Positions 1 through 47,331 of a stretch of DNA of 47,331 nt are shown here, one piece after another. Each line of letters starts with the position of its first letter. Within the stretch, counting starts at the first letter, position 1. The translations under genes were made by a program, and so were the position numbers. The stretch lies in IMG/VR virus record IMGVR_UViG_3300046747_000297, positions 1 through 47,331 of that record. One strand, given 5' to 3'. Below the pieces are notes generated by a model, which saw only the letters and a program-made list of their open reading frames with translations, made no database searches and was not told the DNA's origin. The stretch comes from a virus.

Positions 1-201
1 CTTCGAACACCCAGGACTGTTTAGACCCGGGTATTATAAATCGTAATGATTTCCACTACTTACGAGCTATAGTTATAAATCATCTTAGCTAGAATCAAAA
101 TAAATAAGCTAGTAGTTACGTACACTTGCGAGAGTCAAAAGAAAAGCACCAGACAGACTTGGCAGAATATATCGGTAAAGCCGTGATCAATACTGGTATT
201 G
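1..201. other. AT-rich gene-free left end
   Basis: No convincing gene lies here. Composition is strikingly AT-rich compared with the rest of the window. If the genome is circular or terminally redundant, this stretch joins the right end and separates the leftward accessory operon (ending at 202) from the terminase small-subunit start at 47285. It would then be the natural place for a late promoter and a packaging (cos/pac) site. The hexamer CTAGCT/AGCTAG recurs around 90-112. No cos overhang can be recognised by eye. Confidence 0.5.
33..38 (-). promoter_or_regulatory. consensus -10 box TATAAT, leftward
   Basis: The minus strand carries a perfect TATAAT at 33-38 within the AT-rich end. The -35 position 16-18 bases upstream has no good match, so it may be an activator-dependent late promoter or chance in AT-rich DNA. 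Transcription would run off the left edge, which in a circular molecule means into the terminase genes. Confidence 0.3.
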
Positions 202-426
202 CTATAAAAGATAGCCGTACCCGCCAAACAGTAAGGCCAGGCCCATAGCCAGGGTCGGAATCACTAGCGCGTACTGGAACCAACCCGGCTTGATCGTGCA
301 GCTCTGGCAAAGCGAGATAGTCCATATCCCTGCGCAGATCAGCCAGCCCCAACCCTCGTACAGCGAAAGGATCAGGCACACGCAGATCAGAGCTGCGACC
401 AAGCCTTGGTACACGTACGTCCTCAT
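202..426 (-). CDS. small membrane protein, 74 aa
   Basis: Function unknown. Most of the protein is hydrophobic, with about three likely membrane segments: residues 8-24 after MRTYVYQG, 27-43 and 52-74. The start chosen is the ATG at 424-426, which overlaps the stop of the upstream 57-aa gene as ATGA; a longer upstream reading would run antisense-like through that gene and is not used. It is the last gene of the leftward accessory operon. Two adjacent tiny membrane genes might act on the host envelope (for example superinfection exclusion or antiholin), but nothing in the sequence decides this. Confidence 0.65.
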   Translation of the reverse strand: MRTYVYQGLVAALICVCLILSLYEGWGWLICAGIWTISLCQSCTIKPGWFQYALVIPTLAMGLALLFGGYGYLL

Positions 427-596
427 GACCAAAGCACCACGAACGCGATCGCGTTCAGCACAAGGCACCCGAGCACTAGCCCTGCGGGTCGGGCTACAGC
501 GTTGAACCCTTCCGCGCGCATGTCCTTGATCGCGAACGCAAGCATGGCCAGCCAGAACATGAGGTCCAGGCCCAGTGCTGCACTTACCCAGATCAC
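423..596 (-). CDS. small membrane protein, 57 aa
   Basis: Function unknown. The reading frame starts at GTG 594-596 and ends with Ser before TGA 423-425. Both ends form 4-base overlaps with neighbours (GTGA upstream, ATGA downstream), the main evidence that it is real. Two hydrophobic segments are visible, about residues 2-22 and 38-56 (the latter VLGCLVLNAIAFVVLW-like), separated by a short charged loop containing KDMRAEG. This looks like a two-helix membrane hairpin. It may work with the adjacent 74-aa membrane protein. Confidence 0.6.
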   Translation of the reverse strand: MIWVSAALGLDLMFWLAMLAFAIKDMRAEGFNAVARPAGLVLGCLVLNAIAFVVLWS

Positions 597-763
597 AGCG
601 ACACCGAGCCCGTTGCTGTCCCACCAAAACGCGGACGGTACTTAGCGCCCATGCGGAACCACGCGCTTAGGGGTTGGGCCGCAAGCCGTCGCGCCTTGCG
701 CTCGTCCTTGCTCAGGCCTTGGCTGATACGCACTTGCAACAGGCGCTTTTGCTCTTTGTTCAT
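593..763 (-). CDS. small basic hypothetical protein, 56 aa
   Basis: Unrecognised. It begins MNKEQKRLLQVRISQGLSKD, followed by a basic stretch (ERKARRL) and an aromatic/arginine-rich tail. The ATG at 761-763 lies 4 bases after the stop of the upstream 59-aa gene, and the gene ends in a GTGA overlap with the next. It is probably soluble and nucleic-acid- or membrane-surface-associated by charge. No catalytic motif is visible. Confidence 0.6.
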   Translation of the reverse strand: MNKEQKRLLQVRISQGLSKDERKARRLAAQPLSAWFRMGAKYRPRFGGTATGSVSL

Positions 764-767
764 GGCT

Positions 768-947
768 CTACTTCTTTCCGCGGAGCTTGTCCGCCCCGTC
801 CTTGAGGTCCACCTTGCCGAACACGGCCCGGAACCTACGCACCAGGGCCACCTTGAAAATCGGCTTGTCTGCAAAGCGGTCCATCCAGCGCCCGAAAGCC
901 GAGCTCGCGGCCTGGGCGGCCTTGTCTTTGATCTCGTTCTTATTCAT
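768..947 (-). CDS. small hypothetical protein, 59 aa
   Basis: Unrecognised. It starts MNKNEIKDKAAQAASSAFGR and ends with a lysine-rich tail. The ATG at 945-947 overlaps the stop of the upstream zinc-binding gene (ATGA) and has GAGGT a few bases upstream, which fixes the start. The middle is amphipathic with several Arg and Phe residues (RFADKPIFKVALVRRFRAVFG). No function can be inferred. Confidence 0.6.
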   Translation of the reverse strand: MNKNEIKDKAAQAASSAFGRWMDRFADKPIFKVALVRRFRAVFGKVDLKDGADKLRGKK

Positions 948-1204
948 GCGTGTACCTCGACCGGGTCTGGCCCGGAATGACACTGGCCACAGCGGGCCCC
1001 AAACTTACGCCCGAACGACGGGCATGGGACACCATGCGGGCAACGGTGACCAAACGAGTGGTACCACTCGCGGGTGGCTACGTCCGGGTGCATGTCGTCC
1101 GGGTGCGGCGCGCGCGTACCACAGCAAGGGCAGATCGCGCGCTTGGTCTCGTCCTTGGAAAAGGCGTACCGTGCGAGCTCGTTCGCGAGCTTAGGGTGGC
1201 TCAC
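944..1204 (-). CDS. zinc-ribbon-like protein, 86 aa
   Basis: Function unknown. It has clustered metal-ligand residues: CPCC near residue 25, several His, HRCPHGVPCP around residues 53-62, and CGQCH near the C-terminus, so it probably binds one or two zinc ions. The start is GTG at 1202-1204, overlapping the upstream stop as GTGA. It sits in the leftward accessory operon between a ribbon-helix-helix-like gene and a tiny basic protein. Similar small Cys/His proteins in phages are often nucleic-acid or host-protein binders; that is family knowledge, not shown here. Confidence 0.65.
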   Translation of the reverse strand: MSHPKLANELARYAFSKDETKRAICPCCGTRAPHPDDMHPDVATREWYHSFGHRCPHGVPCPSFGRKFGARCGQCHSGPDPVEVHA

Positions 1205-1515
1205 GTCCCCAGGGCAGCACGGGCGCGCGCAACATCCTTTTCGAGTGAGAAAGCACCGATAGCCATGAGCACGACTAGGCGACAGTACAGATTCGTAGGC
1301 AGGCCTAAAGCCTCGACCCGGGTACGTAGTGCGTCGATCGCGTCCACTTGGGGGGTAAGAACAGCGGACTCGACCAACTCTCGTACCAAGGTACCAAGCG
1401 GCTTACCGCAAGCAGCCTGAGCAAGTAGTTCATGCTCGTCCTGGCTTAGCCTGACCTCGAGTGGTGGGGCCGCGCGGGGTGGGGCCAACCTAAAGCGTAC
1501 TGAGTAGGTTCTCAC
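1201..1515 (-). CDS. possible ribbon-helix-helix regulator, 104 aa
   Basis: The segment LEVRLSQDEHELLAQAA followed by GTLVRELVESAV (about residues 19-50) has the pattern of a ribbon-helix-helix DNA-binding domain: a short beta strand, helix A, turn, helix B. The C-terminal half (IDALRTRVEALGLP and the following hydrophobic helix) may mediate oligomerisation. It starts with GTG at 1513-1515 and ends in a GTGA overlap with the zinc-ribbon gene. It is one of few regulator candidates in the window. It could instead be an antitoxin-like protein, but no adjacent toxin is recognised. Confidence 0.5.
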   Translation of the reverse strand: MRTYSVRFRLAPPRAAPPLEVRLSQDEHELLAQAACGKPLGTLVRELVESAVLTPQVDAIDALRTRVEALGLPTNLYCRLVVLMAIGAFSLEKDVARARAALGT

Positions 1516-1549
1516 GCTTTCAATCCTACCACGCGGCCTGAACGCCCGG

Positions 1550-1705
1550 TCAATGGCATTTTCGCTCTAGGGCCTGGCGGATACCCCTGAGCTCGGTCAC
1601 CAGGGCGCGAACATCCGAGCCCATGTCCGCCTTGGCCTCGGACACGCAGCGCCCGAAAAAGCAGGCCCCGACGAAAACCCCGACCACAAACCACATGCTT
1701 TTCAT
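1550..1705 (-). CDS. small membrane-anchored protein, 51 aa
   Basis: Unrecognised. The N-terminal hydrophobic segment MKSMWFVVGVFVGACFFG is a single membrane anchor or uncleaved signal. It is followed by a short helix with DMGSDVRALVTELRGIRQAL, a heptad-like amphipathic pattern suggesting a small coiled coil. A purine-rich ribosome site (GGAAGG) precedes the ATG at 1703-1705. This arrangement resembles small phage membrane proteins of unknown role. Confidence 0.55.
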   Translation of the reverse strand: MKSMWFVVGVFVGACFFGRCVSEAKADMGSDVRALVTELRGIRQALERKCH

Positions 1706-1707
1706 AA

Positions 1708-1917
1708 CTACCAACCTTCCCTGGTGACCAGGACCTCGCGGACCTCGCACCCGTTGTCGTTCACGCACCACTCACGCCCGATGTACGTGAAGTACGTCTT
1801 GATCTCGATCGGTGCCTCGTCCAAGGGCATGCACCCAGCGGCCTCGAGTTCCGCGCCCAGGCGCTCACTCAGTTCGTAGTCCGCTTGGATCCGGCTTTCG
1901 TCGTGGTGTCCCAACAT
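1708..1917 (-). CDS. hypothetical acidic protein, 69 aa
   Basis: Unrecognised. Acidic; begins MLGHHDESRIQADYELSERL and contains two Cys late in the chain (WCVNDNGCEVREVLV). It ends 2 bases before the membrane-anchored 51-aa gene, consistent with one operon. No strong ribosome site precedes the ATG at 1915-1917. Confidence 0.5.
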   Translation of the reverse strand: MLGHHDESRIQADYELSERLGAELEAAGCMPLDEAPIEIKTYFTYIGREWCVNDNGCEVREVLVTREGW

Positions 1918-1941
1918 CGTGATTTAAGTGTCGCCCAGGCG

Positions 1942-2157
1942 TTACTCGCTATGCAATGACTTTCCGCAGTCGTCGCACCTAGGGCTTAGCCGGGTGCGGC
2001 CCCTGCACACGTGCTGGGCGGGGCCTTCCGTGACCAGGACGATCACAGACGCGAACACCCAGACCACAAACGCGACCCCGAGCGTCCCCGGCCAGTCGAG
2101 GTGAGTGGCCGTAGTGAACGAACTTGCGACGGCACACAGATACGGAAGATTTCTCAT
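1942..2157 (-). CDS. small membrane protein with C-terminal Cys pair, 71 aa
   Basis: Function unknown. A hydrophobic segment at about residues 27-43 (LGVAFVVWVFASVIVLV) is followed by a tail with Cys residues (HVCRGRTRL and CDDCGKS), suggesting a membrane anchor plus a small metal-binding knuckle. The ATG at 2155-2157 has AAGGA 4-8 bases upstream. It is the first gene of the leftward accessory run, next to the repeat-rich non-coding block, from which its promoter presumably fires. Confidence 0.55.
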   Translation of the reverse strand: MRNLPYLCAVASSFTTATHLDWPGTLGVAFVVWVFASVIVLVTEGPAQHVCRGRTRLSPRCDDCGKSLHSE

Positions 2158-2239
2158 ACATCCTTACTTTTTCGGGCCTGTAGCGGCGTAGCAAAAGGGT
2201 GCTACAGAAATCGCCCTTTAGTTTCCAGTGGTTAGGGCA

Positions 2240-2258
2240 TTGTAGCGGTGTAGCGGGC
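2240..2258 (+). repeat. left arm of 19-bp perfect inverted repeat
   Basis: Contains two TGTAGC hexamers 8 bases apart. Its reverse complement is found perfectly at 2436-2454, 177 bases away, with the AT/pyrimidine-rich tract between. Probably a binding site for the replication protein or a regulator. Confidence 0.75.
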
Positions 2259-2435
2259 AAACCCTAATTGTACCTCTAATTAATTCGTCCCCTTCCCTCT
2301 CTCTCTCTCCTCTATTTTATTCTTCGCTATCTCTAATTCTTAGGTTGGATAAGAAGAAACCCCCGCTACAGTGCTACAAGCCTAGGTAAGTGCTTAGTAC
2401 GCCTCAGGGTTTGGTGTAGCACCCCCAACGCTACA

Positions 2436-2454
2436 GCCCGCTACACCGCTACAA
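2436..2454 (-). repeat. right arm of 19-bp perfect inverted repeat
   Basis: Perfect reverse complement of 2240-2258. It overlaps the last codons and stop of the primase-polymerase/helicase gene, so the repeat also encodes the terminal residues FVAV. Retention of the exact repeat inside coding sequence argues it is selected as DNA. Confidence 0.75.
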
Positions 2455-4786
2455 AAGTGGTGTTCGGGGACACGGAACTCACTTCTTTTGCCACGAGCTC
2501 CGCTATTTCCTCGTACAAACCGAGCTTTTGCCCCGCTCTCAGTACAAGACCGCCCTTTACCTCACTACGCCTGATAACCTGCGACCCCTCGCGAAATGAA
2601 CGCGATGTAGCAGGGACTGTGATCAGGTCCCACACAGAACCGAGGTCCTCAGGGGTGTCCTGGTCAGTATTGAGCGTGGACCAGTCCTCGATCAGGCGCT
2701 TCCGGTTTAGCCACACGCGGCCGTCCTCGACCCTCACGGCCTCGTTCCGGCGGACAAGCGCGGTCACGATCGCGCGCAGGACCGGGGACGTGCCCTTGGA
2801 GTCCCCTGAGAGCAGGTCCGAGACCCCGCCCCGGCCCTCGACCAGGAACCGGGACCCCAGCGCCACGGCCCTTTCACGGGCCAGCCAGGACACGTGCCGC
2901 ACAAGACCCCGTCCTTGCACCCATGCCTCGGTACGCGCGCGGCCGCCGATCTCGGTCAAGTACCCCGCCGTGGCCGGGGAAGGCTCTAAAAGCAGGACGC
3001 GCTGGTCCAGGGCCGCGACGTCAGCCACCGTGAGCTCGCGCCCAAAGCGAAAGTTGCCGTGGTGATTTGTCATGAGCAAAACGCGCACGCACCCGACCAT
3101 GGGCGCGGCTTTGATGTACTTGTCTGCGACGGCGCGGGTCGAGTCCCCCACAAGCTTCTTGAGCTCATCCACGGCATTGACCCCGGGCCCGGCTGCCAGA
3201 GACTCGTCCGCGATCACTAGGGGACACCGCACAAGGCGGCCGCTATAAGGGCCGATCGCATCCGCGAACGAGACGCCGCCTCCGCCGCCTTCAAACATGG
3301 CCGCGAGACCGTCATTCAAGAGACCTTTGCCGACGCCAGGCATAGCCTTTGCCATCACTGCACAGGTAGGGCGGTCGAAGCGCGCGAAGGTCGCGAGCCA
3401 GTCCAGGAACGGCTCATGCTGCGCGCCAGAGAACAGCTCTAGCCACTTGGCTATCTCTGGGTTGTACTCTGGCACAATTTCAGGCACGACCACGGCCCGG
3501 TAAAGGAGCGTGTCGGCCTCGAGGCGGGTATCCCCGTACAAAACGTAGTGCACGCGCGCCGGGACCTTCCCGTAGTCGTACAAGAGCCGGTTCGCGGGTT
3601 TTGGCATCCAGGCACCGGCCTTGAATTCGCCTAGGACCAGGGCGTCCACGTGGGCCAACGTGTCCCGGGCGCGCGCCGGCGTAAGGTCCGGAGTGAAAGG
3701 CCCTTCGTACCCAGCCGCGCCCTTGAGGAAATAGCCCTGGTCCGTACCGAGGACAAAGTCCTTGGCGGCCAGTGAGGTCTCGCGCGCCAAGGCCAGATTG
3801 GCCGCGTACGTTGTCACCTTGCGCAACAGCTTGTCCGCCTCGCTATCGCCCTTGATCTCGGCCGAGGCCTTGTCCAGCGCGTGGCCAGAGCGGGAGCCTA
3901 GGTAGTCGCTCAGCAAGGCCTCGTACTCGGCTTTGTCCGCGAGCTCGCGCGCCTTTCGCTCAGCCACCGGGGCTAGCTTCTGTGTCAGCTTCTCGGCCAC
4001 GTACTCAACCGTGGTAGCTGCCTGGTCCTCGGCCTCGACCGCCATGCACGAGCCCAGGAACAAGAACGCCGTCCCGGCGGGGTCAAGGTCCGGGAACTTG
4101 GTCACGAGCCCCATGCACAGGCGGGACAGTGCGTCGTCCCGGCCGCCCTTGGTACCCCAGGCAAGCCCGCCCACGACCGCGGCCGCGTCTGAGCGCAGGC
4201 CGGGGGGGCCGTCCGCGGCGAAGGCCACCAGCTCCGCATGAGTGAGGGCCCGGCGGTCCTCGGGGGCCACGATAAGCCCGGACGCGTCCACGGGGGACTG
4301 TGCGGGGGCCTTGGTCGCCAGGGCCGTGAGCACCCACTCAGGGGCCGGGACAGGGTCCCTATAGTCGAGCACGTCCGGCCAGGCGATCACGTACCCGCCG
4401 GCGCCGCGCGTATCCACGCCACGGCCGAGGGTATCCACGCCGGTTTTTCCAGTACCAGTGAAGTACACGTGGAACCCGCCGGACCGGGTCTTAACGGTGT
4501 AGGTGTCGGGCTCGCCACCGTTCGCCTGGCACAGGTCGATCCAGACCCCGGACCCTTGCTTCCCGTTCTTGTCGTCCAGGTCCACGACGAGCAAGCCGCT
4601 TTGCCCGCACGAGATCCCGACCAGGGCGTTAGGCCATTGCTTGGCCCAGGCGCGAATGTGGTCCGGGTGCGTGCTGGCCGCCTTCTGCCAGGCCTTGATC
4701 AGCGGTCGCTTGTCCTTGTCCTTGCAGGGGAACACGTGCCACCCGCGCGCCACCAAGGCCAAGGCCTGGTCAAGGAACCCGCTCAT
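2441..4786 (-). CDS. bifunctional primase-polymerase / helicase, 781 aa
   Basis: Replication initiation protein. Residues about 1-160 form an archaeo-eukaryotic-type prim-pol domain with the metal-binding VVDLDD (69-72) and the later GFHVYF motif (104-109). The C-terminal half is a P4/D5-like superfamily 3 helicase with Walker A PGVGKG (about 483-488) and Walker B PLVIADES (about 522-529). It would synthesise primers and unwind DNA at the origin, probably the repeat block that begins at its own 3' end. The ATG at 4784-4786 overlaps the upstream HTH gene stop (ATGA) and has AAGGTGA upstream. The phage also encodes PolA, so this is more likely the primase/helicase than the main polymerase. Confidence 0.88.
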   Translation of the reverse strand: MSGFLDQALALVARGWHVFPCKDKDKRPLIKAWQKAASTHPDHIRAWAKQWPNALVGISCGQSGLLVVDLDDKNGKQGSGVWIDLCQANGGEPDTYTVKTRSGGFHVYFTGTGKTGVDTLGRGVDTRGAGGYVIAWPDVLDYRDPVPAPEWVLTALATKAPAQSPVDASGLIVAPEDRRALTHAELVAFAADGPPGLRSDAAAVVGGLAWGTKGGRDDALSRLCMGLVTKFPDLDPAGTAFLFLGSCMAVEAEDQAATTVEYVAEKLTQKLAPVAERKARELADKAEYEALLSDYLGSRSGHALDKASAEIKGDSEADKLLRKVTTYAANLALARETSLAAKDFVLGTDQGYFLKGAAGYEGPFTPDLTPARARDTLAHVDALVLGEFKAGAWMPKPANRLLYDYGKVPARVHYVLYGDTRLEADTLLYRAVVVPEIVPEYNPEIAKWLELFSGAQHEPFLDWLATFARFDRPTCAVMAKAMPGVGKGLLNDGLAAMFEGGGGGVSFADAIGPYSGRLVRCPLVIADESLAAGPGVNAVDELKKLVGDSTRAVADKYIKAAPMVGCVRVLLMTNHHGNFRFGRELTVADVAALDQRVLLLEPSPATAGYLTEIGGRARTEAWVQGRGLVRHVSWLARERAVALGSRFLVEGRGGVSDLLSGDSKGTSPVLRAIVTALVRRNEAVRVEDGRVWLNRKRLIEDWSTLNTDQDTPEDLGSVWDLITVPATSRSFREGSQVIRRSEVKGGLVLRAGQKLGLYEEIAELVAKEVSSVSPNTTFVAV

Positions 4787-4938
4787 TTGGTCACCTTGGC
4801 CGCGTCCAAGGCCAGCTTTGCCGCCCTCGAGACTTTGTCCCCGGCCAGGTACTTACGTACGGTTCGCACGTCCAAAAGGGTTTTGGCCGACAGTTCCCGG
4901 GCCCTGCGTTCGTTTTGTTCAGGGGTCGCTTTTCTCAT
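4783..4938 (-). CDS. small helix-turn-helix protein, 51 aa
   Basis: Probable DNA-binding regulator. It starts MRKATPEQNERRARELSAKT; residues about 17-36 read like a helix-turn-helix (KTLLDVRTVRKYLAGDKVS), in which VRTVRKYLAG resembles a recognition helix. The ATG (4936-4938) directly abuts an 18-bp near-palindrome at 4939-4956, as expected for an autoregulated Cro-like protein. The stop overlaps the primase start (ATGA), so it is co-translated with replication functions. No dimerisation or cleavage domain of a CI repressor is present. It could alternatively be a replication accessory protein. Confidence 0.65.
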   Translation of the reverse strand: MRKATPEQNERRARELSAKTLLDVRTVRKYLAGDKVSRAAKLALDAAKVTK

Positions 4939-4956
4939 GTGCTGCGATCGTAGCAC
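4939..4956. promoter_or_regulatory. 18-bp near-palindrome, likely operator
   Basis: GTGCTGCGATCGTAGCAC is a palindrome except for one symmetric base pair and is centred on CGATCG. It lies between the leftward HTH gene (start at 4938) and the rightward promoter at 4964-4992. A protein bound here would block the leftward start and might influence the rightward promoter. The adjacent HTH protein is the obvious candidate ligand; that is inference. Confidence 0.55.
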
Positions 4957-4963
4957 TTAGCCG

Positions 4964-4992
4964 TTGCAAACGTGTACAGGCCTGCGCATGCT
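4964..4992 (+). promoter_or_regulatory. rightward promoter, TTGCAA-N17-CATGCT
   Basis: A -35-like TTGCAA (4964-4969) and a -10-like CATGCT (4987-4992) are separated by 17 bases. Only 7 bases separate the -10 from the ATG at 5000, so the transcript would start at or next to the initiation codon. The same geometry occurs before 19039, 44476 and the holin-like gene at 24023. The -10 match is weak. Confidence 0.45.
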
Positions 4993-4999
4993 TGCAGTC

Positions 5000-5587
5000 A
5001 TGAACAAAGCCGACCTGCTCAAGTCCATGTCCGAGCTACACGCCTGTCCAGAAGCAACCGAGTATGTCCAAGACCACGCTTCGGACAGCGCAAAAGAGAT
5101 CGGGCAAACCTGTGATCGTCCGGACTGGCTGATCTGGTTTCTGGTCAGGCAGCCTACGGCACGCGCTAAGGTGATCAAGTTCTCGTTCTCTTGTGCGGAC
5201 CGAGCTGTAAGGCAGTACGCGCCTAAGGCACTAGAGGCCGACGGGCTGACAGCCGAGGCCGAGGCACTTAGAGCACTCCCTGAGATCGTGGACGAGAGAA
5301 CCGCCTACGCCGCCGACAACGCCGCCTACGCCGCCGCCAACGCCGCCTACGCCGCCTACGCCGCCTACGCCGCCAACGCCGCCAACGCCGCCTACGCCGC
5401 CAACGCCGCCAACGCCGCCTACGCCAACGCCGCCAACGCCGCCAACGCCGTCCACGCCGGCGCCGCCCACGCCGCCGCCGCCGCCTCCGCCGCCCACGCC
5501 GCCGGCGCCGACGCCGCCGCCGCCTACGCCGCCGAACGCACCCACCAGCTCAAAGACTTGCACGCGATCTGGTGTGAGGTCGTTTGA
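5000..5587 (+). CDS. Ala-rich triplet-repeat protein, copy A, 195 aa
   Basis: Unknown function. Residues 1-98 form a conserved head starting MNKADLLKSMSELHACPEAT with DWLIWFLVRQ and FSFSCADRAVRQYAPKALEA motifs. Residues about 100-178 are a three-residue repeat (Tyr/Asn/Asp/His-Ala-Ala). The tail KDLHAIWCEVV is non-repetitive. The layout, a head followed by an Ala-rich helical array, resembles phage proteins annotated as Imm-5-like putative immunity proteins; I recognise the style, not a proven role. A near-identical paralogue lies at 19039. The ATG at 5000 matches that of copy B and follows a leaderless-type promoter. Its stop overlaps the next TTG start. Confidence 0.75.
   Translation: MNKADLLKSMSELHACPEATEYVQDHASDSAKEIGQTCDRPDWLIWFLVRQPTARAKVIKFSFSCADRAVRQYAPKALEADGLTAEAEALRALPEIVDERTAYAADNAAYAAANAAYAAYAAYAANAANAAYAANAANAAYANAANAANAVHAGAAHAAAAASAAHAAGADAAAAYAAERTHQLKDLHAIWCEVV
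5300..5535 (+). repeat. 9-bp tandem repeat array, GCC-NNC-GCC type
   Basis: The coding repeat is built from 9-base units that read mostly TACGCCGCC or AACGCCGCC, giving Tyr-Ala-Ala and Asn-Ala-Ala. The variable codon almost always ends in C. The array would be prone to slippage and to recombination with the second copy at 19341-19577. The opposite strand yields long Gly/Val frames that are artefacts. Confidence 0.85.
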
Positions 5588-7239
5588 CCGAGCCCCTACC
5601 AGTCTTGTCCGCTAGCCAGCTGGCCACGTACCTGGATTGCCCTAGGAAGTGGTACATAGGTAGCGTCCTCAAGGTCCGCGAGCCTTCAAAGCCGTCCGCG
5701 CAGATCGGGACCATGGTCCACGGTATGCAGGAAGACTGGCTTACTCTTGGCCAGGAACCTGATATGTCGCGTGTCGTCCGGTACGTGACCAAGCACGGGA
5801 CAGTGATCACTAAGCGCCCGGCCGAGGTGTTTCTAAATCTGAGGCACCTACTCCCGCCCCCGGGGTCCATGATCGTAGAAGGTAACTTCACGTTCGAGAC
5901 CCCGGGGGCCCGCTGGCGGGGCGCGATTGACGGCCTGGGCGCGTTCAACGATCGCGCCTTACTCGAGGATACCAAAACCACATCCAGTCCGGTCTGGGCT
6001 ATGGACGCGAACGACCTGCTTACGGACGTCCAGAGGAATACGTACGCATGGCACGTTATGCAGAAGTACGAGGTCAATGAGATCGACACGCAGTGGACTT
6101 ACGGCCTCACGAATTTCTCACCGGACGCGCCAAAAGCTCAGTACGCTACACCTGACCAGGTAAGAAAGTGGAAGGCCTGGGTAGCAGCGAAAAAGCCCTT
6201 GGCCTGGGCTGTACGCGGGACGGCCGAGTATGGTCAGGTCAAGGTACAGGTCGAGAAAATCGACGCTTTGGCCCAGGAGCTTTACCAGATCCGGGCCAAG
6301 CGGCCGGACCCCTCAAAGGTCCGCGGTGTGGCCGCTTCTTGCCCAAAATACGAGGGCTGTCCTTATGCGAACACGGCCCATTGCTCACTCACGACAGCAG
6401 ACATTTACGGAAGGGACGATCAGAACATGGGGATCATGAACCTAGTCAAGGACCAGAAGGTAAAGCAGGCCGAGCTGGCCGCGTCCGCGGGCATGCCCCC
6501 GCCCGTGACCGAGGACGAGGCACCCCCGCCGCCCCCCGCCGCGGACGCCTGGGCCCCTGGTGACCCTTTGTGCGACGCGCAAAGGTACCTGATCGGTAAG
6601 CCTTTGTTCGTGGTGGCCATGGCCGCGGAGGTACCCCCGGAGCAAGACGTGGCCATGGCTTGGCCGGGCGCTATGCAGGCGTACAAGTACGACCCGGAAA
6701 GCGAGCTCACCCAGGAGATCCCGCCCGCGGTCAAGGCACGCTTGCTCGCGAGCGCCCAGGCCGCGGTCAAGGACACGGCCAAGGAAGCTGGTTACCCCGT
6801 CCAAAAGGACCCGATCAACGCCCCTGAGAAGCCTGCGTTCGCCGCCCCCTCACCCGAGGTCGCGGAAGCGCAGCACAAAGCCCGTCAAGAGCTCGTTGGG
6901 CAGATCCCTAAGTGCGCGGACGACGACAAGACCGAGGGTGGCACGTTCGAGGCCCTCAAGGCTGAATGCGCGCGCCTGGGTCTGAATCCTGAGGGTAAGA
7001 AACTCCGAACCGCCGGGTACCGTAACCTTCTGAGCGCGTACTGGGCGAACGCCCCGCGCACGGGCCAGGCCACGGCCGCCGTGTCCGAGCCCCCGCCACC
7101 CCCGCCGCCGGCCGAGGACGAGGTCCCCGCGCCCGCGACGCCTGAACTTTCGGCCTCCGACGAGCTTCTGGCGAACCGTGTCGCGGACATCCTGATCACC
7201 CGCGTGCTCGCTTACGCGCAGAAAGCGGGGCTGGTGTGA
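5584..7239 (+). CDS. PD-(D/E)XK RecB/Cas4-like nuclease, 551 aa
   Basis: Probable DNA exonuclease for phage recombination or replication. The nuclease core spans about residues 8-270: SASQLATYLDCPRKWY at the N-terminus, GTMVHG (His46), IDGLG (Asp116), LEDTK (Asp129/Lys131) and QRNTY (Gln150/Tyr154). Cys19 plus Cys253, Cys259 and Cys267 match the four-cysteine iron-sulfur site of AddB/Cas4-type nucleases. The rest is a long extension with proline-rich linkers. The likely start is TTG at 5584, overlapping the upstream stop as TTGA. It sits with helicase, ssDNA-binding candidate and metallophosphoesterase genes, as in a recombination module. Confidence 0.85.
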   Translation: MTEPLPVLSASQLATYLDCPRKWYIGSVLKVREPSKPSAQIGTMVHGMQEDWLTLGQEPDMSRVVRYVTKHGTVITKRPAEVFLNLRHLLPPPGSMIVEGNFTFETPGARWRGAIDGLGAFNDRALLEDTKTTSSPVWAMDANDLLTDVQRNTYAWHVMQKYEVNEIDTQWTYGLTNFSPDAPKAQYATPDQVRKWKAWVAAKKPLAWAVRGTAEYGQVKVQVEKIDALAQELYQIRAKRPDPSKVRGVAASCPKYEGCPYANTAHCSLTTADIYGRDDQNMGIMNLVKDQKVKQAELAASAGMPPPVTEDEAPPPPPAADAWAPGDPLCDAQRYLIGKPLFVVAMAAEVPPEQDVAMAWPGAMQAYKYDPESELTQEIPPAVKARLLASAQAAVKDTAKEAGYPVQKDPINAPEKPAFAAPSPEVAEAQHKARQELVGQIPKCADDDKTEGGTFEALKAECARLGLNPEGKKLRTAGYRNLLSAYWANAPRTGQATAAVSEPPPPPPPAEDEVPAPATPELSASDELLANRVADILITRVLAYAQKAGLV

Positions 7240-7412
7240 GCTCGGTAACCCGCCGGATCCGAAACCGCCGCGCGGCAGGTAACGGGGGCCCGAAGCAACT
7301 CAAGTACGCGCGCTCGGTCAATAAGGCCCTGCGCGCGATCGCTAAGATGAAAGCCGACCCCAAGTACGCGGCCAAGCTCGCCGCAGAAAGATCCAAGGAT
7401 GTTCACCGCTAA
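7236..7412 (+). CDS. small basic protein, 58 aa
   Basis: Unrecognised. GTG at 7236-7238 overlaps the upstream stop (GTGA), and the gene ends with TAA at 7410-7412, overlapping the next gene by 14 bases. It is very rich in Arg, Lys and Ala (SSVTRRIRNRRAAGN..., KALRAIAKMKADPKYAAKL), so a nucleic-acid-binding role is plausible. No catalytic motif is visible. Confidence 0.55.
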   Translation: MSSVTRRIRNRRAAGNGGPKQLKYARSVNKALRAIAKMKADPKYAAKLAAERSKDVHR

Positions 7413-8100
7413 CGAGTACAAAGCCCTGCACGCTTTGGCGTTCTCGGACCAGAACCCTGGGTACCGACCCGAGGTCAAAGAGATTCCGAACGGGGACGGC
7501 GCGATCGACCAAGAGAAGCGTTACGCACACGTCGCTTGGAAGTACATCGACCTAATGCCTCGCGGGTTCGCCCGGGAGTTCTTTGAGTCCGCCCTCTACT
7601 GTGCGCACCAGACCGCGCACATGGTTGCCTCGGCCCTCGAGGTCCCTAAGGCGTTCTGGCCGGACGTGCGCTTTTCAGCCTTGAGGGTCCTAGAGTACCC
7701 GATCGGCGCGGGTAGTGCACAGCACACTGACTTTGACCTGTTCACGTGCCTTCTGTATCGAAGCACGGCGGGTCTTGGGGACGATGACCCGTTGATTTTC
7801 ATTGCACCTGAGGGCGAGCAGGAGGACTCAAAGCGCTGGCGCCGCCAACAGAAGATTCACCGCGGTTTGCATGTAGGTGAGCTCGGGGAACTGATAGGCC
7901 TAGGCCCGGCCGACGCGCACGCGGTCCTAGCCCACGACGAGGTTCAGCACTCGATCGTGTACTTCGCTATCCCTGACCACGCCGCTGTCCTCCCCGGGCG
8001 CGATCGAAACAACCCTACAACCTACGAACACACACCCGGTAACCCAGCGACGGTCGGGGCCTGGATCTCTGAACGGATCGCAAGATCCAGAAAGTATTGA
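7399..8100 (+). CDS. 2-oxoglutarate/Fe(II)-dependent oxygenase, 233 aa
   Basis: Resembles isopenicillin-N-synthase-type double-stranded beta-helix dioxygenases. The iron ligands HTD (His109, Asp111) sit in EYPIGAGSAQHTDFDLFTCL, and the distal His is in EVQHSIVYF (about His184). Such enzymes hydroxylate small molecules, proteins or nucleobases; the substrate here is unknown. In a phage also carrying a DNA methyltransferase and a GNAT protein, base modification is an attractive but unproven idea. The ATG at 7399 has AAGG immediately upstream. Confidence 0.75.
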   Translation: MFTANEYKALHALAFSDQNPGYRPEVKEIPNGDGAIDQEKRYAHVAWKYIDLMPRGFAREFFESALYCAHQTAHMVASALEVPKAFWPDVRFSALRVLEYPIGAGSAQHTDFDLFTCLLYRSTAGLGDDDPLIFIAPEGEQEDSKRWRRQQKIHRGLHVGELGELIGLGPADAHAVLAHDEVQHSIVYFAIPDHAAVLPGRDRNNPTTYEHTPGNPATVGAWISERIARSRKY

Positions 8101-8639
8101 ACGTGACCCTAATCGTACTCGACCTCGAGACCACTGGCCTCAACCCGAACGCGGACGATATCCTGGAAGTGGGCGCGATCGTCCTCGACCAGAACGAGCG
8201 CGCGGCCGGGAAGTTTTCGGCACTCACGCAACGGTGGAAGCCTTTCCACGAGATCCCCTCGGTCGTGCGCGAAATGCATACCAGGAACGGCCTGTGGGCC
8301 GCTCTACAGGTCATGAAAGAACGCGGGGCTGAGCGCACGATCCGGCACGTGGACTGGCAGCTGTCTGACTTCTTGCGCGAGCACGGGGTCAAGGAAGGGT
8401 CGGGGGTCTTGGTCGGGTACTCGATCGACTTCGACCGTCGCTTTATCCGCGCGCAAATGCCCCAGACCGAGATCATGCTAGGTCACCGCATGCGCGACGT
8501 GTCCGCCCTGTCCAAGACCCTCAAGGGCTGGGGCCTGGCCACGCCCTCGTTCCCTGAACCCCCGCACAGGGCACTACTCGACTGTGAGCAGGAACTGGCC
8601 GAGTACCAGGCGATCCGGGAGTACCTGTGTTCAAAGTAG
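8097..8639 (+). CDS. DEDDh 3'-5' exonuclease, 180 aa
   Basis: DnaQ/oligoribonuclease-like exonuclease. ExoI is VLDLETTGLN (about residues 7-16), ExoII is GYSIDFDRRF (Asp ligand) and ExoIII is HRALLDCEQELAEY (His...Asp), giving the full DEDDh set. It probably trims DNA or RNA ends or recycles nucleotides. PolA has its own DnaQ-type domain, so this is a second exonuclease. The start may be TTG at 8097 (TTGA overlap with the oxygenase stop) or GTG at 8103. Confidence 0.85.
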   Translation: MNVTLIVLDLETTGLNPNADDILEVGAIVLDQNERAAGKFSALTQRWKPFHEIPSVVREMHTRNGLWAALQVMKERGAERTIRHVDWQLSDFLREHGVKEGSGVLVGYSIDFDRRFIRAQMPQTEIMLGHRMRDVSALSKTLKGWGLATPSFPEPPHRALLDCEQELAEYQAIREYLCSK

Positions 8640-8815
8640 GCGACTACGTTCAGGTGAACATCGCCGGCCAGGGCGTACGCAAGGCCAAGGTGGCGTACGT
8701 GTACGAGGCCGGGCGGGTGTACCCTTACCGGATCGTGTCGGACCAGTTCCCGCGCGGGTGCCCTGTGCACGCGGCCGAGATCTTGGGGTCTTGGAAGGAC
8801 AGGGGTGAGGCGTGA
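8627..8815 (+). CDS. small SH3/KOW-like protein, 62 aa
   Basis: The start MFKVGDYVQVNIAGQ is typical of a small beta-barrel SH3/KOW-like fold. The core continues with KVAYVYEAGRVYPYRIV. It shares the FKVGD opening with 8812, 11104 and the N-terminus of 13615, and the GR(V/I)YPY segment with 11104, so these may be paralogues. The GTG at 8627 overlaps the exonuclease gene by 13 bases. The role is unknown; such barrels bind RNA, DNA or proteins. Confidence 0.6.
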   Translation: MFKVGDYVQVNIAGQGVRKAKVAYVYEAGRVYPYRIVSDQFPRGCPVHAAEILGSWKDRGEA

Positions 8816-9063
8816 CTTTCAAAAAAGGCGATCAGGTCAGGTGTGTAAACTCCGGGCCGATAGGCGGCATAAATCGTGCGGAGGGACTTACCCAAGGTGA
8901 GGTGTACACAGTAAAAAGCCAGACCTCTGATCGGAACGTTTGGCTTGAGAAACCAGACCGTGGGTACTTCCCTGAACGGTTCGAGCTTGTCCAGGCCAAG
9001 GTCCCGAAGGTCGTCGCGCGCAAGAACCGTTCGGACGTCCGCCCCGGGCCCAAAACCCTGTGA
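8812..9063 (+). CDS. small SH3/KOW-like protein, 83 aa
   Basis: Begins MTFKKGDQVRCVNSGP and continues EGLTQGEVYTVKSQ, the usual pattern of a phage SH3-like barrel. The C-terminal tail is basic (KVVARKNRSDVR), suggesting nucleic-acid contact. The GTG start overlaps the upstream stop (GTGA), and the gene ends in GTGA with the next. It is related in style to 8627 and 11104. Confidence 0.6.
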   Translation: MTFKKGDQVRCVNSGPIGGINRAEGLTQGEVYTVKSQTSDRNVWLEKPDRGYFPERFELVQAKVPKVVARKNRSDVRPGPKTL

Positions 9064-9266
9064 TCCGCTTCACCGTCGATTTTGTCACCGGGGATGGGTA
9101 CCGGGGCCGCGAGGTCCTGGACCTGGACAAATCCGCTAGCCTGTTTGACGAGCTCAATGAGCGCGCCTTTGCCGTGGGTCTGGACTACTACATCGTGGCC
9201 ATGTCCGCCACGGCCACGTACAGAATGGGCCCGCTTACGGTCACGGCCCCCGTCTGCCTGTGGTGA
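9060..9266 (+). CDS. hypothetical protein, 68 aa
   Basis: Unrecognised. It starts MIRFTVDFVTGDGYRGREVL from GTG at 9060 and looks beta-rich with a central acidic helix (SLFDELNERAFAVGLDYY). It is translationally coupled on both sides (GTGA overlaps) and placed just upstream of the helicase. A structural or accessory role is possible. Confidence 0.55.
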   Translation: MIRFTVDFVTGDGYRGREVLDLDKSASLFDELNERAFAVGLDYYIVAMSATATYRMGPLTVTAPVCLW

Positions 9267-11116
9267 ACGAGCGGATCGAGGACCCGGACGCCTGGCTGGC
9301 GGCCAAGGCGAACACGACCGTAGACGAGCTCAGGGCCCGGGCCGCGGACGACGGGTCCCGGCGCCGGGCCTACCGAGCCGTGCCTTGGTCGTCCGAGCTT
9401 GACCGGATCCTAGCCCTGCCCCGCCGGGACCCGGACGAGGGCGTGGACGAGCTCACAGCGCTCCTTACGGACGCGTTCAGGACCCCGTGGGGCGGGCAGA
9501 CCTTGCGCCCCCGCCAGGCCCTGGCCCTGGCCGAGCTCTACACATGCCGCGGCTTGCTCGCTAACATCGTAGCCGGCGGCGGCAAGACTTTGATCACGTA
9601 CCTTGGCCCTGTGGTCCTGGGCGCTAAGCGGCCGCTTCTCATCGTACCCAAGAACCTGGAAGAAGAGACCCGGCACAAGTTTGCCGCCCTGGCCAAGGAC
9701 TGGATGGGGCCCGACCTGGAGGCGTACAAGATCGTCGGGTACGAGTGGCTGTACAACAAACGCCAGGGGCGGATCTGGGACGGTGACAAGGTCGTCCAGG
9801 AAGACTTCCTGACCCGGTACGCCCCGGATGCGGTGTTCCTAGACGAGGCCGACGCGGCGAAGTCCCCCAAGGCCGTCGTCCGCAAGCGCTTACACCGCTA
9901 CAAGAAAAAGACAGGCACGCCGTACGCGGCCCTTTCAGCCACGTTCGCGACCATGGGTATCGTGGATTACGCGCACATATCCTGGTGGTGCCTGGGCCTG
10001 GGTACGCCGATACCGGACCCGGACCACGTGCTGGCCCTGGACGATTGGTCCATGGCCCTGGACAACGAGGTACCTGAGCGCCTGAGGGCCGGCGAGCTTT
10101 TGCAGCTCTGTCAGCCGGCCGAGGTCGCGGCGATCAGGGACGAGCAGGACGAGCTACGGATCGTACGGGTCGGCTACCAGCGACGCCTGAACGAGACGCC
10201 TGGTGTGATCTTGTCCCCGGACGAAAAGCTGGACGGGGTCGCGCTAACCCTAGAACCCCTCGACCCTGGCGTAGGCGACCCGGCCGTGGCCGCACAGTTT
10301 CTAGAGCTCAGGACTGAAGGCACGCTATACAACGTCCTGGCCGCGGACGCTAAGGATGCGTGGCGGCATGCGCGCGAGCTCACCTTAGGCGTGCACTATT
10401 ACCCGGACCCGCCGCCGCCCGTGGACTGGCTTGAGACCCGGGCCGCCTGGGGCAAGTGGGTGCGCCACGTCCTCAGCCACAACCAACTACAGATCGAGTC
10501 TGAGGGCCAGCTCAAGGACGCGATCCGTGTGGGCAGGGTCAAGGACGGTGGGCTACTCGCGGAATGGGAAGCTGTGGCCCCGACCTTTACTTTGGTGACC
10601 CGCCCCGCGTGGCACTCGACCGAGGCCCTGGACGCGGCCGCGACGTGGCTCGCTGGACACCCGCGCGGCGTGGTTTGGGTAGAGCATGTGCTGTTCGCTG
10701 AACGCCTGGCCGAGCTCACCGGGGTCCCGTACTTCGCGGACCAGGGTAAGGACAAGGACGGGCGGTTTATCCTCGACCACAAAGGCCCTTGTATTGCGTC
10801 CGTGTCGGCTAACCACAAGGGCCGTAACATGCAGTTCAATTGGGCCGAAACCCTGATCATGACCTTCCCGCAAAGCCCTAAGCGTACCGAGCAAATGCTA
10901 GCCCGTGTGCACAGGCCGGGGCAGGCCGCGGCTGAGGTGCGCAACTGGGTCTGGGTAGGGTCCGTGGACGTCCTCGAGGGGATCGAGAAGTGTAAGGTGA
11001 ACGCCGAAGGGATCGCTTTACGTGAGGGCGGCGCGCAACGGGTCTTGTACGCACGCTCTAGCCTGCCTACGATCCTGAATGTAATGCGGCGCGGAGGTGC
11101 ACGGTGGGTGAAGTGA
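9263..11116 (+). CDS. SNF2-like superfamily 2 helicase, about 617 aa
   Basis: ATP-dependent DNA translocase/helicase. Visible motifs are Walker A VAGGGKT (about residues 104-110), motif II LDEAD (about 194-198), motif III LSATF (about 225-229) and a C-terminal motif VI EQMLARVHRPGQ, typical of SNF2-like enzymes in phage replication modules. The start is one of two adjacent GTG codons (9260 or 9263); 9263 gives the usual GTGA overlap. Neighbours include nuclease, exonuclease and SSB candidate, suggesting a role in replication restart, recombination or branch migration. It could alternatively be a methyltransferase-associated translocase, but no such domain is fused. Confidence 0.85.
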   Translation: MNERIEDPDAWLAAKANTTVDELRARAADDGSRRRAYRAVPWSSELDRILALPRRDPDEGVDELTALLTDAFRTPWGGQTLRPRQALALAELYTCRGLLANIVAGGGKTLITYLGPVVLGAKRPLLIVPKNLEEETRHKFAALAKDWMGPDLEAYKIVGYEWLYNKRQGRIWDGDKVVQEDFLTRYAPDAVFLDEADAAKSPKAVVRKRLHRYKKKTGTPYAALSATFATMGIVDYAHISWWCLGLGTPIPDPDHVLALDDWSMALDNEVPERLRAGELLQLCQPAEVAAIRDEQDELRIVRVGYQRRLNETPGVILSPDEKLDGVALTLEPLDPGVGDPAVAAQFLELRTEGTLYNVLAADAKDAWRHARELTLGVHYYPDPPPPVDWLETRAAWGKWVRHVLSHNQLQIESEGQLKDAIRVGRVKDGGLLAEWEAVAPTFTLVTRPAWHSTEALDAAATWLAGHPRGVVWVEHVLFAERLAELTGVPYFADQGKDKDGRFILDHKGPCIASVSANHKGRNMQFNWAETLIMTFPQSPKRTEQMLARVHRPGQAAAEVRNWVWVGSVDVLEGIEKCKVNAEGIALREGGAQRVLYARSSLPTILNVMRRGGARWVK

Positions 11117-11328
11117 AGCTCAAGTTCAAGGTTGGCGATCTGGTGTTCGTGCGGCCGTGTCCACAGGACCGTACGGAGGCCTTACTCCCGGTGTTCGAGC
11201 CGTTCTCGGGTGTAGTGACTGAGGCGATCCCGGGCCGGATCTACCCGTACACGATTGAGGAGCACGACGGGTTCGAACACCTGATCGCCGAAAACGAAGT
11301 TTACACTAGCAGGCAAGCACTGAACTAA
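11104..11328 (+). CDS. small SH3/KOW-like protein, 74 aa
   Basis: Contains FKVGDLVFVRPCPQDR and the segment EAIPGRIYPYTIEEHDG, both echoed in the 8627 protein, so the two are likely paralogues. The GTG at 11104 is preferred over GTG at 11113 because GGAGGT (11093-11098) lies at ideal distance from 11104. It overlaps the helicase end. Function unknown. Confidence 0.65.
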   Translation: MGEVKLKFKVGDLVFVRPCPQDRTEALLPVFEPFSGVVTEAIPGRIYPYTIEEHDGFEHLIAENEVYTSRQALN

Positions 11329-11375
11329 GAGACACTAGACAGGTAAACAGGTTCGGTTCAACAGAGGTACAGAAC

Positions 11376-12029
11376 ATGGGTGTGTACGACAAAGCAGACG
11401 ATCTCGACCCCGGGTCAGCGCGCGAGCGCCTGGCCAACCTTCCCGCGGGCTACTACCCCCGTCTCAAGGTGATCAAGTGTGAGGGCTGGCAGGACCAGAC
11501 CAGCACCAAAAACCACTACTACAAGATCGAAGTCGAAGTGGTGGACCCCGGAGCGACGGGGGCCGAGGTCGGCCGACGCGGGTCTTTGTTCTGTCAGATC
11601 GCCGGCAACAGTCACGACTACGATATCAGCGAGCTCGCGGCCGTGAAGTTGGCGATCGGCTGTATCTTTGGCTATCGGTCCATGGACGAGATCAAAGCCA
11701 AGATCAAGGGCTCGACCCTCGAGGGCGCGCGCGCTGGCGACGGTATTTCTCTGGCCGGCAAGGAATTCGCGGCCAAGATTTGGATCAAGCCGAACAAGAA
11801 GGACCCCACGGCCGAGGGCTACCAGAAGTTCGCGGCCGAGCCCGTGGGCGGTTTCGCTAAGGATGGCGCCGCGCCCGGTTCGGCCCCGCCCCCTCCCGCG
11901 GACGGCCCCCCGCCGCCCCCTAGCGAGAGCAAGATCCCTGCAGGCTGGAAGGTCCACCCGTCAGATTCCAAGTGGATCTATGAGGTCGCGGACAAGAAGA
12001 ACATGCGGAAGAATCCAGACCTGTCCTAA
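11376..12029 (+). CDS. putative ssDNA-binding protein, 217 aa
   Basis: Not confidently recognised. Residues about 20-150 appear beta-rich (YYPRLKVIKCEGW, NHYYKIEVEVVDPG, GSLFCQIAG, FAAKIWIKPNK), followed by a proline-rich flexible linker (SAPPPPADGPPPPPSES) and a C-terminal segment GWKVHPSDSKWIYEV. The globular-plus-linker layout and position between helicase and metallophosphoesterase fit phage single-strand binding or annealing accessory proteins; that is inference. The ATG at 11376 has GAGGT upstream. Confidence 0.45.
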   Translation: MGVYDKADDLDPGSARERLANLPAGYYPRLKVIKCEGWQDQTSTKNHYYKIEVEVVDPGATGAEVGRRGSLFCQIAGNSHDYDISELAAVKLAIGCIFGYRSMDEIKAKIKGSTLEGARAGDGISLAGKEFAAKIWIKPNKKDPTAEGYQKFAAEPVGGFAKDGAAPGSAPPPPADGPPPPPSESKIPAGWKVHPSDSKWIYEVADKKNMRKNPDLS

Positions 12030-12091
12030 GCAGGTGGTGCCACCCGCGGTAAGGCATGAATCCCGGCGCCTGGCCCTCGTATAGGGGCCCT

Positions 12092-12168
12092 TTCAAGCGA
12101 GCAACTCAGGATAGCTAAAGGCTGATCACCTACCCGGTGACGACTGGGTCTTGGGTTGCTCACTTGAG
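12092..12168 (+). other. long RNA stem-loop A
   Basis: TTCAAGCGAGCAACTCAGG (12092-12110) pairs with 12150-12168. Of 19 positions, 15 are Watson-Crick, 3 G-U and 1 a C-A mismatch. The loop region contains a smaller hairpin TCACC(12126-12130)/GGTGA(12136-12140). A stem of this quality is far beyond chance for an intergenic stretch. Confidence 0.7.
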
Positions 12169-12230
12169 GGTCGTGGCTTAGATGGTACGCGGTAAGTTCG
12201 TCCGACGCGCAAGGACGGCCCCTCACTTTT

Positions 12231-12317
12231 TCAAGGCAGGCCGCGACCGGGGCTAATCTCCTGGTCCTGTGGTGGCGCTCGGAATGGTCCGGGCGTTTAG
12301 GTCGCGGTCTGCCTTGA
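12231..12317 (+). other. long RNA stem-loop B abutting a ribosome site
   Basis: TCAAGGCAGGCCGCGACC (12231-12248) pairs with 12300-12317 over 18 positions with a single G-U. Inside, CGCTCGGA (12276-12283) pairs with TCCGGGCG (12288-12295) around a tetraloop. The 3' strand ends on the first bases of the GAGAGG ribosome site (12316-12321) of the 12327 gene, so folding could modulate its translation. Confidence 0.7.
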
Positions 12318-12326
12318 GAGGTCCAG

Positions 12327-12572
12327 TTGTCCATACAAGAACTGATCAAGCAAGCGAAGAAAAAAGCTGCTGTAGGCGCGGCACTTACGCCCGCGGCCGT
12401 TCGCGACCTGCGAAAAGTTCTGGCGGCGAACGACCGTGAAGGTAACCGCAAGCGCCGGGTCTCGTGCCTTCAGTTCGTGGCCTTCCTAAAGAAGGAACAC
12501 AAGATCGATGTAAACGGGGCCACGGTGGTCAAGTTCATGCAGACGGCGTTGGGTCGAGGGTGGGAGAAATGA
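12327..12572 (+). CDS. hypothetical basic protein, 81 aa
   Basis: Unrecognised. It starts at TTG 12327 (MSIQELIKQAKKKAAVGAAL), supported by GAGAGG five bases upstream. A helical basic N-terminus is followed by a segment CLQFVAFLKKEHKIDVNGATVVKFM that looks like a compact helical DNA-binding or wHTH-type domain. It ends in an ATGA overlap with the metallophosphoesterase. Its ribosome site touches the 3' end of RNA stem B, so it may be controlled by the preceding structured segment. Confidence 0.6.
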   Translation: MSIQELIKQAKKKAAVGAALTPAAVRDLRKVLAANDREGNRKRRVSCLQFVAFLKKEHKIDVNGATVVKFMQTALGRGWEK

Positions 12573-13618
12573 GCCGAACGGACAAACTGATCGAGACGGC
12601 CGCCAAGGGTGAGACCTTGCGCCAACAGGCCCAGATCAAGGGCCTGAAACAGGAAGTGCGGCTACTTGAGCAATCCTTGCACGCGGCCAACGTCCGGGCC
12701 GAGGTCGTGGCTGGCCTCAAGGCCGGCACCCGCCCAGCCAAGCCGATCAAGCACCGGGCCAACATTCACCGCCGCGTGGCCACGCCCGTGTTCCTGTTCT
12801 CGGACTGGCACGTGGAAGAAGTGGTCAAGTCCGAGAAGGTCTTGGGCCTGAACGCGTACACGCCAGAGATTGCAGCGGGCCGCATTGAGCGCCTAGGCGA
12901 GGCGTGCTCGTGGATGATCGAGCACCACCGGACCTCGTTCGAGATCCGCGAGTGCGTGGTGGCCTTGGCCGGCGACTTCATGTCCGGCTACATCCACGAT
13001 GAGCTTGTGGAAGGTAACGCCCTGTCCCCTGTGCAGACGATGCTTTTCCTACAGGAACACCTGACCAATCTCCTGAACAGGATCCTGGCCGTACCCGGTA
13101 TGGAACGGATCGCGATCGTCACGAACTTTGGGAACCACGGCCGGACCACGCACAAGATCCGCGTGTCTACTGGTGCCGAGAACTCGTACGAGTGGCTTCT
13201 GTACCACCAGCTCAAGCGCGCGTTTGCGCACGAGAAGCGGATCGACTGGACGATCGCCTCGGGTGAGTTCGTCCATATCAAGGTGCATGACCTTGACCTC
13301 GGGTTCACCCACGGTAACGCGGTCAACTACGGAGGCGGCGTAGGTGGTATCACGATCCCGATCAAGCGCGCGATACCTCGCTGGGACAGCTTCCAGCGCG
13401 CGGACATTTGGCACATGGGCCACTTCCACCAGCTGCACGACTTGCCCGGCCTGGTGGTGAACGGGTCCCTGATCGGGACCGGACCGTACGGAATGCGCGT
13501 AGGTGGGTACGAGATCCCCGCCCAGGCGAGCTATCTGATCGACGCGAAAAGAAAGGTCAAGTGTATGAGTACGACTCTATGGCCCGTGGGTTCGAGCTTT
13601 GGTCAGGTGACGAAATGA
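12569..13618 (+). CDS. calcineurin-like metallophosphoesterase, 349 aa
   Basis: Two-metal phosphoesterase of the Mre11/SbcD superfamily type. Motifs in order: SDWH (Asp79, His81), AGDFMSG (Asp136), GNHGR (Asn189, His190), FTHGN (His248) and MGHFH (His285, His287), a complete active site. A coiled-coil-like N-terminus precedes the catalytic domain. The ATG at 12569 overlaps the upstream stop (ATGA); longer upstream readings are not used. It is probably a DNA nuclease in the recombination/repair module, though a phosphatase acting on another substrate is possible. Confidence 0.85.
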   Translation: MSRTDKLIETAAKGETLRQQAQIKGLKQEVRLLEQSLHAANVRAEVVAGLKAGTRPAKPIKHRANIHRRVATPVFLFSDWHVEEVVKSEKVLGLNAYTPEIAAGRIERLGEACSWMIEHHRTSFEIRECVVALAGDFMSGYIHDELVEGNALSPVQTMLFLQEHLTNLLNRILAVPGMERIAIVTNFGNHGRTTHKIRVSTGAENSYEWLLYHQLKRAFAHEKRIDWTIASGEFVHIKVHDLDLGFTHGNAVNYGGGVGGITIPIKRAIPRWDSFQRADIWHMGHFHQLHDLPGLVVNGSLIGTGPYGMRVGGYEIPAQASYLIDAKRKVKCMSTTLWPVGSSFGQVTK

Positions 13619-14394
13619 GTACGTTCAAGGTAGGGGATAGGATCAGCTTCAAGGACGACAACTTCGCCGCGGACGAGGCCGAAGTAGTCGACTCCGATAA
13701 GGGCTTGACCGTCCGTATTATCCGCGCGGCCCCGGGGTCAAATGAGTTTTGGGACGGTGACGCGCGTGACGTTGTTGGGGTCGGACAGAAGGGTTGGTGG
13801 CTCGCACACAGTCGTAAAGACGTTACCCTGTTGTCCGCGGCTGAACCCAAGGACACAGAGATCCTTCGCCCAGAGCACCTGACCGGGACCACGACCGCGC
13901 CTGGCGCCGGGGCCAAGGACGACCAGGGTAAGCTGCCTATGCACTTGATCCCGGCCGAGGTGACCGAAGCGCTGTGGGTGTACTACGAAAAGTTCAAGGA
14001 CACCACTAGCAAACCGGCGTGCCCGCGCGAGGCAGTCTATTGGCTGGCCCGTTGGAAGATCACAGGGGACCTGGACGACCTGCTTGCGTGCCTTGCACAC
14101 CAGCTAGAACTACTAGGCGACGATAGCTGGCTCGCGGGCCTACCCGCTATTGCTGAGGTCCTTCGCTACGGCGCGTACGAGCGCCCGCGCGCGGACGGCA
14201 CTAAGGGTTACGGCGAAAACAACTGGCAAAGCGTCCCGAACGGCCTGACCCGGTACTACTCCGCGGACATGCGCCACATGTGCGCGAACGAGAAAGAAGA
14301 ACTGGACCCCGAGTCCGGCAAGAAGCACCTGGCGCACGCGGCCACGTGTACGACGTTCCTGGTGTACCTGGCTTTGAAGGGTACGGGAGCGTGA
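13615..14394 (+). CDS. SH3-like domain fused to DUF5664-type nucleotide hydrolase, 259 aa
   Basis: The N-terminus (STFKVGDRISFKDD..., residues 2-75) is an SH3/KOW-like barrel akin to 8627 and 11104. Residues about 100-255 resemble the phage dATP/dGTP diphosphohydrolase-like family (DUF5664): KLPMHLIPAEVTEALW, VLRYGAYERP, YGENNWQSVP and LAHAATCTTFLVYLAL are characteristic. It would act on (deoxy)nucleotide pools. The ATG at 13615 gives an ATGA overlap. The fusion of the two domains is unusual. No PurZ is present, so a role in a 2-aminoadenine genome is not supported. Confidence 0.75.
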   Translation: MSTFKVGDRISFKDDNFAADEAEVVDSDKGLTVRIIRAAPGSNEFWDGDARDVVGVGQKGWWLAHSRKDVTLLSAAEPKDTEILRPEHLTGTTTAPGAGAKDDQGKLPMHLIPAEVTEALWVYYEKFKDTTSKPACPREAVYWLARWKITGDLDDLLACLAHQLELLGDDSWLAGLPAIAEVLRYGAYERPRADGTKGYGENNWQSVPNGLTRYYSADMRHMCANEKEELDPESGKKHLAHAATCTTFLVYLALKGTGA

Positions 14395-14837
14395 TCAAGA
14401 TCCGGCACACGGACGACCTCGATCTGATTCGGGATCTCGACCACGACATTTTTCAGGAAGACGACACACTGTCTGAAAAGTTGCTGGACAGGTCCGTGTG
14501 GTGGGTAGCTTTTGACGGGCGATCCCCTGTGGCCTATGCCGGGTTAGAGCCCGAGCCCGGTGCTATCGGCACCCGGAAGGGGTGCCTGTGCCGTGTCGGG
14601 GTTCGTTCTGACTACCGGGGCGGAGGCTTGCAACGGCGTTTGATCCTTGCCCGGGTGCGCTATGCACAGGACATAGGACTTGACCGCCTGTGGACGTACG
14701 TATCGGTACAGAATCCGGCATCGTTCAGAACCCTGATACGTTGTGGTTTCCTGCCTTATTTTGGGTGGGAGCACTTTATTGCCCTTGAGCGACACTTAGG
14801 CGGACGACCGCAGTTGGCTACAAGGTTCACCCCATGA
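14391..14837 (+). CDS. GNAT-fold N-acyltransferase, 148 aa
   Basis: GNAT superfamily protein. The acyl-CoA-binding motif A is visible as RVGVRSDYRGGGLQRRLI (about residues 68-85), and the C-terminal motif B follows in NPASFRTLIRCGF. The GTG at 14391 overlaps the upstream stop (GTGA). Substrate unknown. It is directly coupled to an N6-adenine methyltransferase gene. Mu Mom, an adenine-modifying enzyme, also has a GNAT-like fold, so a DNA-modification role deserves testing, but generic acetyltransferases are far commoner. Confidence 0.8.
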   Translation: MIKIRHTDDLDLIRDLDHDIFQEDDTLSEKLLDRSVWWVAFDGRSPVAYAGLEPEPGAIGTRKGCLCRVGVRSDYRGGGLQRRLILARVRYAQDIGLDRLWTYVSVQNPASFRTLIRCGFLPYFGWEHFIALERHLGGRPQLATRFTP

Positions 14838-15457
14838 CCGCGTCCGTGTTCCAAGCGCACTACGGCGGCAAGGCCGCCCGAGCCCTGGCCGGTAACGTGG
14901 GCGCCCTCGTCCGTAGGCAGGAGATCCTAACACCTGGGTCAACCCTGTGCGCGGCGGCCGAGGCCCTAGGCGGCGCGATCGTCCTCGATCCGTGCGCGAG
15001 CTCGGACCCGGCCGCGTGGTTTGCTACACACAACGTCACGCTACCGCCCGAGGCCGTGGCCCTGGACGAGGCCCTGGCCGCCGCGGACGCGGCCGGGGAC
15101 AAGGCCGAGGTAAAGCGCCTCAAGAAGGCCGTCCAGCCCTACTACCTGGCTGGCGCCCTGGCCGAGTCCTGGGACGGCCTACCCGCGTTCGTCAACCCGC
15201 CCTTTGCCTTCCTGGAAGAATGGCTGGCCAAGGTCGCCAGCGAGACTGGGCCTGTGGTCCTGCTCGGCCCCGCCCGCGTCCGCCGGTCCTGGTGGTGGGA
15301 GCACGGCCCTAACCACCCACGCTGTACCTCAGCTGTGTTCCTGACCAAGGTCCGTTTCTGTGGGTACAAGCAAGATTTTACCGAGCCGTGCGCACTGCTC
15401 GGGTACGGGTGCACGATCCCTTTACTAGGTGCGCAGGAAGCGAAACGGCTCAAGTGA
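14834..15457 (+). CDS. phage N6-adenine DNA methyltransferase, 207 aa
   Basis: Resembles the compact phage Dam-type family. The sequence has LDPCAS (Asp52, about residues 51-56) and the catalytic FVNPPF motif (residues 119-124, the DPPY-type site), with SAM-binding context around them. It would methylate adenine in phage DNA, probably to evade host restriction. An Ala/Asp-rich insertion lies at about 75-105. The ATG at 14834 overlaps the GNAT stop (ATGA). The recognition site cannot be predicted. Confidence 0.85.
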   Translation: MTASVFQAHYGGKAARALAGNVGALVRRQEILTPGSTLCAAAEALGGAIVLDPCASSDPAAWFATHNVTLPPEAVALDEALAAADAAGDKAEVKRLKKAVQPYYLAGALAESWDGLPAFVNPPFAFLEEWLAKVASETGPVVLLGPARVRRSWWWEHGPNHPRCTSAVFLTKVRFCGYKQDFTEPCALLGYGCTIPLLGAQEAKRLK

Positions 15458-16095
15458 CCACGAACGCGATCCCGCCCCCTACGTCCAAGGCCGCTATCAA
15501 CGAGTACTTGGAGACCTGGTGGCAACAGAACGAGCCCCCACCGTCCCGCCTGGTGCGGGTACTCCGCGCCCTAGCCCTCTGGGCGCCCTTTGGCCGGCGG
15601 ATCATTCCCGACCGACATAGCCACGGTCCTTACCTGTTGCGGACGTTCCTGACCCCTAACAGGCTCGTCCGGGACTGGCTCAAGCAGCGGCGCAAGGACT
15701 TGTTCCGCGCGGGCTGGTACCGGGCCGCGGTCCTCGCATCAGCCGCGGCCCGGTTCGTGGACCTCCTCCCGGGGCCGTACCTGCATTTCTTTTTCCGAGG
15801 CGACGATGCAGAAGAGCTGCATAACCACCCGTTTGACTGGTCGTGCTCACTGATCCTGACCGCGGGGTACCTCGAACAGCGGCCGGACAAGCTTCACCTA
15901 CGCCGCGCATTCCGTTTCAACTGGATCAGCCGGAAGGACTTCCACCGGGTCCTGCTTTTACAGGAACGGCCCTGGACGATCTTCCTGTGTGGCCCCCGTG
16001 TGAAACATGACAGAAACGTCGCATGGGGCTTTCTGAACACTCGAACAGGCGCTTACACTGATCAAAGTTCGTTCAAGAAGAATGAGGACAAGTAA
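15454..16095 (+). CDS. cupin-like protein, 213 aa
   Basis: The segment YLHFFFRGDDAEELHNHPFDW (about residues 108-128) contains a cupin-style metal site (H-x-H), followed by a beta-rich barrel ending FLCGPRVKHDRNVAWGFL. It may be a metal-dependent dioxygenase, epimerase or binding protein. The GTG at 15454 gives a GTGA overlap with the methyltransferase. The N-terminal 100 residues are basic and helical. Position next to the methyltransferase suggests modification or pool metabolism, without proof. Confidence 0.6.
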   Translation: MTTNAIPPPTSKAAINEYLETWWQQNEPPPSRLVRVLRALALWAPFGRRIIPDRHSHGPYLLRTFLTPNRLVRDWLKQRRKDLFRAGWYRAAVLASAAARFVDLLPGPYLHFFFRGDDAEELHNHPFDWSCSLILTAGYLEQRPDKLHLRRAFRFNWISRKDFHRVLLLQERPWTIFLCGPRVKHDRNVAWGFLNTRTGAYTDQSSFKKNEDK

Positions 16096-16572
16096 ATGCG
16101 AGGACAGGGCGGGAACAACGGCCAAGGCCACCACTGGTGCTGGCCGGCAACACGCTTGGCGATCTATCTACGTGACGGCTTTGCTTGTGTCTGGTGCGCC
16201 CTCGGCCCTGAGAGCGGCGCGCAACTCACCCTAGACCACTACGTCCCACGCTCGTCTGGGGGCTCGAACGAGCCCACGAACCTGATCACTGCATGCCTGT
16301 CCTGCAATAGCGCACGCCGGCACAAGCCCGCGACCGTGTTCGCCAAGGAGCTGTACGAGAACCGGTCGCGGGAGATCCTGCTACGGATCGGCGGTATGCG
16401 CCGGCGGACCTTACCCCGGGCCGAGGCCCGCGAAATGCTCGGCTGGCGCGGTACCGTGAGCAAGGTGATCGCCGCGCGACTGAGGCCGGCGGGGATCCCG
16501 CGCGAACTGTTCAGGGAGTCTCAGACCGGCCTGACCTCATACGAGCTCGCGGAAGCGGCCACCTGTGTTTGA
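16096..16572 (+). CDS. HNH endonuclease, 158 aa
   Basis: Clear HNH nuclease with zinc-binding CVWC (about residues 32-35), catalytic LDHYVPRSSGGSNEPTNLI (about 48-66) and CLSCNSAR (about 69-76). The C-terminal half is basic and may bind DNA. It starts at ATG directly after the previous stop (TAAATG). It could be a homing endonuclease, or a nicking enzyme in replication or recombination. No intron is seen here. Confidence 0.85.
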   Translation: MRGQGGNNGQGHHWCWPATRLAIYLRDGFACVWCALGPESGAQLTLDHYVPRSSGGSNEPTNLITACLSCNSARRHKPATVFAKELYENRSREILLRIGGMRRRTLPRAEAREMLGWRGTVSKVIAARLRPAGIPRELFRESQTGLTSYELAEAATCV

Positions 16573-16822
16573 CCGGTGCCCGATCTGCAAGGTCGAGTGC
16601 GGGAACGTCGAACCGGTCAACATGGACTGGAAAGGCGTGAAGCGAAACCTGGGTCGGGCCTGCCGGCGCTGTGTCAAGACGGCGTTCGAGCGCGTACACC
16701 TGGACGGGGGTAACAACCCATTCACCCGCCTCGCGTCGAAAATGATCGACCGGGGCACACCCGATCCCTTGTTCGGTAGGATCCTCATGGTCGCGCTAGT
16801 GCGCGGCTCGGTGCCGGCGTGA
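16565..16822 (+). CDS. zinc-finger protein, 85 aa
   Basis: Starts MFDRCPICKVECGNVEPVN from GTG at 16565 and contains CPIC...C and CRRC motifs, a likely treble-clef or ribbon zinc site. It overlaps the HNH gene by 8 bases and ends in GTGA with polA. Such tiny Cys-pair proteins beside HNH genes and polymerases may help nucleic-acid binding. Function unknown. Confidence 0.6.
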   Translation: MFDRCPICKVECGNVEPVNMDWKGVKRNLGRACRRCVKTAFERVHLDGGNNPFTRLASKMIDRGTPDPLFGRILMVALVRGSVPA

Positions 16823-19017
16823 TCGGGGGTCGCCTCGTCCAGGAACCCCGGCCACCGGCGGTCCATAACACCTACATCGATACAGAAACGTTTTTGATAC
16901 AACCAGGCATGCAAGCTCCGCCCCTGGTCTGTATTCAGTACGCCGTGGACGAGGCACGGCCTGAGCTCGTACATGTCCGCGACCCGGCGTGCAAGCGCGC
17001 GGTACAGACCATGCTGGGCGGCGGGTACCAGTGGGTCTTGCACAACGCGGCCTTTGACATGGCCGTGATCATGGCCCAATGGCCGGATCTGATCGAACCT
17101 GTGTACGACCTGTACGACCGGGACGAGGTCACCTGTACGATCTTGATCGCGAAGCTGTGCGACATTGCCCGCGGCCGGTACAAGACCCGGTCCAAACAAG
17201 GCTACGGCCTGGACGCGGTCGCGGGCCGCCTCGGCCTCGATCTGGGCCTGAACAAAAACGACCCGTGGCGCTTGCGGTACGGCACGCTGATCGATACCCC
17301 GGTGGACCAGTGGCCGACCGAGGCCAAGGACTACGCGCTAAACGACGCGATCGCGCAAAGGCTCGTGTACAAGGGGCTCGTAAACTACGCCGCGGATCGG
17401 GACATCCCTCTAGTGGACCAGTTCCGCCAGGCGCGCGCGGGCCTGTGGCTACGGCTCATGGAATGCCGCGGCATCATGATCGATCTACAGCGCGCGGAAA
17501 AGTACATTGAGAACGTCCGCGAGGCCTTGGCCGTGGACCGCGAAACGTGCCTCGAGGCGGGGATCGTCCGGTCAGTCGGGTCCAAGGACACGGACGCGGC
17601 CATGCGGCATATGGTCAAGGTCTGTCGCGAAACAGACGAGGACGATATCCCCGTAACAGAGGGCGCGGAAAAGGCGGTCCGAGCCGTGCTCGGGATCCCG
17701 GATAAGAAGCCAATCCCCAAGGGCGCGACCTGGACGTGGTGGGACAACACGTACGAGGGCCGGACCCTCAAGGCGAAGGGCGTGAGTCTCAATGAGGACT
17801 CGGTCTCACTGTTCGGGGACGAGCTCCTTGAGTCGTACCAGCGGTACTCGACCGCCACGAACCAGCTCTCACGTGCCGAACGACTGTACCTGGCGGCCAA
17901 GGCCGGCGTGCCCGTACAGGCCTCGTTCGACCCCCTCAAGGACACGGGCCGGACGTCGTGCTCCCAGGGCGACAAGAAAAAACAGGCGAGCTACCCGAGC
18001 GCGTACGGCGCCCAGCTGCAAAACCCTGCCAAGGACAAAAAGGTCAAGCGTAAGGACGGGACGACCTTCGTACGCGTGGGCACCCGCGAAATGTACATCG
18101 CGCGCGCCGGGCACGTCCTGTGCCCCACAGACATTGACTCTGCAGAGCTCTGCGCCGTGGCCCAGGTCTGTATAAGAGAGATCGGCCACTCCCGCCTAGG
18201 GGACATGATCAACGAGGGCCGGGACATGCACACAGAGCTCGCGGCCAACATCGGAGGTATGTCGATCGTGGAAGCCTACGCTCTCAGGAAGGGTGAGCGC
18301 GGCAAGGCGGATAAGGACCAGTTCGATAACACGCACCGTCAGAGCGCCAAGATCGGGAACTTCGGGTACTGGGGCAACATGGGCCCGGCCAAGCTGGCCC
18401 TGTCCGCCCGCAAACAGTACGGCGTGATCCTGACCCTGGACGAGGCCAAGATCATAAAGGAGGCGTTCAAGACCTCTTACACAGAGTTCCCCTCGTTCGT
18501 GAAGTGGGCCAAGGCCAAGCTGACCCACATGCCCGAGTACGAGACCGAGGACCTTTCTGACAGACGCGGTTACTTTGTGCAACACGGGTCCGGCCGCTTG
18601 CGCGGGGACCTGTGGCTCGCGGCACTCATGAACACGACCTTCCAAGGCCTGGTCGCGGACCTGTTCAAGGACGCGGGGTGGCGGGTGTCCCGCGAATGCT
18701 ACGTGGGGAAGTTCTGGGACCGGTCCGGTGCCAGTCCGTTGGCTGGGTCGTACATCGTGAACGAGGTCCACGACGAACTGATCACGGAACTGATCGAGGC
18801 CCGGGCGCACGAGGCCGCGTACCGTCAGGCCGAGATCGTCCGGGACGTAGCCAAGATCTGGGCGCCGGATGTCCGCTGGGGTTGCAAACCAGCCTTATGC
18901 CGACGTTGGTTCAAGGGGGCAGAGGAGGTCTTTTATGCGGACGGCCGCCTGGCGCCCTGGGAGCCCGGCCAGCAATACGACAAGCGCGACGGTCGATTGT
19001 TCTTGAAAGCTGCGTAA
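16819..19017 (+). CDS. polA: family A DNA polymerase with 3'-5' exonuclease, 732 aa
   Basis: The replicative polymerase. A DnaQ-type exonuclease occupies residues 1-190 with DTE (Asp21, Glu23), HNAAFD (75-80) and YALND (172-176). The polymerase palm has DTGRTSCSQG (375-384), motif A TDIDSAELCAVAQ (437-449, Asp438/440), motif B RQSAKIGNFGYWG (507-519, Lys511) and motif C VNEVHDELI (648-656). Motif A departs from the textbook DYSQIELR, as in many phage enzymes. GTG at 16819 overlaps the previous stop. It operates with the primase-polymerase/helicase encoded leftwards from the origin region. Confidence 0.93.
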   Translation: MIGGRLVQEPRPPAVHNTYIDTETFLIQPGMQAPPLVCIQYAVDEARPELVHVRDPACKRAVQTMLGGGYQWVLHNAAFDMAVIMAQWPDLIEPVYDLYDRDEVTCTILIAKLCDIARGRYKTRSKQGYGLDAVAGRLGLDLGLNKNDPWRLRYGTLIDTPVDQWPTEAKDYALNDAIAQRLVYKGLVNYAADRDIPLVDQFRQARAGLWLRLMECRGIMIDLQRAEKYIENVREALAVDRETCLEAGIVRSVGSKDTDAAMRHMVKVCRETDEDDIPVTEGAEKAVRAVLGIPDKKPIPKGATWTWWDNTYEGRTLKAKGVSLNEDSVSLFGDELLESYQRYSTATNQLSRAERLYLAAKAGVPVQASFDPLKDTGRTSCSQGDKKKQASYPSAYGAQLQNPAKDKKVKRKDGTTFVRVGTREMYIARAGHVLCPTDIDSAELCAVAQVCIREIGHSRLGDMINEGRDMHTELAANIGGMSIVEAYALRKGERGKADKDQFDNTHRQSAKIGNFGYWGNMGPAKLALSARKQYGVILTLDEAKIIKEAFKTSYTEFPSFVKWAKAKLTHMPEYETEDLSDRRGYFVQHGSGRLRGDLWLAALMNTTFQGLVADLFKDAGWRVSRECYVGKFWDRSGASPLAGSYIVNEVHDELITELIEARAHEAAYRQAEIVRDVAKIWAPDVRWGCKPALCRRWFKGAEEVFYADGRLAPWEPGQQYDKRDGRLFLKAA

Positions 19018-19032
19018 CGCGAGCGCGATACT
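19003..19032 (+). promoter_or_regulatory. promoter TTGAAA-N18-GATACT
   Basis: -35 TTGAAA (19003-19008) lies inside the end of polA and -10 GATACT (19027-19032) is 18 bases away. Six bases separate the -10 from the ATG at 19039, so the predicted transcript is leaderless. The GATACTTAG...ATG arrangement is repeated almost exactly before 44476. Confidence 0.6.
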
Positions 19033-19038
19033 TAGGGT

Positions 19039-19632
19039 ATGAACAAAGCCGATCTGCTCAAGTCCATGTCCGAGCTACACGCCTGTCCAGAAGCAACCAA
19101 GTACGTTCAAAACCACGCTTCGGCCAGCGCAAAGGAGATCGGGCAAACCTGTGATCGTTTGGACTGGCTGATCTGGTTCTTGGTCAGGCAGCCTGCGGCA
19201 CGCGCTAAGGTGATCAAGTTCTCGTTTTCCTGTGTGGACCGAGCTGTAAGGCAGTACGCGCCAAAGGCACTAGAGGCCGCCGGGCTGACAGCCGAGGCCG
19301 AGGCACTTAGGGCACTCCCAGAGATCGTGGACGAGAAAACCGCCTACGCCGCCCGCGCCGCCGCCTACGCCGCCAACGCCGCCGCCGACGCTGCCGCCAA
19401 CGCCGCCGCCGACGCTGCCGCCACCTACGCCGCCAACGCCGCCAACGCCGCCTACGCCGCCAACGCCGCCGGCGCCGACGCCGCCAACGCCGTCCACGCC
19501 GGCGCCGCCCACGCCGCCTACGCCGCCTCCGCCGCCCACGCCGCCGGCGCCGACGCCGCCGCCGCCTACGCCGCCGAACGCACCCACCAGCTCAAAGACT
19601 TGCACGCGATCTGGTGTGAGGTCGTGTCGTGA
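19039..19632 (+). CDS. Ala-rich triplet-repeat protein, copy B, 197 aa
   Basis: Paralogue of the 5000-5587 protein. Residues 1-98 and the last 15 residues are nearly identical, and the DNA of the head is roughly 90% identical, indicating recent duplication or gene conversion. The central three-residue repeat differs in order and number (more Ala-Asp and Ala-Ala units). It has its own promoter at 19003-19032 and an ATG only 6 bases after the -10. It overlaps the next gene by GTGA. As for copy A, it resembles Imm-5-like putative immunity proteins and no activity can be proven; DNA mimicry, immunity or structural roles are all open. Confidence 0.75.
   Translation: MNKADLLKSMSELHACPEATKYVQNHASASAKEIGQTCDRLDWLIWFLVRQPAARAKVIKFSFSCVDRAVRQYAPKALEAAGLTAEAEALRALPEIVDEKTAYAARAAAYAANAAADAAANAAADAAATYAANAANAAYAANAAGADAANAVHAGAAHAAYAASAAHAAGADAAAAYAAERTHQLKDLHAIWCEVVS
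19341..19577 (+). repeat. 9-bp tandem repeat array, second copy
   Basis: Same 9-base unit class as 5300-5535 (mostly AACGCCGCC, TACGCCGCC, GACGCCGCC). Unit order differs between copies, the expected trace of slippage or unequal exchange after duplication. Confidence 0.85.
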
Positions 19633-19790
19633 CCGAGGTCCAAACCATACCCCTTCGCGAGCAGGACGAGATCGCGTTCGCGTTGAATCTCTTGGCGCGC
19701 AAGTACGCAAAGAGACAGCTCAAGGATCTGACCAAGGAAGCCAAGAAGCGCGTCCTTACTAGGTTCACGGGCCGCCGAGGTGTGCTGTGA
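19629..19790 (+). CDS. small helical protein, 53 aa
   Basis: Unrecognised. GTG at 19629 overlaps the upstream stop and the end overlaps the next GTG, so it is locked into the operon. The sequence is helical and basic towards the C-terminus (LARKYAKRQLKDLTKEAKK, RVLTRFTGRR). It resembles small phage proteins of unknown function found near Holliday-junction resolvases. Confidence 0.55.
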   Translation: MTEVQTIPLREQDEIAFALNLLARKYAKRQLKDLTKEAKKRVLTRFTGRRGVL

Positions 19791-19981
19791 AACTACCGAC
19801 CAAGACCCAGGCCGAACGTCTACTGGACGCGTACTGTGAGGCTCGCGGGTACGTCATACCTAAGGACCCCGAGGAACTCAGGGCCTACCTGCGTGGCCTG
19901 GCCGCGTTCGTGGCCTACACGGTCCGTAACGAGTATGTACAGAACGACAGACGAGGGGGCCGCCTTGAAACTAGCGTTTGA
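19787..19981 (+). CDS. hypothetical protein, 64 aa
   Basis: Unrecognised. It starts MKLPTKTQAERLLDAYCEAR from GTG 19787, preceded by GAGGT. Predicted all-helical (LRAYLRGLAAFVAYTVRNEY) with a charged tail. It overlaps the resolvase start by 17 bases. Confidence 0.55.
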   Translation: MKLPTKTQAERLLDAYCEARGYVIPKDPEELRAYLRGLAAFVAYTVRNEYVQNDRRGGRLETSV

Positions 19982-20486
19982 CTCTGGACGGGAGGGGTTT
20001 GGTTGGGCCGTTGGTGACCCGGACAAGGTCGTGGCCTGTGGTGTCGTTCAGTCCCCCAAGGCCGTCCGTGTGTACAGCCAGGTCTCGATCGAGGACGTGG
20101 CCGCGAACGTGATCCAGCACCTCAGGGAGCTGGTCGGCCTGACCATGGACGTGTGCTATGTCGAGCGCATGGTCCACTACCCGCCCCGCCCCGGCGAGCG
20201 GACTAACGAGCGCAAGCGAACCGCGATCGCGAACGACCTGCTAGACCTGCAAGCGATCGCCGCCCTGGTGGCCGGGGCCTTGCGGCCAGCAAAGGTGGTC
20301 TACCGGACCCCTTTCGAGTGGAAGGGTAACCTAGACACTGAGGTCATTGAACGCCGCTTGCGGAAAGTTCTGACCCCCGCGGAAGTGGCGCTAGTGGATG
20401 CGATCCAGCCCGCGGGCTTGAGGCACAACGGATGGGACGCAACGGGTCTGCTTTGTTCGCAGACCGGAAGGGTACGGTTCAAGTAA
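19965..20486 (+). CDS. RuvC-like Holliday junction resolvase, 173 aa
   Basis: RNase H-fold resolvase. The first catalytic Asp is in KLAFDSGREGFGWAVGD (about Asp6), the central Glu in CYVERMVHYPP, and the C-terminal GLRHNGWDATGLL carries the last acidic residue, in RuvC-like spacing. It would cut branched DNA before packaging or after recombination. The TTG at 19965 is supported by GAGGGGG five bases upstream. A YqgF-type relative is an alternative. Confidence 0.75.
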   Translation: MKLAFDSGREGFGWAVGDPDKVVACGVVQSPKAVRVYSQVSIEDVAANVIQHLRELVGLTMDVCYVERMVHYPPRPGERTNERKRTAIANDLLDLQAIAALVAGALRPAKVVYRTPFEWKGNLDTEVIERRLRKVLTPAEVALVDAIQPAGLRHNGWDATGLLCSQTGRVRFK

Positions 20487-20487
20487 C

Positions 20488-20727
20488 ATGGCAACCAAGG
20501 AGCAAGTGGATGCTGGGTGCAGGGCGGCAAAGGCTACTGTCCGGCAACAACCTCAGGGTTTTGGTTTCTCGGAAGCATGTGAGCGTGAGCTAGTCGCGTC
20601 TGTGATTGACGCGGCCTTGGCCTGTGAGCCGGAAAGGCTACCGTTCGATGCGAAGCACGGGTGTGCCGAACTAGGTCAAGTCGAACGCGATTTAGAGGCC
20701 GCGCGCGGCCGGATCGCGGAACTATAA
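20488..20727 (+). CDS. hypothetical protein, 79 aa, in frame with next ORF
   Basis: Unrecognised. It begins MATKEQVDAGCRAAKATVRQ and ends with an acidic helix CAELGQVERDLEAARGRIAEL. Its TAA (20725-20727) is in frame with the following open stretch that encodes a 43-aa coiled-coil-like protein, and no other stop intervenes. A longer protein may have been split by one ochre codon, or readthrough might occur. Confidence 0.5.
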   Translation: MATKEQVDAGCRAAKATVRQQPQGFGFSEACERELVASVIDAALACEPERLPFDAKHGCAELGQVERDLEAARGRIAEL

Positions 20728-20766
20728 AGCTGGACTGACCTGGACCGGGACCCACGCCTGTTCAAA

Positions 20767-20898
20767 ATGAAACTAGAGATCCGCACCCTACAAAACGAAA
20801 TGCGGGCCGCCCGTGACTGCATCCTGTGGCTGGCGGGCGCGGACGTGAACCTGTTGGAGCGGATCAATAACCGGATGCTGAGGGGGTCGGGGACATGA
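20767..20898 (+). CDS. small coiled-coil protein, 43 aa
   Basis: Starts MKLEIRTLQNEMRAARDCIL with a heptad pattern, then LWLAGADVNLLERINNRM. It ends in ATGA with the next gene. The open frame continues upstream without a stop to the ochre codon at 20725, so this may be the C-terminal part of the preceding protein rather than an independent gene. Confidence 0.5.
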   Translation: MKLEIRTLQNEMRAARDCILWLAGADVNLLERINNRMLRGSGT

Positions 20899-21134
20899 CC
20901 AAGAAAGAAATGGTGGCCCGGGCGATCAACACCCAGCTGGCTGTACTAAAAAGCGCGGTCTCGTACGGGGTCGGGACACAGCCAGACCGCGCCTGTTACG
21001 AGATCCTGGACGGCCAGAAAGCAGAAATCCGGGCGTTTTCAGCACTACTAGCAGGGGACACAGACAAGGCAAAGAAGCACATGACCACGGCCGAGGTCCA
21101 GTACGATTTTGCGCGTAGGTTGCGCGGGCGGTGA
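20895..21134 (+). CDS. hypothetical helical protein, 79 aa
   Basis: Unrecognised. Begins MTKKEMVARAINTQLAVLKS; helical throughout, with a basic C-terminus (YDFARRLRGR). Start in ATGA overlap, end in GTGA overlap with the excisionase-like gene. No motif is visible. Confidence 0.55.
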   Translation: MTKKEMVARAINTQLAVLKSAVSYGVGTQPDRACYEILDGQKAEIRAFSALLAGDTDKAKKHMTTAEVQYDFARRLRGR

Positions 21135-21502
21135 CCCTGCTCTCAGTCGCGGACGTGGCCACTCGCCTGGGCTGCTCGTACGAGCACGCGCGCCTGCTTG
21201 TCGTCCGCCTCGACCACGTCCGCGTCGGTCGCCGCCCTAAGGTCCGCCCGGATGTGTTAGAAGCCTGGATCGAGAAAGGCGGCGATGCATGGCACAGAAC
21301 AAGGATCGGCTGTACCTACGCGGCGGGGTCTGGTGGACGTGGGGCTGGTACACAGACGGGGTCAAGTGGTTCGCAAGCACCCACCAGCGCGAACGACGTG
21401 CCGCCCAGATTGCAGCGCGTAAGATCGCGCAAGAACGGGCTGGCGACCGGGCCGCGGACTGGGCAAAGGCAGTTACGCTCAATTCGGCCCTCGTCTCGCT
21501 GA
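21131..21502 (+). CDS. excisionase-like helix-turn-helix protein
   Basis: Residues about 2-52 (LLSVADVATRLGCSYEHARL, then VGRRPKVRPDVLEAWIE) form an AlpA/Xis-type winged helix-turn-helix, the usual partner of a tyrosine integrase, directing excision or regulating int. GTG at 21131 overlaps the previous stop. After residue about 53 the frame runs on for 70 low-complexity residues inside the integrase gene (overlap from 21289 to 21502), which is unusual. Only the N-terminal domain looks like selected protein. Confidence 0.65.
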   Translation: MTLLSVADVATRLGCSYEHARLLVVRLDHVRVGRRPKVRPDVLEAWIEKGGDAWHRTRIGCTYAAGSGGRGAGTQTGSSGSQAPTSANDVPPRLQRVRSRKNGLATGPRTGQRQLRSIRPSSR

Positions 21503-22398
21503 TCGAGGCCCTCGAGGTCAAAGGCCGCCGGCCCGCGTCCCTGAGAGCGATCGAGTACCACGCCCGGCATCTGATCACGCACCTCGGCCGAGACACACCG
21601 CTCACCTCGATCGTCCTGGCCCAGACCACGGCCTATCTGCATGCGCGCTTGGCCGAGCCCCGCGCATCCAAGCACACGATCGCCAAGGAGCTCCGAACCC
21701 TTGGCCAGGCCTGGAAGCGCTTGGCCCGACTCAAGGTCGTCTCGCCGCCGCCGGACCTGATCCCGGATGAGCTCGGGACCGTGTACAAGCCCCGGAAGCG
21801 ATGGCTGACCCGGGACGAGTTCGAGCGCTTGCGCGGGGCCCTCACGACCGAGCGGGCCCAGTACCTGACCGCGTACTGCCTCACCGGGGTCCGGAAAGAA
21901 GAGCTCACGTCCTACCAGCGCGCGCGGGACCTGGACGACGCGGGGCAGTTCCTCCGCGTCCGCGGGACCAAGACCGAGCGGGCTGAGCGCCTGGTCCCCC
22001 TTGTCCACGAGGCCTACAACCTGTTTGCCGCCCGGGACACCTGGGCGCCTTGGCATTCGATGCGAAGGGACCTGCACAGAGCCTGCGCGCGCATCGGGAT
22101 CCAGCCGGTGTCCGCGAACGACCTCCGCCGTACGTTCTGTAGCTGGCTGGCCCAGGCGGGGGTCCAGGAACGCCAGGCCGCGGACCTCCTAGGCCACGCC
22201 TCGACCGCGATGGTTCGGGCCGTGTACGGTCAGCTGGACCTCGAGGCCCTCAGGCGCGCCGTTGCCCACCTGTCCATTACTAATGGACAGAGCGCTGTAC
22301 TCGATACTGTCACCAGGCCTGACGTGGATCCAGGGGTTCTAGTGCGTAAGCTAGAATCCGCCTTGACAGAAAACCCGAGTCCTTACGGGCTAAACTAG
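21289..22398 (+). CDS. int: tyrosine integrase, 369 aa
   Basis: Site-specific recombinase. An N-terminal AP2-like/arm-binding region (about 1-55, with WWTWGWYTDG) and a core-binding SAM-like domain (60-155) precede the catalytic domain with Arg202 (GVRKEEL), Lys228 (GTKT), Arg280 (DLRRTF), His303 (LLGHAST) and Tyr313 (VYGQ). The usual His of H-x-x-R is Asn277, a tolerated variant. It is followed immediately by a tRNA-Arg 3'-end fragment (attP). Start ATG 21289 overlaps the excisionase frame. It marks the phage as temperate. Confidence 0.92.
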   Translation: MAQNKDRLYLRGGVWWTWGWYTDGVKWFASTHQRERRAAQIAARKIAQERAGDRAADWAKAVTLNSALVSLIEALEVKGRRPASLRAIEYHARHLITHLGRDTPLTSIVLAQTTAYLHARLAEPRASKHTIAKELRTLGQAWKRLARLKVVSPPPDLIPDELGTVYKPRKRWLTRDEFERLRGALTTERAQYLTAYCLTGVRKEELTSYQRARDLDDAGQFLRVRGTKTERAERLVPLVHEAYNLFAARDTWAPWHSMRRDLHRACARIGIQPVSANDLRRTFCSWLAQAGVQERQAADLLGHASTAMVRAVYGQLDLEALRRAVAHLSITNGQSAVLDTVTRPDVDPGVLVRKLESALTENPSPYGLN

Positions 22399-22449
22399 GC
22401 ACTCCCGGGCCGAATCGAACGGCCGACCTTTCGCTTAGGAAGCGACGGG
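22399..22449 (-). other. attP core: 3' half of tRNA-Arg(CCU)
   Basis: The minus strand reads as the 3' part of a tRNA. It has an anticodon arm with loop TTCCTAA (anticodon CCT), variable AAGGTC, a perfect 5-bp T-arm GGCCG-TTCGATT-CGGCC, and the 7-base acceptor strand CGGGAGT plus discriminator G. No 5' half (D-arm) is present. A partial tRNA flush against the integrase stop is the classical signature of attP for integration into the 3' end of a host tRNA gene, which the phage copy would restore. Confidence 0.88.
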
Positions 22450-22483
22450 GCCAGCGGTTTGGAGCTTGTTTTGTAGGTGTTTG

Positions 22484-22524
22484 AGCGGGTATTGGTCGTG
22501 CTGTACTTGAGGCAGTAACCCGCT
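22484..22524. terminator. inverted repeat between convergent genes
   Basis: AGCGGGT (22484-22490) and ACCCGCT (22518-22524) are perfect inverted repeats separated by 27 bases, between the integrase end and the amidase stop. It could be a weak bidirectional terminator or an integrase arm-type site. There is no T-run. Confidence 0.3.
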
Positions 22525-23128
22525 AGCCCCGGTACTCGTTCACGGCCCGCAAGATACTAAGCCCCGGGTCCCGCTTGTGCTGGCTGATATGCAGGTGCCC
22601 CAGGACCCCGCGGAACCCCGCGAGCTCGGCCAGGGACAGGACCCCGGCATGGTCTGGCGAGCGCACCGGTAGGCCGTACGCCTTGCAGCATGCGCTGGTG
22701 AGGGTCAGGGCCGCTGCGACCTGGGCACCCGTGAAGGCGCTATGCTTGGCCCTGAGGCCGTGGATCGTCTCGGTCTCGAGGGCGCGCGGGACGAGCTCGC
22801 CGGTCGACCCGGGCGTGGCCGGGTTCACGATCTCGATCCCGATGGACCAGGCGTTAGCCAGCCCTGCATGCGAGCAACGCAAGGCCGCGTCCGCGTACTG
22901 GTACACGCCGCCATCAGGATCAATGCAGAAGTGCACGGACAGGTTGCGCTGGACCAAGGTCCGGTGCACCTGGCTCGCGAGGCCGCGGCCGCCTGTCCAG
23001 TGCAGAACGACGGCCCGGGTCTCAGTGCGCCGGCCGAGGGCGGGGAACTGGTAACGGGGGTCGATTACTACGGTCGCATCGCACGCGACCTCAGACCCGC
23101 CGACCATGATCCGGTTCAGCGTACCCAC
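22523..23128 (-). CDS. N-acetylmuramoyl-L-alanine amidase (endolysin), 201 aa
   Basis: Amidase_2/PGRP-type zinc amidase that cleaves the stem peptide from muramic acid at lysis. Visible motifs are VVLHWTGG (His43), SVHFCIDPDGGVYQY, NAWSIGIEIVNP and C-terminal GHLHISQHKRDPG with the remaining zinc ligands. No signal peptide, consistent with holin-dependent release. The start is GTG 23126-23128 (overlapping the upstream gene) or ATG 23105-23107. It is the last gene of the leftward structural/lysis operon. Confidence 0.9.
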   Translation of the reverse strand: MGTLNRIMVGGSEVACDATVVIDPRYQFPALGRRTETRAVVLHWTGGRGLASQVHRTLVQRNLSVHFCIDPDGGVYQYADAALRCSHAGLANAWSIGIEIVNPATPGSTGELVPRALETETIHGLRAKHSAFTGAQVAAALTLTSACCKAYGLPVRSPDHAGVLSLAELAGFRGVLGHLHISQHKRDPGLSILRAVNEYRG

Positions 23129-23823
23129 GCGGCCTCGTCCTCGGTCACCCGGTTGCGGGTGGGGTTCGAGAACATCACTCGGTCCTCGTTCTCAAGGCCG
23201 TACTGATCGATCAGTCCGAGGGCGTGGCCGAGCTCATGGAAGGCCACGACTTGGCTGGTGCACGAGTTGGGGTCCAGGTCGATGGCAGCCGCGAGCATGT
23301 GGCCGTCCAGGGTGGCGTACTGACCGGTTTGGCCGACCCGGACCCCCAGGTACTTGGACGTGACCGTGATCTCAGCGATGCCAGGCTTCCGGTCGTCCAG
23401 GTCCTCGAGGCGGACAAGGGAGATCTTGTCCGTGTACTGCCCCCAGAACGTGATCGCCTGGTCCATGCTTTCTGCGCAGTCTTCCGGGAGCTTGGAATCC
23501 AGCGTCACGGTAAGGTCGGTCACGCCGTCCCAGGTGTACGGGCCGGGCTTGGCCTCGGCCGGGGCGGCCGGCGGCGGGAGGGCCGCACAGCCCGCGAGCA
23601 GGACCACCGGGGCGAGACTCAGCAGCCACCCGATCGCGCCGCCCACGGCACTGCCGACGGCCAAAGCGCCGGCAAGCCAACCCTTGTGCGTGGCCTGGGC
23701 GGTTTTGAGCTCTGCCACAGAGTCCGCGACCTGATCCACGCGCTCATGGATCCGTGCGTTGTCCTCGCGGTTCTCGCGCCGGAAGTCCCGAAGCATTTCA
23801 ACCAATACCGTGAACTCGTTCAC
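23116..23823 (-). CDS. coiled-coil, lipobox and metzincin-like protease, 235 aa
   Basis: One open frame with three parts. Residues 1-47 are an amphipathic coiled coil (MNEFTVLVEMLRDFRREN...). Residues 48-78 are a long hydrophobic segment ending in LLAGC (Cys79), a lipobox. Residues 90-235 carry the zinc site HELGHALGLID (His196, His200, Asp206) and a Met-turn-like EDRVMFSNP (Met217) of metzincins; Asp as third ligand recalls snapalysin. GTG at 23823 overlaps the holin-like stop (GTGA). It may be a membrane-tethered protease acting in lysis, or two ancestral genes fused. Confidence 0.75.
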   Translation of the reverse strand: MNEFTVLVEMLRDFRRENREDNARIHERVDQVADSVAELKTAQATHKGWLAGALAVGSAVGGAIGWLLSLAPVVLLAGCAALPPPAAPAEAKPGPYTWDGVTDLTVTLDSKLPEDCAESMDQAITFWGQYTDKISLVRLEDLDDRKPGIAEITVTSKYLGVRVGQTGQYATLDGHMLAAAIDLDPNSCTSQVVAFHELGHALGLIDQYGLENEDRVMFSNPTRNRVTEDEAAWVR

Positions 23824-24023
23824 GGCTTCTTGGCGCCAGCTTCGGGGAGGACGTGGCCCAGGCCGATCAGGCCGAGCAGAAAGCCCTCGTGACCGGACAC
23901 CAGGCTTTTTACCGCGTCCACGGTCGCCTGTGGGATCAGGCCGGCTTGAACAGCCGCGCCCACCAGGGCCCATGCGGCAACGATCGCAAACTTACGGACC
24001 TTGGGGTCGGAGAGGTACTTCAT
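23820..24023 (-). CDS. holin-like membrane protein, 67 aa
   Basis: Starts MKYLSDPKVRKFAIVAAWAL and has two hydrophobic stretches (about 12-31 and 47-60), with a charged N-terminus and basic C-terminus (GAKKP). Size, topology and location next to amidase and protease fit a holin. It has its own promoter with -10 TAAAAT 7 bases before the ATG. It overlaps the next gene by GTGA. Confidence 0.6.
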   Translation of the reverse strand: MKYLSDPKVRKFAIVAAWALVGAAVQAGLIPQATVDAVKSLVSGHEGFLLGLIGLGHVLPEAGAKKP

Positions 24024-24030
24024 ACCCCTA

Positions 24031-24059
24031 ATTTTAGGTCGGGGCTAAAGCGCGGCCAA
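24031..24059 (-). promoter_or_regulatory. leftward promoter TTGGCC-N17-TAAAAT for lysis genes
   Basis: On the minus strand TTGGCC (24054-24059) and TAAAAT (24031-24036) are 17 bases apart, and 7 bases separate the -10 from the ATG at 24023. This repeats the leaderless-type geometry seen before 5000, 19039 and 44476. It would let lysis genes be expressed independently of the structural operon. Confidence 0.6.
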
Positions 24060-24086
24060 GTTCCGCTGGGGTTGTAAGGTTAGGCC

Positions 24087-24554
24087 TTACTCACTACAGC
24101 AGATCAGTTCGCCCCACTCGCACATCATACCGGCCCATTCGTCCTCGAGGGGGCCGCACGTTTGCTCAATTATGAACGTGCGGCACACCTCAGGTAAGCC
24201 CTCCGCGTCAACGACGTCCGCGGCGTGGTACGACTCTAAACCCTGCCAGGTTTGGTCCACGTACGTGAGGGGGTTCCAGGGTGCCTGTTCGTCGGTCCAC
24301 CACCAGTTACCGATCTGCACACAGTCGACCTCGCCCAGGCCGTACGGGTGATCTCCTAACCACTGGTACTGAGGGCACGAGATAACAGCGTAACCGGCGG
24401 CGGCGTTCAACGCTTCGCAGAACAGCGCATTGGTTGCGTAGCGCTGTGACTCTAGGTCTTCCGTGGTTCCGACTACCCACCGACTGTCGGGGATGCCTTG
24501 CGCAAATGCAGGGGAGGTGACGATCAGAGCAAGAAACAATACCAGGGTTTTCAT
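24087..24554 (-). CDS. secreted cysteine-rich protein, 155 aa
   Basis: Unrecognised. A textbook signal peptide (MKTLVLFLALIVTSPAFAQG) with cleavage after AFA is followed by an acidic, Trp-rich mature domain with eight Cys, likely disulfides. It would act outside the cytoplasmic membrane. Position between tail genes and lysis genes suggests a moron or a lysis or exclusion factor. Its ribosome site is buried in the hairpin at 24558-24584. The ATG at 24552-24554 has AAGGAGT seven bases upstream. Confidence 0.7.
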   Translation of the reverse strand: MKTLVLFLALIVTSPAFAQGIPDSRWVVGTTEDLESQRYATNALFCEALNAAAGYAVISCPQYQWLGDHPYGLGEVDCVQIGNWWWTDEQAPWNPLTYVDQTWQGLESYHAADVVDAEGLPEVCRTFIIEQTCGPLEDEWAGMMCEWGELICCSE

Positions 24555-24557
24555 GTA

Positions 24558-24584
24558 GCGTACTCCTTTTGCTAAGGAGTACGC
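24558..24584 (-). promoter_or_regulatory. 11-bp hairpin covering stop codon and ribosome site
   Basis: GCGTACTCCTT (24558-24568) and AAGGAGTACGC (24574-24584) pair perfectly around a 5-base loop. On the minus-strand mRNA the 3' arm contains the AAGGAGT ribosome site of the secreted protein gene, and the stop codon of the upstream gene (24572-24574) lies at the loop. A ribosome finishing the upstream gene would melt it, a compact translational-coupling switch. It could also act as a weak terminator, although no U-run follows. Confidence 0.7.
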
Positions 24585-24979
24585 CCCGCCGTGGTTTTTG
24601 TCGCTACCCTAGTTGGGTCAATCTCTACCTTGCGCGAGTCGATCACGGCTTGCACCTTGACCGGCGCTGTCGCGAGCAGCGCCGATCGTGCAGGGAGTGT
24701 GACATCTTTGCCGGCCACGCGCACGGTCTTGCCTAGGTGCTGCTCCGCGTCCGCGGGCAGCTCCATTGCCGCGATCGTGCCGTCGTCGGAGGCGATGATC
24801 TCGGGTTCCCACACGCACGGGATCCCGGCGTCGTACTTCGGGTCGCAGGTCACGTTCACGAGGCGGCCGGCGTTTTCGTCCCAGCGCCAGTGCTGCGCGC
24901 GGGTCGGGTAGCCTTTCGCCTGCGCGATCGCGGCGCGTGTCTCCAGGAGCTTGGCGGGTGTGTCTGCGAGAAAGCTCAT
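24572..24979 (-). CDS. hypothetical tail-region protein, 135 aa
   Basis: Unrecognised. Begins MSFLADTPAKLLETRAAIAQ at ATG 24977-24979, overlapping the upstream stop (ATGA). The middle is beta-rich (HWRWDENAGRLVNVTCD, VWEPEIIASDDGTIAAMEL). It may be a fibre-associated or assembly protein by position. Its stop codon lies in the loop of the hairpin that controls the next gene. Confidence 0.55.
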   Translation of the reverse strand: MSFLADTPAKLLETRAAIAQAKGYPTRAQHWRWDENAGRLVNVTCDPKYDAGIPCVWEPEIIASDDGTIAAMELPADAEQHLGKTVRVAGKDVTLPARSALLATAPVKVQAVIDSRKVEIDPTRVATKTTAGRTP

Positions 24980-25764
24980 GGGAATATTCCTGTATCCTGA
25001 CGTATACATTCCTGGGCTACTCCACGCTCGCTGGTCAGGACAGGCGTTAGAAACAAAGATCGAAACGTCCCAACGAACACAGCTGTCCCGCCCCCAGGTA
25101 AACGCCCGAGCGTGAAGGCCGCGGGGTTGATCGCACTGTCCGGGCTGGCTAGTGTACCAGTGATAGAGATGGTGCTTTTTTGTCGCAGGACAACGTTACT
25201 GACCCCGGACAAAACAGTGACGTTGAAGTATGTCGGATTACCAAGCACGACACCAGTCCGATCACCAGATGCATATGCTGTTCCGCCTGTCTTGAATACG
25301 TTCAAACCCCAAGTGGACCCGTTTGTGGTCCCCAAAAGCGAAAAACCTGGCGTAGTGCCGTTGTTCTGTGTGGCGAGCATAGCGGAGGCGCCCGGCGATG
25401 TCGCCGTGGGCGTGCCGACAAAGAACACATCTACCCCTGTGCCGTCGTGCAGAAAGCGCCAATCTGCGCGTGTGCTCGTGTAGGCGTTGCCGTTGAAGCT
25501 ACAAGCTAGGCGACCGCCGTAGTGCGCGTGAGGGGCGGGCATGCGCACTTGAAGTGCCGGAATAGTTTGGACTAACCAGTGCGTTGGATCGTTGTGATCG
25601 ACGAACGCGTAGACGAAACCCAGGTGCGCTGGGTCTTCGATCACCCAGTCGGCGCTGAAGTAGGCACGCTTCGCCGTGAGACCGAGCAGCACGTAGTACG
25701 CGTCCAGGTTCGAGCCCACAGCCCGGCCAACCTGACACCCGACTCTAGCGCCAACGGTCGCCAT
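24976..25764 (-). CDS. putative tail fibre/lectin-like protein, 262 aa
   Basis: Beta-rich protein with a LamG/concanavalin-like flavour: strands such as WRFLHDGTGVDVFFVGTP, TPGFSLLGTTNGSTWGLN and AVFVGTFRSLFLTPVLTSER. Probably a receptor-binding or fibre component at the distal tail. It is preceded by other fibre-like genes with overlapping or abutting ends (TAATG junction at 25764). Confidence 0.55.
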   Translation of the reverse strand: MATVGARVGCQVGRAVGSNLDAYYVLLGLTAKRAYFSADWVIEDPAHLGFVYAFVDHNDPTHWLVQTIPALQVRMPAPHAHYGGRLACSFNGNAYTSTRADWRFLHDGTGVDVFFVGTPTATSPGASAMLATQNNGTTPGFSLLGTTNGSTWGLNVFKTGGTAYASGDRTGVVLGNPTYFNVTVLSGVSNVVLRQKSTISITGTLASPDSAINPAAFTLGRLPGGGTAVFVGTFRSLFLTPVLTSERGVAQECIRQDTGIFP

Positions 25765-26399
25765 TACGAGACCGAGGTCTGGCCTGCGAACGCCGTATTA
25801 GCCGTGCCGCCAGACGTACGCACGTATTTGAACCGGCCGACAGAGCCCGGGCGCAAGCCCGTGATGATTGCCGCGCACGTACCCGCCGCGCCGGCCGTGG
25901 GCTGGTCGCTAAAGCCCGCGGCCGAGCCGGGCAGTTCCTTGTACGTCGTGCCGTCCGGCATGATGCCTTGCCAGATAATGCGGCCGATCGGCGTGCCCGT
26001 GGTCGTCCACGAGAAGTAGCCTTCGACGCGTCCCTCGGGGCCGACCGTGATGTCCGCACCGTCGATGTCCCCGGCCATGTTACCCGCCGCGATGTACGTG
26101 GCGTTGTTCGTGTTTAGGGGCGTGGCCTTGGTCACGGACAGCGACGTCGCGGCGGTCTTGATCCCTAGCGAGCTCGGCAGCTGCGTATTGCTGACAGGTA
26201 CCGCGGACTGGTCAGACGCGACCACGACCTTGAGGCTTTGCGCCATGGTGCCCTGGCCGAGGGCCGTGGGTAGCTGGGTCGTCGCACCCAGAGCAACCGG
26301 CAACGCGGGCTGGTCGCTAGCAAGCACCACAGGGACCGAGCTCGCGGCAACCTGTTGGCCGACGCCGTTTGCGTTTCTGAACGTATCGTAAGCCGACAT
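25764..26399 (-). CDS. tail-associated repeat protein, 211 aa
   Basis: Residues about 18-75 hold two related repeats, PVVLASDQPALPV and VVVASDQSAVPV, a motif common in phage tail and fibre proteins. The C-terminal half is a beta-sandwich-like domain (ADITVGPEGRVEGYFSWTTT). It is part of the adsorption apparatus by position. Confidence 0.6.
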   Translation of the reverse strand: MSAYDTFRNANGVGQQVAASSVPVVLASDQPALPVALGATTQLPTALGQGTMAQSLKVVVASDQSAVPVSNTQLPSSLGIKTAATSLSVTKATPLNTNNATYIAAGNMAGDIDGADITVGPEGRVEGYFSWTTTGTPIGRIIWQGIMPDGTTYKELPGSAAGFSDQPTAGAAGTCAAIITGLRPGSVGRFKYVRTSGGTANTAFAGQTSVS

Positions 26400-26839
26400 T
26401 ACACACCCCCGCCGAACGACCCGACCACGTACCAGATCGAGACCCCGTCCGACTGCAAAATTACCCCTGCATAGAGGGTCGCCACAGCAATTGCGCCGTT
26501 CGCGATCGTGTCCGATCCGCTAGGGACCACGGACAAGGACGAGGACCCGGACATTTGCATTACGGCAACGCGGCCGTTCGCGCGGGTAGCGGCCAGAGGC
26601 AAGGTAACGTCGTACGAACCTGCGACCCGTGCTAGGTCCCCGTACGCGGCCGCGTAGTCCCCGCTCTGTACCGCCGTGAACGCGAGCGCATCCCCGAGGA
26701 CCACGCGCGCCACAGGTACCCCGTCGATCAGTTCCTCGCTGTAGGTCGCGCCGACCAGGTCCAGGCCTTGGCGGATCACGACCTCGATCCCGTCCACGAA
26801 CAGGCGCTGGATCCCAAACAAGCTGTCGAGCATGCTCAT
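26399..26839 (-). CDS. tail-associated protein, 146 aa
   Basis: Unrecognised beginning (MSMLDSLFGIQRLFVDGIEV); residues 70-146 resemble the small beta-helix/neck domains used in fibre tips (VTLPLAATRANGRVAVMQMS and SIWYVVGSFGGG). Between two fibre-like genes. Likely virion component. Confidence 0.55.
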   Translation of the reverse strand: MSMLDSLFGIQRLFVDGIEVVIRQGLDLVGATYSEELIDGVPVARVVLGDALAFTAVQSGDYAAAYGDLARVAGSYDVTLPLAATRANGRVAVMQMSGSSSLSVVPSGSDTIANGAIAVATLYAGVILQSDGVSIWYVVGSFGGGV

Positions 26840-26842
26840 GGG

Positions 26843-27565
26843 TTAAACGTTACCCTTGAATCCCGCGTCCGACGTGTCGACGCTGGCAAAGTGGATCTTT
26901 CCGTTCCCGGTAAAGCCAAAGTACATGTAGTACTCGCGCGCAGCGTTCGAGATCGAATGCGGGAGGGCGCCGCCGCTAAACGCGTGCACCTGATACGCGC
27001 CGGACCCCGCCGTGGCCCAGCTACCGCTAACGATAGACGTGCGGGTGTGCACGCCCGTCCCAGTGACCACGTCGTCCCGGAACACGTCCACCAGGGCCGC
27101 CGCGGCCCCCTGATCGGTGATCCCGACGTTGAACCCGGTCACCACCAGGCCCGTGGGAAGGCGGAACTTGAGACACGCGGTACCGCCGCCTGTGACGTCC
27201 AGGGTCTTGGTCGTGTCGTTCAGCGCCCAGGTACCCGCCGCCATTTCCAGCGACAGAGGGATCGAGACCGCGAGCAGACGAGGCGAGGCCGCGCCGGCCG
27301 CGTCTGTGTAGAGAAGATCGCCGGACTCGAGGGCCAACCCCGCCGCGCGCGCGCCGGCCGTGAACCTGTTTACCTGGGTCCAGATCATGGCCGTACCAGC
27401 GATCGTCGCGACCATGCCGTCCAGGCGGTTCTTTGCATTACGGGTACGGTTCGCAAGGCCCTGCAAGAACGTGTTTAGCAGGCTTGCCTGGTCCGCGTCC
27501 TCACCGTCGTCCGGCACCTGCAAAGGCGTCGTAAAGGTGTCTACATCCGTAATGTTAGTGGCCAT
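26843..27565 (-). CDS. putative tail fibre protein, 240 aa
   Basis: Begins MATNITDVDTFTTPLQVPDD, then a helical collar containing LLNTFLQGLANRTRNAKNRL, a signature of phage fibre proteins that trimerise. The rest is beta-rich. No enzymatic motif. It directly follows the gpI-like baseplate gene, as expected for the fibre attached to the baseplate. Confidence 0.65.
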   Translation of the reverse strand: MATNITDVDTFTTPLQVPDDGEDADQASLLNTFLQGLANRTRNAKNRLDGMVATIAGTAMIWTQVNRFTAGARAAGLALESGDLLYTDAAGAASPRLLAVSIPLSLEMAAGTWALNDTTKTLDVTGGGTACLKFRLPTGLVVTGFNVGITDQGAAAALVDVFRDDVVTGTGVHTRTSIVSGSWATAGSGAYQVHAFSGGALPHSISNAAREYYMYFGFTGNGKIHFASVDTSDAGFKGNV

Positions 27566-27571
27566 GTACCC

Positions 27572-28360
27572 CTATTCTACGTTGAACGAGGTACTGGAAC
27601 TAGTTCCCCAGGTCCCCGTACCCCACTTGGAACCGAACCCCCACAAGCGGTTTCCGGGGCCTCGGACTTTGATGTACCCGAAGCTATGGCCGTTACCCCA
27701 CTCGCGCGGGATTACCCGGTAGGTCTGGATCTCGGTCCAGGTCAAACCGGACCCCCAAACCCACTGGCCCCACTTCAGCCCCCCGCCCCACGTGCGCGGC
27801 GGCGGCGGCGCGACAGCCGCGTCAAACACGAGCCACCAGCGGGCCCACTTCTCGGGCTCGCCGTCGATATCCCAGCTCACGTCGTCCCGGGTGATCGTCC
27901 CGTTTACGTCCATGCTGTAGCGCCGCCCCGAACGGTACACGACCGAGATCGCCACGTTGTTTGGTGCGTAGTAGGCGAATAACTGCGCCAGCAGTGCGTA
28001 CGGCCCGCCGCGCTTCCTGTGGTCGTCCAACCACCGGGTCAAGCGCGCCGCATAGTTCTCGTTGGCCTCGTCCACGCCGCGCCGGATCCGCCGGTCCCGG
28101 CCGAGGTACGGAAGGGACTCGTTCGAATATAGGCCCGGGAAACGAAGCTTGACCCCCGCCACAGCAGCGTCCGTGAACCCGTCCAGGTGCAACCCGATCG
28201 TGTAAAGGAGCTTTCCGCCCAGGCCTCGAGTAAGCCAGGGTGGGGCCTTGGCCAGGATCGTGTCCCGGTTCGTGAGCAACGTCCCGCCGGCGGCGACAGA
28301 CCCGGCCGCGCTCGGGGCTGGGGCCGCGCTAGGTTCTACTTCCCATTCGATCTCAGGCAC
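27572..28360 (-). CDS. tail protein I-like baseplate component, 262 aa
   Basis: The stretch GRDRRIRRGVDEANENYAAR plus LTRWLDDHRKRGGPYALLAQ (about residues 85-125) is characteristic of P2 gpI/Mu gp48-like proteins that link baseplate and fibres. The C-terminus has unusual tryptophan/glycine repeats (TWGGGLKWGQWVWGSGLTW and LWGFGSKWGTGTWGTS). GTG at 28358-28360 overlaps the upstream gene by 8 bases. Confidence 0.75.
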   Translation of the reverse strand: MPEIEWEVEPSAAPAPSAAGSVAAGGTLLTNRDTILAKAPPWLTRGLGGKLLYTIGLHLDGFTDAAVAGVKLRFPGLYSNESLPYLGRDRRIRRGVDEANENYAARLTRWLDDHRKRGGPYALLAQLFAYYAPNNVAISVVYRSGRRYSMDVNGTITRDDVSWDIDGEPEKWARWWLVFDAAVAPPPPRTWGGGLKWGQWVWGSGLTWTEIQTYRVIPREWGNGHSFGYIKVRGPGNRLWGFGSKWGTGTWGTSSSTSFNVE

Positions 28361-29474
28361 TGATCACCACCACATTTCCGGCCGCGTCCACGACCGAGGC
28401 CCTAAGCCTAACCCGGTACCCGGACGGCCAGCCACCAGTCCGCCGGATCGCAATGTCGTACCCGTCCGTGATTGCTGAGATCGAGGACATGGCCGCAAAG
28501 GCGCCGCGGAACTCGGTCCCATCATGCGCGAGCAAGTACGCGTCCGGGTCGGACCCGTCCGGCGTGAACCCGATCCAGAGCTCACGGATAGCCCACCCGC
28601 TTGCGTCCGTGAGCTGAAAGCCAAGGGTCGTGGACCGCCCGATCGTGGACCCCGCCGCCGGGCTGACCGCGGACAAGCTGGGCGGGGTCGTGTCTGGGAC
28701 CGGCGCGGGGGCGGCGCCTAGACGAATCACTTGCAGGTGGGTAAGATAGACAGAGTGCGTGGTAACGCTTTGCTCGTTGACCGCGAAACAAATGCCCGGG
28801 TTGCTGCGCGAGCCGGCGTTGTAGTTCTGGGTGGCCTGCCCGCTCGCGGGCTCCGGCTTGACCGTGGTTTCGTCCGAAGGCAGCCCCGACGAAGCGTAGC
28901 TCTCGGACCCGTTTGAGTCCCAGCCCGGGATGGCGTTCGTGATGATCGTGCCGGCGTAGGACGTATTCAAGACCGCCGCCACCCGGGAGTTCACTGACGT
29001 GATCCCAGTGGTGCCGATCTTCGTTACGATCTGAGAAGACGTCGCGGGTGCTGTGGCGAGTTCAGGCCCAACAAAGTAGTCCTTTGTGCGTACCGCCGCA
29101 CGTAGGCCGGTCCCGTCGTTTGTGCTATCGACAACGCCGATCAGCCCACGACCTCGGCCGCTCACACCCCAGGTGAACTTCGCGCGGATGAGATGGGGGA
29201 TCGCCGGGTCGTACCCCGGTACGTGCGATAGGGGTAAGAACCAGTGAGGGAAGTCCAGGTCCCCGTTTGTCCCGATCGTGATGGCCCCGCCGCCGGCGGT
29301 GTGAATCAACGAGAGACCCAAGCCGCTCACCAAGTTGCGCGTGCAGGTCTGCCCGCTCTGGCTCAGGTTACCCTTGGCATACCAAACGAGGCCGTCGATC
29401 GTGTATGCCCCGTTCGCTGTAGCCGTCTGGTTCCCCTGGGCTGTCAGGTCGACCTGATAAAGAATCGAGCTCAC
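28353..29474 (-). CDS. tail protein with C-terminal Ig-like domain, 373 aa
   Basis: The N-terminal 270 residues are beta-rich (LamG-like: DFPHWFLPLSHVPGYDPAIP, AKFTWGVSGRGRGLIGVVD). After the linker APAPVPDTTPP comes an Ig-like domain (SLSAVSPAAGSTIGRSTTL...). Such domains bind carbohydrates on the cell surface. It is inserted between the baseplate J gene and the gpI-like gene, where many phages carry none, and could be a decoration or adhesin. GTG start, GTGA overlap. Confidence 0.6.
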   Translation of the reverse strand: MSSILYQVDLTAQGNQTATANGAYTIDGLVWYAKGNLSQSGQTCTRNLVSGLGLSLIHTAGGGAITIGTNGDLDFPHWFLPLSHVPGYDPAIPHLIRAKFTWGVSGRGRGLIGVVDSTNDGTGLRAAVRTKDYFVGPELATAPATSSQIVTKIGTTGITSVNSRVAAVLNTSYAGTIITNAIPGWDSNGSESYASSGLPSDETTVKPEPASGQATQNYNAGSRSNPGICFAVNEQSVTTHSVYLTHLQVIRLGAAPAPVPDTTPPSLSAVSPAAGSTIGRSTTLGFQLTDASGWAIRELWIGFTPDGSDPDAYLLAHDGTEFRGAFAAMSSISAITDGYDIAIRRTGGWPSGYRVRLRASVVDAAGNVVVISA

Positions 29475-30643
29475 AACCCGCCGTCCGGCGGCGCGACCAT
29501 GGCCACCCCACCGATCACCGTACCAAGGACCGGAACTTCGTTGATCGCGATCACTGTGTCGCCGGCCGGGAGGGCCACTACCGCGTGGAAAATCTGGGGC
29601 AGGGTCGCGCCGATCACTGTGCGGATCGCGTCTTGGTAAACGTAACCTGTGCCGGCCGGCCGGTTCCCGCCGATAGGCTGGGTGGACATGAACGTAGCAA
29701 GCCGGGCGGCGATCATGTCCTTAACCTGGGTCTCGGTTAGTCCGCTGTTGTTGTACATTTGAATAGCATAGAGCACCCCGACAGTAACCGGCGCGGCACT
29801 AGCTACGTTGCTCGTGACCGCAAGCGGGACCGAGTTCTGGTCGATCGCGGACGCTACAGCGCCCAGGTCCGTAGTCGGGTCTCCCTCAGTCCCCGAGACC
29901 GCGCCCGAAGCCGTGGCCACGTAGGTGTTCACGTTGCCGTACCCGTCGCGGGTCACGCGGACGCGGGTCACCCCGATCGCGGAACCATCCTGGCGCGTGG
30001 CCGTGCGCGCGGCATACGAGTACGCGTCCCACGGCCCGTTTGGGGACAGGGCCCCGAGCTTCTCGTAACAGCGGGTCCGCAGAAGCGGATCGGTTTCCTC
30101 GTCCTGCCCCACAACCGCGGCCGCGTTCGAACAGGTGACCCCGAGCAGCGTGGTTACGAGCTCTGAAATCGTGGTCGCGCCGGACGTGCTGTCCGACCCC
30201 GCCTCGTCCGCGACGATCCCTACAGTGGTCGTGCCGAGGGGGTCCAGGACGTAGGCTTCAGTGTTGCGATAGGTCTTACCTGTGTCCGGGTTCGAAAAGA
30301 CTAGGTCACCAGCATCGCCGGCGTACGCGCCGCCACCCGTGTTCGTCAGGGTGATCTCACCCGCGGCAAACGTCGCGGTCATGCGCTCCTCGCCGTACAC
30401 GTAGCGCGCAACGAGGGTCAGCCACTGCCCTGAGGACAGCTCAAGGAAGCCAGACTTTGCGATCGCCGCCATGAGCTCGGAAAACGCGCTCAGGAAGATC
30501 GCGGTCAAGGTAAGCAACGTCCGGACCGGGCTACCAGCCTTCCAGGACGTGGTGTCCACTCCGACCGTGTTCAGGCCGCTATAGAGCGACGTGAGGACCT
30601 GGTCCTTGGTCACCGGGGTCGTGAGATCGGCTAAGGAGAACAT
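29471..30643 (-). CDS. baseplate J-like protein, 390 aa
   Basis: Baseplate wedge protein. The N-terminus VDTTSWKAGSPVRTLLTLTA, GQWLTLVARYVYGEERMTA, the EITLTNTGGGAYAGDAGDLVF strand set and GYVYQDAIRTVIG match the baseplate J/gp47 family. It lies in the canonical order W, J, I. It shares its boundary with the upstream gene (TGATG). Confidence 0.85.
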   Translation of the reverse strand: MFSLADLTTPVTKDQVLTSLYSGLNTVGVDTTSWKAGSPVRTLLTLTAIFLSAFSELMAAIAKSGFLELSSGQWLTLVARYVYGEERMTATFAAGEITLTNTGGGAYAGDAGDLVFSNPDTGKTYRNTEAYVLDPLGTTTVGIVADEAGSDSTSGATTISELVTTLLGVTCSNAAAVVGQDEETDPLLRTRCYEKLGALSPNGPWDAYSYAARTATRQDGSAIGVTRVRVTRDGYGNVNTYVATASGAVSGTEGDPTTDLGAVASAIDQNSVPLAVTSNVASAAPVTVGVLYAIQMYNNSGLTETQVKDMIAARLATFMSTQPIGGNRPAGTGYVYQDAIRTVIGATLPQIFHAVVALPAGDTVIAINEVPVLGTVIGGVAMVAPPDGGL

Positions 30644-31110
30644 CAGGACAAGGCCTCGAGCATTAGGGCGCCGTCCAGAACGGCGAACGTTAGTGCGAAC
30701 GTCCCAAGGGTCGCGTCCACAGGGGTGATAAAAACCTTGATCGTGAGCGTGGGCGCGGCGTAGGTGACCTCAGCCTCAGCTACGTCCACGCGATCGTCTT
30801 TCATGGCTTCACGACGGATCTTGTTCTGGTAGTCCCGTAGATCGGACGAGGTCGTACCCCGGTTCACGTAGCCTCGGACGTCCTCACCATACTCGCGGTC
30901 GTCGTCCAGCATACCATTAGGGGTCTGGAACCGGCGGAGCAAGGTCTCACCGATCGCGATCGGGCTGTTGTAGTCCACGGACGCCAGGCGCGCGTCCAGC
31001 TCTGTAGCGCACTTGAGCTCGCGTCCATAGCCAAACGGCGCAACCTGGACAGGGACCAGGCGCGCTAACAGGGCAAGTTCACGCGCGATCGCGTCGTCCA
31101 CAACGGTCAT
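30643..31110 (-). CDS. baseplate wedge protein W/gp46-like, 155 aa
   Basis: Placed just before baseplate J, like Mu gp46/P2 W. It contains the element IGETLLRRFQTPNGMLDDDREYGEDVRGYVNRG, in which NGML-D-x-x-YG is typical of phage gp46/W proteins. The C-terminus is beta-rich. ATGA overlap with the upstream spike/hub gene. Confidence 0.75.
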   Translation of the reverse strand: MTVVDDAIARELALLARLVPVQVAPFGYGRELKCATELDARLASVDYNSPIAIGETLLRRFQTPNGMLDDDREYGEDVRGYVNRGTTSSDLRDYQNKIRREAMKDDRVDVAEAEVTYAAPTLTIKVFITPVDATLGTFALTFAVLDGALMLEALS

Positions 31111-32270
31111 GCAATGCTAACTTTAGTCGATCCGCTGGTGATCTGACCAATAGCGTCCGGGGTAATGAAAGTCAGCGTCCCGGACGCGGGTAGCCCGTCG
31201 ACAGTGCCCGTAAAAGTGGCTGGGGGTAGTGGCACTGTAACTTGGTCCCCTAGCCGGGCCGCGGCGGGGCCTGCGGGACCGCCCAGAACGAGCGACACCG
31301 GCGTGAACCCCGGGCCGTCCTTGCCGGCAAAGTGGGTCACCACAGGCATAGTGCGGTCCCCTTCCACGAACTCGACCAGGACCTCGGCCCCGGGCGTGAG
31401 CACTGCATGGGCGCCCGCGACCCCGGGCCACATAGAAACCGGGAGCACGTCCGGTAAGCCGGCCCCTTTCCGAACGGACTGTAACTCGACCCTGTCCACG
31501 GACATCCGGACGACGCGGTACCGGTACGCGCCATACAGCTTTGCCGCGAGCTCGTGTTGCACCAGCGCGCGGAGCAAGCCGTAAAGCGTGCTCTGGCCGG
31601 CCGCGCCACACCACAGGCTGAACGTGAAATCAGTCGCGGACGCGTTGATTTCGAGCTCGCGGATCACCAGCGGGGCGTCCAAGTTCTTGGCGATCGTCCG
31701 GCCGACCACGATCGCCGACGGGGTCTCTGTAGTCAACGTGACTACACCAGACCGTGGGTCGTACGCGGTCACCTCGTACAGGTTTGGGTCAACCGTCGCG
31801 GCCGCGCGCGGGCCGACCTGGGTTACTCCCACGTAATCAACCCACCAGAGGGCCGACCCGATCACGCCCTCGAGGGCGGTCGAAGCGGCGCCGGCGGCCC
31901 GGGCGTAGTGCACCCCTACCCGCTCGGACGAGGGCGTGAACGTGCCGATCTGTTCGCCTACTGCGCGGGCCGCGTCGTCCGCGATCAGTCGGGCCTTGAT
32001 CCCCGCGTCGTTCGCGTAGTCCTTGGCCGGGACAGAGCGCGCCCAGGCGCCACGGCCGGCCACGATCCGCACCTTCCTTTGCATTGCGTACGTGCCGCCG
32101 ACGTCCACGGCCCCGACCAGGGACAGGTCGCCTACAGTGATCGTGACCTGGCCGGACACGGCCGCGTCGGACTCAAGGTTTGCCTCGGCCACCCACGGGC
32201 CGCGCTCACCCGCGACCAGGCGCAAGGACGTGCAACGGATCCCGTCGACCGCTACGTACTTCTCGGTCAT
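31107..32270 (-). CDS. baseplate hub/spike protein, 387 aa
   Basis: Appears to combine a hub-like N-terminal part (residues 1-240) with a gp45/gpV-type OB domain around 265-330 (PVSMWPGVAGAHAVLTPGAEV, LVEFVEGDRTMPVVTHFAG, the usual spike OB fold). It probably forms the central puncturing spike and its attachment to the tube. Mu encodes these functions as separate genes, so this may be a fusion. Confidence 0.7.
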   Translation of the reverse strand: MTEKYVAVDGIRCTSLRLVAGERGPWVAEANLESDAAVSGQVTITVGDLSLVGAVDVGGTYAMQRKVRIVAGRGAWARSVPAKDYANDAGIKARLIADDAARAVGEQIGTFTPSSERVGVHYARAAGAASTALEGVIGSALWWVDYVGVTQVGPRAAATVDPNLYEVTAYDPRSGVVTLTTETPSAIVVGRTIAKNLDAPLVIRELEINASATDFTFSLWCGAAGQSTLYGLLRALVQHELAAKLYGAYRYRVVRMSVDRVELQSVRKGAGLPDVLPVSMWPGVAGAHAVLTPGAEVLVEFVEGDRTMPVVTHFAGKDGPGFTPVSLVLGGPAGPAAARLGDQVTVPLPPATFTGTVDGLPASGTLTFITPDAIGQITSGSTKVSIA

Positions 32271-32797
32271 TCCGCCGCCAGCTTATCGACCTGGGCGGCG
32301 AGCTCCTTGATCTTCTGGTCGTACGGGTCCAAGGGCGTGGCCTTGGCCCCCTCGGGCTTTGCCATGGTCAGCTTAGGGGACCGGAACTCAATGAACTTGA
32401 TCGGGATCATGTAGACCCCCATGTCCTCGTCTACAGGCTGACCAACGTCCTCGACACCCACGGCTTTGATATCCAGGTCAGCCAAGAACGGGTGATCGAT
32501 CGCCAGATACCCCGAGGCCGGGGACGTGCCGCCGCCGCGGCGGGTCGGGAGCTTGTCCACGATCGGTTTCCAGGCCGCCCAGGCGGTCCAGTCCTCAGCC
32601 GTGTACAGGCGGATCTCTACAGTGAAGTGGCACAGGCCGCGGCGCTTGAAAATCGAGAACGAGCCCGTGATACCAAACCCGCCGCGTTCGACCCACTCGC
32701 GGGGGCTGGACGCGCCGACGAGCTTGGCGATACCGGGCGAGCGCTTGCCGGCCAGTACGATGTAGTCTTGCGGGGAATCGAGCGGATTAGCGGCCAC
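32267..32797 (-). CDS. tail/baseplate protein, about 176 aa
   Basis: Located between tape measure and hub/spike, where myophages encode the DNA-circularisation/LysM-type or tail-tip adapter protein. It is beta-rich in the middle (GFGITGSFSIFKRRGLCHFTVEIRLYT) with KFIEFRSPKL and a lysine-rich C-terminal helix. GTG at 32795-32797 is preferred because it follows the tape-measure stop; TTG at 32821 is possible. Confidence 0.6.
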   Translation of the reverse strand: MAANPLDSPQDYIVLAGKRSPGIAKLVGASSPREWVERGGFGITGSFSIFKRRGLCHFTVEIRLYTAEDWTAWAAWKPIVDKLPTRRGGGTSPASGYLAIDHPFLADLDIKAVGVEDVGQPVDEDMGVYMIPIKFIEFRSPKLTMAKPEGAKATPLDPYDQKIKELAAQVDKLAAE

Positions 32798-32798
32798 G

Positions 32799-34616
32799 TC
32801 AGACCCCCGTCGGTACGGCAAGCTGGACCATTGCCAGCTGGAACTCCGACACCAGTTTAGTCTTGATCCCCTCGATCACGGCGGCCGCGTCCGACGCTGC
32901 ATTTACGGTCAAGTGCTCGATCGTGAGGTACACGGTCGGGCCGCCCGCCGCCCGCGCACCGCCCTGGCCGCCAGCCTCGGGGATTGAGATCATAGAATCG
33001 ACCGCGCCTTGCGCGCCGGGGGTACCCTGCTCTACACCGACCTGGACGCCTTGCGGGAGGGTCGCGCCTAGCTTGGCGAACGCCTTGGACGGGGACGCAA
33101 TGCCCAGGGCGGACTTGAACGCCGTCGTGGCCTTGGCCGCTAGCCCTCTGATCGAGTCCAGGACCCAGGTCGCACCCTTGGTAATACCCGCCGCGATCCC
33201 CTGGGCCACGCTCATACCGAGGGCTTTCCAGTCCGTGTCCTGAATGAAGTCGAACGCTTTCTTGGTCGCAAGCACCAGGCCAATCAAAAGCGTGAGGGGC
33301 GAAGTCAGCACGGCCAGGCCTGCGACCAGCGTGACTGTTGCCGCGGCCGCCAGGCCCAAGGTCGCAGCAAACGCGTTAACGGCAAATAGCCCCGCGTAAA
33401 CGGCCGCTTTTTGTAAATCAAACCCCTTGAGGATTTCGGAGTCACCAAACGTCCGCTTGAACCAGTTCCGGACCTTGAGTAGGCCCACTGTCAGCATCAG
33501 TGCGCCGATCGTCACGCCCTGGAAAAAACGCTTGACGTACAGACCCGCGGTCTCGGCCCCGTCCAGGACGGGCTGGAAAAGCGCCGTGAACATGGACTTG
33601 AGGGCCTTCCCCGTTTCCGTTGACTGCGAAAGCAGGGACGTCACCATGGACAGGCCGCGCAAGAACGCGTCCAGTGCCAAGCCGTTGAACAACGCGTCAA
33701 AGTTCTCGCTAAGCTTCTTGGTCTGGGTGGTGAGCGAAAGCATTTGTTTGGCCACGACCCCGCCCATGCGCGCCTTGACGTCGTCCGTGAGCTTCTTGAC
33801 CGAGCCCCCCGCGATCGCCGCGCCGGCCGCCCAGCCCATGAAAGCGTTGCCGGCCGCGTCCCCCTGGGCCGAGGTCTTGATCGCCGCGCCCTCGAGGGCC
33901 TGGGCCAGGTTCTCGCCGCGCAGACCCATGCGGTACAGCTGGTCGGTCATCTTGGCGAGCTGTTCGCGCGCGAGTGGGGTTGACCCGGCTACCGCGTCGA
34001 TCGCCCCCTGCATTTCTTTGGCGTTGCCGGCCGCGAGCCCGTACCAGTTGCGGAGCTTGGTCAGGCCCTCGAGGTGTAGTAGCTCGTTGCGCCGCGCGTC
34101 CGCACTCGCGATCCCGTACTTGAGCAAGGCGGCGGCGGCCCCCAGCGCGGCCGCGGTAACGGCGATCAGAGCCGCTGCCACGGCCGCGATCCCTGCGACC
34201 ATGATGCCCCCAACCAAAAGCCCGCGGAGCCCCCCTAGGCGGGACACCAGGCCGCTAAGCGGCCCCGGCGTACCCTTGGCCGCTTCCGTGAGCCGTTCGA
34301 TCAGGGACGATGTACCCTTACCTTTGCTGGCTACCTTTTCAAAGGTGCCCCCCAAGGACAGGTACGCGGCCTCGCTTTGGGCGATCGCGTTCTTCTTGTC
34401 CTGGATCGCCTTGGCCAGCGAACGGTGCGTGGCAATGTCCACGACCGCCGCCGACTGTAGGCGCTTCATTGCCGCTTGCATCTTGGCGAGCGCGGCCGTG
34501 TCCCCGTCGATCTGGGACCGCAAGTCTTTGAGCGCGTTCGCAGCTTTCGCGGCCGGGCCGCTAGTGCTGTCTTTGAGCTCAATTTCGTAGGTTGACTTTG
34601 CGTCCGCGTTAGCCAC
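32799..34616 (-). CDS. tail tape measure protein, 605 aa
   Basis: Long helical protein that sets tail length. An N-terminal coiled coil (KDLRSQIDGDTAALAKMQAA) is followed by several hydrophobic segments (about 130-165 and 365-455) and a C-terminal TMP-like motif ALGIASPSKAFAKLGATLPQ. It follows the frameshifted chaperone gene, the invariant order. GTG at 34614-34616; the chaperone fusion stop overlaps by 3 bases. At 605 aa it predicts a fairly short tail. Confidence 0.88.
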   Translation of the reverse strand: MANADAKSTYEIELKDSTSGPAAKAANALKDLRSQIDGDTAALAKMQAAMKRLQSAAVVDIATHRSLAKAIQDKKNAIAQSEAAYLSLGGTFEKVASKGKGTSSLIERLTEAAKGTPGPLSGLVSRLGGLRGLLVGGIMVAGIAAVAAALIAVTAAALGAAAALLKYGIASADARRNELLHLEGLTKLRNWYGLAAGNAKEMQGAIDAVAGSTPLAREQLAKMTDQLYRMGLRGENLAQALEGAAIKTSAQGDAAGNAFMGWAAGAAIAGGSVKKLTDDVKARMGGVVAKQMLSLTTQTKKLSENFDALFNGLALDAFLRGLSMVTSLLSQSTETGKALKSMFTALFQPVLDGAETAGLYVKRFFQGVTIGALMLTVGLLKVRNWFKRTFGDSEILKGFDLQKAAVYAGLFAVNAFAATLGLAAAATVTLVAGLAVLTSPLTLLIGLVLATKKAFDFIQDTDWKALGMSVAQGIAAGITKGATWVLDSIRGLAAKATTAFKSALGIASPSKAFAKLGATLPQGVQVGVEQGTPGAQGAVDSMISIPEAGGQGGARAAGGPTVYLTIEHLTVNAASDAAAVIEGIKTKLVSEFQLAMVQLAVPTGV

Positions 34617-35237
34617 TTGCCGCTACCTTTGCGGACTCCCGCAACGCTCTCAAGCCCCGCGCGAGCAACAGCGCGCCTGTGTACTTCCTTGTGATCTCAG
34701 CCTCGGACGCGTCCTCAGTCAAATCTCCAAACAGGGGTAGTAACACTTCCGCTGCTACGCCGTCGTCCGCCAGGGCACGCGCGCGCAGCGCTTCTATTTT
34801 CCCGCGAGTCTCTTGGTCTCAATGCCGGCCAGTAGGCACACAGCATCCGAAAGGCCGGGGGACAGGATCGCGGGCCGGTCCTCAAGCATTTGGTCCAGGC
34901 GCGCGCCGGTCGGGTACACGACGCATGGCCGGACAAGGACCTCGACCGACGCCATGGACTTGGTCGTGTCGTCCTGGAACCGGCGGAAGGCAACGTGGTT
35001 CGGCTTCTTGACGATCACCAAACCCGCGTCGGTCTTGACGGCCTGAATCTTGTCGCCAAGCGCGCCGTACTTCGCGATCGCGTCCGTAAGGGCTTGTTCG
35101 TCCGCCAGGTCCTGTTCGGCCTGGGCGAGCTCGCGATCGTCCGCCGCCGCCGCCGCCTTGACCTCACGTGCGTCCACGAGGGCCTTTGCCTCCGCGCGCA
35201 ATCGGGTCAACTTGTCCTTATTCGATTCCTCAGCCAT
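34609..35237 (-). CDS. tail assembly chaperone, -1 frameshift fusion product
   Basis: Fusion made when ribosomes slip back one base at GGGAAAA (34797-34803). Without a start codon of its own, the -1 frame runs from just before the 0-frame TAG to TAA at 34609-34611, adding about 62 residues after the chaperone body (IEALRARALADDG... RKYTGALLLARGLRALRES). This is the lambda gpG/gpGT arrangement, in which both products help tape measure and tube assemble. The length and position before the tape measure gene match. Confidence 0.85.
34794..35237 (-). CDS. tail assembly chaperone, unshifted product, 147 aa
   Basis: The normal product ends RLAGK before TAG at 34794-34796. The N-terminal 55 residues are a charged helix (MAEESNKDKLTRLRAEAKAL) and the rest is the chaperone domain (VIVKKPNHVAFRRFQDDTTK). 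The start ATG 35235-35237 has GAAAGG upstream. Downstream slippage yields the longer product. Confidence 0.85.
   Translation of the reverse strand: MAEESNKDKLTRLRAEAKALVDAREVKAAAAADDRELAQAEQDLADEQALTDAIAKYGALGDKIQAVKTDAGLVIVKKPNHVAFRRFQDDTTKSMASVEVLVRPCVVYPTGARLDQMLEDRPAILSPGLSDAVCLLAGIETKRLAGK
34797..34803 (-). promoter_or_regulatory. slippery heptamer GGGAAAA for -1 frameshift
   Basis: In frame as G GGA AAA followed directly by TAG. Both tRNAs can re-pair after slipping (GGA to GGG, AAA to AAA), as at lambda GGGAAAG. The TAG immediately after the A-site codon should itself stall ribosomes. The 61-codon open frame in -1 that lacks its own start supports function. Confidence 0.85.
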
Positions 35238-35257
35238 TCACGAGCCTTTCGCTGCCC

Positions 35258-35737
35258 TTAGGGCGAGCCTTCCGACAGATCAAATAGTACCAGTCCGTTG
35301 CGACGGATCAGCATACAATCTGCCTCAAGCTCGTCCAAAAGCGGATCCGCCCCTTCCTCATGCGAGGACGTGTCCGCGGTCAGCACGCACCGTTCGATCT
35401 TGACGTGCATGGGGATCTCGCCCGCCTCGAAAAACATAACGTCAATATCGAACTGGACGTCACCGATCGACACGCCCGCGGGAGCCTGCAAAGCAAGCGC
35501 CTGGCGGAACGACTGGGCGGAACCCTTCTGAAAGCCGATCTTGACGGGCTCGGTCGTGTACTTGCCGCGCGAGCGGCCGCGGGGGGCCTGGTGCCGGCCC
35601 TGGCCGTAACCCTTGATGCGCTCGCGCTTGTCCCCGTACGAGATCGACTTGATCCCGTGGTAGATCTCGCCATTGCATTTGGCGGTGATCGAACCCCAAG
35701 ACAAAAGGTTGCCGTTTACACGGATCTGGTCTGACAT
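35258..35737 (-). CDS. tail tube protein, 159 aa
   Basis: Myophage tail tube type protein. It has IRVNGNLLSWGSITAKCNGE at the N-terminus, ISYGDKRERIKGYGQGRHQA and a beta-rich core. Gene order sheath, (HNH), tube, chaperone, tape measure is as in Mu-like phages. The ATG at 35735-35737 is the start. Confidence 0.8.
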   Translation of the reverse strand: MSDQIRVNGNLLSWGSITAKCNGEIYHGIKSISYGDKRERIKGYGQGRHQAPRGRSRGKYTTEPVKIGFQKGSAQSFRQALALQAPAGVSIGDVQFDIDVMFFEAGEIPMHVKIERCVLTADTSSHEEGADPLLDELEADCMLIRRNGLVLFDLSEGSP

Positions 35738-35743
35738 AGCCTT

Positions 35744-36304
35744 TTATTTCGCCCCTTTAGACCGCATCCAGGCGGCAATACGTTCGTGCTCTTCTGCAGT
35801 CGCGTCGTTCTTAAGCTGGTTCGCACGCAAGGACATGATCTCAACGTTCCCGCGGACGTAACCAAGCTCAGGGACAATCTTATCAAGAGACGCTGTATCC
35901 GGCGACATAGGGCCGGTACCGTGGGGTTTCAGCGGCGTACCGAACACAGGGCAGTGTGTAGGGATAAACAAGTCCGAGGCCACTAGGCCGAACGGTACAC
36001 CCTGAATTTTGGCCCGATGCTTGGCCCGATGCTTGGCCCGATGCTTGGCCCGATATAGCAGCTGTCGGACCTGGTTTGCCGGGTCGCGCATGCGGCGAAG
36101 CGTTCGCTCGCTGTTCTTTGCATACCATGCCCGGGCGTTGCGCCGGACCTGATCCGCGTTCTTTATCTGGTATTCTTTTAGGTACGCCTTGCGACAAACC
36201 AGGCAAATACCCTTACCTGCAACAAACAGGGCCACGGCTTTTGTGTGTCCACAGTTGTAGCAGGTGCGCTCGTCCGCAGTAACTAGGCGAAGCTTTGATT
36301 GCAC
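35744..36304 (-). CDS. HNH-type endonuclease, inserted, 186 aa
   Basis: Zinc-binding CYNCGHTKAV and CLVCRKAY near the N-terminus, then a basic linker with KHRA repeats, and a C-terminal HNH-like domain (HCPVFGTPLKPHGTG, SLDKIVPELGYVRGNVEIM, LRANQLKNDAT). It is likely a free-standing homing endonuclease sitting between sheath and tube genes. GTG at 36304 is used; a longer upstream start would invade the sheath gene. Confidence 0.75.
   Translation of the reverse strand: MQSKLRLVTADERTCYNCGHTKAVALFVAGKGICLVCRKAYLKEYQIKNADQVRRNARAWYAKNSERTLRRMRDPANQVRQLLYRAKHRAKHRAKHRAKIQGVPFGLVASDLFIPTHCPVFGTPLKPHGTGPMSPDTASLDKIVPELGYVRGNVEIMSLRANQLKNDATAEEHERIAAWMRSKGAK
36009..36056. repeat. four 12-bp tandem repeats in HNH gene
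   Basis: TTGGCCCGATGC recurs in tandem four times, the last copy changed at its final bases, and encodes repeated Lys-His-Arg-Ala on the minus strand. The near-identity of units indicates recent expansion. Confidence 0.9.
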
Positions 36305-36305
36305 C

Positions 36306-37766
36306 TTAGACCGCTTGCACCTGCAACGCGGGCGAGCTAAAGCCAAGGTCGAAGTCAATAAATTCGGGGTACGCGAGCGGAATTATCCGGCCCTGACCCG
36401 TGAGCTTCTTGGTGCTCAGAATGTTGTCTGTGCGCGACAGGCTGGCGAACTTGCCCCCGGGGAACCCGCCGCCGGAAGCCATGGGCTCGGCCATGATCGC
36501 GTCTGCGATCGCGCGGTCAATTCCCGCCTCGATCTCAAGGGCCTCGGTCTCGAGGATAAAGCCCGTGGTCTTGGACACCAACAGCGGCTTGTTCAGCCGG
36601 CGGATCAGATACAGCCGGGCCGCCACACGTGCGCGATTCATGACCAGGCGGTACGGCATGATGTAGAAGTCGCTTCCGAGTGTGCTCAGTAAGCGGGGGC
36701 GGTTCACGAACACGCCCGCGAGCCCTTCCCAGGTACGGAGCACTGTAAAGCGCGCGTCGTCCAGGCCGGGGTTCAAGGTCTCGTCATGGTGGTCGGGGTT
36801 GCCGTTCGCGTCACGGATCGACACGCCAGGGAGCGTGTTCAGGTTCACGTCCGCGACGTTGATGTGTTCCTTGACCGAGGCCTGGATATGGCCGATCGGC
36901 CACGACGCGGGGCGGCGGTACTTGCGCCCGCTCACACCGCTCGTGTGGTCGCACGCGCCGGCGCAAAGCATGCCGTACTTGGTTGCCTTGGTCGTGAAGA
37001 TCGTCGCAAGGGCGGCCAGGTACGCCGCCTCAGATTCGCCAAGGTTCGGGGTGCGGGTGTTGCCGATCCACGCCTTGGGGCGGCCCGCGCTATCCAGCGT
37101 GCCCATCTTGGTTTCGATCGCGTCGAACGCGGTCGCGTCGATCGGGCCCACCACGTGAACTTCGCGCCAATCGATCGTGCTTGCGATCAGGCCAGCCAGG
37201 GCGGTTCCGAGCTCGGTACCATTCCAGCACGGCGCGGCCGTACGGCACGTGACCTTGTCCCCGGCCACCAGAGTGCCCGCGGCAAAGTCCAGGTTGAACG
37301 TGCCTGCGCTCGGGAAATCGTACGTGAGAGCCGTACCCAAGGCGATCACCGCGGAGTAGTTATTCCCGCCGTCCAACGAGTAGTCGAACGTGATCCCAGC
37401 AACGCCTAGCGTGCCACCGGCGACCACGCGAAAGATCACCTCATAATCGTCGTTAGGGACACCGTCCGTGGTAACGACCGAGGTACCGGTACCCGTGAAC
37501 ACGGCCGTACCAGGGAGGCCCGCGACGGTCTTGCCGGTCGGGACCACCACGCACGGGCGCTGGTACTTTTCGATGTAGGCCGCGGCCACCTCGCACAAGG
37601 GGCCGCCCACCAGGTACGCGACCACGTCCTTAGACCGAGCGAACGCGGCGGGGAGGTCAGCCGTCCCGGAATCGGCGGGGCCAACAAAGGCCGTGATCTG
37701 CTGGCCGGCCGGGAGCGTACCGAGCGCACCGTCGATCTCGTTTACGTGGACGTAGGGTTGGCTCAC
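36306..37766 (-). CDS. tail sheath protein, 486 aa
   Basis: Contractile sheath subunit. The N-terminus MSQPYVHVNEIDGALGTLPA and FVGPADSGTADLPAAF open the conserved core. The central region (residues 100-200) looks like an inserted beta domain (VFTGTGTSVVTTDGVPNDDY), and the C-terminus GKFASLSRTDNILSTKKLTG is the typical sheath handshake region. Its presence proves a myophage morphology. GTG start overlaps the upstream stop. Confidence 0.88.
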   Translation of the reverse strand: MSQPYVHVNEIDGALGTLPAGQQITAFVGPADSGTADLPAAFARSKDVVAYLVGGPLCEVAAAYIEKYQRPCVVVPTGKTVAGLPGTAVFTGTGTSVVTTDGVPNDDYEVIFRVVAGGTLGVAGITFDYSLDGGNNYSAVIALGTALTYDFPSAGTFNLDFAAGTLVAGDKVTCRTAAPCWNGTELGTALAGLIASTIDWREVHVVGPIDATAFDAIETKMGTLDSAGRPKAWIGNTRTPNLGESEAAYLAALATIFTTKATKYGMLCAGACDHTSGVSGRKYRRPASWPIGHIQASVKEHINVADVNLNTLPGVSIRDANGNPDHHDETLNPGLDDARFTVLRTWEGLAGVFVNRPRLLSTLGSDFYIMPYRLVMNRARVAARLYLIRRLNKPLLVSKTTGFILETEALEIEAGIDRAIADAIMAEPMASGGGFPGGKFASLSRTDNILSTKKLTGQGRIIPLAYPEFIDFDLGFSSPALQVQAV

Positions 37767-38347
37767 TGCGGGCTGTCCTTTGTGACCGTGTCAGTCTCGG
37801 TCACGTCTTTTAGCGTCGTTGCCAGCTCGGCCGTGAGGTCCAGGCCCTCGTTGGCGTCCGTGCTAGAATCCGGACCATCGTCTGGGATCATCGCATCGAT
37901 AGTCAGTAGCACGCGAATTCCGGCCCCATAGCGCCGTTCCTTGTGCGCAGTCATCCACGTAACGGACTCGATTTCGAACGTCCCGTACGCAGCCAGGTAA
38001 CAGGCGCGATACCACTGATCAAACAAGGCGCGCGCAGCGTGGTATTGGGCGCGCTCGTTCTCAAGGGCGGTCGAATCCACGGCTAGGATCAGGACTGTGC
38101 AGGCCTCCGCAAGGGTGCCGATCGACCGCGGCAAGCGTCCGGGCTGTTTCACTGGGCCCAGAGTGCCGATCGTACCGTCGTCGTCCCCAGGTACCCACAC
38201 GATTCGGCGGGGTCGGGTCGGGTCCAGGGCCTCAAGTTTCTGGGGCGGGAAGCGCCACCCGAAGTCACTCTGTACCGCAACCGAGTCTGCGGCGAACTGT
38301 GCCACGACCGCGTCAAACAGGTTTTCAAGTGCAAAGACAGTCGCCAC
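37763..38347 (-). CDS. tail terminator/completion-like protein, 194 aa
   Basis: Located between the morphogenesis protein and sheath genes, like Mu gp37. It contains DPTRPRRIVWVPGDDDGT and a helix FDQWYRACYLAAYGTFEIES followed by a beta strand TWMTAHKERRYGAGIRVLLT, the layout of tail terminator proteins. The acidic tail is probably flexible. Confidence 0.65.
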   Translation of the reverse strand: MATVFALENLFDAVVAQFAADSVAVQSDFGWRFPPQKLEALDPTRPRRIVWVPGDDDGTIGTLGPVKQPGRLPRSIGTLAEACTVLILAVDSTALENERAQYHAARALFDQWYRACYLAAYGTFEIESVTWMTAHKERRYGAGIRVLLTIDAMIPDDGPDSSTDANEGLDLTAELATTLKDVTETDTVTKDSPQ

Positions 38348-38737
38348 TTATGGCCCCATGATCTCGCGGAATTCTTTGGTGACTTCGGTCCGCACGGCTT
38401 TTTCGAGTTCAGGCGGTAGGCCCTTGGCGGGAAAGATCGCGCGTACGATCCCGCCCTTGGCCGTACCTTTGTTGTGCCGCGCAATGTACCCGGTAAGTAC
38501 ACACAGGATCTTAGTACCCACCCCGGCAACGCGTAGCGCTTTGGCCGCGGTCTTGAGGGGCTGACCGCCATCCTGGCGGGGCTCCCAGACCTTGCCGTTG
38601 GGGTCCCGGCCCGTGGCGATCTGACGTTCGAACACGCGCTCTACAGCCTGGGCGGCGGCCGGCGCGGCCTTTGCGCCCAGGTGCGCGAGTTCCTCGAGTG
38701 CGGCGATCCGCTCGTTCAGTGCGTCGTGGTTCGGCAC
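38348..38737 (-). CDS. virion morphogenesis protein, Mu gpG/P2 gpS-like, 129 aa
   Basis: The motif RDPNGKVWEPRQDGGQPLKT (about residues 50-69) is characteristic of phage virion morphogenesis/tail completion proteins. GTG at 38735-38737 shares one base with the upstream TAG (TAGTG). It joins head and tail. Confidence 0.7.
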   Translation of the reverse strand: MPNHDALNERIAALEELAHLGAKAAPAAAQAVERVFERQIATGRDPNGKVWEPRQDGGQPLKTAAKALRVAGVGTKILCVLTGYIARHNKGTAKGGIVRAIFPAKGLPPELEKAVRTEVTKEFREIMGP

Positions 38738-39225
38738 TAGTAGGTGCCGTCCCCGTTGGCGTCCTCGTCCGTGGCGGCGCACCGTTGCTTGGTCGTCCAC
38801 ACGTACGGGCTGGCTTCCGTGTACCCGAACGGGCCGCCCTTGACGATCCCTGGTGCGGTCGTGTCCGCGCGCAAAGGGAGCTCAAAGAGCCCGTCCGCGC
38901 AGTCCGCCGCCTCCTTGACCTCGTCCCGGGCAGTCTTGGCGTCCTCGATCGCCTGTTGCATGGACAGGTCCGCCGGGTCATAGCCTCGGCGCTGCCAGGC
39001 TTCCCAGGTCATGAGGTGCGTGGCCCACACCAGGACTGTCTCAGGGATCGGGGCGGTGAACGGGGTTGCGTACCGCTTGGACAAGCGCGCGTCGATCCAA
39101 CGACTCACGGACTCGTTCTTGCCCGCGAACCAGCCAGCCTGGGTGGCCTCAAGCGCGTCCACGAATTCCGGTGGCATGTTGCTCCGGAGCTTGAACGCGT
39201 TGATGTCTGTGAAGTAGCCAGCCAT
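38737..39225 (-). CDS. head-tail connector, Mu gp36-like, 162 aa
   Basis: The helical core SVSRWIDARLSKRYATPFTA, then ETVLVWATHLMTWEAWQRRG matches the Mu gp36/DUF1320 connector family. A start at ATG 39223-39225 with GAGGTG upstream. It follows the major capsid gene after a strong hairpin. Confidence 0.75.
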   Translation of the reverse strand: MAGYFTDINAFKLRSNMPPEFVDALEATQAGWFAGKNESVSRWIDARLSKRYATPFTAPIPETVLVWATHLMTWEAWQRRGYDPADLSMQQAIEDAKTARDEVKEAADCADGLFELPLRADTTAPGIVKGGPFGYTEASPYVWTTKQRCAATDEDANGDGTY

Positions 39226-39245
39226 TTACACCTCGAAAACTAAGA

Positions 39246-39278
39246 ACCCCGGGACAGGTGTTTAGCCCGTCCCGGGGT
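39246..39278 (-). terminator. 10-bp hairpin after major capsid gene
   Basis: ACCCCGGGAC (39246-39255) and GTCCCGGGGT (39269-39278) pair perfectly with a 13-base loop, just past the capsid stop in transcription direction. The following bases are TTCTTAGTTTTC, only a weak T-tract, so partial termination or mRNA 3'-end protection of capsid message is likely. Confidence 0.6.
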
Positions 39279-39303
39279 CCGGGCCGCACAAGCTAGGCTA
39301 AGA

Positions 39304-40347
39304 TCAGGTTGCCGCGACCTTGAACAGCAAGTACGGGTGGCCAAGGCCGACCGTGCTACGGCCCTGGGGCAACCACTCGAACTCACGCTTACTGGCAAGC
39401 TGTGCGTCCGTTTGCGGGCCGTGGTAGGTGATCGAGAAAGGCTCACGGTTGACGTACGAGAGACCCCCCAGCTGGCCGCCCTCGTCCACACAACCGATGT
39501 AGTACACCGAGTCCGACCCACCGAAGTTCGCACCGAGCTCGGGGCACTTCACGACCTCGAGACCAAACTGATCGATGTAGTTCGACACGTCCAACGAGCC
39601 GTCGCCGGTCGCCACGAACTTCGCACCGGTCACGAGCAGGGCGCGCGAGTAGAGCGCGGTCGGCACAAACAGGTACTTGGCTTGCAGCTTGCGCGGGTTT
39701 ACCCCGTTCGGCTGTTTGATGTTCTGGATGTAGGACAGGGCGAGCGTAAGGTTCTGCTGTGCCGCCTCGACCGTGTTCCCAGAGATGGGGCACGCGCCCG
39801 CGTTGTTCGCGCTCGCCGCACCCGTGAAGAGATTTGCAAAGCGGCCCTTGGACGTGTCCGTGGGGTCGATCGGGTGGCCAGTCGTGCCGCCTGCATTTGC
39901 GTGGAAGAACGTCACGCCGTCATAGGCCGTACCCGCTTCCGTGCCGGAAAGGGTCGGGTCGTTGATGACCTTGGCCACTTCCTGTTGCTTGAAGTTCGCC
40001 GCCAGGGCGCCCATGGTGCGCGACCAAGCGGCCGCCGCCTGGATGCCGCCGCCGTCCAAGTCCTCAAGCTGCGAACGCAGCATTTTCAGGCCGGAACCCG
40101 AAATGAACTTGTTCTCGTACTCGGTCGTGACCGTCCCCATTTCGCGGAACTGGGCCTGACCTTCGACGCCATACTCAAGGAAGCCGGTCTCAAGGAGCCA
40201 GATAATGCGCTCCTTTTTCGACATGGAAGGGAATTCCTTGGCGACCTTGTCCACCCACTGATCGCGACTAAGCGACGTGTAGGTGTTCTCCGTGATTACG
40301 CGCATGTTCGACTCAAGGTCGAACAGGAATGCTGCTGTCAAAATCAT
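39304..40347 (-). CDS. major capsid protein, Mu gpT-like, 347 aa
   Basis: Resembles Mu gpT-type capsid proteins: MGTVTTEYENKFISGSGLKM, the conserved VTFFHANAGGTTGHPIDPTD loop and a C-terminal LASKREFEWLPQGRSTVGLG. The order protease/scaffold, small decoration protein, capsid fits. ATG 40345-40347 has GAGGAAC upstream. Confidence 0.82.
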   Translation of the reverse strand: MILTAAFLFDLESNMRVITENTYTSLSRDQWVDKVAKEFPSMSKKERIIWLLETGFLEYGVEGQAQFREMGTVTTEYENKFISGSGLKMLRSQLEDLDGGGIQAAAAWSRTMGALAANFKQQEVAKVINDPTLSGTEAGTAYDGVTFFHANAGGTTGHPIDPTDTSKGRFANLFTGAASANNAGACPISGNTVEAAQQNLTLALSYIQNIKQPNGVNPRKLQAKYLFVPTALYSRALLVTGAKFVATGDGSLDVSNYIDQFGLEVVKCPELGANFGGSDSVYYIGCVDEGGQLGGLSYVNREPFSITYHGPQTDAQLASKREFEWLPQGRSTVGLGHPYLLFKVAAT

Positions 40348-40358
40348 TGGTCAGTTCC

Positions 40359-40775
40359 TCAGCTTGCCGCGCCGCCGGCGGTCAAAGGTTGGACCCAGCA
40401 GCCTTCGGTCGTGACCGCCCAAAGGCGGCCGGCAACGCTGGAACTGGTCGCGGTCGTGGAGACCTCGGGGGTGGCGCGAAGGTACACAACCTTACCAACG
40501 TCCGCGTCCAGAGGAGCGCCCGTAGCCGAAGCCGTGAACAAGTGGACGTCGATCTCGGTGAAAAGCTTGATCGAGATACGACGCGAGCCGTCACCCGTGA
40601 ACGACTCTTCAAAGTAGCCGATCGGGATAAGCGTCGTGCTCACGGCGGCCGGGACAACCAGGCCGCTATCCCCTGTGTCAAGGCACGCCAGCTGGCCCTT
40701 CTCGGCCACTGCGGACGTCTTGAGAACGCGCTTGATTCGCGACCAGCGGGCCTCTACTTTCTTACGTTCGGCCAT
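40359..40775 (-). CDS. head decoration/stabilisation-like protein, 138 aa
   Basis: Lies between protease/scaffold and capsid, where decoration proteins are encoded. The basic N-terminus (MAERKKVEARWSRIKRVLKT) precedes a beta-rich segment (GKVVYLRATPEV, VAGRLWAVTTEGCWVQPL) similar in style to DUF2190-like capsid stabilisers. Function inferred from position and size. Confidence 0.55.
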   Translation of the reverse strand: MAERKKVEARWSRIKRVLKTSAVAEKGQLACLDTGDSGLVVPAAVSTTLIPIGYFEESFTGDGSRRISIKLFTEIDVHLFTASATGAPLDADVGKVVYLRATPEVSTTATSSSVAGRLWAVTTEGCWVQPLTAGGAAS

Positions 40776-40777
40776 GA

Positions 40778-41437
40778 TCAGGCCCCCTTCTTGGTCTCAG
40801 TGACCACAGGGGCCCCGAGCTTGAGAGTGTTCGTGGCCGCGTTGTACTCGACGCCGCGGGACACACGGCTGGCCATGCCCATGGCTTCCTTGAGCTGAAG
40901 CGAGGCCTCGGGGGCCAGCCCGCTAACCCCAGGCGTGCCCGAGGGCTGGGTCGCGGGGACCACTGCGCCGGCGGCGGGGACCACCTTACCTTGCGGGATA
41001 CCCGCCAGGATCTTGGTCGCGTCCTCGATCGACATGGACTTGAGCGTGGCACGCAGGTCCTTGCTCACGTCCTTGCGCGAGGCAAGAAGCGCGGTCATGC
41101 GCGCGGCCTTGTTCTCAGCCTCGAGGCGAGCGACGCGCGCGGACAGCTTCTCGTTCTTGGCGGCGAGCTTGGTCGCGGCGGCGGCGGAAACCGTGGCCTC
41201 GTCCTCGTCCTTCTCGTCGTCCTCGGCCTTGTCCTCGTCCTTCTTGTCCTCGTCGTCCTTGTCAGACTCGTCCTCGGCCTTGGCCTCGTCCTCGTCCTTC
41301 TCGTCCGCCGCGAAAGGGGGTTCGCTGTCCTTCTTGCCTTCTAGGGCGGCGAGTGCTGCAAGCGCTTGCTTGGCCTCCGCGCCCTGACCCTTGGCCGCTT
41401 CTTTCAACGCGGCCAGTGCTTTTGCAAATGCGCTCAT
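40778..41437 (-). CDS. nested scaffold, internal start of protease gene, 219 aa
   Basis: An internal ATG (41435-41437) opens the acidic/helical scaffold part (MSAFAKALAALKEAAKGQGA) with GAGG upstream at longish spacing. Lambda C/Nu3 and Mu I/Z produce scaffold this way. It is suggested by family precedent; no direct proof of initiation here. Confidence 0.5.
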   Translation of the reverse strand: MSAFAKALAALKEAAKGQGAEAKQALAALAALEGKKDSEPPFAADEKDEDEAKAEDESDKDDEDKKDEDKAEDDEKDEDEATVSAAAATKLAAKNEKLSARVARLEAENKAARMTALLASRKDVSKDLRATLKSMSIEDATKILAGIPQGKVVPAAGAVVPATQPSGTPGVSGLAPEASLQLKEAMGMASRVSRGVEYNAATNTLKLGAPVVTETKKGA

Positions 41438-42199
41438 GTCGTTCTTATCCTCGCCCGCGTCTGAAAAGGACGCCAACAATTGCCCCCACGTAGCTACACG
41501 GTCCGCCAGCCCGGCCGCTACAGCGGCGCCGCCAGCCACGACCTTGGCCTGTAAGGCACTGATCTTTTCCGCTGAAGTTCCGCGACGTTCCGCAACCCAG
41601 TCAAAGAAGATCGCGGCAAACTGGTCAACGGTCTCTTGAGCCGCGTCCGCCTCGTCGTCCGTGAGCGGGTTCAAGGGCTGGCCGTCCGCCTTGCGCGCGC
41701 CGGAAGTCGTGAACAGGACTCGCACGCCCGCGTCCGCCGCTTGCTTGCTGTAGTCCATGCGGGTGTTGATCACACCGATCGAACCTACGATCGAGGTCTC
41801 TGTAACCACGATCTCGTCGGCCGTGGCGGCCAGAGCGTAGGCGGCCGAGCATGCGTGCCCGTCCACATAGGCGATCAGGTGTTTACCAGCGGCCTGGCAC
41901 TTCTCGCGGATCGCGCGGGCCGTGTCGAAACAGCCCGAGACCATTCCGCCTGGGCTGTCCAGGCATAGGATCACGTTCTCGGGGGCCGCCTCGCACGCGG
42001 CCGTGACCCGCTCTAGGACCGCGTCGTACGAGTCACACCAGCTTTCAGCGTGGTGATCGAGGGGCCCGCACACATGCACCACGGTCGCGCCGGGCTCTTC
42101 AGTGTTCTCGCGTGACGGCGGAGCAAAGAAAAGGTCAAAGAAAGCCGCGGGGTAGAACGCGAGCAGGCCCGTTTTTCCGTAGGTGAAGCGCTTGCTCAC
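40778..42199 (-). CDS. SppA/S49-like capsid protease with C-terminal scaffold, 473 aa
   Basis: N-terminal 230 residues are an S49-type serine protease with NVILCLDSPGGMVSG, catalytic Ser118 in GHACSAAYALAA and Lys152 in RMDYSKQ. The C-terminal part is a very acidic Lys/Asp/Glu-rich linker (about 290-335) and an amphipathic scaffold (ATKLAAKNEKLSARVARLEA). It cleaves scaffold during head maturation. GTG start overlaps the portal stop (GTGA). Confidence 0.85.
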   Translation of the reverse strand: MSKRFTYGKTGLLAFYPAAFFDLFFAPPSRENTEEPGATVVHVCGPLDHHAESWCDSYDAVLERVTAACEAAPENVILCLDSPGGMVSGCFDTARAIREKCQAAGKHLIAYVDGHACSAAYALAATADEIVVTETSIVGSIGVINTRMDYSKQAADAGVRVLFTTSGARKADGQPLNPLTDDEADAAQETVDQFAAIFFDWVAERRGTSAEKISALQAKVVAGGAAVAAGLADRVATWGQLLASFSDAGEDKNDMSAFAKALAALKEAAKGQGAEAKQALAALAALEGKKDSEPPFAADEKDEDEAKAEDESDKDDEDKKDEDKAEDDEKDEDEATVSAAAATKLAAKNEKLSARVARLEAENKAARMTALLASRKDVSKDLRATLKSMSIEDATKILAGIPQGKVVPAAGAVVPATQPSGTPGVSGLAPEASLQLKEAMGMASRVSRGVEYNAATNTLKLGAPVVTETKKGA

Positions 42200-43518
42200 G
42201 AGGCCTTTTTGACTAGTGACAGGTGACGAACTTCGCCGCCCTGAGTTACCGGTACACCAAATTTACTGCACACAGCAGCCACATCCAATTCTTGCCCGGT
42301 CCCCTCGAGGGCCAGCTGCATTTGCGTGATCGCCTGTGCGACCGCGATCAAGGTGTTGGCCTCGGCCTGGCGGTCCTTGGGCGGGTCCACGTCCCAGGAG
42401 ACCTGGGGGCTACGGTCCAGCGCGTCTTCCCCGTAGCGCGCAAGCACGAACGGCGGGATACCCTGGGTGTTTAAGGTGTAAGCCAGGGCCTCGGCCGTGG
42501 CCTTGATCAGGTCCGCGCGGATCGACTTGTGTACGTCCGCATTCGCGAACCCCGTCCCGCCGTCCGTGGTCACAGTCTGGCCGGCCACGCAGATAATAAA
42601 TTCGTTGTTGCAGTCCGCGATCGTCTTTACGAACGAGTCGTACCCGCGGCCGTTGGACTCAAGTAGCTTGACGTCGTACCCGGGGGTCAGACCGAAAACC
42701 GTATTGACGCCCCAGGCCATGACCCGGCGGAACCAGTCTTCCTTTTGACCCTCGGTCGAGCCCTGAGGGGCGAACGCGACGCGCGCCGGGTTGGCCAGCT
42801 TGGCTTCCCAGTTATCCTTGTGTAGGTTCGCGTGCTCCTTTCGGATGTACGCGCGGCCTACGGCCTTCCACAGACCGTTTTGCCAGGGAGCGTTGCGGCC
42901 GCCGGGCGTGTGCAGGACCCAGCGCCCGTCACCAGGGTTGACCGGGATCGGACCGGCCACTGAATTGTAGTACCACTGGTTTTCGTTCCAGCGGAAGATC
43001 AGGCCGGCGGGGTCCAGGCGGACAAACAGCGGGTAGTCCCGGCCGACCACTTCCCTGAGCTCGCCTACCCCGACCCCAAGTAGCTCGCCATCCGCGGCCA
43101 GTAGCGCGAGCTCGGACGGCGGGAACATTTCATCAAACACGGACCGGACCGAGCCGTGGCCCGTGTCGAGCTCGGAAATGATCGCTGAGTCCCCGATGAA
43201 ACGCTTCGGGAGGCGGACTAGGCCACCGGTCCTGGTGGACAGCACGCCGGCGAGCACGCCGTCCTTGCGCGCGGATAGCATGAGCCGCGCGGCCAAGTGC
43301 ATGTACCCGGTGTCGGCCGCGTGCTCGGCTGTCTCGAGATCCGCCAAGTACCAGCGGGTCTGCGAATACGGCTGCATGGCGATCTGGCCGCCGTTGGCCC
43401 GGCGCATGGCCTCGACCTCGGGGCTATCCAGATCCGGGCCGGTCGGGGGCTTTTGGTAGGGCGAGAGCCCTAAAAGGCCAAGCAAACGCGCAGATAACGC
43501 CACGGCATATGTTCTCAC
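42196..43518 (-). CDS. portal protein, DUF935/Mu gp29-like, 440 aa
   Basis: Portal ring subunit. Typical stretches are ARLMLSARKDGVLAGVLSTR, GELLGVGVGELREVVGRDYP, GDGRWVLHTPGGRNAPWQNG, and the C-terminal QAEANTLIAVAQAITQMQLA. It starts at GTG 43516-43518 and is first in the leftward head operon. Unlike usual phages, a plus-strand island separates it from terminase. Confidence 0.85.
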   Translation of the reverse strand: MRTYAVALSARLLGLLGLSPYQKPPTGPDLDSPEVEAMRRANGGQIAMQPYSQTRWYLADLETAEHAADTGYMHLAARLMLSARKDGVLAGVLSTRTGGLVRLPKRFIGDSAIISELDTGHGSVRSVFDEMFPPSELALLAADGELLGVGVGELREVVGRDYPLFVRLDPAGLIFRWNENQWYYNSVAGPIPVNPGDGRWVLHTPGGRNAPWQNGLWKAVGRAYIRKEHANLHKDNWEAKLANPARVAFAPQGSTEGQKEDWFRRVMAWGVNTVFGLTPGYDVKLLESNGRGYDSFVKTIADCNNEFIICVAGQTVTTDGGTGFANADVHKSIRADLIKATAEALAYTLNTQGIPPFVLARYGEDALDRSPQVSWDVDPPKDRQAEANTLIAVAQAITQMQLALEGTGQELDVAAVCSKFGVPVTQGGEVRHLSLVKKAS

Positions 43519-43578
43519 GCACCCCGCAAGTCGCGCAAAGTTCGCCCGGGGCAGTGTGCCACATGTACGTTTTTCTTA

Positions 43579-43608
43579 TTGACGCGCCAGGTCGGTGCGC
43601 CGTAGGTT
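43579..43608 (+). promoter_or_regulatory. promoter TTGACG-N18-TAGGTT
   Basis: TTGACG (43579-43584) and TAGGTT (43603-43608) lie upstream of the ParB-like gene, giving a leader of about 35 bases and a normal ribosome site. The -10 is a modest match. Confidence 0.4.
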
Positions 43609-43649
43609 TCGGGGCAAGCTCAGTTCACGTTCACGAAAGGCCAAAGATC

Positions 43650-44444
43650 ATGTATAGCAAGTTCGCCACCTACGATCGCGCTCGCGCCCAGGACCTCCTT
43701 GAGAACCACAACGGGCACAACCGGCCGATCTCGCCCGTCCGGGTCCGGACCTACGCGGACCTGATGCTGGCCGGGGAGTGGAAGCCAAACCCGCACGGGG
43801 TCTCGTTCGGATCGGACGGCCACCTACAGAACGGACAGCACACCCTCAGCGCCCTGGTGGCCGTCACGGAAGTACAGCCGGACTTTACCCTTGAGCTGTA
43901 CACGCACTTTGACTGCCCGGTAGAAGCCTTCCGCACGTACGACCAGGGGCTGTCTCGGACCGCCGCCCAAATGTACGCGGCCGAGACACGATCGCGCGGC
44001 GCGGGTCGGTTCACGTCCTGCGCGCGGGCCGTGATGGAGCTCGGCTTTGAACGCCGGCGACCATCGCACGCGGCCGTGGTCGAGTGGGCCCAGGCCCACC
44101 ACGATCTGATCGAGGACTACGCGGAGGTCGGGAAACAGTTCAGCGCGGGGACGCACGCCGCGTTCGTGTTCGCGCACCTGCAAGGTTTTCGGCATGTGGG
44201 TGAGGCCGCCGCGCGCCTGGCCAACATGAAATGGTACGGGGACGGGGATCCGATGCGAGCTCTAGCGGTCGAGATCAAGAAGCTCGGGACCAAGGACGGG
44301 GCCAAGGGTAAACAGATCAAGTTCGCCACGACCATGGAAGCCTTGCTGGCCGTATCCGAGGACAAGGAACTAGAGCGAGTCAAGCGCAAGGAAACGATCA
44401 GCCCGAAGGTCCGGGAAAGCATACGGCCTGAATTAGCGGCTTGA
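43650..44444 (+). CDS. ParB-like N-terminal domain protein, 264 aa
   Basis: The stretch NRPISPVRVRTYADLMLAGE, followed by NPHGVSFGSDGHLQNGQHTL with LSALVA, matches the ParB/Srx-like domain in phage proteins (a DNA-binding or nuclease fold). The rest is helical with a basic C-terminus (KRKETISPKVRESIRPELAA). It is alone on the plus strand between portal and terminase. Start ATG 43650 has GAAAGG. It may be a regulator, a nuclease or a moron protecting the lysogen. Confidence 0.7.
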   Translation: MYSKFATYDRARAQDLLENHNGHNRPISPVRVRTYADLMLAGEWKPNPHGVSFGSDGHLQNGQHTLSALVAVTEVQPDFTLELYTHFDCPVEAFRTYDQGLSRTAAQMYAAETRSRGAGRFTSCARAVMELGFERRRPSHAAVVEWAQAHHDLIEDYAEVGKQFSAGTHAAFVFAHLQGFRHVGEAAARLANMKWYGDGDPMRALAVEIKKLGTKDGAKGKQIKFATTMEALLAVSEDKELERVKRKETISPKVRESIRPELAA

Positions 44445-44469
44445 CGGTTAGTAACGCCCAGGCGATACT
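44441..44469 (+). promoter_or_regulatory. promoter TTGACG-N17-GATACT
   Basis: A strong match: TTGACG (44441-44446), 17-base spacer, GATACT (44464-44469). ATG of the next gene is 6 bases later, so the transcript is predicted leaderless. It overlaps the stop of the ParB-like gene. The -10 plus flank (GATACTTAG) is identical to that at 19027. Confidence 0.7.
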
Positions 44470-44475
44470 TAGTTC

Positions 44476-44622
44476 ATGTACGAAACACAAACCAGCCCCG
44501 CCCCGCCCAGTGACCTGGACGACGCGATCCAACTACCTGAACTGATCTGGACGTCCTGCGACGTTCGCCCCAAGCTTTGCGAACGTTCGTTCTGTGATGT
44601 TGGTGCGAGGTCGTCGTGCTGA
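44476..44622 (+). CDS. small protein, 48 aa, leaderless start
   Basis: Unrecognised. MYETQTSPAPPSDLDDAIQL opens it, with C-terminal Cys residues (WTSCDVRPKLCERSFCDVG). Three features support it: a strong promoter placing +1 near its ATG, an overlap with the next GTG, and continuous frame to TGA 44620-44622. Confidence 0.55.
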   Translation: MYETQTSPAPPSDLDDAIQLPELIWTSCDVRPKLCERSFCDVGARSSC

Positions 44623-44822
44623 ACACGCCCTACGAACGCGGGTGGCGCGCGGCGGCCAACGGAAACCCAACCAATAGCGAGGACCGTGGCTTCCTGAACG
44701 GCTACCGCGATTGCATGAACAGTGGGTGTGCAGGGCTGGGTGCGCGGGTCATACCGTGCGACCGCCCTAAGTTTAGCCAGCGGACGTTCCTGTCCAGGGT
44801 CAAAGAAAGGTTCGGACTATGA
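44616..44822 (+). CDS. hypothetical protein, 68 aa
   Basis: Unrecognised. Begins MLNTPYERGWRAAANGNPTN from GTG 44616 with GCGAGGT upstream; the segment FLNGYRDCMNSGC resembles small phage proteins of a GYxDG-like type. Co-transcribed with its neighbours; ends in an ATGA overlap. Confidence 0.55.
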   Translation: MLNTPYERGWRAAANGNPTNSEDRGFLNGYRDCMNSGCAGLGARVIPCDRPKFSQRTFLSRVKERFGL

Positions 44823-44974
44823 TCGCCGGTTCACAACACACTATCCGCGAGCTCAAGAAAATGGCCGACCGCTTCGACGCGTCCACGTTCGCGGGGTCCT
44901 GGGCCCGCCGGCGGATCAAGGAACTCGAGGCGGCATGTTCGCGGCCGACTACCCCGGACCTTGATCCGGTCTAG
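44819..44974 (+). CDS. small helical protein, 51 aa
   Basis: Unrecognised. MIAGSQHTIRELKKMADRFD, then SWARRRIKELEAACS, is helical and charged. ATG at 44819 overlaps the previous stop. Its TAG (44972-44974) overlaps, on the opposite strand, the terminase TAG (44971-44973) within the palindrome CTAG. Confidence 0.55.
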   Translation: MIAGSQHTIRELKKMADRFDASTFAGSWARRRIKELEAACSRPTTPDLDPV

Positions 44975-46647
44975 CGGCGCCAAGCGTCCGAGGCCGCGTA
45001 AGGGTCCATAGGCCCCCCGGCCGGCGCCAGGTCGTCCACGGGTTCCTGAGACGAACCCGAGCTCACCCCGGCCTCGTCCTTGAGGGACATAGGCTCCCAG
45101 GTCGCAAGACAGCACGCGTCGAACCGGTCAGGTGATCGGCCCAGGCGGTCTTTCTTGCGGAGCACTTCCTTTTCCGGGTGCAGCTTCATACGCCCGTTGA
45201 AAGCGGAAATCTTCCACTCGAATTGGTGCATGTCCGTTTCGAGCTTACTGTCCTCAGGGATCGCGCCGCCTTCCTTGATCCAGCCCTCGAAACAAGCCGC
45301 GAGGCAATCGCGCTGGCGGTCATACACGACCGGATCCCGGTGAGCTCGGTCGGATGCGCGGACCGAGACAAGAACGAACTCCCGCTGGTTCCTGGGTTCC
45401 TCGAGGAAAGCACGCAACAGCCCGTGAAGCTCCGCACCTACCGCGCCCTCACGGTCGATCACGACTACTGGGATCTCGTCCACCTGGCGGTACTCCCGGA
45501 GGAATACGAGCAAGTGGACCAGGTGCGCGGCGGCACTTAGGCCCATGAGACCGCGGATCGCGAAAATCTTCCGTCCCCGGCGGAAGGCGAACGCGCTTTC
45601 GTCGCCCGTACCACTCGCGCCGGCGGGGTCAATACCAACCCACAGACGGCCCTCGGCCTGCGTGTGCTCGTACCTCTGGCCGGCAGCCATGATGGCCCCG
45701 ACCGTGAAGATTCGCCGTTCCTCGTTCAAGGCATGTTCGCCCTTGACGCGGATCTTGTACTGCGCCGAGTCCTCGCCCCACTCGCGTTTCTTTTCCTCGA
45801 TCCACGAACGGTTTGCTAGGCCGGGGATCAGGTTGTCAATCCCGGTGACCGCGTTCGGGGTTTCTTCCGAGCTCACCCGGATCGTCTTGTACAGGGCTTT
45901 CTTCTTGTCAAACGCGTCAAAGAATTCGCCCTCGTTCTGCGTGGGGTTCGAGAACATGGCCAGGCGCGCGCCGCCAGCTCGGTTGCCTTCCATCGCGTCG
46001 AAGATCACTTGAGGGATACCCGAGGCCTCGTCCGGGAGGTACAAAAGATTCGCCCCAGAGATACCCGCCACAGCTTCCGCTTGCTTGGCCGTGAACCCCA
46101 CGATCTGGCGGAAGTCCGCCGATTTTACGCCAGTCTTGGCGAGTTCGGCCGGGTTTTCCGGAATGATCGCGCTGTGCGGGCACGGCCTCGGGATCCGTTG
46201 CTCTGGGTCGGGTACGCCTTGCTTTCGCATGCGGTCGATCTCGGCCTTGCAGGCCACGCAACGCCCGGCGCGCGCGTGGACCTTGCAGGTCTCGCGCCAC
46301 AGGATCTCGTCCACCTGTCTCGAGGTCGTGGACGTGAACACCACACGCGCGTCCTCGAACGAGCAGTAGAACCACCAGGCCAGGATCGCGGCCGTGGTCG
46401 ACTTGCCGATCTTGTGCCCGCTCGCGACGGCCACGCGCTTGTGGTCGCGCACGGCTTCCATGATCTCGACCTGCTTAGACCAGGGTTCCATACCGAGGAT
46501 CTCTCGGCAGAAGGCGGTAGGGTCCTCGCGGTACCGCGCGCTCGGGAACGTGATCTGGGTGGCCTGGACGATCGCGACGGCCAGCGCGGCCCGGAAGTCC
46601 GGGAGTAGGCCTTGGACGATCTTCTTAGGGCGGCCAGGTCCAGCCAC
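44971..46647 (-). CDS. terL: terminase large subunit, 558 aa
   Basis: DNA-packaging motor. ATPase: Walker A VASGHKIGKST (about 74-84) and Walker B LLYLPDEASG (201-210, Asp206-Glu207), then a coupling motif FSNPTQNEG. C-terminal nuclease begins GIDPAGASGTGDESAF (about 335-350) with a later acidic cluster SPDRFDACCLATW. A Cys/His-rich insertion (C121, C130, C133, C156) sits between Walker A and B and may bind zinc. It starts at GTG 46647. Confidence 0.92.
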   Translation of the reverse strand: MAGPGRPKKIVQGLLPDFRAALAVAIVQATQITFPSARYREDPTAFCREILGMEPWSKQVEIMEAVRDHKRVAVASGHKIGKSTTAAILAWWFYCSFEDARVVFTSTTSRQVDEILWRETCKVHARAGRCVACKAEIDRMRKQGVPDPEQRIPRPCPHSAIIPENPAELAKTGVKSADFRQIVGFTAKQAEAVAGISGANLLYLPDEASGIPQVIFDAMEGNRAGGARLAMFSNPTQNEGEFFDAFDKKKALYKTIRVSSEETPNAVTGIDNLIPGLANRSWIEEKKREWGEDSAQYKIRVKGEHALNEERRIFTVGAIMAAGQRYEHTQAEGRLWVGIDPAGASGTGDESAFAFRRGRKIFAIRGLMGLSAAAHLVHLLVFLREYRQVDEIPVVVIDREGAVGAELHGLLRAFLEEPRNQREFVLVSVRASDRAHRDPVVYDRQRDCLAACFEGWIKEGGAIPEDSKLETDMHQFEWKISAFNGRMKLHPEKEVLRKKDRLGRSPDRFDACCLATWEPMSLKDEAGVSSGSSQEPVDDLAPAGGPMDPYAASDAWRR

Positions 46648-47285
46648 TAGGCCCCGAGCTCGTCCAGCTTGTCCAGGACCGCCTGCGCGGCCTCAGGCCA
46701 CTGGACCAGGGTTGCGACCAGTGCGTCCCGGATCTTGCACCAGGTAGGTGACTTGCGCACCTCGTCCTCGCGGACCTCACGCAAGTTCAAAAGCCGCTCG
46801 CGCGCTTCAATGGTCTTGAGTAGGCGGGTCTGCCACTTGTCCGCCTCATTCACGGTAAGCCCATTCAAGCGCATACCTCGGTTACATTCGGTGATAAGGC
46901 GGTCGAGTTCCTCGAGGCCGTCAATCGTGACCGCCTGTGCGCCCGCTGGCGCCCCGGCAACTGCCAGCTTAGCCACGCGCCCGGGCCCGCGCTTGGCAGC
47001 CGCCTCGGGCGGTTCTGGCTCGGTTGCGTGGCCGTGGACGGCCGTGGACGTGGTCTCGGACCCGGCGACGGGGCCGTCAACAGTCAACACAATGTCCCAA
47101 GCGTGTGCTGGAACACCGTACTTGCTTTCGATCGTCCGCCGCATTTCGGGGACCGGGATCCGCTGGCCAGTGAGCCAAAGGCTGGTCGCGCCCTTGGTCA
47201 CCTCGAGTTCGTGCGCGAGCGCGGTAGGGCCGAGCCCCAGGGTTTGAAGCAAGCGCTGGCCCTCGGTCCTGGCAAGTGCGGTCAT
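46647..47285 (-). CDS. terS: terminase small subunit-like, HTH protein, 212 aa
   Basis: Directly precedes terL. The N-terminal 60 residues are an HTH of the XRE-like type (LGLGPTALAHELEVTKGATS, RTIESKYGVPAHAWD) that would recognise the packaging site; after a flexible Pro/Ala-rich linker, the C-terminal helices (ELDRLITECNRGMRLNGLTV) may oligomerise. Start ATG 47283-47285; shares one base with terL. Could alternatively be a regulator, but position favours terminase. Confidence 0.75.
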   Translation of the reverse strand: MTALARTEGQRLLQTLGLGPTALAHELEVTKGATSLWLTGQRIPVPEMRRTIESKYGVPAHAWDIVLTVDGPVAGSETTSTAVHGHATEPEPPEAAAKRGPGRVAKLAVAGAPAGAQAVTIDGLEELDRLITECNRGMRLNGLTVNEADKWQTRLLKTIEARERLLNLREVREDEVRKSPTWCKIRDALVATLVQWPEAAQAVLDKLDELGA

Positions 47286-47290
47286 GGTTT

Positions 47291-47303
47291 ACAGTACCAC
47301 TGT
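47291..47303. promoter_or_regulatory. short dyad ACAGT-ACC-ACTGT upstream of terS
   Basis: A 5-bp inverted repeat six bases upstream of the terminase small-subunit ATG. On the minus strand it contains TACTGT, a -10-like hexamer. It could be a site where TerS or a regulator binds. Short enough to occur by chance. Confidence 0.35.
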
Positions 47304-47331
47304 TCGGATTTCATGGGATCAAACACACGAG

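Follow-up and report, generated by a model that had tools for sequence, protein, structure and literature searches.

In the early gene cluster of the phage studied here, the stretch between the genes p217 and p81 (positions 12030–12326 of the window, by which we mean the whole 47,331-base stretch of DNA analysed) is a non-coding gap that holds two tandem branched hairpins with long stems; the second hairpin appears to hide the p81 start signal. With slightly better than even confidence, we read this gap as an RNA lock that acts in cis between the cistrons: relative to the SSB-like gene upstream, the genes behind it would be translated less, or conditionally, and RNase III possibly opens the lock. 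This leader reading is preferred because the gap lies in a same-strand operon with no detected promoter or terminator of its own, because the ribosome-binding site of the next gene is predicted to be buried in it, and because long stems recur at the same gene junction in relatives. The first-pass annotation had proposed either a long leader or a novel structured RNA of phages: our analysis supports the former, while little was found that speaks specifically for an independent RNA gene.

The window (IMG/VR record IMGVR_UViG_3300046747_000297) has a G+C content of about 62–63% and encodes a tail sheath, baseplate, portal, terminase, amidase and tyrosine integrase, and therefore probably derives from a temperate contractile-tailed phage. 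Its first 25 kb found no match among the phages of the annotated collection. The early genes all lie on the plus strand, in the order PD-(D/E)XK nuclease (from 5584), exonuclease (8097), helicase (9260), p74 (11104), p217 (11376), the gap, p81 (12327), a metallophosphoesterase (12569), other genes and PolA (16819). This early/replication module is flanked by a direct repeat of 600 bp with 91% identity (5000–5592 and 19039–19637 of the window), each copy of which encodes a protein of about 200 residues (MNKADLLKSMSELHACPEA...) with no Pfam match.

The first-pass annotation saw no gene in 12030–12326, and the coding analysis bears this out. The gap is bordered by the stop of the upstream gene at 12029 and by the next plausible gene, which begins at the TTG at 12327; within it each plus-strand frame contains four to five stops, codon periodicity is absent, and the sole open frame of the minus strand has a negative coding score. 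Coordinates of the element, its parts and the genes around it are collected in Table 1.

Table 1. The intercistronic element and its flanking genes, with positions in the window.
Feature	Position	Strand	Evidence
Non-coding intercistronic element, whole	12030..12326	+	Stops, codon scores; fold of 12000–12360, z −3.6
Hairpin A: Y-shaped, stem of 22 pairs with one bulge and one mismatch, two small hairpins on top	12086..12172	+	z score, shuffles
Hairpin B: stem of 22 pairs without interruption, topped by hairpins of 7 and 10 pairs	12225..12322	+	Energy, shuffles
UUUUUC, masking strand facing GAGAGG, in the 5′ foot of hairpin B	12227..12232	+	Pairing list
GAGAGG, Shine–Dalgarno-like, of p81, in the foot of hairpin B	12316..12321	+	Mean unpaired probability 0.02; opening costs 9.4 kcal/mol
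p217, gene just upstream, putative SSB-like family	11376..12029	+	hhalign to family profile, gene order
p81, small orphan gene, TTG start 5 nt past the Shine–Dalgarno	12327..12572	+	Coding score +0.31
Gene for metallophosphoesterase/exonuclease, with a 4-base overlap with p81	12569..13618	+	phrog_284, E 5.5e-30

Both of the long inverted repeats from which the structure was originally recognized are present, one at 12092–12110/12150–12168 with a single mismatch (C/A) plus G-U pairs, the other at 12231–12248/12300–12317 with one G-U, and the earlier description of the gap as a non-coding region with two branched long-stem hairpins holds overall. The outer stem of hairpin A consists of segments of 5, 5 and 12 pairs separated by a 2-nt bulge and the mismatch. 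Against 200 shuffles, hairpin A reaches z −5.5 on the plus strand and −4.4 on the minus strand, and hairpin B −8.0 and −6.0, with a folding energy for hairpin B of −63 kcal/mol on the plus strand versus −44 kcal/mol on the minus strand. The deviations in the stems are mostly G-U, as had been noted at the outset, and the RNA of the plus strand folds better than that of the minus strand. In 1000 dinucleotide shuffles of the region the best stem was never equalled, and neither was the second best (0/1000 each). Five smaller hairpins had also been proposed; these stand where a pair of them tops A or B, but elsewhere they are no better than shuffles (12030–12091 alone z +0.7, 12172–12230 alone z +1.0), so the small hairpins are significant only as the heads of the two long stems. 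Folding energy is not what sets the region apart: other 120-nt windows of the genome also fall below z −5, and energies lower than that of hairpin B occur in several 98-nt windows, mostly within genes. The exceptional feature is the presence of long stems in a non-coding gap. Comparison of A and B for signs of duplication found a shared TTTCAAG-N16-GCTAA, with p 0.0125 in register and 0.285 for the best local match, which makes a duplication weakly indicated at most.

The 3′ arm of hairpin B contains the Shine–Dalgarno sequence of p81, which in the predicted fold pairs with the U-rich strand at the 5′ foot of the same hairpin, and the p81 start codon has an unpaired probability of 0.01–0.11. 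In short context, opening the p81 start would cost 14.9 kcal/mol, as against at most 9.3 kcal/mol for 17 other plus-strand starts of the window, and in long context 23.8 kcal/mol, the highest of the 18. The GTG start of PolA is the second most closed of the 18 in long context (21.1 kcal/mol), and some further starts of the window are also rather closed; that of p217 is among the most open, at 6.7 kcal/mol. Hairpin B thus appears, from these modelled folds, to cover the start signal of p81. The metallophosphoesterase gene, as the gene downstream, would share the control of p81, and we infer that translation of both is lowered or conditional.

Searches for known families and for sequence relatives returned nothing of this kind. 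With RNA family models (Rfam 15, including riboswitches, introns and large phage RNAs) the whole window gave no match at gathering thresholds, and relaxing the limit to E 10 brought up only Actino-pnp, at 13.4 bits against the 47.7 required, so the possibility that the first-pass annotation had set against its own reading, that the segment clearly matches an intron or riboswitch already described, did not materialize. ARAGORN found no tRNA or tmRNA gene in the window, a terminator scan found no intrinsic terminator at 11800–12700, a search with the sigma-70 consensus (the only promoter model used) found no promoter near the element, neither hairpin is followed by a U tract, and there are no iterons in the region. 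Megablast and blastn against phages gave no sequence relative of the 12030–12326 RNA, scans of IMG/VR with single proteins as queries (p217, the metallophosphoesterase, PolA) were empty, and none of 73 loci reached through a metallophosphoesterase alignment has such an RNA. A scan of IMG/VR for TTTCAAG-N16-GCTAA...CTTGAG returned 89 stretches with at most 10 of 14 stem pairs, which we judged to be chance matches, and a 329-nt gap in one locus (L014) was set aside as a candidate structured RNA since it appears to be coding. Nor did we find literature on exactly such an arrangement. The element is therefore an orphan, and the claim made for it rests on position, architecture and folding.

The genes on either side differ in how far they can be placed. 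By HMM alone p217 gave weak results (E 1.6, then 0.0013 upon iteration), while hhalign of p217 to a family profile built without it gave a probability of 96% and E 2e-9; mainly from this one profile comparison and from gene order, p217 is probably a member of the family found behind the helicase in relatives. Neither p217 nor this post-helicase family has a relative in Pfam, PHROG or PDB, and it is size, position and a Pro-rich tail that suggest that the family is SSB-like. For p81, a relative spotted by eye in another locus (L020) failed to gain support from BLASTP. The pentamer TGTCC occurs both at the end of p217 (12022–12026) and at the start of p81 (12328–12332), in the same frame and 306 bases apart, and is taken as a coincidence.

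To find relatives of the cluster we relied on gene order; more than 100 distant IMG/VR loci were reached with PolA and helicase profiles, and in these the usual order is helicase, a gene of 150–300 residues and PolA. For 82 distinct loci we took the best stem within the 150 nt that follow the p217-family gene, and compared it with 745 control stretches after other genes, whose 95th percentile served as the cut-off. Long stems exceed this cut-off in 29 of the 82 loci versus 5% of the control (Fisher p 3.4e-15), a result obtained with stems scored by simple pairing rules, starts assigned by script and a family that takes in highly diverged members; without the window and L178 (IMGVR_UViG_3300046714_000321), the locus most like it, the count is 27 of 80. 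When a 330-nt stretch is considered, with random positions as the control, L178 ranks first and the window third of the 82. Among 48 such post-gene stems, G-U outnumbers A-C by 52 to 18 (p 3e-5) under a scoring that treats the two alike, and folding is better on the plus strand in 33; U-rich tails follow 19 of the 48, and A-rich stretches precede 5. The stems in relatives thus look like features of transcript RNA, some of them terminators. Some lie within the start of polA, and the slot is therefore not always an intergenic gap; as many are terminator-like or lie within polA, they need not share a function with the element of the window. Automatic placement of both starts succeeded in 31 relatives, and among these the polA start costs more to open than that of the p217-family gene (median 12.4 versus 5.9 kcal/mol, p 2.7e-6); the same direction is seen in 12 of the 14 in which the two genes adjoin.

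L178 repeats the plan of the window most closely. Directly after its p217-family gene, a 309-nt gap (z −6.6) holds two tandem Y hairpins (z −5.5 and −7.7), of which the second is the longer and, as in the window, reaches the Shine–Dalgarno sequence of the next gene and is not followed by a U tract; the plus strand is favoured here too. The two loci differ in that the stems of L178 have 14 and about 28 pairs and a different gene comes next; they share a common plan and no sequence similarity. Terminator-like stems directly follow the p217-family gene in L188, L217, L259, L277 and L218. Those of L188, L217 and L259 resemble the window in their junction and in having long plus-strand stems, with that of L188 also branched, but they carry U tracts, which the window hairpins lack. 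In five other loci (L179, L180, L181, L186, L191) the interval from the SSB-like gene to PolA contains tRNA genes (Leu, Gln, Tyr), and in L217 a tRNA-like cloverleaf whose loops are degenerate and whose anticodon cannot be read (L217:5501–5573) comes directly after the SSB-like gene and is followed by the strong terminator-like stem.

Intercistronic hairpins processed by RNase III are reportedly a feature of T7-type phages (Dunn and Studier 1973, as cited in PMC5371410). Like these, the hairpins of the window are long and lie between genes of a polycistronic phage mRNA; unlike them, they occur in a phage of a different type, in which processing by RNase III is only proposed, and to our knowledge the T7 sites do not bury the start of the next gene as hairpin B would. 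The leaders of lambda cIII and Escherichia coli adhE, in which occlusion of the ribosome-binding site is relieved by RNase III according to PMC5371410, are alike in that the ribosome-binding site of a phage or bacterial mRNA lies within RNA secondary structure, with both Shine–Dalgarno and start codon predicted to be paired in the intact RNA, and in the 22-pair duplex, about two helical turns, that both outer stems of the window provide. Since the same paper gives 22 nt as the minimum size of an RNase III target (PMC5371410), the two stems could possibly be opened by that enzyme. Compared with the leaders as presented there, the window element is unrelated in sequence, consists of two tandem branched hairpins and occupies an intercistronic gap. 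That the host RNase III cuts the 22-pair stems, as this analogy would suggest, is speculative.

Other explanations have to account for the same observations. The hairpins could act on the 3′ end of the upstream message, ending or attenuating transcription or protecting the 3′ end of the p217 mRNA, with the burial of p81 a by-product; U-tailed, terminator-like stems are indeed frequent in this slot (19 of 48, among them those of L188, L217, L259 and L218), but the absence of a U tract after the window hairpins, the empty terminator scan and the equally tail-less second hairpin of L178 make this unlikely. We consider it less probable still that the gap is an independent small RNA gene whose product works in trans, with targets in the host or the phage for instance: it is stable, branched and non-coding, and its slot houses tRNA genes in L179, L180, L181, L186 and L191 and the odd tRNA-like fold in L217, yet its 3′ hairpin is built into the start of p81, and neither a promoter or terminator, nor an Rfam match, nor a relative elsewhere was found.

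The long inverted repeats within a replication gene cluster would also suit an element that works as DNA, such as a replication origin, a single-strand initiation hairpin or a recombination site extruded as a cruciform. The large difference between the strands in the energy of hairpin B, the mostly G-U deviations, the lack of iterons and an overall G+C content of about 62–63% all speak against this, and we give it little credence. An intron or a translational bypass that splits one gene into p217 and p81 is rejected as very improbable: although the two reading frames agree and the TGTCC repeat permits an in-frame join across 306 bases, no Rfam intron family is detected even at E 10, related proteins stop soon after a similar aromatic C-terminal motif without a p81-like domain, and p81 has a Shine–Dalgarno sequence of its own.

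Under the preferred reading of an intercistronic lock, the two tandem branched hairpins would stand between p217, with its open start, and the overlapping pair of p81 and the metallophosphoesterase gene. As long as the mRNA is intact, the ribosome-binding site of p81 would be paired with the foot of hairpin B, so that ribosomes would hardly start there; more speculatively, a cut by RNase III would make the p81 start accessible and leave the released p217 mRNA with a 3′ end that is protected. As a long hairpin is often found at the same place in relatives, the element probably sets the amount of each protein. Phages need many copies of SSB and few of polymerase, though the two are often encoded on one mRNA. 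It is thus conceivable, and we advance it only tentatively, that phages of the group with helicase, SSB-like gene and PolA carry RNA locks at one junction, in many designs unrelated to one another, such that the gene after the SSB-like gene, usually that of the polymerase, is translated poorly or conditionally; the tandem Y hairpins of the window would be one such design, maybe opened by a phage protein or by RNase III during infection. If this were true, RNA structure at a fixed gene junction would balance SSB against polymerase in many uncultured phages, the design of the lock would have been replaced repeatedly while its position was kept, and functional RNA structure could be found by gene position without sequence conservation.

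Two further observations concern polA in the relatives. In five loci (L172, L258, L247, L229, L255) the polA start pairs, over 15–17 pairs, with the codons of an SDRVLVG motif about 155 nt downstream, within the coding sequence and the first 190 nt of polA; changes on both sides at three pairs among the five sequences lend this pairing modest support, from few sequences. In four others (L187, L177, L176, L216) the polA start pairs with other downstream sites. The PolA of L009 (L009:1282–3552), and likewise that of L192, is split, with a stop at about 2346, a restart at 2638 and an unrelated open reading frame of about 95 residues between; we considered a structured intron here and rejected it in favour of an inserted small gene.
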